From an uncultured Bacteroidia bacterium (GTDB lineage: Bacteria; Bacteroidota; Bacteroidia; Bacteroidales; UBA932): a stretch of 32,461 nt of DNA. The stretch spans positions 1 through 32,461 of the forward strand of contig CADAJF010000023.1 in NCBI GenBank assembly GCA_902788175.1, read 5' to 3'. The notes below the pieces were generated by a model that was not told where the DNA came from, searched no databases, and saw only the letters and a program-made list of their open reading frames with translations. Shown here one piece after another: positions 1 to 32,461 of the stretch (position 1 is its first letter; each line of letters begins with the position of its first letter). The position numbers were made by a program, and so were the translations under genes.

Positions 1-1
1 A

Positions 2-85
2 TTAACATAATCCCATCGGGATTGTGTAACAAGTCGCCGCGAGCGGCGCTTGTTTCCGCTTCGCACACAATCCGGATTATGTTAA
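2..85. repeat. Long imperfect hairpin at the left edge
   Basis: Positions 2-13 pair perfectly with 74-85 (12 bp, TTAACATAATCC / GGATTATGTTAA). After a 5-nt one-sided bulge (14-18), 19-27 pair with 65-73 (9 bp). The stem resumes at 29-33/49-53 and 35-39/44-48 with one extrahelical T. A long stem with extrahelical bases and a GTTAAGT at its right foot (81-87, fits GTTRRRY) resembles an integron attC. It could equally be a tyrosine-recombinase core site, the 3' terminal domain of the adjoining RNA, or a terminator read leftward. The window starts at its foot, so the outer flank cannot be examined. The structure is clear; its role is inference. Confidence 0.6.
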
Positions 86-142
86 GTACGCTCCGTCAGT
101 GAGTTGCGAGTGTCCTACCTCTGAACTCCCGGGCGAGGCGGC

Positions 143-1042
143 GGCAGGAAAGGGACTGGCGGCAGTGGTCGGGTTGCACCCGGCCCTTTGCCAGCCCCGC
201 ACCGGGTAGAGGAATCGGGGCCCCAATTTCCCCAATTCCTCCACCTCGGCGCCGTCACGCATAGCCATAGTGCTTCTCGACCGGCATCTCCCGCATTCAG
301 CGTCAAAGCAGTGCGAGCATCCTGCCGCCTTACGCAGCTCCGCTGCTGGGTCGTTCCAGGCCGTGACTCCTCTTCCTCCGCAAGCTCCGTCAGAAGAGTC
401 CCGTCCCTCCACTCCTCGGTACGGCTTCGCCGTGATTATACCTGGCCGCTATTCCTCCACACCTCCGCCGGGGTGAACCCCGCCGGAAGTGTTCCGGGCA
501 GCCAGGAGGCAGGCGTTCCGCCTGCTGGCGCAGACAAAGTCCGGCTAAACCGGCCTTAGACTGCGCCGATGGCTCCGCATCAGCAGTGTCAGCGCCATAC
601 TTCTATTCAGAGATCAGTGCCAGTTCGCGTAGACCGTCGTACACCGCGCCAACGTCAGTGCGTCGCTCACAGGGTGGGCCGTTCCGGCCCAGGCCACGGA
701 GGGAGTCTGCCCACCCGCAGCGCCGGTCTTTGTCGGGGTCTGGGAGCCAAAGGTCTCCCAGCCCTTGCACCGCCAAAGCCCGCCGCGTCCCCACACTGCC
801 AGACACCCTCCGTGGCCACGCTCCACTCGCTTCGCTCGTTCCGCGCCCTATGGCACTGGCAGACTCACAGCCGCCACACAAGGCCCCCGCCGCAACCCTC
901 GCGTCTGCGAGACTGCCAGCACCATAGGCCATCCAGATACTCACGCCCAAACCTCATCACAACCTCGACCGGCATCACCCGCCCGAAGGACGGCAAAAGG
1001 GTTTATATATACACCAAAGGAGGCAGCGGCTGACGCCGCTGC
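143..1042 (-). ncRNA. Candidate large structured RNA, family not recognised
   Basis: About 900 bases have no convincing ORF but dense helices: 143-154/184-196 capping 170-174/178-182; 205-220/230-245; 334-338/342-346; 418-425/429-442; 459-473/478-492; 501-515/519-529; 531-544/550-563; 676-681/685-690; a long-range stem 692-709/800-817 (17 of 18 positions) enclosing 740-746/755-761; a long-range stem 847-866/909-928; and 1023-1030/1035-1042. Five mismatches are A·C on the + strand (208/242, 216/234, 463/488, 854/921, 855/920). They become G·U pairs on the complement. Five A·A mismatches become U·U. This favours transcription from the - strand. Size and phage-like context recall ornate phage RNAs such as GOLLD and ROOL, but I recognise no signature of either. 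Ends are uncertain; the RNA may extend to the hairpin at 2-85. No convincing promoter was found. Confidence 0.6.
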
Positions 1043-1053
1043 GGGTTGTTTTC
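1023..1053 (+). terminator. Perfect 8-bp hairpin, terminator-like on +
   Basis: GCAGCGGC (1023-1030) and GCCGCTGC (1035-1042) form a perfect stem with a TGAC loop, followed by GGGTTGTTTTC. The T tract is interrupted, so this is a mediocre intrinsic terminator. If the structured RNA is read from the - strand, this is instead its 5'-terminal hairpin. The two readings cannot be separated from sequence alone. Confidence 0.35.
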
Positions 1054-1147
1054 AAGGTGATTGTAACGTTGCCAAGTCTCTGTAAATAAATTTGTTATTG
1101 TGCCGGATTTTTAGTAACTTGTATCCAGATTTGAAACAAGATACCTT

Positions 1148-1426
1148 ATGGAGAACCAGTTTGAACTGATGAACGCCCTGATCAATGCAATCACCGACGC
1201 CGTGACCACCTACGCCGGCGAGGTTGATATGTGGGACGGGACACCTATACTGCTTGTGAATGAAGAGGAAAGGGTGGCGACCATCGACCTTCCCGGAAGT
1301 CGGCCCGGCTGGGAGAAGTTCTCCCTGGAGGAGCTTGTCTGCGAGAGTGAAGATGGAACTCTCGAGCCCGACCACGATGCCATCTATGAACTGGCCAACC
1401 AGTTTGTAGACCTTCGACAGCGTTGA
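1148..1426 (+). CDS. Small acidic hypothetical protein, phage-like region
   Basis: A 92-residue protein, rich in Glu and Asp, with no signal peptide, membrane segment or family that I recognise. The N-terminal ~22 residues could form an amphipathic helix (FELMNALINAITDAVTTY). A WDGTPILLV segment and ATIDLPG look like short beta strands, and the C-terminus is helical again. It is the first gene rightward of the structured-RNA region and lies 31 bp upstream of the next ORF. The ATG at 1148 is the only good start. A short TTTG at 1091-1094 could serve as a -33 element, but no matching -7 box is seen. It probably belongs to the same phage-like unit as the genes that follow. Function unknown. Confidence 0.6.
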   Translation: MENQFELMNALINAITDAVTTYAGEVDMWDGTPILLVNEEERVATIDLPGSRPGWEKFSLEELVCESEDGTLEPDHDAIYELANQFVDLRQR

Positions 1427-1457
1427 TTGAATTCATTTACCAACTACGGCCCAGCCA

Positions 1458-2237
1458 TTGCCCTGCTTAAGACTTGTAAACCGGGCTCCGGCTCATGCCA
1501 TAACACCGCTTGCCACTGTGCCACGTTTTTATCCGGATATTCTCATAGGCGATTGCTGGGCTTCCCTCGGCGATAAGACCTTCTATCACCGGAACGGCAA
1601 GTGCTACTACCGCAAGAAGGCCTCGCCGGTGTTCCCAGGTACTGACGGCCAACTGGATCAGGGGGCGCTCCATCACCGTGCCCTGGAAGCCTGGCGGAGT
1701 CAGCCCCAGGAGATTCAGGCAGTCTGGAACGAGTATGCCCAGAGCGTTCCCAGCCAGCGGTTGCCCTATGATCCTGGCACGTCCATATCCGGATACAACC
1801 TGTTCGTCTCCGCCTATCACGGTTTCGCCCAGTTGGGGGATGAGCACGTACCGGTCCCGCAGCGAAAGTGCTCGTTCCCGGTATTCCATCTGGATTTCGA
1901 GTCGGCCATGGTCGTAAACTCGTCCAACCTTCTGTTGAAGTTCCGTTCAACATCCAGCGAGAATGCCGGTTCCTCACGTTACCATTATCTATTGAAACTC
2001 CAACTGGAGCGCCCGGGCTATGGCAAGAATCCTGGACTGATGCGCAATTTCCTCGCCCTGCCAGGACCTTCCGGCGATGGGACAGAAATATCGTTTCTCA
2101 TCAGAGATTACCGCCGGATCTGGGGGCACGACCTGCCGGAATTCCAGGCACACTGCAAGTATCTTCTTCTCGACTCCGTGACCGGTTTCCGGTGCAGATT
2201 CAAGGAAAAATCTTTCCAATTTTCTTACGGATTTTAG
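1458..2237 (+). CDS. Beta-rich protein with shared N-terminal module, no ATG start
   Basis: A 259-residue reading frame of the same layout as the genes at 2369 and 4953. The shared module runs over residues ~25-120: a GDCWASLGDKTFYHRNGK strand region, then a helical segment ending AWRSQPQEIQAVWNEYA, then ISGYNLFVSAYHG. The remainder is predicted beta-rich with no recognised domain. There is no ATG anywhere near the 5' end. The listed start is TTG at 1458, and the frame is open back to 1431. By comparison with the two sister genes the protein should begin near codon 24, where no ATG, GTG or TTG is present. It may use a rare start or be a 5'-decayed copy. It ends with TAG, and the following 130 bp are AT-rich and hold the promoter of the next gene. 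Likely phage structural or accessory; function unknown. Confidence 0.5.
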   Translation: MPCLRLVNRAPAHAITPLATVPRFYPDILIGDCWASLGDKTFYHRNGKCYYRKKASPVFPGTDGQLDQGALHHRALEAWRSQPQEIQAVWNEYAQSVPSQRLPYDPGTSISGYNLFVSAYHGFAQLGDEHVPVPQRKCSFPVFHLDFESAMVVNSSNLLLKFRSTSSENAGSSRYHYLLKLQLERPGYGKNPGLMRNFLALPGPSGDGTEISFLIRDYRRIWGHDLPEFQAHCKYLLLDSVTGFRCRFKEKSFQFSYGF

Positions 2238-2282
2238 CGGTTGTTTATAGGTATTTACACTTTAAATAAAAAGTCGTAACTG

Positions 2283-2316
2283 CTTGTAAATCATTGAAAA
2301 AGTTTTCGTATATTTG
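2283..2316 (+). promoter_or_regulatory. Bacteroidota-type promoter for the gene at 2369
   Basis: TATATTTG at 2309-2316 is an exact match to the Bacteroidota -7 consensus TAnnTTTG. A CTTG at 2283-2286 sits 22 bp upstream as a partial -33 element. The predicted transcript would start near 2323 and carry an A+T-rich leader of about 45 nt to the ATG at 2369. The AT-rich stretch 2238-2368 contrasts with the GC-rich coding DNA on both sides. Confidence 0.6.
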
Positions 2317-2368
2317 TTACAGGAAGAATGCAAATTCGACTTGAAACTTAACCTATACTTAAACTTTT

Positions 2369-3337
2369 ATGATAGCGCTTCCTTCCATTGCTTTCGGGGG
2401 CTTTTCTGGGTCGGCAAAGGGTGTTACGGCTCGCCAAGTAGGCGGCCGTAGCATCCTTTCCGTTCGGACTTGGCCAACTGGAGCCACTACCAATGCCCAG
2501 GTAGCCCGCCGCGCCTCTCTGGCGAAAATCTCCAAATCCTGGAAGCTTCTCACCTCCGACCAAATGCACGACTGGGACCGGCTGGCAGAACACGCCAGCG
2601 GAGTCTCCGTATTTGGCAAGAAGGCTGAGATTTCAGGAATGAACCTCTACATCCGCCTCAATGTCAACAGGGCTATGGCAGGTGAGGCTCTTCTTACTAC
2701 GGCTCCGGAGTCAAATATGGCGGTCCCAAATGTAGAATACACTCAGGTAGTCATCACTCCTCAGCTGATGGTCATCAATGGTATCCGTCACCAGTCCTCT
2801 CCGTACAAACTCGTTGTGAAGATGTCCGTCTCCCAGAGCGCCGGAGTTTCCAACGGCTGGAGCAAGACCGTTATCGTCACGCCCGGTATGGAGGACGACT
2901 GGGGTGAGGCCAACGTGACCAGGCTCTACCTGAAGACAATCGGAGTAGAACCGGTGCCGGGCGAAAAGGTGTTCGTCGAAGTTTACTGGCTGGACACCTC
3001 GACAGGCTTTACCGGTCAGACGGCAAGAGAATCTGTTGTAGTTACCGGAGAATCCTCTTACGCCGGCCGCGTTCGTGCTACGATGGACAATCTTCGCCCT
3101 GATGAGGAAAGCCACGTGGCCGCACTGGATGTGGATTTCTCTACCGGTGCTCCGGTAGCCGTTTTCAATGCTGAATGCCTCGGTCATAGCAACGTGGCAA
3201 GTTCCGAGGTCTATCTGGACCAGCAACTACCAGCCGAGATTATCGGTACCGGCATAGCTATTGGCCGTTCCTGCGAAGACTCCGGTCATATCAATGCCCA
3301 GTCCTACCTTGTATATATGTACAATCGCGACGGATAG
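2369..3337 (+). CDS. Beta-rich phage-like protein with shared N-terminal module
   Basis: A 322-residue protein, probably a virion-surface or tail-associated protein by context (inference). Residues ~4-100 carry the module shared with the genes at 1458 and 4953: PSIAFGGFSGSAKG, then SWKLLTSDQMHDWDRLA, then ISGMNLYIRLN. The opening FSGSAKGVTARQVGGRS and the W..L..Q..W pattern resemble the DUF6266-like proteins of Bacteroidota, a tentative assignment from memory. Residues ~105-322 are strand-rich and end SYLVYMYNRDG. The start is the ATG after a good promoter. The frame ends at TAG (3335-3337) but stays open for 25 more sensible codons to TAA at 3413-3415. A recent nonsense mutation or amber readthrough is therefore possible. 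Confidence 0.65.
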   Translation: MIALPSIAFGGFSGSAKGVTARQVGGRSILSVRTWPTGATTNAQVARRASLAKISKSWKLLTSDQMHDWDRLAEHASGVSVFGKKAEISGMNLYIRLNVNRAMAGEALLTTAPESNMAVPNVEYTQVVITPQLMVINGIRHQSSPYKLVVKMSVSQSAGVSNGWSKTVIVTPGMEDDWGEANVTRLYLKTIGVEPVPGEKVFVEVYWLDTSTGFTGQTARESVVVTGESSYAGRVRATMDNLRPDEESHVAALDVDFSTGAPVAVFNAECLGHSNVASSEVYLDQQLPAEIIGTGIAIGRSCEDSGHINAQSYLVYMYNRDG

Positions 3338-3415
3338 TCTCAATTGACTTTTGCCCACCGTGGTGGTCCGTACTTCACTCATACCGAAGTATTCGGCGCT
3401 GGCATCATCTACTAA
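3338..3415 (+). other. In-frame 25-codon extension behind an amber stop
   Basis: Directly after the TAG at 3335-3337 the same frame continues for 25 codons, starting SQLTFAHRGG and ending FGAGIIY, before TAA at 3413-3415. The composition is protein-like (aromatic and glycine-rich, like the C-terminal strands of the parent). The stretch ends just before the next gene, with no separate start codon. It may be the original C-terminus of the upstream protein. Confidence 0.35.
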
Positions 3416-3433
3416 TCCCAAAACTGAAAAGCC

Positions 3434-4198
3434 ATGTTCAACAGTACAGGAAATAACTTCGGTGCCGGCCAGATCCAGTTCAAGGATTACCAGGCCCCGA
3501 ATTACGTTGTGCTCAACGCCAAGCTTACCTTTGACCCGGCCAATTCGGATTACCAAGCATGCAACCAGTTGGAAATATACGTCCCGGATCTGACCATTGA
3601 TCGCAGCGCCGTCGGCGGCGTGTTTATCCGCTTCATCGAAACCCAGACTTACTCCTGGGGAGATTCGGTCTATGATGGCGGTACTGTCCTCAAGTCATGG
3701 ATCAAGGACAAGAACACCATCGTCATCGAGAAGCAACCCTGGTTTGACCAGAATGGCCCTCTCACTATCTACATCCTGACGCTGTATCCGCAACTCAATC
3801 AGGGTGCAAATACCATCAAAGGCACAAAGCAGCGCCTGACGGTGACCACGGAAGGTAATTACCTCCGGTTCTCCAGCGACACCTTCATTGTGGTGTTCGA
3901 CCACTGGGTATTCATGCACCTGCAGTTCTCCAGCTGTTCCTATGCCCAGCGCGACCTTCCCTGGGAAGCGACGTTTGAGCAGATGCCGGCAAATGTTACT
4001 GCAGACGTGCCGGTCCCCGGTGGTGGAAACCAGTTCCACCAGGACTGCTTCGGTATGGGAGAGTGCCACATCGAGAACAAGATCTTCACGATGGACCGCC
4101 GAGTAGCGGGCTTCTGGGATACCGGACGTGAGCCGTTTGCCTTCGCCTTCCTCGTGAGGGAGGGAGAGGGGCTCGAACCGGAGCCTGTAGAAGAATAA
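3434..4198 (+). CDS. Hypothetical beta-rich phage-like protein
   Basis: A 254-residue protein with no signal peptide, TM segment or recognised domain. It is aromatic-rich and strand-rich throughout. Examples are LEIYVPDLTIDRSAVGGVF near residues 46-64 and the long aromatic stretch around FIVVFDHWVFMHLQF (about 152-166). It has an acidic Glu/Pro-rich C-terminal tail (EGEGLEPEPVEE). The C-terminal part MGECHIENKIFTMDRR is distinctive but unknown to me. It does not share the N-terminal module of its neighbours. The start at 3434 follows the previous frame by 18 bp if the extension at 3338-3415 is translated. The gene ends 14 bp before the holin-like gene, consistent with one late operon. A virion or tail-fibre component is plausible from position only. 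Confidence 0.6.
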   Translation: MFNSTGNNFGAGQIQFKDYQAPNYVVLNAKLTFDPANSDYQACNQLEIYVPDLTIDRSAVGGVFIRFIETQTYSWGDSVYDGGTVLKSWIKDKNTIVIEKQPWFDQNGPLTIYILTLYPQLNQGANTIKGTKQRLTVTTEGNYLRFSSDTFIVVFDHWVFMHLQFSSCSYAQRDLPWEATFEQMPANVTADVPVPGGGNQFHQDCFGMGECHIENKIFTMDRRVAGFWDTGREPFAFAFLVREGEGLEPEPVEE

Positions 4199-4212
4199 TC
4201 TGAATTGATGCC

Positions 4213-4482
4213 ATGTCTCAGAGGAAGAAAATAGAACTCACGCGCCTGCAGGGCATCATCGCTGTGGCCAGTTTTAGCAGCGGCGTCCTGATTGCCTCCG
4301 TGTGCCTGTTCTTCATCCCGCCGCTGGGTGAGATAGCCAACTCCGCGATTTCAATCGTGAGCGAGTTGCTCGTCCTCTGCGGGGCTATCCTGGGCGTCAA
4401 AGCATCATACGATGTCAAGTTCCGGAAGTTCGAGGCTGAACTCCGGGAGGTCATTGAAAACGAGAAACAACCTACAACCTAA
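4213..4482 (+). CDS. Holin-like small membrane protein
   Basis: An 89-residue protein with two hydrophobic segments, about residues 14-37 and 41-62, joined by a short PPLGE turn. They are flanked by a basic N-terminus (MSQRKKIELTRLQG) and a charged C-terminal helix (VKFRKFEAELREVIENEK). Short length, two TM helices, a charged tail and a position immediately before a spanin-like gene (3 bp gap) match a class II holin layout. Holins are too diverse for a firm call by motif. A generic small membrane protein remains possible. ATG at 4213 is preferred; no in-frame ATG lies nearby. Confidence 0.5.
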   Translation: MSQRKKIELTRLQGIIAVASFSSGVLIASVCLFFIPPLGEIANSAISIVSELLVLCGAILGVKASYDVKFRKFEAELREVIENEKQPTT

Positions 4483-4485
4483 CCT

Positions 4486-4956
4486 ATGAACCGCTTCGTG
4501 CCACTGTTCCTGCTCCTCGCTGCCACCTCGTGCGGCTCTCTCCGGAGAGTCGCCGAGGTTGACAGCACCCGCGTGGAAGTCAGGACCGAAGTGAAAACCA
4601 TTCACGACACCGCCTGGATGGAACTGCCGGTCATTGTGGAAAGAGTGGCCACACTGGACACTGCCTCTGTTCTGGAGAACAAATACGCCCGTTCAGAGGC
4701 TTCTGTGTCCGGCGGAATTCTTTCTCATTCGCTGGAGACCAAGCCGGTCAAGCAGCCGGTGGCCGTCGAGAGCCGGGAAATCGTTCGCGATTCCATCGTC
4801 TTCCGTGATAGAGTTGTCCATGAAGATATCTACATCGAGAAGCAGCTGAACGGCTGGCAGAAGTTCCGTCTTAGGATGGGTGATGTGTCCCTCATTCTGA
4901 TTGCTATCGCAATACTATACCTTTTGTTCAACAAACTTAACCTTTTCAAACTATGA
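4486..4956 (+). CDS. Unimolecular-spanin-like lipoprotein
   Basis: A 156-residue protein with an N-terminal lipoprotein signal (MNRFVPLFLLLAATSC, lipidated Cys at 16), a Val/Glu/Arg-rich periplasmic middle region (about 20-130) and a C-terminal TM helix (about 133-151, VSLILIAIAILYLLF). An outer-membrane lipid anchor at one end and an inner-membrane helix at the other is the defining layout of phage u-spanins such as T1 gp11. These join the two membranes at the end of lysis. The pre-TM motif EKQLNGWQKFRLRMG resembles Bacteroidota prophage proteins found beside holins. It follows the holin-like gene by 3 bp and overlaps the next start by ATGA. The architecture is seen; the lysis role is inferred. 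Confidence 0.6.
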   Translation: MNRFVPLFLLLAATSCGSLRRVAEVDSTRVEVRTEVKTIHDTAWMELPVIVERVATLDTASVLENKYARSEASVSGGILSHSLETKPVKQPVAVESREIVRDSIVFRDRVVHEDIYIEKQLNGWQKFRLRMGDVSLILIAIAILYLLFNKLNLFKL

Positions 4957-5651
4957 AGTACATTCCTTCTATCGCGTTCGAAGAGATGTCCGGTAGCGCC
5001 AAGGGCGTGACCGCGGCCAAGATGAAAGGCCGTAAGTACATCAAGAACCGTGGTTACGGCAGCGGCATCCGCACCAGTGACCAGGCAAAGGTCAAGGGCG
5101 TCTTCAAGATGCTCACGACCAAGTGGAAGAGTTTGACCAACGAGCAGATCCTCGCCTGGAACAAACTCGCTCTCTCTCAGGAAGGCCGTTCCGTCCTCGG
5201 AACCAAGGCCAAGATCTCCGGTGCCAACCTGTTCACCCGTCTGAACTTCTGGGTTGTCACCTGCGGCGGCCAGGTGATGGTCACCCCTCCGAGCCTCGTT
5301 GGTGTGGAATCTCCATCCACCGCGACCGTGGTCTGCACCAACCAGGCGTTCACCTTCAAGCTCGACGAGGCCCTGGCCGACAACGGCGGCATCTTCCTCG
5401 TGATCGAGGCCTCCGAAGGCCAGAGCAACGGTGTGTCCCGCGCTCATGCAAAGGCCACCCAGATCAAGATGGTCGAAGAGCCGACCGATGCCGCAATCGA
5501 CATCAAGACCGACTACGAGACCAAGAACGGCGCCCTCAGCGCTGCTGCTCCGAAGGTCTTCTTCCGCTACTTCCTCGTCAACAGCTCGACCGGAGAGCGC
5601 TCCGTCTCGATGCTGGCCGAGGCCAAGTACACCGTCGTGAACGGTGGTTAA
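4953..5651 (+). CDS. Beta-rich phage-like protein with shared N-terminal module
   Basis: A 232-residue sister of the protein encoded at 2369. Residues 1-100 align clearly: KYIPSIAFEEMSGSAKGVTA against IALPSIAFGGFSGSAKGVTA, KWKSLTNEQILAWNKLA against SWKLLTSDQMHDWDRLA, and ISGANLFTRLN against ISGMNLYIRLN. The C-terminal ~130 residues are shorter and diverged but still strand-rich. They include NGVSRAHAKAT, which recalls NGWSKTVIVT in the sister. Its ATG overlaps the stop of the spanin-like gene (ATGA), so it is translationally coupled. It is the last gene of the cluster and is followed by a strong terminator. Duplicated virion, fibre or surface-protein genes are the best contextual guess; no biochemical role can be assigned. 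Confidence 0.65.
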   Translation: MKYIPSIAFEEMSGSAKGVTAAKMKGRKYIKNRGYGSGIRTSDQAKVKGVFKMLTTKWKSLTNEQILAWNKLALSQEGRSVLGTKAKISGANLFTRLNFWVVTCGGQVMVTPPSLVGVESPSTATVVCTNQAFTFKLDEALADNGGIFLVIEASEGQSNGVSRAHAKATQIKMVEEPTDAAIDIKTDYETKNGALSAAAPKVFFRYFLVNSSTGERSVSMLAEAKYTVVNGG

Positions 5652-5684
5652 CCGACGCAGAAGTTCCGCTTCTCTTCCAGGATT

Positions 5685-5715
5685 GCCCCGGTGTCGAAAG
5701 GACATCCGGGGCTTT
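5685..5715 (+). terminator. Intrinsic terminator ending the phage-like cluster
   Basis: GCCCCGGTGTC (5685-5695) pairs with GACATCCGGGGC (5701-5712) around a GAAAG loop with one bulged T, giving an 11-bp GC-rich stem. It is followed by TTTCGCTCTTC. The U tract is short, but the stem is very stable and sits 33 bp after the last cluster gene. Confidence 0.6.
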
Positions 5716-5720
5716 CGCTC

Positions 5721-5751
5721 TTCGGGAAATCAAAGAATTTCGCTACCTTTG
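5721..5751 (+). promoter_or_regulatory. Promoter candidate between phage-like cluster and obgE
   Basis: TACCTTTG at 5744-5751 matches TAnnTTTG exactly. TTCG at 5721-5724 lies 19 bp upstream as a weak -33 element. The predicted start is near 5758, leaving about 260 nt of leader to obgE. A second, weaker box (TTACTTTG, 5962-5969) lies closer to obgE, so two starts are possible. The rest of 5652-6021 holds the terminator, an inverted repeat and one small ORF, and nothing else that I can identify. Confidence 0.45.
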
Positions 5752-5829
5752 TACTTTGTATGAGGCCTGCCGCAGGTGGCTGTAGCGAAAAAAGTGAAGA
5801 AAATTGGCCTTCAAAACATTAAGTTCATT

Positions 5830-5974
5830 GACTGCAAAGTTGAAGTTACGAGGTTTTAACCCACCTGAATAATGGCAAAACACCGTAAAAATACGCAAGT
5901 AGCTTACAAATTTTTGATTGCACTTTTGGCTGATATTGTCCAAAATCCTGTTACCAGTTTGTTACTTTGCAGTC
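5830..5974. repeat. 11-bp perfect inverted repeat upstream of obgE
   Basis: GACTGCAAAGT at 5830-5840 is the exact reverse complement of ACTTTGCAGTC at 5964-5974. Each copy contains an ACTTTGCAGTC promoter-like -7/start segment, one on each strand pointing away from the interval. The arms flank a 43-codon ORF. Divergent promoters or a degenerate recombination site are both possible. Confidence 0.4.
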
Positions 5975-6000
5975 GAAAATCGGTCAAAAAGACCACTTAA
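5872..6000 (+). CDS. Possible small ORF, 42 residues
   Basis: ATG at 5872 opens a frame of 42 codons ending TAA at 5998-6000, 21 bp before obgE. The peptide starts MAKHRKNTQVAYKFLIALLA (basic head, then a hydrophobic stretch) and ends with a basic tail (SRKSVKKTT). That could make a small membrane-associated peptide. Against it: it overlaps a promoter-like TTACTTTG and one repeat arm, and such short frames arise by chance in AT-rich DNA. Confidence 0.25.
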   Translation: MAKHRKNTQVAYKFLIALLADIVQNPVTSLLLCSRKSVKKTT

Positions 6001-6021
6001 AACATTGATTTAACGAAAGTT

Positions 6022-7014
6022 ATGGCTGAATCTAACTTTATAGACTACGTCCGGATTTTCTGTGCCAGCGGGCACGGAGGCTCCGGCAGCGCCCATCTGC
6101 ACAGGGCCAAATACGTTCCCAAAGGTGGTCCCGACGGCGGCGACGGCGGCCGGGGCGGACACATCATCCTTAGGGTGAATCCCCAGCTGTGGACCCTCAT
6201 CCACCTCCGTTACCGCAAGGTTGTCCGCGCAGAGAACGGCGGCAACGGCGCCGAAGCCCTGAAAAAAGGGAAAAACGGGGCCGATATTGTCCTGGAAGTC
6301 CCCCAGGGCGTGGTGGTCAAGGACGCCGAGACCGGCGAAGTGATCACCGAACTGGTGGAAAAGGAGCAGGAATTCATCCTCTGCCGCGGTGGACGCGGCG
6401 GCCTGGGCAACAACAATTTCAAGAGCGCCACCAACCAGACGCCGCGCTTTGCACAGCCCGGCGAAGAAGGCCGCGAGGGCTGGTTCATCCTGGAGCTGAA
6501 AGTGCTGGCCGACGTAGGCCTTGTGGGTTTCCCCAATGCCGGAAAGTCCACCCTGCTGGCGGCCATCACATCGGCCAAGCCCAAGATTGCCAATTATGCT
6601 TTCACCACGCTGGAGCCCAACCTGGGTATCGTCCGCTACTACGACGACCGTTCCTTTGTGATGGCCGACATCCCCGGCATCATCGAGGGTGCCCATGAGG
6701 GAAAGGGTATCGGCATGCGTTTCCTGCGGCATATCGAGCGCAATTCCGTCCTGCTTTTCATGGTGTCGGCCGAAGAAAAGGATGTCCGGAAGGCCTACGA
6801 GGTGCTGGTGAGCGAACTCAGGGAATATAATCCGGAACTGCTGGTCAAGGACCGCGTGCTGGCCATTACCAAAATGGACCTGGTGGACGGAAGGCGGCGC
6901 GCCTCCATCGAAAAGAAACTGCCGGAGGGTATCCCCCACGTCTTTATTTCCTCCGTGGCCCAGACCGGCCTGAACGAGCTGAAGGAAGCCCTATGGAACG
7001 CCTTGTCTCGTTAG
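6022..7014 (+). CDS. obgE: Obg-family GTPase
   Basis: An essential ribosome-associated GTPase acting in 50S subunit maturation and growth control. The 330 residues comprise the glycine-rich Obg fold (about 1-160, with GGDGGRGGH and [11 protein letters not shown]) and a G domain. G1 is GFPNAGKS (169-176), the TT of G2 is at 195-196, G3 is DIPG (216-219), and TKMD serves as G4 with SSVA as the G5 region. No extra C-terminal OCT domain follows, which is usual for Bacteroidota. The start ATG at 6022 is preceded by an AT-rich leader. The 3' end overlaps the PAP2 gene by 22 bp, so the two are probably co-translated. The stop is TAG, which shows that the host reads TAG as stop. Confidence 0.97.
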
Positions 7015-7580
7015 ATCAGCGGCTAAGCCTTTGGGTGAACCAGAACGGGCCCTCTTTCCTGGACCCTTTCTGGAGCTTTTTCTCCGAGACGGTTGTCTGG
7101 TTCCCCCTGTATGTGCTGGTTGTAGCGTTTATTTTCTGGAGACTTGGCTGGAAAAAGGGGCTGGTGGTGCTGCTGACCCTCATTCTGACGGTGGTGGTGA
7201 CAGACCAGCTCTCTGTTCTGGTGAAAAACACGGCCATGCGCCTTCGCCCCTGCCACGACCCCTGGATGACTGCCCAAGGGGTAAGGTGTCCGGACGGAAA
7301 CGGGATGGGGCTTTACGGCTTTTTCTCCAGCCATGCCAGCAATGTCTTCGGTTTTGCCGCCGGCTCCTGGGCTGCTCTGCGGTTGAATGTGCGCCCCAAG
7401 GGCCGTTACAACCTTTATGGCTGCCTAATCATGCTCTGGGCGGCACTGGCTTCCCTTAGCCGCGTCATGCTGGCGGCCCATTATCTTGGGGATATCCTTA
7501 CGGGAACGGTCTTTGGACTGCTTGTGGGGTTGGCTCTGGCCTATGCCGCCCGCTTCCTCATTGTCAAAGCGAAGCTATAA
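6993..7580 (+). CDS. PAP2-family membrane phosphatase
   Basis: A 195-residue integral membrane protein of the PAP2/acid phosphatase superfamily. It carries all three catalytic motifs: KNTAMRLRP (K-x6-RP, 78-86), SSH (112-114, a variant of the usual SGH) and [12 protein letters not shown] (SR-x5-H-x3-D, 156-167). About five TM helices are visible. Such enzymes dephosphorylate lipid phosphates, for example undecaprenyl pyrophosphate or lipid A. The substrate cannot be read from sequence. Its ATG lies inside obgE (22-bp overlap). Its 3' end overlaps the convergent murF by 17 bp. Phosphatase class is certain from the motifs; a lipid-carrier recycling role next to murF is inference. Confidence 0.9.
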
Positions 7581-8829
7581 CCTTTTCCATCTGCGTTCCG
7601 CGGGAGCCTTTCACCAGGATGGTGCAGCCTTGAAGCGGATGCTCCAGCAGGTACTTTGCCAGTTCCTCCGAGGTGGCGAAGGTCTTGAGCGGGGTGCCCT
7701 TTGCGGCCCGGGTGAATTCCTCCCCTACCAGATACGCTTCACAGCCTTCCAGGCGTTCTACTATGCGGCTGTGCTCTGCGGGGGCATCGGCTCCCAGTTC
7801 GCGCATGTCTCCCAGGAGAGCCACCTTGCGACCTTGAACCAGCGAGAGGTTGTCCAGGGCTACGGCCATGGAGGAAGGGTTGGCATTATACGCATCTACA
7901 ATGAGCGTATTATTCTGCGTCTTAAGTAGTTGCGAGCGGTTATTGGAAGGAGAATAGGAGGTGATGGCAGCCCAGGCTTTTTCCCTAGGGACACCAAAGA
8001 ACCAGCCAATCTTGAGGGCAGCAAGCACGTTGGCGGCGTTGTAGGCGCCCACCAGCTGCGTCTCCAAAACGCCGTCTCCGAAGTCCATCCTCAGGAAAGG
8101 ATGCTCCGGCGAGGAGGGCAGGATTTCCACCCCCTTGAGACCGTAGGCGATGCAGGGTACACCCCTTTCCCAGAGCATTTCCTGGAGCACAGGGTCTTCC
8201 CCGTTGGCAAAGGCCACGCCGTCCTGGGCCTTGAGCCAGTCGTAGAGCAGGCCTTTGGCGTGTTTGACCCCCTCGAAGCTGCCAAAGCCCTCCAAGTGTG
8301 CCTTTCCCACATTGGTGATGACTCCGTGCGTAGGCTGCGCTACGGAAAGGAGCGGACGGAGGTCTTCCGGGTGGCTGGCGCCCATTTCAATGATGGCTAT
8401 CTGGGCATCGGGTCCTATCTTCAGGACAGACAGCGGCACGCCGATATCATTGTTCAGATTGCCTTCCGTGGCCACTACTTTATAGGTGCTGGAAAGCACC
8501 GCCCGGATAAGTTCCTTGGTGGTAGTCTTGCCGTTGGTTCCCGTCAGGCCGATAACAGGGATGTCCAGCTGACGGCGATGGCAGGCCGCCAGCTCCTGCA
8601 GGGTCAGGAGGGTGTCCTCCACCTTGACAAGCCGCGGATCACAGGCCTGCAAGGACTCATGGACAACGGCGCAGCATGCACCGCCCTCCAAGGCCTTGAG
8701 AGCATAGGCGTTTCCGTCAAAATTCTCCCCTTTGAGAGCAAAGAAAAGCTGGTTTTCCTTGAGGGTACGGGTATCTGTGTTTACGCCTGCCGAGCGCAGG
8801 AATACCTGATATAAGTCTTTAATCTCCAT
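7564..8829 (-). CDS. murF: UDP-MurNAc-tripeptide--D-Ala-D-Ala ligase
   Basis: A cytoplasmic peptidoglycan ligase adding D-Ala-D-Ala to UDP-MurNAc-tripeptide with ATP. It is 421 residues from the chosen ATG. The N-terminal substrate domain contains NTDTRTLKENQLFFAL. The P-loop is GTNGKTTT (about 97-104). The central domain has EMGASHPEDL and ITNVGKAHLEGFGS. Near the C-terminal domain lie YNAANVLAALKIG and DAYNANPSSM. The start at 8829 (MEIKDLYQ) is preferred over the ATG at 8853 because the longer form would overlap dut by 20 bp and family members begin close to this point. dut ends 4 bp upstream, so murF is the last gene of the tgt-lptG-dut-murF run. It is convergent with the PAP2 gene. Confidence 0.95.
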   Translation of the reverse strand: MEIKDLYQVFLRSAGVNTDTRTLKENQLFFALKGENFDGNAYALKALEGGACCAVVHESLQACDPRLVKVEDTLLTLQELAACHRRQLDIPVIGLTGTNGKTTTKELIRAVLSSTYKVVATEGNLNNDIGVPLSVLKIGPDAQIAIIEMGASHPEDLRPLLSVAQPTHGVITNVGKAHLEGFGSFEGVKHAKGLLYDWLKAQDGVAFANGEDPVLQEMLWERGVPCIAYGLKGVEILPSSPEHPFLRMDFGDGVLETQLVGAYNAANVLAALKIGWFFGVPREKAWAAITSYSPSNNRSQLLKTQNNTLIVDAYNANPSSMAVALDNLSLVQGRKVALLGDMRELGADAPAEHSRIVERLEGCEAYLVGEEFTRAAKGTPLKTFATSEELAKYLLEHPLQGCTILVKGSRGTQMEKVIASL

Positions 8830-8833
8830 ATAC

Positions 8834-9265
8834 TTACTTTCCGCTAGAGCCAAAGCCGCCCGCTCCCCTTGCGGTTTCTTCCAGGGTATCCACCTCCTCC
8901 CACTCTACTTTTTCGTGGCGGGCGATGACCATCTGTGCTATCCTTTCTCCGGGGAGAATCTCGAAGGCTTGGTCCGACAGGTTGACAAGGATGACCTTGA
9001 TTTCCCCGCGGTAGTCTGCGTCTATGGTTCCGGGGGTGTTGAGCACGCTGATGCCATGCTTGAGCGCCAGGCCGCTGCGGGGACGCACCTGGGCTTCATA
9101 GCCGGCAGGCAGCGCCATGAAAAGGCCGGTGGGGACCAGCGTGCGCTGAAGGGGCTGCAAAACCATGGGAGCTTCCAGGTGGGCCCGTAAATCCACGCCG
9201 GCGCTTTGCTCCGTGGCGTATGCCGGACAGGGATAGGGAGAGTGGTTGACGATGGGTACGCGCAT
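8834..9265 (-). CDS. dut: dUTP diphosphatase
   Basis: A trimeric dUTPase hydrolysing dUTP to dUMP and pyrophosphate, which keeps uracil out of DNA and supplies dTMP synthesis. It is 143 residues from ATG 9265, the usual length. All five motifs are present: AGVDLRA (22-28), PRSGLA (62-67), [11 protein letters not shown] (79-89), ERIAQMVI (107-114) and the P-loop-like [11 protein letters not shown] (133-143). A longer upstream frame exists, but it runs into lptG and adds residues foreign to the family. The ATG shares one base with the lptG stop (TAATG), indicating translational coupling. Confidence 0.97.
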
Positions 9266-10365
9266 TATTTGGGGGCTTTGATGTACACGACTAAGGCTAT
9301 GATGGCATATAGGTAGTTGGGAAGCCAGATGGCTACTCCGGCAGGCAGGGTGTCCGTTATGACGAACATCTCGCTGAAGTGCATGAACAGGATGTAGGAG
9401 AAGCCCAGGGCCGTTCCAGCCGCCAGGTTCCATCCCATGCCACCACGCTTTTTCTTGGTACAGAGCGCCACGCCGATAATGGTGAGGATGAAGGTAGAGA
9501 ACGGTAGGGAAAGCCGGTTGTTCTTTTCAATGAGCGCCATGTTCACGGAGGCGTCTCCGCGCATTTTCTGGGTTTCGATGAGCTGGTCCAGTTCCCGTTT
9601 GTTCAACTGCTGGATGGTGAAGCGGTTCAGGAAAAAGTCGTCCCGGGTGAGGCTGAGGACAGTATCCATCTGGCGGCCGGAACGGATGTGGTCCCCCATC
9701 CCTTCGTCGTAGTCCCGGATGAACCAGTTGCGCAGGCGCCATGAACCGGTAAGGGTGTCGAACTGGGCACTTTCCGCGCTTATTTTGGAGCGGAGCCGGC
9801 CGCCGGACATGTCTTCCAGCGTGAAGTTATAGGCGGTATTGTTGTAGGCGCTGAAGCTTTCCAGATAGACGAAATGGTCGTTTTCCAGCTTGTAGTGCAT
9901 GTCGTGGCCGGCTTTGACCTGCCGCGACATGTAGGAGTTATACTTCATTTCAAAGGCCACGCGTGTACCGTTTGCGGGCGGAATGATCCACATGCCCATA
10001 ACGGCAGACAGCACAGCAATGACAGCGGCCGATACCATATAGGGTACCATGAGCCTGTGGTAGCTGATACCGCTGGAGAGCATGGCCACCACCTCTGAAT
10101 CCTGGGTTATCTTGGACGTGAAGAAAATGACCGTAAGGAACACGAACATGGGCGAGTACATGTTGATGAAATACGGGACAAAGTTCACGTAGTAGTCGAA
10201 GACAATCTCCCGGAGCGGGGCTTCCTTCCGGACGAAATCCTCGATTTTCTCGCTGATGTCGAAGATGACGATGATCAGGGACAGGAAGGCGATGGAGACA
10301 AAGAAAGTTACCAGGAACTTCCTGATAATGTACCAGTCCAGTCTTTGGAGTCCTCGGATTCTCAT
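9265..10365 (-). CDS. LptF/LptG-family LPS export permease
   Basis: A 366-residue inner-membrane protein of the YjgP/YjgQ (LptF/LptG) family. These form the transmembrane part of the ABC complex that extracts lipopolysaccharide and passes it to LptC/A. N-terminal TM helices (about 12-36, 60-85, 103-128) carry the family pattern [15 protein letters not shown] and [20 protein letters not shown] large periplasmic beta-rich domain follows (about 140-270), then three C-terminal TM helices (about 283-365) with the [14 protein letters not shown] loop. Bacteroidota usually encode two such permeases; whether this one is LptF or LptG is uncertain, with LptG-like slightly favoured. The start ATG overlaps the tgt stop by four bases. 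Confidence 0.9.
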
Positions 10366-11504
10366 AGGCGCTGCATCAGTTTGGGGACAATGGCTTCCTT
10401 CCAGGCGTTGAAGTCTCCCTGGAGGATGTGTTCCCGTGCCACGCGCACAAGGTCCAAATAAAATGCCAGATTATGCTCGCTGGCCACCATGGCGGCAAAC
10501 ATTTCCTTGGCAATGAAAAGATGGTGGATATAGGCCCTGGTGTAATAGCTGTCCACAAAGGAGGTGCCCAGCGGGTCCAGGGGGGTAAAGTCGTCTGTCC
10601 ATTTGGCATTGCGCATGTTCAGGATGCCGTCCCAGGTGAAGAGCATGCCGTTGCGGCCGTTGCGGGTGGGCATCACGCAGTCGAACATGTCTATCCCGCG
10701 GGCGATGCCTTCCAGGATGTTGGCCGGAGTGCCCACGCCCATCAGGTAACGCGGTTTCTCCTGGGGAAGGAGCGGACAGGTTACTTCCAGCATCTCGTAC
10801 ATGGTTTCCGTGGGCTCCCCTACCGCCAGGCCGCCAATGGCGTAGCCGCCGCGATTGTCCCCGTCCAGTGAAAGGGCGTGCTCCACGGCTTGTTTCCGCA
10901 GTTCCGGATACACGCAGCCCTGGATGATGGGGAACATTACCTGGGTATAGCCGTAAAGGGGCTCCGTCTGGTCGAAGCGGCTGGCAAAGCGCTCCAGCCA
11001 GCCCTGGGTGAGCTTGAGGGATTTGGCGGCATAGCGGTAATCCGCGTCTCCGGGGCAGCATTCGTCCAGGGCCATCACTATGTCTGCGCCGATGATGCGC
11101 TGGGTGTCCACGTTGTTTTCCGGGGTAAAGACGTGCCGGCTGCCGTCTATGTGCGAAGCAAACTTGCAGCCTTCCTGCGTAAGCTTGCGGATGGGTGCGA
11201 GGGAAAAGACCTGGAAACCGCCACTGTCGGTGAGGATGGGGCCGTCCCAGTGCTCGAAGCGGTGCAGGCCACCGGCCTTATGCAGGGTGTCCAGGCCGGG
11301 GCGAAGGTACAGGTGGTAGGTGTTTCCCAGGATGATCTGGGCCTTGATGTCCTGCGTTAAATCCCTGTGGTACACGCCTTTAACAGAGCCGACCGTACCC
11401 ACCGGCATAAAGATGGGCGTGAGAATTTCACCGTGGTCTGTGGTGATGACTCCTGCGCGGGCGGCGGAGGCGGGATCTGTGGCGATACGCTTGAACGAGT
11501 ACAT
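10362..11504 (-). CDS. tgt: tRNA-guanine transglycosylase lacking zinc-site cysteines
   Basis: Exchanges guanine-34 for preQ1 in GUN-anticodon tRNAs on the queuosine pathway. It is 380 residues from ATG 11504. The catalytic landmarks are present: LTDSGGFQVFSL (Asp93), DIVMALDECCPG, GYAIGGLAVGE and the nucleophile Asp275 in FDCVMPTRNGRNG. The usual CxCxxC zinc ligands (Cys302/304/307 in E. coli) align with GTSFVD (313-318), giving Gly, Ser and Asp instead. The fourth ligand His344 remains (SEHNLAFY). The start at 11504 is chosen because a -7 box lies at 11524-11531; the longer ATG at 11570 would precede the transcript. It is the first gene of the tgt-lptG-dut-murF run. Confidence 0.95.
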   Translation of the reverse strand: MYSFKRIATDPASAARAGVITTDHGEILTPIFMPVGTVGSVKGVYHRDLTQDIKAQIILGNTYHLYLRPGLDTLHKAGGLHRFEHWDGPILTDSGGFQVFSLAPIRKLTQEGCKFASHIDGSRHVFTPENNVDTQRIIGADIVMALDECCPGDADYRYAAKSLKLTQGWLERFASRFDQTEPLYGYTQVMFPIIQGCVYPELRKQAVEHALSLDGDNRGGYAIGGLAVGEPTETMYEMLEVTCPLLPQEKPRYLMGVGTPANILEGIARGIDMFDCVMPTRNGRNGMLFTWDGILNMRNAKWTDDFTPLDPLGTSFVDSYYTRAYIHHLFIAKEMFAAMVASEHNLAFYLDLVRVAREHILQGDFNAWKEAIVPKLMQRL

Positions 11505-11523
11505 CAAATTGCTTTTATTACTG

Positions 11524-11531
11524 CAAAAATA
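11524..11531 (-). promoter_or_regulatory. -7 box of the tgt operon
   Basis: Read on the - strand, TATTTTTG is an exact TAnnTTTG. It lies about 20 bp before the tgt ATG at 11504, giving a very short leader. No clear -33 TTTG was found at 19-21 bp spacing. It overlaps the divergent promoter of the transporter gene. Confidence 0.5.
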
Positions 11532-11543
11532 CTGATTTTTTTG

Positions 11544-11551
11544 TACTTTTG
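11544..11551 (+). promoter_or_regulatory. -7 box of the MFS transporter
   Basis: TACTTTTG is an exact TAnnTTTG box. The expected transcript start is near 11558, which puts the TTG at 11557 outside the message and supports the ATG at 11581 as the start. The -33 element is not obvious. It lies only 12 bp from the divergent tgt box, so the two promoters probably compete. Confidence 0.55.
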
Positions 11552-11580
11552 TACGATTGAGCAAAAACAAAATAAATCAA

Positions 11581-12954
11581 ATGGCACTCAAAATCAAACC
11601 CATCACCATCAGGCTCGTCCTGATGAACTTCCTTCAATATGCCGTATGGGGCGCCTACCTCACCTCCATGGGCGGCTTTATCGGCTCGGCCGGTATGGGA
11701 GAAAAAGTATGGCTGTTCTATGCCACACAGGGCTTCGTTTCCATCTTCATGCCCGCCCTCATGGGTATAGTGGCCGACAAATGGATCCCCGCCCAAAAGA
11801 CCCTGGCCATCTGCCACGGACTGGCCGCTCTGTTCATGATTGGCCTGGGGCTTTATGCCATGGGCAACGTAGAAGTACTGGAAAGAGTGACCCGGGGCGG
11901 CGCCAACGTCCACTATTACTCCACCACGCAGGGCTTCAGTTTTGGCATCTTCTACCTGCTGTACCTACTAAGTGTCGCCTTCTATATGCCCACCATCGCC
12001 CTTTCCAATGCCGTGGCATACAAATGCCTGGAAACCAGCGGCATGGATACCGTAAAGGACTTCCCTCCCATCCGCGTATTCGGCACCATCGGCTTTATCT
12101 GCGCCATGCTTTTCGTGAATTTCGTGAGGGATCCCGGCTTCTTCCGCTTCCAGCATAGTTACTGGCAGTTCTACACCTCCGGTTTCCTGGGCATTCTCCT
12201 GTGCGCCTACAGCTTCACCCTGCCGCATTGCCCCATTAACAGGAAGGCAAGCGAAGGAAGCATCATGGACAAGCTGGGCCTATCAGCCTTCAAGCTTTTC
12301 AAGAGCCGGCAGTTTGCCATTTTCTTCATCTTCTCGATGCTGCTGGGCGCTTCGCTCCAGATTACCAACGGCTATGCAAACATGTTCATCTCCTCGTTCC
12401 GCATGCACCCGGATCCGGCTATTGCCAGCAGTTGGGGCGCGCAGAATGCCAATGCGCTCATTTCCCTGAGCCAAGTGAGCGAGGTACTCTGCATCCTCCT
12501 TATTCCTTTCTTCATGAAAAAGTTCGGAATCAAGAAGGTGATGCTAATTGCCATGTTCGCTTGGGTGTTCCGCTTTGGCTTCTTTGGCCTGGGCAACCCC
12601 GGAAGCGGCGTTTGGTTATTTGTCCTCAGCTGCATAGTTTACGGCGTAGCCTTCGACTTTTTCAACATTTCCGGCTCGCTGTATGTGAATGAAAATACGG
12701 ACAAGAGCATCCAGTCCAGCGCCCAGGGCCTGTTCATGCTCATGACCAACGGTCTTGGCGCCTCTATCGGCACCTGGGCGGCCGGTCAGGTTGTAAACTT
12801 CTACCACGTGGCCGACAGGCTGGAGCCCCAGCAGCAGAACTGGCCCACGGTTTGGTACATCTTTGCCGCTTATGCCTTTGTGGTGGCCATCCTTTTCTGG
12901 ATTCTTTTCAAAGAGCCCGGGAAAAAGCCTGTGCAAACCCAGCAGGCCTCCTGA
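11581..12954 (+). CDS. NupG-type MFS nucleoside transporter
   Basis: A 457-residue major facilitator of the nucleoside:H+ symporter (NupG/XapB) type with about twelve TM helices. The N-terminus RLVLMNFLQYAVWGAYLTSM and GFVSIFMPALMGIVADKWIP match this family. A central cytoplasmic loop near HCPINRKASEGSIMDKLGL separates the two six-helix halves. The second half has NISGSLYVNENTDKSIQSSA and NGLGASIGTWAAGQV. Uptake of nucleosides or related sugars across the inner membrane is expected; the exact substrate is unknown. It is transcribed alone from its own promoter and ends at the terminator at 12979-13018. The ATG start is chosen over the upstream TTG on promoter position. Confidence 0.88.
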   Translation: MALKIKPITIRLVLMNFLQYAVWGAYLTSMGGFIGSAGMGEKVWLFYATQGFVSIFMPALMGIVADKWIPAQKTLAICHGLAALFMIGLGLYAMGNVEVLERVTRGGANVHYYSTTQGFSFGIFYLLYLLSVAFYMPTIALSNAVAYKCLETSGMDTVKDFPPIRVFGTIGFICAMLFVNFVRDPGFFRFQHSYWQFYTSGFLGILLCAYSFTLPHCPINRKASEGSIMDKLGLSAFKLFKSRQFAIFFIFSMLLGASLQITNGYANMFISSFRMHPDPAIASSWGAQNANALISLSQVSEVLCILLIPFFMKKFGIKKVMLIAMFAWVFRFGFFGLGNPGSGVWLFVLSCIVYGVAFDFFNISGSLYVNENTDKSIQSSAQGLFMLMTNGLGASIGTWAAGQVVNFYHVADRLEPQQQNWPTVWYIFAAYAFVVAILFWILFKEPGKKPVQTQQAS

Positions 12955-12967
12955 GGCTTTCCTCTGT

Positions 12968-13381
12968 TTAACGCTTGCTGTCCGCACTCTCCTCAAGAGA
13001 AGTGCGGACAATTTTTTTGATACGGGTGGGCGTCTGCTCATAATGGATGTCAAAGCAGGTGAAAAGCTGCTTGATGCCCACTTTCCGGTAAGAGGTTACA
13101 TAATCCGGGTGATAGCCCATGTCCATGAGCGTAATGCGGTCCAGTGAACGGATATTCAGGCGGATAAGCCTGTCCAGGATGTCATGGTTTCTGCGCAGGA
13201 TACGGATAATCCTCCGTTCCACCAGTTCCTGGGCCGGGTATTTTTGCCTGTTGTGCCAGCGGTTCTTGCAGGTGCTGCTGCAAAACTTGCGGTCCGGACG
13301 GCCATAGAGGATAAGGTCTCCGCAGCAGAGGCAGCGTGTCCGGCCTTCTCCCTGCATAGAATCTTCAAGTATGCTTGCCAT
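12968..13381 (-). CDS. Small zinc-finger protein conserved in Bacteroidales
   Basis: A 137-residue protein from ATG 13381. The N-terminal zinc ribbon has Cys17-x2-Cys20 and Cys34-x3-Cys38 in RCLCCGDLILYGRPDRKFC and STCKNRWHN. A basic helical stretch (VERRIIRILRRNHDILDRLI) and a C-terminal domain MGYHPDYVTSYRK...LFTCFDIHYEQTPTRIKKI follow. From memory, similar short proteins are common in Bacteroides-type genomes with no assigned function; nucleic-acid binding is plausible. A start at 13471 would add 30 low-complexity residues, so the shorter form is preferred. Its last ~14 codons overlap the terminator hairpin of the convergent transporter gene. Confidence 0.75.
   Translation of the reverse strand: MASILEDSMQGEGRTRCLCCGDLILYGRPDRKFCSSTCKNRWHNRQKYPAQELVERRIIRILRRNHDILDRLIRLNIRSLDRITLMDMGYHPDYVTSYRKVGIKQLFTCFDIHYEQTPTRIKKIVRTSLEESADSKR
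12979..13018 (+). terminator. Intrinsic terminator of the transporter gene
   Basis: TGTCCGCACT (12979-12988) pairs perfectly with AGTGCGGACA (13001-13010), with CTC/GAG extending the stem inward, followed by ATTTTTTT (13011-13018). The whole hairpin lies inside the 3' coding end of the zinc-finger gene on the other strand. Confidence 0.85.
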
Positions 13382-13434
13382 ACGCCATTTCTTTTGGCGG
13401 TAAAAATGCGCAATGTCCTGCTTATTTCCAAGCA

Positions 13435-13569
13435 TCGTAAAAAAGATTCCAGAAAAAAAGCTGCTTTCCACCGAATGGCCGGAAAAGCGTTTCGGTAGAT
13501 TTGTTTACCTGTCGCTTCACTTTTCTTACGGATCCTCGTAAAAAACACGCAATTATCGTAAAAAACGTG
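13435..13569. promoter_or_regulatory. Operator-like TCGTAAAAAA repeats
   Basis: TCGTAAAAAA occurs at 13435-13444, 13536-13545 and 13556-13565. The last two are exactly 20 bp apart (two helical turns) and extend to TCGTAAAAAACACG and TCGTAAAAAACGTG. TTACG (13526-13530) and CGTAA (13537-13541) add a short inverted repeat. The cluster lies between the zinc-finger gene and the promoter of the ssb-fimbria unit. It may be the binding site of a regulator of either. The stretch 13382-13704 holds this cluster and the ssb promoter; no gene was seen in it. Confidence 0.4.
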
Positions 13570-13622
13570 AATAAGTGCAGCTTCGGGGCGCTATTCGTGC
13601 TCCGGAGCGCAGGTCTCCCTAT

Positions 13623-13630
13623 TTACTTTG
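13623..13630 (+). promoter_or_regulatory. -7 box upstream of ssb and the fimbrial genes
   Basis: TTACTTTG followed by CAGG is seven of eight to TAnnTTTG and has the typical downstream context. A start near 13637 gives a leader of about 75 nt to the ssb ATG. No clear -33 element is present. The next genes follow with gaps of 2-46 bp, so this may drive the whole fimbrial locus. Confidence 0.45.
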
Positions 13631-13713
13631 CAGGCGGACCGGAGCGGCAAAAGCGCGCACCGCCAGGCCGGCCCGCTGTAGAACTATTAATCAATGCAAA
13701 AGAAATGGAGTTC

Positions 13714-14067
13714 ATGAATAAGATCCTCTTGCGCGGCGTTGTGGGAAGGGCCGAGATCAATACCTTCGGCAACAACAACTCCGTGTGCAATTTCTCCGTG
13801 GTCACCGACTACAGCAGCGTGGACAGGGACGGAAATCCCTGCATCGAGTCCACCTGGTTCAACGTGTCGGCGTGGAACGGCAAAGACGGTATCGCCTGCA
13901 TCTACGACATCCAGAAAGGTGTCTGGGTAGAAGTGAGCGGACGCCTGCGTACGCGTCGCTACACAAGCCAGACCGGCGAGGAAAGGACTACAATGGAGGT
14001 GCTGGCCCGGAAGGTGACCCTCGTGCCCCGCGAAGATGATTGTCTGCAACCCCAAAGAGACTGGTAG
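13714..14067 (+). CDS. SSB-type OB-fold protein without acidic tail
   Basis: A 117-residue single-stranded-DNA-binding fold. It opens MNKILLRGVVGRAE and continues with NNNSVCNFSVVTDYSS, STWFNVSAWNGKDG, VWVEVSGRLRTRRYTSQTGEERTTMEV and ARKVTLVPRE. These correspond to the strands of a bacterial SSB OB domain. The protein stops there (EDDCLQPQRDW). There is no Gly/Pro linker and no DDxxPF tip, which in housekeeping SSB binds partner proteins. It is therefore probably a paralogue, with the main ssb elsewhere (inference). The start is 13714 by family alignment; ATG 13705 (MEF) is an alternative. The stop is 2 bp before the DUF3575 gene, an odd partner for a DNA-binding protein. Confidence 0.85.
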   Translation: MNKILLRGVVGRAEINTFGNNNSVCNFSVVTDYSSVDRDGNPCIESTWFNVSAWNGKDGIACIYDIQKGVWVEVSGRLRTRRYTSQTGEERTTMEVLARKVTLVPREDDCLQPQRDW

Positions 14068-14069
14068 CG

Positions 14070-14633
14070 ATGAAAACCCTCGGGAATACACTTTTGGCCC
14101 TGTTGCTATTGACCACATTCGCCCAGCAGACCCACGCGCAACGCTTTTCCGTGGGAACCGACGCAGTGGGGTGGATGGCTCTCGGGACGCTTAATGCCGA
14201 TGCTTCCGTGGCTGTAAGCCAGACGGTTTCCTTCCACGCGGGCACGGCGCTCAACCCCTGGACCCTCCGCCCGGGAGACCCCGACAAGCAGTTCCAGCTT
14301 CGGCAGTTTTCCCTCTGGGCCGGCGGACGCTGGTGGCCCTGGCATGTCTATTCCGGATGGTGGGCCGGCATGGACGCCCGGTACATGGTCTATAATGCAG
14401 GAGGTATCATCAAGCGGGATACGGAGGAAGGAGATGCGTACGGAGTGCGCTTGTGGGGCGGTTATTCCGTGATGCTTTCTGAACATTGGAACCTGGACCT
14501 TGGCGCCGGAGCATGGGGCGGCTGGAAAAAGTACACGCAGTACTCCTGCCCCTCTTGCGGCGTAATCCGGGAGCAGGGCGAAAAAGTGTTCATCCTTCCC
14601 GATGCACGGATAGGCTTTCAACTGATATTCTGA
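14070..14633 (+). CDS. DUF3575-type exported protein
   Basis: A 187-residue protein with a Sec signal peptide (MKTLGNTLLALLLLTTFAQQ, cleavage near Ala-Gln-Arg at 23-25). The mature part looks like a small outer-membrane beta barrel: FSVGTDAVGWMALGTLNADASV, FSLWAGGRWWPWHVYSGWWAG, YGVRLWGGYSVML and a C-terminal strand ending in Phe. This pattern fits DUF3575 proteins, which sit beside fimbrial genes in Bacteroidales. A Cys pair (YSCPSCG) is present. The start is ATG 14070 (2 bp after ssb), which gives a clean signal peptide. Ten bases separate it from the next gene. Confidence 0.75.
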   Translation: MKTLGNTLLALLLLTTFAQQTHAQRFSVGTDAVGWMALGTLNADASVAVSQTVSFHAGTALNPWTLRPGDPDKQFQLRQFSLWAGGRWWPWHVYSGWWAGMDARYMVYNAGGIIKRDTEEGDAYGVRLWGGYSVMLSEHWNLDLGAGAWGGWKKYTQYSCPSCGVIREQGEKVFILPDARIGFQLIF

Positions 14634-14643
14634 CGAGAAGGAA

Positions 14644-16626
14644 ATGAAAAGCAGAATAATCCTGACAGCAGCCGCCGTGGCGGTGACTGCAGCGTTTCTC
14701 CCCTCCTGCGGGCCGGGCCGCAAGATTGACTCCGTCCGCCGGCAGGAGCTGGCGGCGAGCATCGCCCTTTCCCGCAACGAGATAGAGGAGGAACGCAAAG
14801 TCATCGCGGTGACCCGGCGCGACACCCTCACCGTCAAGGACGAGGACGGGAAAGACGTGCTCATCATGAAAGCGGTCCGCGACGAGGCCTCCGGCGAGAT
14901 GGTGGCTACGGACGTACTGGATGCGGCCGTGATTACCGCCCGTTTCCGAAACGTAGCAGAGCGCAACGGCCGGATTGACCTTCGCTTTGAGGTGATTGTC
15001 CCCTCTTCCATGCAGGACAGCCGCTGGCAGCTGCGCTTTTATCCGGACATGTACGTCCTGGAGGACTCGCTGCGCCTCGAGAGCGTGATTATCACCGGGG
15101 AGGATTACCGCAGGCAGCAGCTTCGCGGATACCAGCTCTACGACCGCTTCCTCTCTTCCATCATTACGGACACCACCCGTTTCGTTGATATCCGCAACCT
15201 GGAGATTTTCATCAAACGGAATATCCCTGAACTGTACCGCTACAAAACGGACACATCCTATGTGCAGGAGAGCGAATTCCTCTCGCATTACGGTGTCAGT
15301 GAACAGGATGCCATCGAGCACTATACCAACACCTTTGCCAAGTCCTTGAACCAGCGTCGCAAAGACAGGGTGGGCGTGATGTTCTCCAAATATGTAAAGG
15401 CGCCCATTCTCACGGAAGGTATCCGCCTGGATACGGTCATCCGCAGCCTGGACGGGGATTTCGTGTACCACTATACCCAGACCATCCGTACCCGTCCGAA
15501 GCTTCGCAAGGTGGACATTGTCCTTTCCGGCGATATCTACGAGCAGGACCAACGCCTTTACAGCATGGCCCGATCGGCCCCGCTCACCTTTTACATCAGT
15601 TCCCTCTCGGCTTTTGCAGACGGGACGGAGCGCTATCTCTCGCGCATCGTCGAGCGCAGGGCATCGGCCAACACCGCCTGCTACGTGGACTTCGAGAGCG
15701 GGAAGGCCGATGTGGACCCCCGCATGGGAAACAACCGCGAGGAACTCTCCCGCATCAGGGGCAATATCTTCGAGCTGCTTTCCAATCCTACCTATGAGCT
15801 GGATTCCATTGTCATTGCGGCATCGGCCTCGCCTGAAGGGGCGCAGAAGGCCAACGACGTTTTGTCGGAACGGAGGGCAGGAGCCGTAGCCCGCTATTTC
15901 GAGGACTATATCCGGCACTACCGGGATTCCGTGCGCCGGCATGCTGCCCTCACTGTCACCGTGGATGACTCCGGCCGGGAAAAACTGGGGCGCGAGCGTA
16001 TTGACATCCCCGATATCCCCTTCCGTTCCCGCTCCAACGGGGAGAACTGGGAGATGCTTTCCTTCCTGGTGGACCAGGACAGCCTGCTAACCCCGGGGGA
16101 CGTCCGTTCCTACATGAAACACCTGGAGCAGAAAGACCTGGACCAGCGGGAGGTGGCACTTTCCCGTGAACCCTACTACAGGCACCTCAGGGAGAAACTC
16201 TATCCCCGCCTGAGAACGGTGCGGTTTGACTTTTTCCTGCATCGCCGGGGCATGCACAAGGACACGGTACACACCACAGTTTTGGATACCGCCTATATGA
16301 ACGGCGTGAAGGCGCTGAAAGAGCGCAATTACGAGAAAGCGCTTACCCTGCTGAGGGAATACAAGGACTTCAATACGGCTATCGCCTATGTTTCGCTGGA
16401 CTACAATGCATCGGCCATGGCCATTTTGCAGGAGCTGGAAAGGACGCCTCAGGTCAACTACATGCTGGCGCTCCTGTATGCTCGCAATGAAGACGACCAA
16501 AATGCTGTCCAGTGCTATCTGGACGCATGCCGGCAGGACCGCTCCTATGTCTTCCGGGGCAACCTTGATCCGGAGATATATGTACTGATCCAGCGATACG
16601 GACTCAATAAGTCAGAAGAAATATAA
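14644..16626 (+). CDS. OmpA-like lipoprotein with TPR tail of the fimbrial locus
   Basis: A 660-residue lipoprotein (lipobox FLPSC, Cys22). Residues ~45-320 form a long mixed domain with many charged strands (TLTVKDEDGKDVLIMKAV, RIDLRFEVIVP). An OmpA-like segment (about 345-470) contains ACYVDFESGKADVDP, VIAASASPEGAQKAND and LSERRAGAVARYF, the usual peptidoglycan-binding loop region. TPR-like repeats near the end (about 555-640: GVKALKERNYEKALTLLREY, LALLYARNEDDQNAVQCY) may bind partners. With DUF3575 it probably forms the membrane base or peptidoglycan anchor of the surface fibre system. That role is inferred from position. Confidence 0.75.
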   Translation: MKSRIILTAAAVAVTAAFLPSCGPGRKIDSVRRQELAASIALSRNEIEEERKVIAVTRRDTLTVKDEDGKDVLIMKAVRDEASGEMVATDVLDAAVITARFRNVAERNGRIDLRFEVIVPSSMQDSRWQLRFYPDMYVLEDSLRLESVIITGEDYRRQQLRGYQLYDRFLSSIITDTTRFVDIRNLEIFIKRNIPELYRYKTDTSYVQESEFLSHYGVSEQDAIEHYTNTFAKSLNQRRKDRVGVMFSKYVKAPILTEGIRLDTVIRSLDGDFVYHYTQTIRTRPKLRKVDIVLSGDIYEQDQRLYSMARSAPLTFYISSLSAFADGTERYLSRIVERRASANTACYVDFESGKADVDPRMGNNREELSRIRGNIFELLSNPTYELDSIVIAASASPEGAQKANDVLSERRAGAVARYFEDYIRHYRDSVRRHAALTVTVDDSGREKLGRERIDIPDIPFRSRSNGENWEMLSFLVDQDSLLTPGDVRSYMKHLEQKDLDQREVALSREPYYRHLREKLYPRLRTVRFDFFLHRRGMHKDTVHTTVLDTAYMNGVKALKERNYEKALTLLREYKDFNTAIAYVSLDYNASAMAILQELERTPQVNYMLALLYARNEDDQNAVQCYLDACRQDRSYVFRGNLDPEIYVLIQRYGLNKSEEI

Positions 16627-16672
16627 ACACCTTATCAACAATTATTTATTAACACCAATTAAACTTTTGTTT

Positions 16673-17821
16673 ATGAAAAAAAGTCACTTTATGCTTGCGG
16701 CGGCCCTGCCTGTCGCCCTCTTGTTCTCCTGCGCAAAGAACACCGCTATTCCCCTGGAGAAGGAACCTCTACTTGAAGGCCCGACCGGCGTTATCTCTGT
16801 CCAGCTGCAGACTCCTGCTTCGGAAACAAAGGCAACGTCACTGTCCGACAACGACGTCAAATCCGTCCAGCTCTTTGTCTATACCAGCGAAGGCACCTTG
16901 GAAACCTCCAAGTACTTTGCCGATTACAACTCCGGCACAGACCTGAAAATCACGGCCAAGACCGGCTCGAAGACCCTCTACGTGGTATTGAATGCGGACA
17001 GGCTCAATTTCAGCAAGATGTCCCGCTTTGACTCGCCGTCCACAACCGGAACGGACGACCTGGCTGACCTTTCAAAGAATACCGCTGACAAGCTTATCAT
17101 GGTAGGGAAAAAGAACGTGGAGGTGAGGGAGTACGACCCCAACAAGAACGCTTCTCCGGTTACCAGCGACGTCTCTGTTCACGTAAAGCGCCTCACCTCC
17201 AAGATTGTACTGGACAAAGTGACCGTGGATTTTCGCAACACGGCTCTGGAGGGCGGCAGCCTGGATATCCAGCAGATTTACCTGGTCAACGTGGTGGGTA
17301 AATCGCCTTACGGTGTAGCGGATGAAGGGGACGGTTCGGCTGCCAAAGGCAACCCCGTCACACTCCCCTCCTCGCATTTGAACACCATGACCAACTGGTA
17401 CAGCAAAGGGACCTTGTCGGACGGCGCTCCTGCTGTGACCTTTGACCATCTGAGCAGCAACCTCAGCTGCAACGTTTCCGGAAACGAAACCGCCATCGGA
17501 CGCAGCTACCTGGCTTATCCCAACCCCGCCGACGAATACCAGGCCAGCCCCTCCGTCACCGCGCCTGTCCATACCTGCCTGGTAATCAAGGCCAAGGCCA
17601 AAAGCGGCAGCTTGATTGACACGCCCATCGACAAGAACACCTACTACACCTTCGACCTGCCCAAGCTGGAAGCCAACAAACTCTACCGCATAACCAACAT
17701 CAACATTACCATGCTGGGCGCCGACAATCCCGGCGAGCGGATAACCACCGGAAAGGTCAAACCTACGATTATCGTGGACGAGTGGACCGACGGCCTGGTG
17801 AACCTGGAATACGATTTCTAA
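16673..17821 (+). CDS. Mfa1/FimA-like major fimbrillin lipoprotein
   Basis: A 382-residue secreted pilin precursor. The lipoprotein signal is MKKSHFMLAAALPVALLFSC (Cys20). The sequence then reads SETKATSLSDNDVKSVQLFV, the typical fimbrillin N-terminal region. LTSKIVLDKVTVDFRNTAL and IQQIYLVNVVGKSPY are the next conserved strands. The C-terminal strand is VDEWTDGLVNLEYDF. In Bacteroidales type V pili, such subunits are lipidated, trimmed by an Arg/Lys-specific protease at the surface and polymerise by donor-strand exchange. ATG 16673 is preferred over the TTG two codons upstream. The 46 bp before it are AT-rich but lack an exact promoter box. Confidence 0.85.
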   Translation: MKKSHFMLAAALPVALLFSCAKNTAIPLEKEPLLEGPTGVISVQLQTPASETKATSLSDNDVKSVQLFVYTSEGTLETSKYFADYNSGTDLKITAKTGSKTLYVVLNADRLNFSKMSRFDSPSTTGTDDLADLSKNTADKLIMVGKKNVEVREYDPNKNASPVTSDVSVHVKRLTSKIVLDKVTVDFRNTALEGGSLDIQQIYLVNVVGKSPYGVADEGDGSAAKGNPVTLPSSHLNTMTNWYSKGTLSDGAPAVTFDHLSSNLSCNVSGNETAIGRSYLAYPNPADEYQASPSVTAPVHTCLVIKAKAKSGSLIDTPIDKNTYYTFDLPKLEANKLYRITNINITMLGADNPGERITTGKVKPTIIVDEWTDGLVNLEYDF

Positions 17822-17826
17822 AACCT

Positions 17827-18669
17827 ATGAAGACAAAACTTAAATTGGCAGTCGGGCTGGCACTCCTCTCGCTGGTATCCTGCAGGAACCTGGTCCTGGA
17901 GGACCGGATCCTATGCCCCCGTTTCATGTTTTTCGACTTGCTCAACAGTGAAAGCTTCGAGTCGTTCGAGCGGGTGTGCGTATCGGTGTACAGCTATCCC
18001 GAAGGGCTTCTACTGGACAAAGACACAACTACGGTAAGGGCCATCGACAATTTGGAGTTTTACATGGCCATACGGGGAGAGGAGGCCGTATCGGGCCATG
18101 GCCTTGTGGGAGTCGGGGACAATCACCTGGATGGGAACAGCAGCTGGATCATAGCGGAAGGTTCCCAGGCCGATCCCATTTTCCGCTTTACCTACCTCAG
18201 CGCCACCGAGCCGGAATCTTTCCTGGTACCAGTAGAGCTGGTCAAGGACCATTCCAGAATCGGGCTGCAGTTTGTGGGGATGGAGAGTTTTGTGTCGGCG
18301 GAAGGCGAGTTCCCTTTCCTGGTCCGGATTACGGGGAATACCTGCGGGATGGATATCCTGACAGGGAACCCCGTCCGGGGGCCTTTCAGCTTCCTTCCCG
18401 AAGAACTGAGCATCGGGCGTTTCGAATGTACGCTCCCCCGCCAGGCAGACCATGCCCTCCGCCTGGAACTCTATGGAAAGCCGGAATTGGGCGAGATGGA
18501 AGGGCTGCTGGGAGTTTTTGACCTCTGGGCCATCCTCTACGAGCAGGGTGGCATCACCTGGCTGGAGAAGAACCTTCCCGATGCCGACATTACCATTGAC
18601 TACAAGGAAATGAGCGTCCGCGTTTCGGTGAGCGCATGGGGGCAGGAGCAACTGGACTATAATTTTTAG
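17827..18669 (+). CDS. FimB/Mfa2-family fimbrial anchor
   Basis: A 280-residue lipoprotein (MKTKLKLAVGLALLSLVSC, Cys19) with the Mfa2/FimB opening RNLVLEDRILCPRFMFFDL. A beta-rich body follows: VCVSVYSYPEG, EFYMAIRGEEAVSGHGL and FPFLVRITGNTCGMD. In Porphyromonas, Mfa2 and FimB anchor the fibre to the outer membrane and limit its length. Position directly behind the major pilin (5 bp gap) matches the mfa1-mfa2 order. The start is ATG 17827; longer readings would run into the pilin gene. Confidence 0.8.
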   Translation: MKTKLKLAVGLALLSLVSCRNLVLEDRILCPRFMFFDLLNSESFESFERVCVSVYSYPEGLLLDKDTTTVRAIDNLEFYMAIRGEEAVSGHGLVGVGDNHLDGNSSWIIAEGSQADPIFRFTYLSATEPESFLVPVELVKDHSRIGLQFVGMESFVSAEGEFPFLVRITGNTCGMDILTGNPVRGPFSFLPEELSIGRFECTLPRQADHALRLELYGKPELGEMEGLLGVFDLWAILYEQGGITWLEKNLPDADITIDYKEMSVRVSVSAWGQEQLDYNF

Positions 18670-18679
18670 CAAGAAAGAT

Positions 18680-19780
18680 ATGAGAAGAAAGATCAGATTC
18701 ACTACTATAGCAGTAGTCCTCCTGGCCCTTTTCTCCTGTATGCGGGAAGAGGCCCTGGATCCAGTCCCCGAAATGACGGGAATGCCCGTACGGCTGTCCC
18801 TGAGTCCGAATGGAGGTTCCCACACCAAGGTAAGCGGAGTGGATTACGAAAGGGATGAAGGAGCCGTTCAGCGCTGGGCCTTTTTCATCTTTGAAAGGAG
18901 TACCGGACTGCTGGCTTACAGCGGGGTTGTAGGAAGCGAAGGTACGGTTACAAAAACTTTAAGGACAGGCGTTTTCGAGCTATTCGTGATGGCCAATTAC
19001 CCTTTGACCGGAGCCTATGCACCGAATGTTTCAGCCATCCGTACCCGCGCCGACTTCCTGCGCCTCAGGGCATCCCTGGCCGACAACGCCCCCGGTTGTT
19101 TTCTCATGTCCGGGGCGGCCGTTTTCGCCGTTCCGGGCGGGGAGGAAGTGTTGGAAATTGCAGTCCGCCTGCAGCGTCTGGTTTGCAAAATTCATCTGGA
19201 AACGGTTACACGCCGTTTCCAAAACGCCTCACTTGCCTCGCAGCAGATGACTCTGCGCCACGTGTACCTGACCAATGTATATCCGGAAAGCCGCTATTCA
19301 GAAGATTATTATCCAGGTGAGCTTTCCTCACGCCAGGCCTCCTGGTACAATGCCATGGGCTGGGAGCACGCTGCTGCCATGCCGCAAGTAAGCGCCATCG
19401 ATGCCCTGGTGGGCGAAAGGAACCTGCATCTGCAGCTTCGGCAAAACGTTTCCGAAAACCTGGGACGCACTTTTTATTGCTACCCCAATCCCTGGGACTT
19501 CCAGGCCGACTCCCACAGTCCTGACTGGAACGGCCCGCGCTGTACGCGCCTGATCCTGGAAACGGAACTGGGAGGGCATACCTACTACTACCAGGCTACG
19601 CTTTCCGGAGAGAACAGCCCGCATTACCTATCCCGTAACCGTGCCTTCCGGGTTTTCTGCACCCTGAACCACCTGGGTTCCAAAGACCCGGAACAGGAGA
19701 TTCCCGGAGCCTTGACAGTGCAGTTTATCCCGGAAGCGCAGCCCTGGGAGGCCGATTATAGCATCCAAGAGCAGTCATAG
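18680..19780 (+). CDS. FimA-like minor fimbrial subunit
   Basis: A 366-residue lipoprotein (MRRKIRFTTIAVVLLALFSC, Cys20). The fimbrillin-like fold is recognisable from HTKVSGVDYERDEGAVQRWAFFIFERSTG, VFELFVMANYPLTGAY, VRLQRLVCKIHLETVTRRF and RHVYLTNVYPESRYS. The last three follow the same order as the N-terminal domain of Mfa1/FimA. FYCYPNPWDFQADS matches the SYLAYPNPADEYQAS of the major pilin two genes upstream, so the two are related. It is probably an accessory or tip subunit. It lies 10 bp after the Mfa2-like gene and 3 bp before the next. Confidence 0.75.
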   Translation: MRRKIRFTTIAVVLLALFSCMREEALDPVPEMTGMPVRLSLSPNGGSHTKVSGVDYERDEGAVQRWAFFIFERSTGLLAYSGVVGSEGTVTKTLRTGVFELFVMANYPLTGAYAPNVSAIRTRADFLRLRASLADNAPGCFLMSGAAVFAVPGGEEVLEIAVRLQRLVCKIHLETVTRRFQNASLASQQMTLRHVYLTNVYPESRYSEDYYPGELSSRQASWYNAMGWEHAAAMPQVSAIDALVGERNLHLQLRQNVSENLGRTFYCYPNPWDFQADSHSPDWNGPRCTRLILETELGGHTYYYQATLSGENSPHYLSRNRAFRVFCTLNHLGSKDPEQEIPGALTVQFIPEAQPWEADYSIQEQS

Positions 19781-19783
19781 CCT

Positions 19784-21763
19784 ATGAAACTGAAGCATTT
19801 GAATGGAATCCGCATGGGGGTGGCCGCAGCGCTGCTCCTGTCCCTGACTTTATCCTGCCGGAGGGAAGTGGAAGACGTGCTGCCGGAACCTTTGCGCCCC
19901 TCAAGAACCCGCGTTTCCTTTTTTGTCGAGGATTTGCAGGTGCCCTCAAGCAGCACCAAGACCGTTCTCTCCGACCCTGACATCGAGACCAAGGTTACAA
20001 CGCTTACCCTGGCCATTTACCGCAGTGACGGAAGCCTTTCAGAAACTGCCTACTACACTTCCGGATTCGACAGTATGAACTTCCTGCTGGAGATGGAACA
20101 GAGCTATACCATTTACGCGCTAGCCAACATGGGCGACATGCGCGAGTGTTTTCCCGAGAGCGTCAGCTCTGAAGAGAGCCTGGGGGGAATCCAGTATCTC
20201 ATTCCGGGATATACCGTGCAGGAAAACAGCATAGAGCGCCGGGGCATCCCCATGGTGGGAAAGCTGGTTTACACTTTAGACAATCTCCAAACGCAGGAGC
20301 TGAGTATTCCCCTTCGCCGGCTGCTGGCCAAACTGGCTGTTGACCTTAACGTCCATTGGGACGGGGCTATCAGCAGTATCAGGATTTGCGGGCTCAACAG
20401 GCGCCTCTCCCCTTTCGGCACAAGCCGGGCACTGGATGCCTCCGACATCCTTGCCGACGAAGAAATGGCTCCGGGTACCGATGAGAGCGAAGGCACTTTT
20501 GTCTTTTATATTCCTGAAAACGAACAGGGCAGCATTGCAGCCATTACTTCTTCTTCCGACAAAAGTCCAGACAATGATTTGGCTATTCCTCCGGAAAAGG
20601 CCGCGCTTCTTACATACATGGAAGTGGGCGTAGAGGGGCGCGGAAACTACGAAGGGAGCATGACCTACCGCAGTTACCTGGGACGGAATACGACTTCTGA
20701 CTTTTCCATTACCCGCAACTGCCGCTACAGCTGGAAAGTGGATTACCTCCAGGACGGCACTTTCCTGGACGACTGGAAGCATGAAAATGAGCTGGCATGG
20801 TGGTCGCAGCGTTATAAAATACAAGTAAACAATACTAACCAGAAGAGTGTTTCCGTCTATATAGGAGAGCGCTTTTCACTGAAACTTTTCCGTGCCGATG
20901 ACCGCTATGAAAACGGCATCCTCAAAAGCGCAGGCAGTTTCAACAACATATTCACGGACAACTGCCTCTGGACTGTGGAGGATTACAACCAGAATCCCGA
21001 CTGGGTTCGCTTCAGCGCGAAATACCAGCCTGCGGGTGTTACCACTTACGATTACCGGGAGTACCTGGCGGCTTCGAAGGGAAGCGGATACATCAAGGGA
21101 ACGCTCAAGAGCGAGCTGGGTAGTTTCTCTGACCGTATTCTGGTGACTTGCCCGGGAATAAAGGTGCCCGTTTACCTGCAAGTTTCCTCCGAAAGCATAG
21201 AACTGGGCGAAAGCCTCCAATTCACCGTAACGGCAGAAGGCGTGGATATCACCTTTCCTACTTATCTGTGGTACCTGGACCAAGGGATATTCGGCTATAT
21301 TAAGAATTTCCCCATGAAAGAAGATACAGCCTTTTACTTCATTAGCAGGGAAGGCTCTTTTACACCTACGATTACGGGGAACTATGAGTTATACTGCATT
21401 TATGCCGGAATCCGTTCCAATTCTGTCTCCTTTACGGTTTCCGAACCTGGCGCCATCGGGAATGAAAGTCACATCCTCAGCATCAATCCTGTCTGGCCGG
21501 ATGCGGTCAAAGAGGGCGAGGAAATACGTCTTACGGCCAGTCTCAAAACCTACCGCAACAAAACGCTCATCGCTACCACCGACGTGACTAACAAGGTACA
21601 TTGGTCCTGCGACGAGGCGGAAGTCCGGATCAACAAAGGTGTAGCGACCAGCTCAAGGAGCGGTTATTATACAGTCCGTGCTTCCTATACTCCGACAGGC
21701 GGGAACAGTGTAGCAGCCAGCGTCGAGCTATGTTTCCTTCCAAGGCCAGTCAGCGGCAACTGA
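19784..21763 (+). CDS. DUF4906-like large fimbrial tip or adhesin candidate
   Basis: A 659-residue lipoprotein (lipobox LTLSC, Cys25). The N-terminal part repeats the fimbrillin scheme: ETKVTTLTLAIYRSDGSLSE, YTIYALANMGDMRE and LSIPLRRLLAKLAVDLN. A middle region contains YRSYLGRNTTSDFSITRNC and NCRYSWKVDYLQDGTF, typical of DUF4906-type proteins. Two Ig-like stretches follow (about 450-555 and 560-655, with PVYLQVSSESIELGESLQFTV and WPDAVKEGEEIRLTAS). Being the last and largest subunit, it may sit at the fibre tip. A short hairpin (21749-21753/21760-21764) followed by CTTTT could end transcription. The convergent hydrolase gene begins 3 bp later. Confidence 0.7.
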   Translation: MKLKHLNGIRMGVAAALLLSLTLSCRREVEDVLPEPLRPSRTRVSFFVEDLQVPSSSTKTVLSDPDIETKVTTLTLAIYRSDGSLSETAYYTSGFDSMNFLLEMEQSYTIYALANMGDMRECFPESVSSEESLGGIQYLIPGYTVQENSIERRGIPMVGKLVYTLDNLQTQELSIPLRRLLAKLAVDLNVHWDGAISSIRICGLNRRLSPFGTSRALDASDILADEEMAPGTDESEGTFVFYIPENEQGSIAAITSSSDKSPDNDLAIPPEKAALLTYMEVGVEGRGNYEGSMTYRSYLGRNTTSDFSITRNCRYSWKVDYLQDGTFLDDWKHENELAWWSQRYKIQVNNTNQKSVSVYIGERFSLKLFRADDRYENGILKSAGSFNNIFTDNCLWTVEDYNQNPDWVRFSAKYQPAGVTTYDYREYLAASKGSGYIKGTLKSELGSFSDRILVTCPGIKVPVYLQVSSESIELGESLQFTVTAEGVDITFPTYLWYLDQGIFGYIKNFPMKEDTAFYFISREGSFTPTITGNYELYCIYAGIRSNSVSFTVSEPGAIGNESHILSINPVWPDAVKEGEEIRLTASLKTYRNKTLIATTDVTNKVHWSCDEAEVRINKGVATSSRSGYYTVRASYTPTGGNSVAASVELCFLPRPVSGN

Positions 21764-21766
21764 CGC

Positions 21767-23062
21767 TTACAAGCTTTTGAGCCACTTGGCTATCTTATCC
21801 AGCACCTCCGGGGCAAAGCTTTCCTCTAACTCGCGGTATTCAGAGACAGCCCCGGAGCTGCAGTGCTGGAACAGGTGGTTCACGCCTTCCACCGCTTCTA
21901 TGCAGTGGTTTCCAAGAGAAGGTAAGCCAGCCCGTAAGGCCTCCAGATTGGCGGTAAAATCTACCTGCACGTCTTTTGTGCCGTTCACTGCCATGACAGG
22001 ACAGATGATATCTCCAAGCAGCGGACGCATGTCCAGGGAAAGGAAATGCTTCATGTACGGAGACTGGAGCTGCATCAGGGCTCCGGCGTAATTTTGGAGC
22101 AGAGGAGCCGGCAGGTCGTACTCATCGGTCTTGGGCAGCGGAGTGCCCTTCACCAGCGCCTCGAAGGATTTTTCAAGAAGTGCGCAGTAGGAGTTGACGG
22201 TGTCCTCGGGGTATCCTGCCCCAAGAAGGGTCAGCTGGTTCTGGGCAAGGAGGGTTTCGGCCCCGGAAACCACCATGCCGGCAAGGCTGACGATGAAATG
22301 GGCCGCTCCTTCTGCAGCCAGCATAAGGGCAATGGTGCCGCCTTCGCTGTGGCCCAGTACGCCTACTTTGTCAAAGCGTTCCCGCAATAGCCGTATGCCG
22401 GAAAGGGCGTCGGCTTTGAGGTCTTCCGTAGTGCAGTTTACAATGTCGCCGCTGGACTCCCCGAAACCCCGGTCATCGTAGCGGAGCGTGGCAATGCCTT
22501 CACGGGCAAGGGCATCGGCGATGACGGCAAAAGGCTTGTGCTCGAAGATTTCCTCGTCGCGGTTCTGAAGGCCGCTGCCCGTAACCATCACTAGGACGGG
22601 CGTGCTGCGGGAACAGCTTTCCGGGAGTACCAAGGTGCCTTTTAGGACGGCATCCCCGCCCGAGAAAGTGACCTCTTCCTGCGTATAGGGGAAGGGCGGC
22701 CGAGGAGTTTGCGGGCGACGGAGGCGGATCTCTCCGGGAATGAGCGTAAGCGGCAGCGAAACGCCCATCTGCTTGAATGTGCCCAGAATTTCGTGGAGTG
22801 TCCACTGGCCTTCAAAGGCTGCACCAATGGACGGGATTTTGATGTTTACAGCACCGGTAGCGCTCTTTTCCACCTGGATGGGAATCCCTTTGACACCCTG
22901 GTCCGGGGAGTCCATGCAAGGCGGCTCTGCGTCCAGGTGAAAGACTACCCTTAGACTGCTTCCCTGGATACTCATGCTACCCGACCAGGTGCCTGTCTGG
23001 CCCTTTGCCCCCCATGCGAGGGCAAATAGGCATGCTATGGCAGCAAAGAATCTTCTGCTCAT
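21767..23062 (-). CDS. Exported alpha/beta hydrolase
   Basis: A 431-residue serine hydrolase. The Sec signal (MSRRFFAAIACLFALAWGAKG) exports it. An N-terminal beta domain (22-125) of the kind seen in Bacteroidota hydrolases precedes the catalytic fold. The nucleophile elbow is GHSEG (Ser239). The acid is probably the Asp in NGTKDVQVD (about 366) and the His that in GVNHLFQ (about 399). TGSGLQNRDEE and RYDDRGFGESSGD form the oxyanion and early-strand motifs. The natural substrate is unknown; an acyl-ester or peptide is plausible. The start overlaps the sulfatase stop (ATGA), so the two are co-translated and may act on the same sulfated or acylated glycan. Confidence 0.85.
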   Translation of the reverse strand: MSRRFFAAIACLFALAWGAKGQTGTWSGSMSIQGSSLRVVFHLDAEPPCMDSPDQGVKGIPIQVEKSATGAVNIKIPSIGAAFEGQWTLHEILGTFKQMGVSLPLTLIPGEIRLRRPQTPRPPFPYTQEEVTFSGGDAVLKGTLVLPESCSRSTPVLVMVTGSGLQNRDEEIFEHKPFAVIADALAREGIATLRYDDRGFGESSGDIVNCTTEDLKADALSGIRLLRERFDKVGVLGHSEGGTIALMLAAEGAAHFIVSLAGMVVSGAETLLAQNQLTLLGAGYPEDTVNSYCALLEKSFEALVKGTPLPKTDEYDLPAPLLQNYAGALMQLQSPYMKHFLSLDMRPLLGDIICPVMAVNGTKDVQVDFTANLEALRAGLPSLGNHCIEAVEGVNHLFQHCSSGAVSEYRELEESFAPEVLDKIAKWLKSL

Positions 23063-24588
23063 TTGGTAATCAATTTGGGTTGGATGGATGCTCCGTCAAA
23101 ATCTACGGGGAAAGAGGCTCCTTCGGCCTGCAGGCGGGCTGTCATTTCGCTGAAAAGCCGCTGAAGGATGTCCGGATGGCGGGCCGATACCTCGTTTTCC
23201 TCATAGGGATCCTCATCCAGGTTAAACAATAGGGCATCCGGGCTTTCCGGGTGCTCGGGGTTGTAATAATAAATCAGCTTCCAGGGGCCGTTTCGATAGG
23301 TGGTGAAATAGCTTCCCCGGTGCCGATGCGGGAAATGGCAAAGGAAAACCTCCTCCCGGGAAGTGTCCACCTTGCCGGAGAGTATGGCGGAAAGGTCCTG
23401 TCCGTCTATGGTATGCTTATCCTCAATGGAGGTGCCGGTGAGTGCTGCCAGGGTGGGATAGATGTCCATGATGGTGCAAACCTGCCGGGAGACGCCGCCC
23501 TGCTTTACGGGGAAGGCCTTCTGGAAAGCGTTCCGCCCCGGAGCCGCCCAGCCGATGATACAGGGCACCCGCACGCCGCCCTCGAACTCCGTTCCCTTTT
23601 TTCCCCGAAGCGGGGCCGATGATGTCCAGCCCCTGGAAGGTCCCAGCGGCGCATCTGAGCCATTGTCTCCAAGGAAAATCACCAAGGTATTCTCCGCTAT
23701 GCCCAGTTGCCTGGCACGTTCCAGCAGATCTCCCAGCGACTTGTCCATCCCCTCCACCAGCGTCGCATAGCCTATGGCTGCGCGGTTTTTGCTGCTGTCA
23801 CGGTAATGTTCCTCGAAGCGAGGGTCCGCTTCAAAGGGATTGTGCACCGCATAATGGGACATGTAAAGGAAAAAAGGTTTCCCCGCTGCTACGCTTTGCT
23901 CCATCTGCGCCATGGCCTCCTGGGTAAGCGCCTCTGTCAGAAACGTTTCCGTTCCGAGGTAACGCTCCAGACCGGGAACTGCCCTAGAGCGCGTGCCACC
24001 CGTATGGCCATAGGCATTTTCGCCCAGGTAACTGCCGGGCTCTCCAATGGAACAGCCGGCAATGTTCACATCAAACCCCAGGTTCTCCGGATACTCTCCC
24101 TCACTCCCGAAGGGCCCAAGATGGGCCTTTCCCACATGGATGGTACGGTAACCGGCATCCTGCATCAGGCGGGGAAGGGTGTAGTCCGCTTGCCGAAGCC
24201 CCAGCCAGTTCCAGTTGTAAGGGCCATAGTCATCTCGGTTGTTCTCTTCGCTGCGGATCCAGTTGGTAACGCCGTGACGGGTGGCATTCTGCCCCGTAAG
24301 GAGGGAAGCGCGTGAAGGGGAACTAACGCTCTGGGCATAAAAAGAGGTAAAACGGGTGCCTGTCCTAGCCAGGCGCTCCATATTGGGCGTACGGTACCAC
24401 TCGTTCAGGGGGTGCCGCTCCAGCCGGCCGAAGCGGTCTGTCAGAAAAGGGACGGAGGTATCCAGGGGACCCATGTCGTCCACCAGAAAGAGGATTACAT
24501 TGGGCCGCTCCTTCCCCTGCCCCCAGGCCGAAACCGCCCCTGGAAGCAGCGCCGCAGCACAAAGGCTCCTCTTGATCAGCTTTTTCAT
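23059..24588 (-). CDS. Serine-type sulfatase
   Basis: A 509-residue exported sulfatase (signal MKKLIKRSLCAAALLPGAVS). It hydrolyses sulfate esters in the periplasm, likely on host or dietary glycans. The active-site motif SSPSRASLLTG (residues 89-99) has Ser at the formylglycine position, so it needs a radical-SAM anSME maturase. Metal ligands are near VDDMG (Asp37, Asp38), and FLGDNGSDAPLG lies further down. The tail YRNGPWKLIYYY and LFNLDEDPYEENEV is typical. ATG 24588 is chosen because any longer start runs into the tmRNA. Only 11 bp separate it from the 3' end of tmRNA. Which sulfated substrate it cuts cannot be told. Confidence 0.92.
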   Translation of the reverse strand: MKKLIKRSLCAAALLPGAVSAWGQGKERPNVILFLVDDMGPLDTSVPFLTDRFGRLERHPLNEWYRTPNMERLARTGTRFTSFYAQSVSSPSRASLLTGQNATRHGVTNWIRSEENNRDDYGPYNWNWLGLRQADYTLPRLMQDAGYRTIHVGKAHLGPFGSEGEYPENLGFDVNIAGCSIGEPGSYLGENAYGHTGGTRSRAVPGLERYLGTETFLTEALTQEAMAQMEQSVAAGKPFFLYMSHYAVHNPFEADPRFEEHYRDSSKNRAAIGYATLVEGMDKSLGDLLERARQLGIAENTLVIFLGDNGSDAPLGPSRGWTSSAPLRGKKGTEFEGGVRVPCIIGWAAPGRNAFQKAFPVKQGGVSRQVCTIMDIYPTLAALTGTSIEDKHTIDGQDLSAILSGKVDTSREEVFLCHFPHRHRGSYFTTYRNGPWKLIYYYNPEHPESPDALLFNLDEDPYEENEVSARHPDILQRLFSEMTARLQAEGASFPVDFDGASIQPKLITK

Positions 24589-24599
24589 GCCTGAATAGG

Positions 24600-24995
24600 T
24601 GGAGGTGAGCGGACTCGAACCGCTGTCCAAACGTCCTGCCAGGCGGCTTTCTACATGCTTATCCTTCCTTTGGTTTTCGAGGCAGCCCTGCCGGAAGGCG
24701 GGCGAAGCTACCCTTAGCTTTTGAGTCTTAGCCGGCTTTAAAAGCGTCTGCCGGAGCAGCCTCAAATGGATGATACCCCTTGATCGGCCCTTAAGAGGCG
24801 GAAGGTCCGAGGGATACTCGTCGGCCTCGCAGCCTTGGCGAGGCGGATTAAGCTAATTGCCTTGGGCGAATTAAGCAGCGAGTGCGTAGTTGTTGTTGGC
24901 AACTGATTTTTTGGAGTCTGAGATTTACGGGCAAGGCTCCCACGCCCGGCATGCTTACCGTCCAACACTGGCGCTGTCAAAACCAAAACACCCCC
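24600..24995 (-). ncRNA. ssrA: Transfer-messenger RNA
   Basis: Rescues stalled ribosomes. The 5' end GGGGGTGTTTTGGTTTTGAC (24995 leftward) and the 3' end (CACCTCC, 24607-24601, plus discriminator A at 24600) form the seven-base acceptor stem GGGGGTG/CACCTCC with one G·U. The T arm is GGTTCGAGTCC. The genome continues CC then T, so the 3' CCA is completed enzymatically. The tag frame is 24900-24871: codons GCC AAC AAC AAC TAC GCA CTC GCT GCT and stop TAA, giving ANNNYALAA. That ends in the LAA signal and matches the Bacteroidota pattern. A Bacteroidota promoter lies just upstream. Confidence 0.96.
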
Positions 24996-25013
24996 AAATG
25001 TTCAACGATGTTG

Positions 25014-25044
25014 CAAAAGTAAGCAAAAAAAAGGAAAAATCAAT
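25014..25044 (-). promoter_or_regulatory. Promoter of ssrA
   Basis: On the - strand, TACTTTTG (25021-25014) matches TAnnTTTG. ATTG (25044-25041) lies 19 bp upstream as the -33 element. A start near 25007 leaves a 12-nt leader for removal before the mature 5' end at 24995. The -33 element overlaps the stop of the NlpC/P60 gene. Confidence 0.7.
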
Positions 25045-25690
25045 GCCGGGGTGGCTCGTCCGGCAAGATACGCCGTGCGCCGATATAGCGCATCAGGTAA
25101 TAGGCCTGCGTAGATTCGCTTTCCATTACGCCTCCCGAAGTGGATGCATGGATAAAACGGAATGCGCCCCTTTCCTCGTCCACCGACACCACGATGCCTA
25201 CGTGGCCGATATTCCGTACACTGCCCCGCTTGCCAAAAAACACCAGATCCCCCTTCTGAAGATCTGCGTAGGAAGGGACTTCCCTTCCCTGCTGGAACTG
25301 CGCCCCGGAATACTGGGTAAGTTCATAGCCGAAGTGCTTGAATACATAACGCGTAAATCCCGAGCAGTCAAACTGTTTGGGGCCGGATGCCCCCAATTTG
25401 TAAGGAACGCCGGTAAAGGTTCGGGCATAGGCGATTACCTGGTCCGAGAGCTCTTTGGGCTCTTCTGCCGGGCTGGAGGAAGGCTGTTGCGCAGGAGCCT
25501 TGGGCGCCACCACGGAAGAAACGGTGTCTTTTCTGGCTGACGGGGGCTCCACATAGCCTATCTCACGTGTCTGGATCTCTTCCCACCCCGAGGCCGATGC
25601 CTGCTGAAAACTGCTCCCCTGCCGCAAACTGCCGCAAGAGAGAAAAAACAATAGCAGAAAAGCCGGAAATATCTTTCTCAAAATAATCAC
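25040..25690 (-). CDS. NlpC/P60 cell-wall hydrolase lipoprotein
   Basis: A 216-residue lipoprotein (FFLSC, Cys19) with an NlpC/P60 domain at 80-210. The catalytic triad is Cys109 (QFDCSGF), His163 (NIGHVGIVV) and His181 (RFIHAS). The family cleaves gamma-D-Glu-diaminopimelate bonds in peptidoglycan stem peptides. The linker (25-80) is Pro/Ser/Ala-rich. The start is GTG at 25690, because no ATG precedes the signal sequence. It overlaps the BACON gene's TGA (GTGA), which indicates coupling. Confidence 0.9.
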   Translation of the reverse strand: MIILRKIFPAFLLLFFLSCGSLRQGSSFQQASASGWEEIQTREIGYVEPPSARKDTVSSVVAPKAPAQQPSSSPAEEPKELSDQVIAYARTFTGVPYKLGASGPKQFDCSGFTRYVFKHFGYELTQYSGAQFQQGREVPSYADLQKGDLVFFGKRGSVRNIGHVGIVVSVDEERGAFRFIHASTSGGVMESESTQAYYLMRYIGARRILPDEPPRH

Positions 25691-26622
25691 TGCTTGATGA
25701 CGGCTTCGCGTCCCTGGGCATCTTCCAATACAATAAACGGGCCGTCAAGGGATTTAATTGTAGCTTTGACACTGCCCTGATAGGAAGGACGCTCAGGGTC
25801 CACATTCTGGATGATGGTGGCCACAACTGATGTTCCGCGCTCTATGGCGCCTTCAATTTTGTAGCGCACCTGGATGAGCCGGTTGCCGGCAGGTTCAATC
25901 AGGGCGAAAATTTTCTCGGAGGCGTGATCCTGCTCCCTTACAAGCAGCTGCATCTTTTGCGGCTCATAGGTCCAGCCAAGTCCCGCCAGGCCGTAAAACC
26001 CCGGCGTCACAGCATATTTGACGGACATGGCCTGCGTCACGGTCAGGGTTTGGCGCAAATCCTTCCAGCGGAAATAAAGTGTAGCCTGGCGGATATCGCT
26101 GTTCGGGTTAGGGTCTACCAGAAAAGCCAACTGCTTCTGCGTGACGGCCTTGGTCTGGTCCCGGCGAATCCAGGAGGCGCCGACGTCAACATCAGGCTCT
26201 CCGTTGCTGGTTAATTGAACGGTGAAAGAGCCTCCTTCTGCAGGAAGGATATCTTCTCCCCCTGCGACAGTCAGCACCGGGGGAACGCCACTTTGCGTAA
26301 TGACGAAACTCTCCTCCTTCTGACCGGAGGTTATCACTACAAGCCCTTGCCGCTTCTCGGTGTCTTCGTTGGGGGTAATCTCAAAAATCAGCTGATAATC
26401 TGTCACGGCTTTGGTCTTGACGGGGATAATCCACTCCTTCCCTTCCCGGACTGAAGCAACAAAATCCATATTGGTGCTTACCTGCACGCTGAAACTACCT
26501 CCTTCAGGGGGGAAAGCCGGCTGGGAGGCCGATACCTTGAAAACATCCTGCTCCTTTTCCTTTTCTTTGCAGGAGATGCTCATCAGGCCAGCCAAAACTG
26601 CGAGTACAAGTACCTTTTTCAT
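25687..26622 (-). CDS. Lipoprotein with two BACON domains
   Basis: A 311-residue surface lipoprotein (MKKVLVLAVLAGLMSISC, Cys18). Two tandem BACON domains run about 29-113 (FPPEGGSFSVQVSTNMDF and QGLVVITSGQKEESFVITQSG) and 117-200 (LPAEGGSFTVQLTSNGEPDV and ATLYFRWKDLRQTLTVTQA). BACON domains are common in Bacteroidota carbohydrate- or protein-targeting surface proteins. The C-terminal 110 residues are beta-rich and unidentified (GFYGLAGLGWTYEP). Only 4 bp separate it from the M6 protease upstream, suggesting that it supports or inhibits that enzyme, though this is inference. Confidence 0.82.
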   Translation of the reverse strand: MKKVLVLAVLAGLMSISCKEKEKEQDVFKVSASQPAFPPEGGSFSVQVSTNMDFVASVREGKEWIIPVKTKAVTDYQLIFEITPNEDTEKRQGLVVITSGQKEESFVITQSGVPPVLTVAGGEDILPAEGGSFTVQLTSNGEPDVDVGASWIRRDQTKAVTQKQLAFLVDPNPNSDIRQATLYFRWKDLRQTLTVTQAMSVKYAVTPGFYGLAGLGWTYEPQKMQLLVREQDHASEKIFALIEPAGNRLIQVRYKIEGAIERGTSVVATIIQNVDPERPSYQGSVKATIKSLDGPFIVLEDAQGREAVIKQ

Positions 26623-26626
26623 ACGC

Positions 26627-29254
26627 TTAACGGACTATTATTTGAGTTTCCATCTGGTCCTTCTTTCCGTCATTGTATTGCAGGCGGACCATAATCACGT
26701 GATGCCCGGCCGAAAGACTTATGCTTTCCCCTTCTACGGGAAATCCGTCGTAGAACCATTTTATCTCCCGGGGTTTTTCGGAGGGACTTGTAAGCAGGAC
26801 CAACGGCAATGTTTCTCCGCTTCTAAGCTCCCTGGAAGGAATTTCTATATAACTGATGCCCAAGTCTTTGAGGCTTGTCCCCTCGTCCAGGCGATAGGGT
26901 TCTTCCACAGAGAAACTGATCAGGGCGTTACCCATTCCCCAGTCCCAGTCATAGTTCACGTCCGCCCATTTTCCAGTCTCCGGGGGCGCAGTGGTGGAAA
27001 AGCCCGAATACAGGCAGAGACCGCCTTCCTGCGGCTCATCGGAGTCTGCCGTTATCGGGTATTGGCTGTTAGACTTGCGAATCATGTACCCGACATACAG
27101 GTCTTCTCCTTCCGGTACCAGGATGCCGGCCGAAGAGATGTCCACCTTATTGGCTGGACTATTGGCATACACACTGGTATTGACACTGCTTACGCGACGT
27201 GCGAGCACCCTCTCACGTGTGCCGTAATCCACAAAAACCCATACCTCCTCCCCGGAAGCCGTAGTACTGAATGAAATACTCTTGATAAGACCTCCTGCAT
27301 ATTGTTTCAACTCCTGGGCACCGAAGCGTACGGCAACACTGTAGTCCTCAGTATTTTTTACAGCAAAACGCTTGAAATAAGTGAGCGGGAAACGGGCCTT
27401 GGTGAAACCTGCTTCAGTGCCGCCCTGGAGAACAGGTTCGGCTTGAATGAACTTGCTCACGGACCAGCCCTGCTCTTCTGTATGGTAAGGGTGATATCCG
27501 CTGGCAAAGACAGACAGGAGCATGCGCGTCGGAAAATCTTCCTCAAGGGGGATCTTAAAACGCCCATTCGCATCTGTGAGGGTCTCATACCTGGCCTGAG
27601 AGCGGGCGGCGCTTAGGGAGAGTGCGCGCTTTCTGGAACTGCCGGAGGGTTCGACCTGGCTGACCAGCACCACTGCATTTTTCAGGGCAGCCCCTGTCTG
27701 GGCATCCACGACGCTGCCTGTAACACTTCTGCTGCCCTTGGCAAGCTGGAAGGAGGCCTGCCCATTCGAATATGCTATATTCTTGAGGCAGAATGGATTA
27801 CTACCGTCCCATGCCATGAGTTCATAGTCTTTGACCTCATAGCTGACCTCGTACCCCTTGTTCTTGGGGAATACCCACAGACTCCAGAAACTGTTCCTGG
27901 ATTTGGCATCGTCCATCGCATACCTGTTGTAGGGGCGGATGGAGGGGTCGGGAATAAGGATATAGGCGCATGGATGCTCAGCGTACTCGTTGATGCCGCC
28001 ACCGGAATCCCAGCGCTGGGCGGCCGTATAACCCGCTACCCGGTTCTGCGAGCGGTCAATGTGATAAATAATCATACCGGCGGGGAGCGGCTTGTCCCAG
28101 CGGGCCCCGTCCCTCACTTCCGGAAGGAAGAACTCCCCTTCGTTCATGGTGGGAATATACTGAAGGACTGGGTTTGAAAGGTCGCTGATCTGGATATCCG
28201 GGGAAACGGTAAGTTCTTTTACTTCAGTGATATAGCCCAGCAGATAGCGCTCGTAGGTGCTGAGTCTTGCTGGAACACAACCGCTTGAATTGTGATTGCC
28301 GCCAGCCATCAGGTTCCAGGAAGCGGGATGAAATGCCTGGCCGTTTTCCTCGTAGTCTGTATCATAGAGGTCCGGAAGCCCCAGCACATGGCCGAATTCA
28401 TGGCAAAAAGTGCCTATTCCCTGGAGTTTCTTTCCTGAGCCGCCCTGTAGTTCGGAAGAGCAGGCATACGCGCCGATACGGACACCGTCGAAACGGTCGG
28501 AGGAATAAACGCCCCAGGCATGTGGCCAGATAGTGTCGCTGCCGCCGCCGTTGGACTGTGCATAACCGGGGTAAAACATATAAACGCTGTCCATGTATCC
28601 GTCCCCGTCGATGTCGTAGCGGGAAAAGTCCACCTCGTCATCCATCTTGGCAATTGCTTCGCGCACCATGGTACGGGCCATATAGTAGTGGTGGTCGTCT
28701 TTTTCCGGATCACCGCCTTCAGGCCACTCGTTGTGCTTGCGCTCAAGGGTAATGGGCCCCAAAACGTCAAACTGGGGCTCGAACTGGCCGTAAGAGGCAT
28801 CCAGATAATAGTCCCGTGCCGAGCCTACGCTCCCCCCGTCGGCAAAACCTTCCTCATTGAGGGCGCGGGAAAAATAATCTGCCGCCCCATCCTGGAACTT
28901 CTGGTCCGACCATTCTACCAGTATCACCAGGAAATGGCGCTGTCCAAAGCCCAGGGGCTCTTTTCTGCGCGCCATCATGGCATCCCGTTCCTGGCGGCGG
29001 GAAGCGGCGCTGCTGCGCATGGCCCTGCTGGGGCCTGAAGTGCTGACAGGCCTCCACCATCCATCGGCAGTCTGGCGGTACATCTTGCGCCCGTCCAGAC
29101 TGGTATACCAGCTGCAGAATTCGTCACCATTCAGGCGAAGGGTGATGATGCTGCCGTCCGGCTGCCGCATGGTAACGGGATGGGGCGTAGCCACTTCTGC
29201 CCGGAGGGCTGCAGCCCATAGCAGCAACAAAATGAACAATAAGCTTCTTTTCAT
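26627..29254 (-). CDS. Secreted M6-family metalloprotease
   Basis: An 875-residue exported peptidase of the immune-inhibitor-A (M6) type. The signal peptide is MKRSLLFILLLLWAAALRAE. The catalytic zinc motif HEFGHVLGLPD starts at His285. A calcium-like loop DIDGDGYMDS (214-223) precedes it. PASWNLMAGGNHNSSGC and the ARLSTYERYLLGY helix are typical of M6. A carboxypeptidase-regulatory-like domain begins near GSVVDAQTGAALKNAVVLVS (about 517), and further beta domains reach the C-terminus. The last residues YNDGKKDQMETQIIVR do not look like a type IX sorting signal. It probably degrades extracellular proteins. It lies 5 bp downstream of the DUF721 gene. Confidence 0.88.
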   Translation of the reverse strand: MKRSLLFILLLLWAAALRAEVATPHPVTMRQPDGSIITLRLNGDEFCSWYTSLDGRKMYRQTADGWWRPVSTSGPSRAMRSSAASRRQERDAMMARRKEPLGFGQRHFLVILVEWSDQKFQDGAADYFSRALNEEGFADGGSVGSARDYYLDASYGQFEPQFDVLGPITLERKHNEWPEGGDPEKDDHHYYMARTMVREAIAKMDDEVDFSRYDIDGDGYMDSVYMFYPGYAQSNGGGSDTIWPHAWGVYSSDRFDGVRIGAYACSSELQGGSGKKLQGIGTFCHEFGHVLGLPDLYDTDYEENGQAFHPASWNLMAGGNHNSSGCVPARLSTYERYLLGYITEVKELTVSPDIQISDLSNPVLQYIPTMNEGEFFLPEVRDGARWDKPLPAGMIIYHIDRSQNRVAGYTAAQRWDSGGGINEYAEHPCAYILIPDPSIRPYNRYAMDDAKSRNSFWSLWVFPKNKGYEVSYEVKDYELMAWDGSNPFCLKNIAYSNGQASFQLAKGSRSVTGSVVDAQTGAALKNAVVLVSQVEPSGSSRKRALSLSAARSQARYETLTDANGRFKIPLEEDFPTRMLLSVFASGYHPYHTEEQGWSVSKFIQAEPVLQGGTEAGFTKARFPLTYFKRFAVKNTEDYSVAVRFGAQELKQYAGGLIKSISFSTTASGEEVWVFVDYGTRERVLARRVSSVNTSVYANSPANKVDISSAGILVPEGEDLYVGYMIRKSNSQYPITADSDEPQEGGLCLYSGFSTTAPPETGKWADVNYDWDWGMGNALISFSVEEPYRLDEGTSLKDLGISYIEIPSRELRSGETLPLVLLTSPSEKPREIKWFYDGFPVEGESISLSAGHHVIMVRLQYNDGKKDQMETQIIVR

Positions 29255-29259
29255 AACAA

Positions 29260-29592
29260 CTACTTCAGTATCAGTTCCTGAATGAAGCCGGAGCCATCTT
29301 CCTGCTCTGCGCAGAAAAGCTCGTCTTCCTTCAGGAAAGCATTCATCTTTTCCACCAGGGCATCCCGCTGGAAATAGAGTTGATTCCGAATCACGGAGGA
29401 ATTGATGGTAATGTACAGCTTCCCGCTGCGGTAGAAACGCTTGAGCGTAAACTGGGCAGCGCCGGAGCAGCTGTCCCAGGCGGCGAAAACGCGCTGGGTA
29501 TTGAGCCCGGCCGTAAGTTTGAGACGGTGAATGAGCTCTTTGACAAGCTGGTCCATGCCAACGGCTTCTTTCCTATGGATTCTTACCGCCAT
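29260..29592 (-). CDS. DUF721 (DciA-like) protein
   Basis: A 110-residue protein of the DUF721 type, related to DciA, a loader of replicative helicase in bacteria without DnaC. The conserved pattern is VFAAWDSCSGAAQFTLKRFY then GKLYITINSSVIRNQLYFQR, ending NAFLKEDELF. It starts 1 bp after the recF stop. The recF-DUF721 pair occurs in many Bacteroidota and fits a replication/repair role. Confidence 0.75.
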   Translation of the reverse strand: MAVRIHRKEAVGMDQLVKELIHRLKLTAGLNTQRVFAAWDSCSGAAQFTLKRFYRSGKLYITINSSVIRNQLYFQRDALVEKMNAFLKEDELFCAEQEDGSGFIQELILK

Positions 29593-29593
29593 T

Positions 29594-30691
29594 CTATTCT
29601 ACCCGAGTAAAAATACCGGCCGAAGCTGAATAATAGGCGCGGTCCTGCGTTATACGGTCCACGATGCCGGAAAGGCGCGTAGCGTCCGTATCCGTCAGGA
29701 AAATCTGGCCGAAGTCTGCCCCGGCCACCATGGAAATGAGGTTGGAGATGCGGCGAAGGTCCAGTTTGTCGAAGATGTCGTCCAGCAGGAGCATGGGAGC
29801 ATAGCCATAGGCGCGCTTCATGATTTCATACTGGGCGAATTTTAGGGCTACCAGGAAGGATTTCTGCTGCCCCTGTGAACCGGCCCTGCGGATGGGATGG
29901 CCGTTCATGGTAAAGAGAAAGTCGTCCCGCTGGATGCCGGAGCTGGTGTAGCGGAGCCTTAAGTCTTGCTCCAAGTGTCTTTCAAAAATATCTGACAAAG
30001 AGCTATTTGACAATTCCGATTTATACTCTATAGAAACGGATTCCCCGCCGCCGGAAATGAGGCGGTAATACTCCGCTACCACGGGTTGCAGATCTGCAGC
30101 CAGGCGGGCACGGGCCTCATGGACGGGAGCAGCGAAGGTTTCCATCCGCTGGTCTATGACAGCGAGAAGGGACCTGTCCGGGGATGCCTCTTTGAGTATC
30201 TTGTTGCGCTGGGAAAGGAGCCTTGTATAGGACTGCACGGCCGCAAGGTACTCCCCCTGCATCTGGGAAAGGACGGCATTGGCAAAGCGGCGGCGGTCTT
30301 CCCCTGACTCACTGACCAGGGCAATATCTCCGGGAGAAACCATCACCAGCGGCAGCGTGCCGATATGCTCTCCCATGCGGCTGTAGGGTTTGTCGTCCCG
30401 GATGAGCTTTTTCCCTTCGCGGCTGACTTTGAGGGCGAAACGTGACTCCAGGCCGTTTTCCATGCCGTAAGTGCCCCCCAGGGTAAAACCTTCCGTCCCA
30501 TAACGGAATTGGGCCGAATCCGGGACTGCAAAGGCGCTTTTGGTCATGGAAAGGTAATAGATGGCGTCCAGCAGGTTGGTCTTCCCTTCCCCGTTGTTTC
30601 CGCTGATGCAGTTGACATTGGGGCTGAAGGAAAGCTCCTGGAAGGCAATGTTCCTGAAATCCTGTACTACTATCTTCTTCAAAAAAGGCAT
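29594..30691 (-). CDS. recF: DNA replication and repair protein RecF
   Basis: An SMC-like ATPase that loads RecA at gaps with RecO and RecR. It is 365 residues from ATG 30691 (MPFLKKIVVQDFRNI). The Walker A motif is GNNGEGKT (31-38). The signature is GSQGQQKSFLVALKFAQYE and Walker B is LLLDDIFDKLD. The ATG at 30712 is rejected because the -7 box (30715-30722) puts the transcript start near 30708. It is the first gene of the long - strand run down to 21767. It overlaps the DUF721 region by context only, with a 1-bp gap. Confidence 0.95.
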   Translation of the reverse strand: MPFLKKIVVQDFRNIAFQELSFSPNVNCISGNNGEGKTNLLDAIYYLSMTKSAFAVPDSAQFRYGTEGFTLGGTYGMENGLESRFALKVSREGKKLIRDDKPYSRMGEHIGTLPLVMVSPGDIALVSESGEDRRRFANAVLSQMQGEYLAAVQSYTRLLSQRNKILKEASPDRSLLAVIDQRMETFAAPVHEARARLAADLQPVVAEYYRLISGGGESVSIEYKSELSNSSLSDIFERHLEQDLRLRYTSSGIQRDDFLFTMNGHPIRRAGSQGQQKSFLVALKFAQYEIMKRAYGYAPMLLLDDIFDKLDLRRISNLISMVAGADFGQIFLTDTDATRLSGIVDRITQDRAYYSASAGIFTRVE

Positions 30692-30710
30692 GGGCAAGCG
30701 CGCTGAATAC

Positions 30711-30742
30711 ATTGCAAATATATAATATTTTTTGTAAATTTG
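30711..30742 (+). promoter_or_regulatory. Promoter of the TPR-yebC unit
   Basis: TAAATTTG (30735-30742) is an exact TAnnTTTG. ATTG (30711-30714) lies 20 bp upstream as the -33 element. A start near 30749 gives a 28-nt leader to the ATG at 30777. Confidence 0.65.
30715..30722 (-). promoter_or_regulatory. -7 box of recF
   Basis: On the - strand the sequence reads TATATTTG, an exact TAnnTTTG. The start is expected near 30708, upstream of the recF ATG at 30691. No -33 element is visible at the usual spacing. It is embedded in the spacer of the divergent TPR promoter, so the two cannot easily be used at once. Confidence 0.55.
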
Positions 30743-30776
30743 CGGGCTCAAATGCAGAATAAAAACAATAGATATT

Positions 30777-31457
30777 ATGGCAAAAGTTACCAAAACCAAG
30801 GAAGAAGTGCGTCAGCAGAACGTTGCTGAGGCCGTTTCCAAAACCGAAGCATTTTTCAAGGAGTATGGCAAAATCCTTTACGGTATTGTCATCGGCATCC
30901 TCCTCATCGCCCTGGCCATCCTGGCCTATAACCGCTTTATCCTGCAGCCCAAGAAGCAGCAGGCCCTTGAGCAGATGGTTAAGGCGGAACAGTGGTTCGA
31001 AGGCGGCGAATATGAGCTGGCCCTCAACGGAGACGACAATTACCCCGGCCTCCTGAATGTGATTGACCAGTATGGTTCCAAGGCTCCCAAGGCTGCCAAC
31101 ATGTATGCCGGCGTAGCTCTTCTCCGCACCGGAGAGTATGAGCAGGCCCTCAAGTACCTCAAGCAGTACAAGGGTACGGATCCCATCATGATGGCCCGCT
31201 GCCTCTCCTGCATCGGCGACTGCTACGTAGAGCTCCAGGACTACACCACCGCTGTGGACTGGTTCACCAAGGCCGCCAAGACCACGGACAATGCCTTTGC
31301 CGCCGCTTATCTCCTCAAGGCCGGTATCGCCGCAGAAGCTGCCGGAGACAATGCCAAGGCTCTCTCCTTCTATGAGCAGATCAAGGACCAGTGGGCCAGC
31401 GCCCCGGAGGCCATGGAGATTGACAAATACATCAGCCGTATCCAAACTGCCAAGTAA
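30777..31457 (+). CDS. TPR protein with N-terminal membrane helix
   Basis: A 226-residue protein with a single TM helix (about 32-51, KILYGIVIGILLIALAILAY), preceded by a charged cytoplasmic head (MAKVTKTKEEVRQQN), so the tail faces the periplasm. TPR-like helical pairs follow: AANMYAGVALLRTGEYEQAL, CIGDCYVELQDYTTAVDWF and AAYLLKAGIAAEAAGDNAKAL. The layout resembles YfgM-type periplasmic TPR adaptors. The partner is unknown. yebC starts 2 bp after it, so they form one unit. Confidence 0.82.
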   Translation: MAKVTKTKEEVRQQNVAEAVSKTEAFFKEYGKILYGIVIGILLIALAILAYNRFILQPKKQQALEQMVKAEQWFEGGEYELALNGDDNYPGLLNVIDQYGSKAPKAANMYAGVALLRTGEYEQALKYLKQYKGTDPIMMARCLSCIGDCYVELQDYTTAVDWFTKAAKTTDNAFAAAYLLKAGIAAEAAGDNAKALSFYEQIKDQWASAPEAMEIDKYISRIQTAK

Positions 31458-31459
31458 CC

Positions 31460-32218
31460 ATGGGAAGAGCGTTTGAATTCCGCAAAGAGCGCAAGATGAA
31501 GCGCTGGGGCCACATGGCCAAAGTCTTCACCAAGCTGGGAAAGGAAATCACCATCGCCGTCAAGCAGGGCGGCGCTGAGGTTACCGGCAACCCCCGCCTG
31601 AGGGCCCTCCTCGCAGAAGCCCGCGCAGAGTCCATGCCCAAGGAAAACGTGGAGCGCGCCATCAAAAAGGCCACTGAGGCCAAAAGCGGAGACTTCAAGG
31701 AAATCGTTTATGAGGGTTTCGGCCCCTTTGGCATCGCATACCTGGTAGAGGCAGCCACGGACAACAACACCCGTACGGTGGCCAATGTCCGCAGCTATTT
31801 CACCAAATGCGGCGGCTCGCTCCAGACCAGCGGTTCCGTGGCCTTCATGTTTGACCACAAGTGCGTTTTCCGCATCAAGGAAGACCCTGCCAAGCCCATC
31901 GACGTAGAAGAACTGGAGCTGGAGCTCATAGACTTTGGCGCAGAGGAAGTTTTCAAGCAGGAAGTAGAGGACCAGGACGAAAATGTAAGCGTAGAGATTT
32001 CCATCTACGGAGACTACAGCTCCTACGGCCAAATCCAGAAATACATCGAGGAAAAGGGCTATGAGCTGGTTTCCGGCGGCTTCGAGCAAATCCCCAACGT
32101 GGATCTCAAGGAGGTTACCCCGGAACAGCGCGTCACCCTGGACAAACTCACCGGCCTGCTGGAGGACGACGACGACGTCACCAACGTCTATACCACCCTG
32201 GCTCCGGAAACGGAATAA
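31460..32218 (+). CDS. YebC/PmpR-family protein
   Basis: A 252-residue cytoplasmic protein. The start MGRAFEFRKERKMKRWGHMAKVF and the motif GNPRLRALLAEARAESMPKENVERAI identify the YebC family. It also has KEIVYEGFGPFGIAYLVEAATDNNTRTVANVRSYF and GSLQTSGSVAFMF. The acidic C-terminus (LLEDDDDVTNVYTTL) is typical. Members act as transcriptional regulators (PmpR) or relieve ribosome stalling at proline-rich stretches; which applies here is not known. It is followed by an intrinsic terminator 13 bp after the stop. Confidence 0.93.
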   Translation: MGRAFEFRKERKMKRWGHMAKVFTKLGKEITIAVKQGGAEVTGNPRLRALLAEARAESMPKENVERAIKKATEAKSGDFKEIVYEGFGPFGIAYLVEAATDNNTRTVANVRSYFTKCGGSLQTSGSVAFMFDHKCVFRIKEDPAKPIDVEELELELIDFGAEEVFKQEVEDQDENVSVEISIYGDYSSYGQIQKYIEEKGYELVSGGFEQIPNVDLKEVTPEQRVTLDKLTGLLEDDDDVTNVYTTLAPETE

Positions 32219-32230
32219 GCATCTTCAAAA

Positions 32231-32258
32231 GGAAGGCCCCGGCGCCTTTCTTTTTTTT
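32231..32258 (+). terminator. Intrinsic terminator after yebC
   Basis: GGAAGGC (32231-32237) pairs with GCCTTTC (32244-32250) with one G·U, loop CCCGGC, followed by eight T (32251-32258). Confidence 0.85.
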
Positions 32259-32461
32259 GTGATTTTCCCTATATTTGCAGTTTATGCAAGTAACTTTGGT
32301 CTTATAGGATCAATAATATTAATAGGATTAATTATTATATTTGATTTAAAACTAATTAAATTAATTGATAAGAAAATAATAATGCCTGATAAATATGTTT
32401 TAGTCGGCATTATAAGCTGTCTTGTATTCCAGCAGGTAGAAAATATTGGTATGACAATAGG
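32259..32461 (+). pseudogene. AT-rich internal fragment of a RodA/FtsW (SEDS) gene
   Basis: From 32259 to the window end one frame is open and reads IFAVYASNFGLIGSIILIGL, then about 20 residues (IIIFDLKLIKLI...), then LVGIISCLVFQQVENIGMTI. This follows the late TM region of SEDS glycosyltransferases: E. coli RodA has FAVLAEELGLVG and, farther on, FVNIGM. That region normally lies near residue 280, so the first two-thirds are missing. Directly upstream sits the yebC terminator, so there is no room for the rest. The DNA is strikingly AT-rich compared with everything before it. It is either a truncated foreign gene or an assembly chimera. A TATATTTG (32270-32277) inside it may be a chance promoter match. 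Confidence 0.6.

Follow-up and report, generated by a model that had tools for sequence, protein, structure and literature searches.

What is encoded at the start of a stretch of Bacteroidales DNA where no protein appears to be encoded? The window, i.e., the whole stretch of 32,461 nucleotides that was analyzed, comes from an uncultured bacterium of the UBA932 lineage. Its bases 1-1042 hold no credible gene, and plus-strand genes run from 1148 onward (Table 1). An earlier note, made from the sequence alone, proposed that 143-1042 specifies a large structured RNA, read from the minus strand. We consider it probable that bases 1-1042 make up the greater part of the gene for a very large non-coding RNA, on the minus strand. 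The gene would belong to a small phage-like element of gut Bacteroidales that resides in the chromosomes of one family. The observations behind this reading are homology, covarying helices, absence of coding, association with a conserved gene cluster (with endolysin genes after it in a few relatives), and a built-in hairpin whose arms are those of the probable host dif.

Distribution and extent of the conserved region

Relatives of the region were sought with blastn and with R1, a covariance model of the hairpin at 835-930 on the minus strand (22 copies, 27 pairs). With 143-1045 as the query, 38 of 398 genomes from the window's family gave matches, some of them short and some copies partial; with 1-1150, 19 of 199 did. 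Some genomes carry two copies of the region. R1, under stricter filters, matched 15 of the 299 family genomes searched and, across the order, 1 of 295, the window's own. The model was built from 22 of 23 copies (L111, where part of the hairpin is missing, was left out), and it picks up further loci outside its building set. In addition, 80 named loci were kept from 161 relatives of p232, a protein encoded near the region; these are from Bacteroidales or Bacteroidota MAGs, many titled from ruminants. A search of INPHARED with the RNA region and with p232 found nothing, and IMG/VR gave two p232 loci. The earlier note looked to Bacteroidales phages for homologues. Relatives do have phage-like neighbors, but the contigs in which homologues were found belong to a single Bacteroidales family and not to known phages.

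The conserved module measures about 1.6 kb. The window begins where contig C23 of its genome (G000) begins, and this contig start falls within the module. In relatives, conservation reaches to about -480, and the RNA gene goes on for some 0.3-0.5 kb beyond window base 1, a remainder that the window copy lacks. The right end of the interval first proposed, 1042, was accurate. Its left end, 143, was too narrow, conservation extending from window base 1 and beyond.

The right (5') edge of the module is sharp, at 1042, where it is formed by the GCAGCGGC-loop-GCCGCTGC hairpin. A plus-strand terminator hairpin at this position was considered and not accepted, as there is no clear T-run. Inspection by eye recognized no minus-strand promoter at this edge, and the promoter-like boxes seen there point toward the plus-strand genes. 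The copies show two alternative 3' domains at the left edge, both of which end, in many copies, in ACCGCUUU and then an AUCGGCC-like sequence. In copies L111, L117, and L122, several AUCGGC repeats lie beyond the RNA end on this side. Some stretches vary between copies of the RNA in the manner of exchangeable blocks, and short submotifs recur within it. The submotifs GCGGGUGAUGCCGGU and GCACUGACGGU are repeated within one RNA, on the minus strand, in several copies; they resemble UGAUG/CUGA kink-turn elements.

Table 1. Features of the first 5.7 kb of the window
Feature	Position	Strand	Basis and remarks
Large structured RNA gene (part)	1..1042	-	blastn family, covariation, extent; 5' end near 1042, contig cut at 1
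Hairpin with two inverted dif-like sites	1..86		arms TTACACAAT, ATTATGTTAA; asymmetric bulge; helices 6-13/74-81, 19-28/64-73
Domain closed by helix 140-149/320-329	140..329	-	consensus helix 33; 10 bp, double changes at 4 pairs, pairing in 98.7% of cells
Hairpins 441-506, 509-525, 527-567	441..567	-	conserved, double changes (consensus helices 17-25)
Hairpin 675-691 and long domain closed by 692-711/798-817	675..817	-	consensus helices 9-14
Longest hairpin	847..928	-	conserved AGUCUC/GAGUCU, tandem U·G/G·U wobbles; helix 847-873/902-928
GCAGCGGC-loop-GCCGCTGC hairpin	1023..1042	-	consensus helix 1 of the aligned copies
p92, small ORF	1148..1426	+	relatives at 6 places in fetched loci; no family match
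p259, divergent neighbor of the RNA	1458..2237	+	locus comparison
p322, relative of p232	2369..3337	+	sequence comparison
p254	3434..4198	+	model mostly beta; no confident fold match
p89, hydrophobic	4213..4482	+	no Pfam match
p156, lipoprotein-like, C-terminal hydrophobic stretch	4486..4956	+	by eye; no Pfam match
p232	4953..5651	+	model: helical N-terminal half, FN3/Ig-like C-terminal half

Coding potential, folding, and covariation

The region could have been a gene whose protein was overlooked. This was rejected: each of nine ORFs is kept open and in frame in only 0-4 of 22 homologues, so that no conserved protein frame was found among them and the earlier judgment that there is no credible gene was right. 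Substitutions between the window and its relative L103 are spread evenly across codon positions (30/29/26).

The single sequence of 143-1042 folds better than any of 20 dinucleotide shuffles on the minus strand (z -6.55) and likewise on the plus strand (z -8.04). The plus-strand value is the more extreme, so folding of one sequence does not give the choice of strand. An alignment of 23 copies gave a fold energy of -611.5 on the minus strand and -560.9 on the plus strand, whereas 10 column shuffles averaged -327.5. (One fold of 31 aligned copies left out 8 as partial or divergent.) The minus-strand consensus structure of the 23 copies has 279 pairs, and 91.2% of its 6162 cells hold standard pairs. 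Cells changed on both sides number 520, as against 173.3 in shuffled alignments and 96-149 when the structure is slid, and the covariation score is 0.251, as against 0.114 and 0.058-0.083, respectively, with the proviso that a structure derived from the same alignment is favored over slid versions of itself. Double changes are found in 116 of the 279 pairs (shuffle mean 73.9). Not one of 500 shuffles matched the observed value of any covariation measure. The main helices are more than chance, and from the covariation, and from the fact that no ORF survives in over 4 of the 22 homologues, we conclude that the structure is under selection. Homologues with covarying helices were thus found, as judged by shuffle and slide controls and not by R-scape.

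Both long-range helices described in the earlier note are where it placed them. The first, 692-709/800-817, consists of 17 Watson-Crick pairs plus an A·A; the second, 847-866/909-928, consists on the plus strand of 17 Watson-Crick pairs, two A·C, and one A·A. The hairpin containing the latter (847-928) is also the richest in compensation, with 17 of its 27 pairs changed on both sides among 22 sequences.

Which strand is read

The same hairpin is the most informative as to strand. Two adjacent pairs within it are U·G in 15 of 22 copies and G·U in 19 of 22, the rest being U-A or G-C, and A·C is absent from all 27 pairs. If the plus strand were the one that folds, these wobbles would be conserved A·C mismatches; the minus strand is therefore preferred. 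R1 scores the window at 99.8 bits on the minus strand and 35.4 on the plus, and other loci scored on both strands again gave the higher score on the same sense.

For the region as a whole, a strand-neutral test was limited to helices common to the folds of both strands (225 pairs, 11 disjoint sequence pairs), since bias from fitting is thereby avoided. Read on the minus strand, there are 55 changes from Watson-Crick to GU versus 32 from Watson-Crick to AC (P = 0.018, phylogeny ignored); the control, transitions at unpaired positions, gave 255 A/G versus 221 C/U (P = 0.13, phylogeny likewise ignored). A cruder count, of single transitions off the dominant pair, gave 101 G·U versus 84 A·C. As this last count is near parity, the strand signal must be called modest globally, but it is strong locally, in 847-928. 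The earlier note had argued from A·C mismatches that turn into G·U pairs when the complement is transcribed. Consensus pairs in the window do go in this direction, with 21 G·U versus 4 A·C in minus-strand letters, a ratio that is biased because the structure was fitted on that strand. The broader claim of selection for a minus-strand RNA structure finds support in the wobbles of 847-928 and in the strand-neutral test, both of which prefer the minus strand.

The gene cluster beside the RNA

Six genes, p259, p322, p254, p89, p156, and p232, form a cluster that accompanies the RNA in either orientation, not all of them at every locus. Of the 51 RNA-bearing loci (the window included, and a list of 13 duplicate loci set aside), 34 have p259 less than 2 kb from the RNA domain and 41 have another cluster gene less than 6.5 kb from it, counts that are inflated because some of the loci had been found by way of p232.

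The seven proteins in the window match no Pfam family at E 0.1, their PHROGs and NCBIfam matches are all weaker than E 0.01, and in these three databases no capsid, terminase, or replication gene was recognized among them. Candidate labels are holin-like for p89, spanin-like for p156, and a relation to 'DUF6266' for p232, p322, and p259; Pfam, PHROGs, and NCBIfam gave no confirmation of any of these labels. Fold matches of p254 had low TM and were not used, and the structural matches of p232 were to generic FN3/Ig only. In locus L218, a phage lysozyme (E 3.8e-45) comes directly after the p232 relative. In both L036 and L037, a single ORF separates p232 from an M15 endolysin downstream (Peptidase_M15_3, E 2e-20 for the one tested).

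The bounds of the element can be seen in two related copies, which share L021 483-6171 and L109 7034-12878 and diverge outside. Since similarity ends there, the element in these loci spans 5.7-5.8 kb. Neighboring genes on the left, as read from the sequences, vary: a replicative helicase, response regulators, restriction genes. An empty-site comparison found that regions upstream of obg differ in other species (minus-strand loci were not reoriented). A known phage was rejected, as neither the RNA region nor p232 has a match in INPHARED and no capsid, terminase, or replication gene was recognized. So was a small circular virus, exact terminal overlaps of 12-399 bases being present in 0 of 26 contigs.

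Several loci depart from the usual arrangement. Two gene clusters adjoin in opposite orientation beside the RNA in L140 and L141, and p259 is opposed to the rest of the cluster in L183 and L189; several elements may accumulate at one place. In L111, L117, L122, and L123, the rest of the cluster is replaced by an ORF on the other strand, to the right of p259, which we presume to be integrase-like. A piece of the L111 protein has one Pfam match, Arm-DNA-bind_5, below the cut-off of that family. It is as if other mobile elements use the spot to the right of p259. Finally, two ORFs take the place of p254 in L103, the closest relative (5288-5951), and p322 is split in L133:2757-3850.

A dif-like hairpin within the module

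The arms of the hairpin at 1-86 are identical to those of a probable host dif, TTACACAATTTATATTATGTTAA, found elsewhere in the window's own genome (G000:C29:31634), while the centers of the two differ. The site TTACACAATTTATATTATGTTAA is found identical or with one to two differences in seven other genomes searched, and its right arm is that of E. coli dif, as given in PMC3025954. Its identification as the host dif is probable, judging by its sequence and not by placement with respect to GC skew. The hairpin is not the host dif itself: the probable host dif lies elsewhere, and there are genomes with two copies of the element. In four carriers (G000, G634, G512, and G686), the dif match is on a different contig from the element, except in G634, where 67 kb lie between them (the left flank in G000 is absent from the assembly). 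A GC-skew switch at the hairpin was looked for in the nine loci with both flanks and was rejected, the sign changing in L028 only.

A fold of longer copies (25 of 32 were used and 7 dropped) pairs approximately +180 to +188 with -45 to -53, in relation to L103. This helix encloses the hairpin, which therefore lies inside the RNA structure. Through the embedded hairpin, a locus for a structured RNA may be linked to Xer recombination.

Interpretation

How might such an element work? The minus-strand transcript would accumulate and fold as drawn, and the RNA may serve as a self-folding scaffold, either an RNA particle or an RNP, as is thought for the phage RNAs GOLLD and ROOL, to be employed in the productive cycle of the element. 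The structural or particle role is suggested by analogy with these RNAs. Host XerC/XerD would act on the element's DNA at the dif-like hairpin, a proposal made because no recombinase gene was recognized in the cluster, and the different center of the hairpin would prevent recombination with the chromosomal dif. A bolder version is that a giant RNA of about 1.5 kb is the structural core of an undescribed phage-like element, forming an RNA or RNP particle at lytic release, with the dif-arm hairpin coupling the element's DNA to chromosome resolution by XerC/XerD. In this full form, the idea is speculative, and we think it unlikely.

Perhaps, however, it is DNA that folds. The region might act single-stranded, as an origin, packaging, or attachment region of a mobile element with a single-stranded stage, the hairpin being an attP like that of CTXphi. 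Good folding on both strands would fit, as would the near parity of the single-transition count, the lack of a minus-strand promoter recognizable by eye, and the dif-like hairpin itself (helices 46-48), conserved in sequence and with few wobbles in either sense. Yet the tandem U·G/G·U of 847-928, conserved and never A·C, and the wobble asymmetry of the strand-neutral test speak for RNA, and the hairpin lies inside the module of an element that keeps apart from the probable host dif in the four genomes checked. We regard a role as DNA as improbable, though worth keeping in mind.

It is also conceivable, if rather doubtful, that the large RNA is a regulator and not a scaffold, for example one that controls, through base pairing, either the divergent p92/p259 operon or genes of the host. 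The nearness of p259 at most loci and the short repeated submotifs would be in keeping with this, but a long-range architecture this large exceeds the needs of simple antisense, and at several loci the RNA is kept where the cluster is inverted or reduced. As for the view that the hairpins arose by chance, whether in a decayed gene or in a stretch rich in G+C and free of genes, the high G+C and the existence of partial and truncated copies are what one would expect, but the covariation far above shuffled and slid controls, the column-shuffle energies, and the sharp, conserved right edge are not, and we hold this explanation to be very improbable indeed. For the main helices, chance is refuted by those energies, the covariation, and hairpin 847-928.

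Bacterial RNAs that exceed 500 nt and have a conserved architecture are, to our knowledge, few. The role of phage-borne GOLLD and ROOL is an open question. The present class, a further one of larger RNA, brings a defined gene neighborhood, endolysin-adjacent relatives, and many natural variants, hence power to detect covariation and a testable context. It becomes possible to ask whether the RNA is made at lysis, whether it multimerizes, and whether the element depends on it.

Comparison with known elements and RNAs

CTXphi-type elements are integrative mobile elements that exploit Xer by means of a dif-like attP. The element considered here is similar in that its cluster in the window has no recognized recombinase and its hairpin has inverted dif-like arms, which, being identical to those of the probable host dif, would make it a dif-like attachment site. 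It differs in that the hairpin lies within a conserved module and not at the module's edge. Also, integration at the host dif was not seen in the four carriers checked, which hold the element apart from the probable dif, and the left flanking genes vary between loci.

With respect to known RNAs, cmscan with Rfam at gathering thresholds found only tmRNA in the whole window, and no GOLLD, ROOL, or OLE. (The tmRNA gene is at 24597-24995 on the minus strand, with the tag peptide ANNNYALAA.) In the region 1-1200, at E up to 10, there were ten weak unrelated matches and again no GOLLD, ROOL, or OLE. No Rfam family credibly matches the RNA region on either strand, and membership in one was therefore rejected. 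No description of the RNA was found in the literature and databases searched, most subscription journals lying outside their coverage. The suggestion in the earlier note that the RNA could be new is supported by this lack of an Rfam match, by the covarying homologues, and by the absence of a protein frame.

ROOL is shorter than the window RNA. OLE, a large and structured RNA described from Gram-positive bacteria, has no settled exact function; the window RNA is also large and structured but comes from Bacteroidales and lacks an Rfam match. According to PMC12286853, GOLLD is a very large, ornate RNA of phages and prophages, many members exceeding 800 nt, and its expression goes up during lysis; ROOL is a large RNA of phages or prophages with complex secondary structure; and both form RNA-only cages. 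The window RNA shares with ROOL a large size, phage-like context, and complex secondary structure, and differs in its gene context and in having no Rfam match. Like GOLLD, it is very large and ornate, but it has no Rfam match, and its R1 matches in the genomes searched are confined to the one family. With respect to location, GOLLD lies in phages or prophages and often near tRNA genes; here, endolysin genes lie beside relatives of the cluster, and the window has no tRNA gene. The best reading is that the window RNA represents a new class of large ornate RNA, akin in kind to GOLLD and ROOL and, by Rfam, a member of neither.
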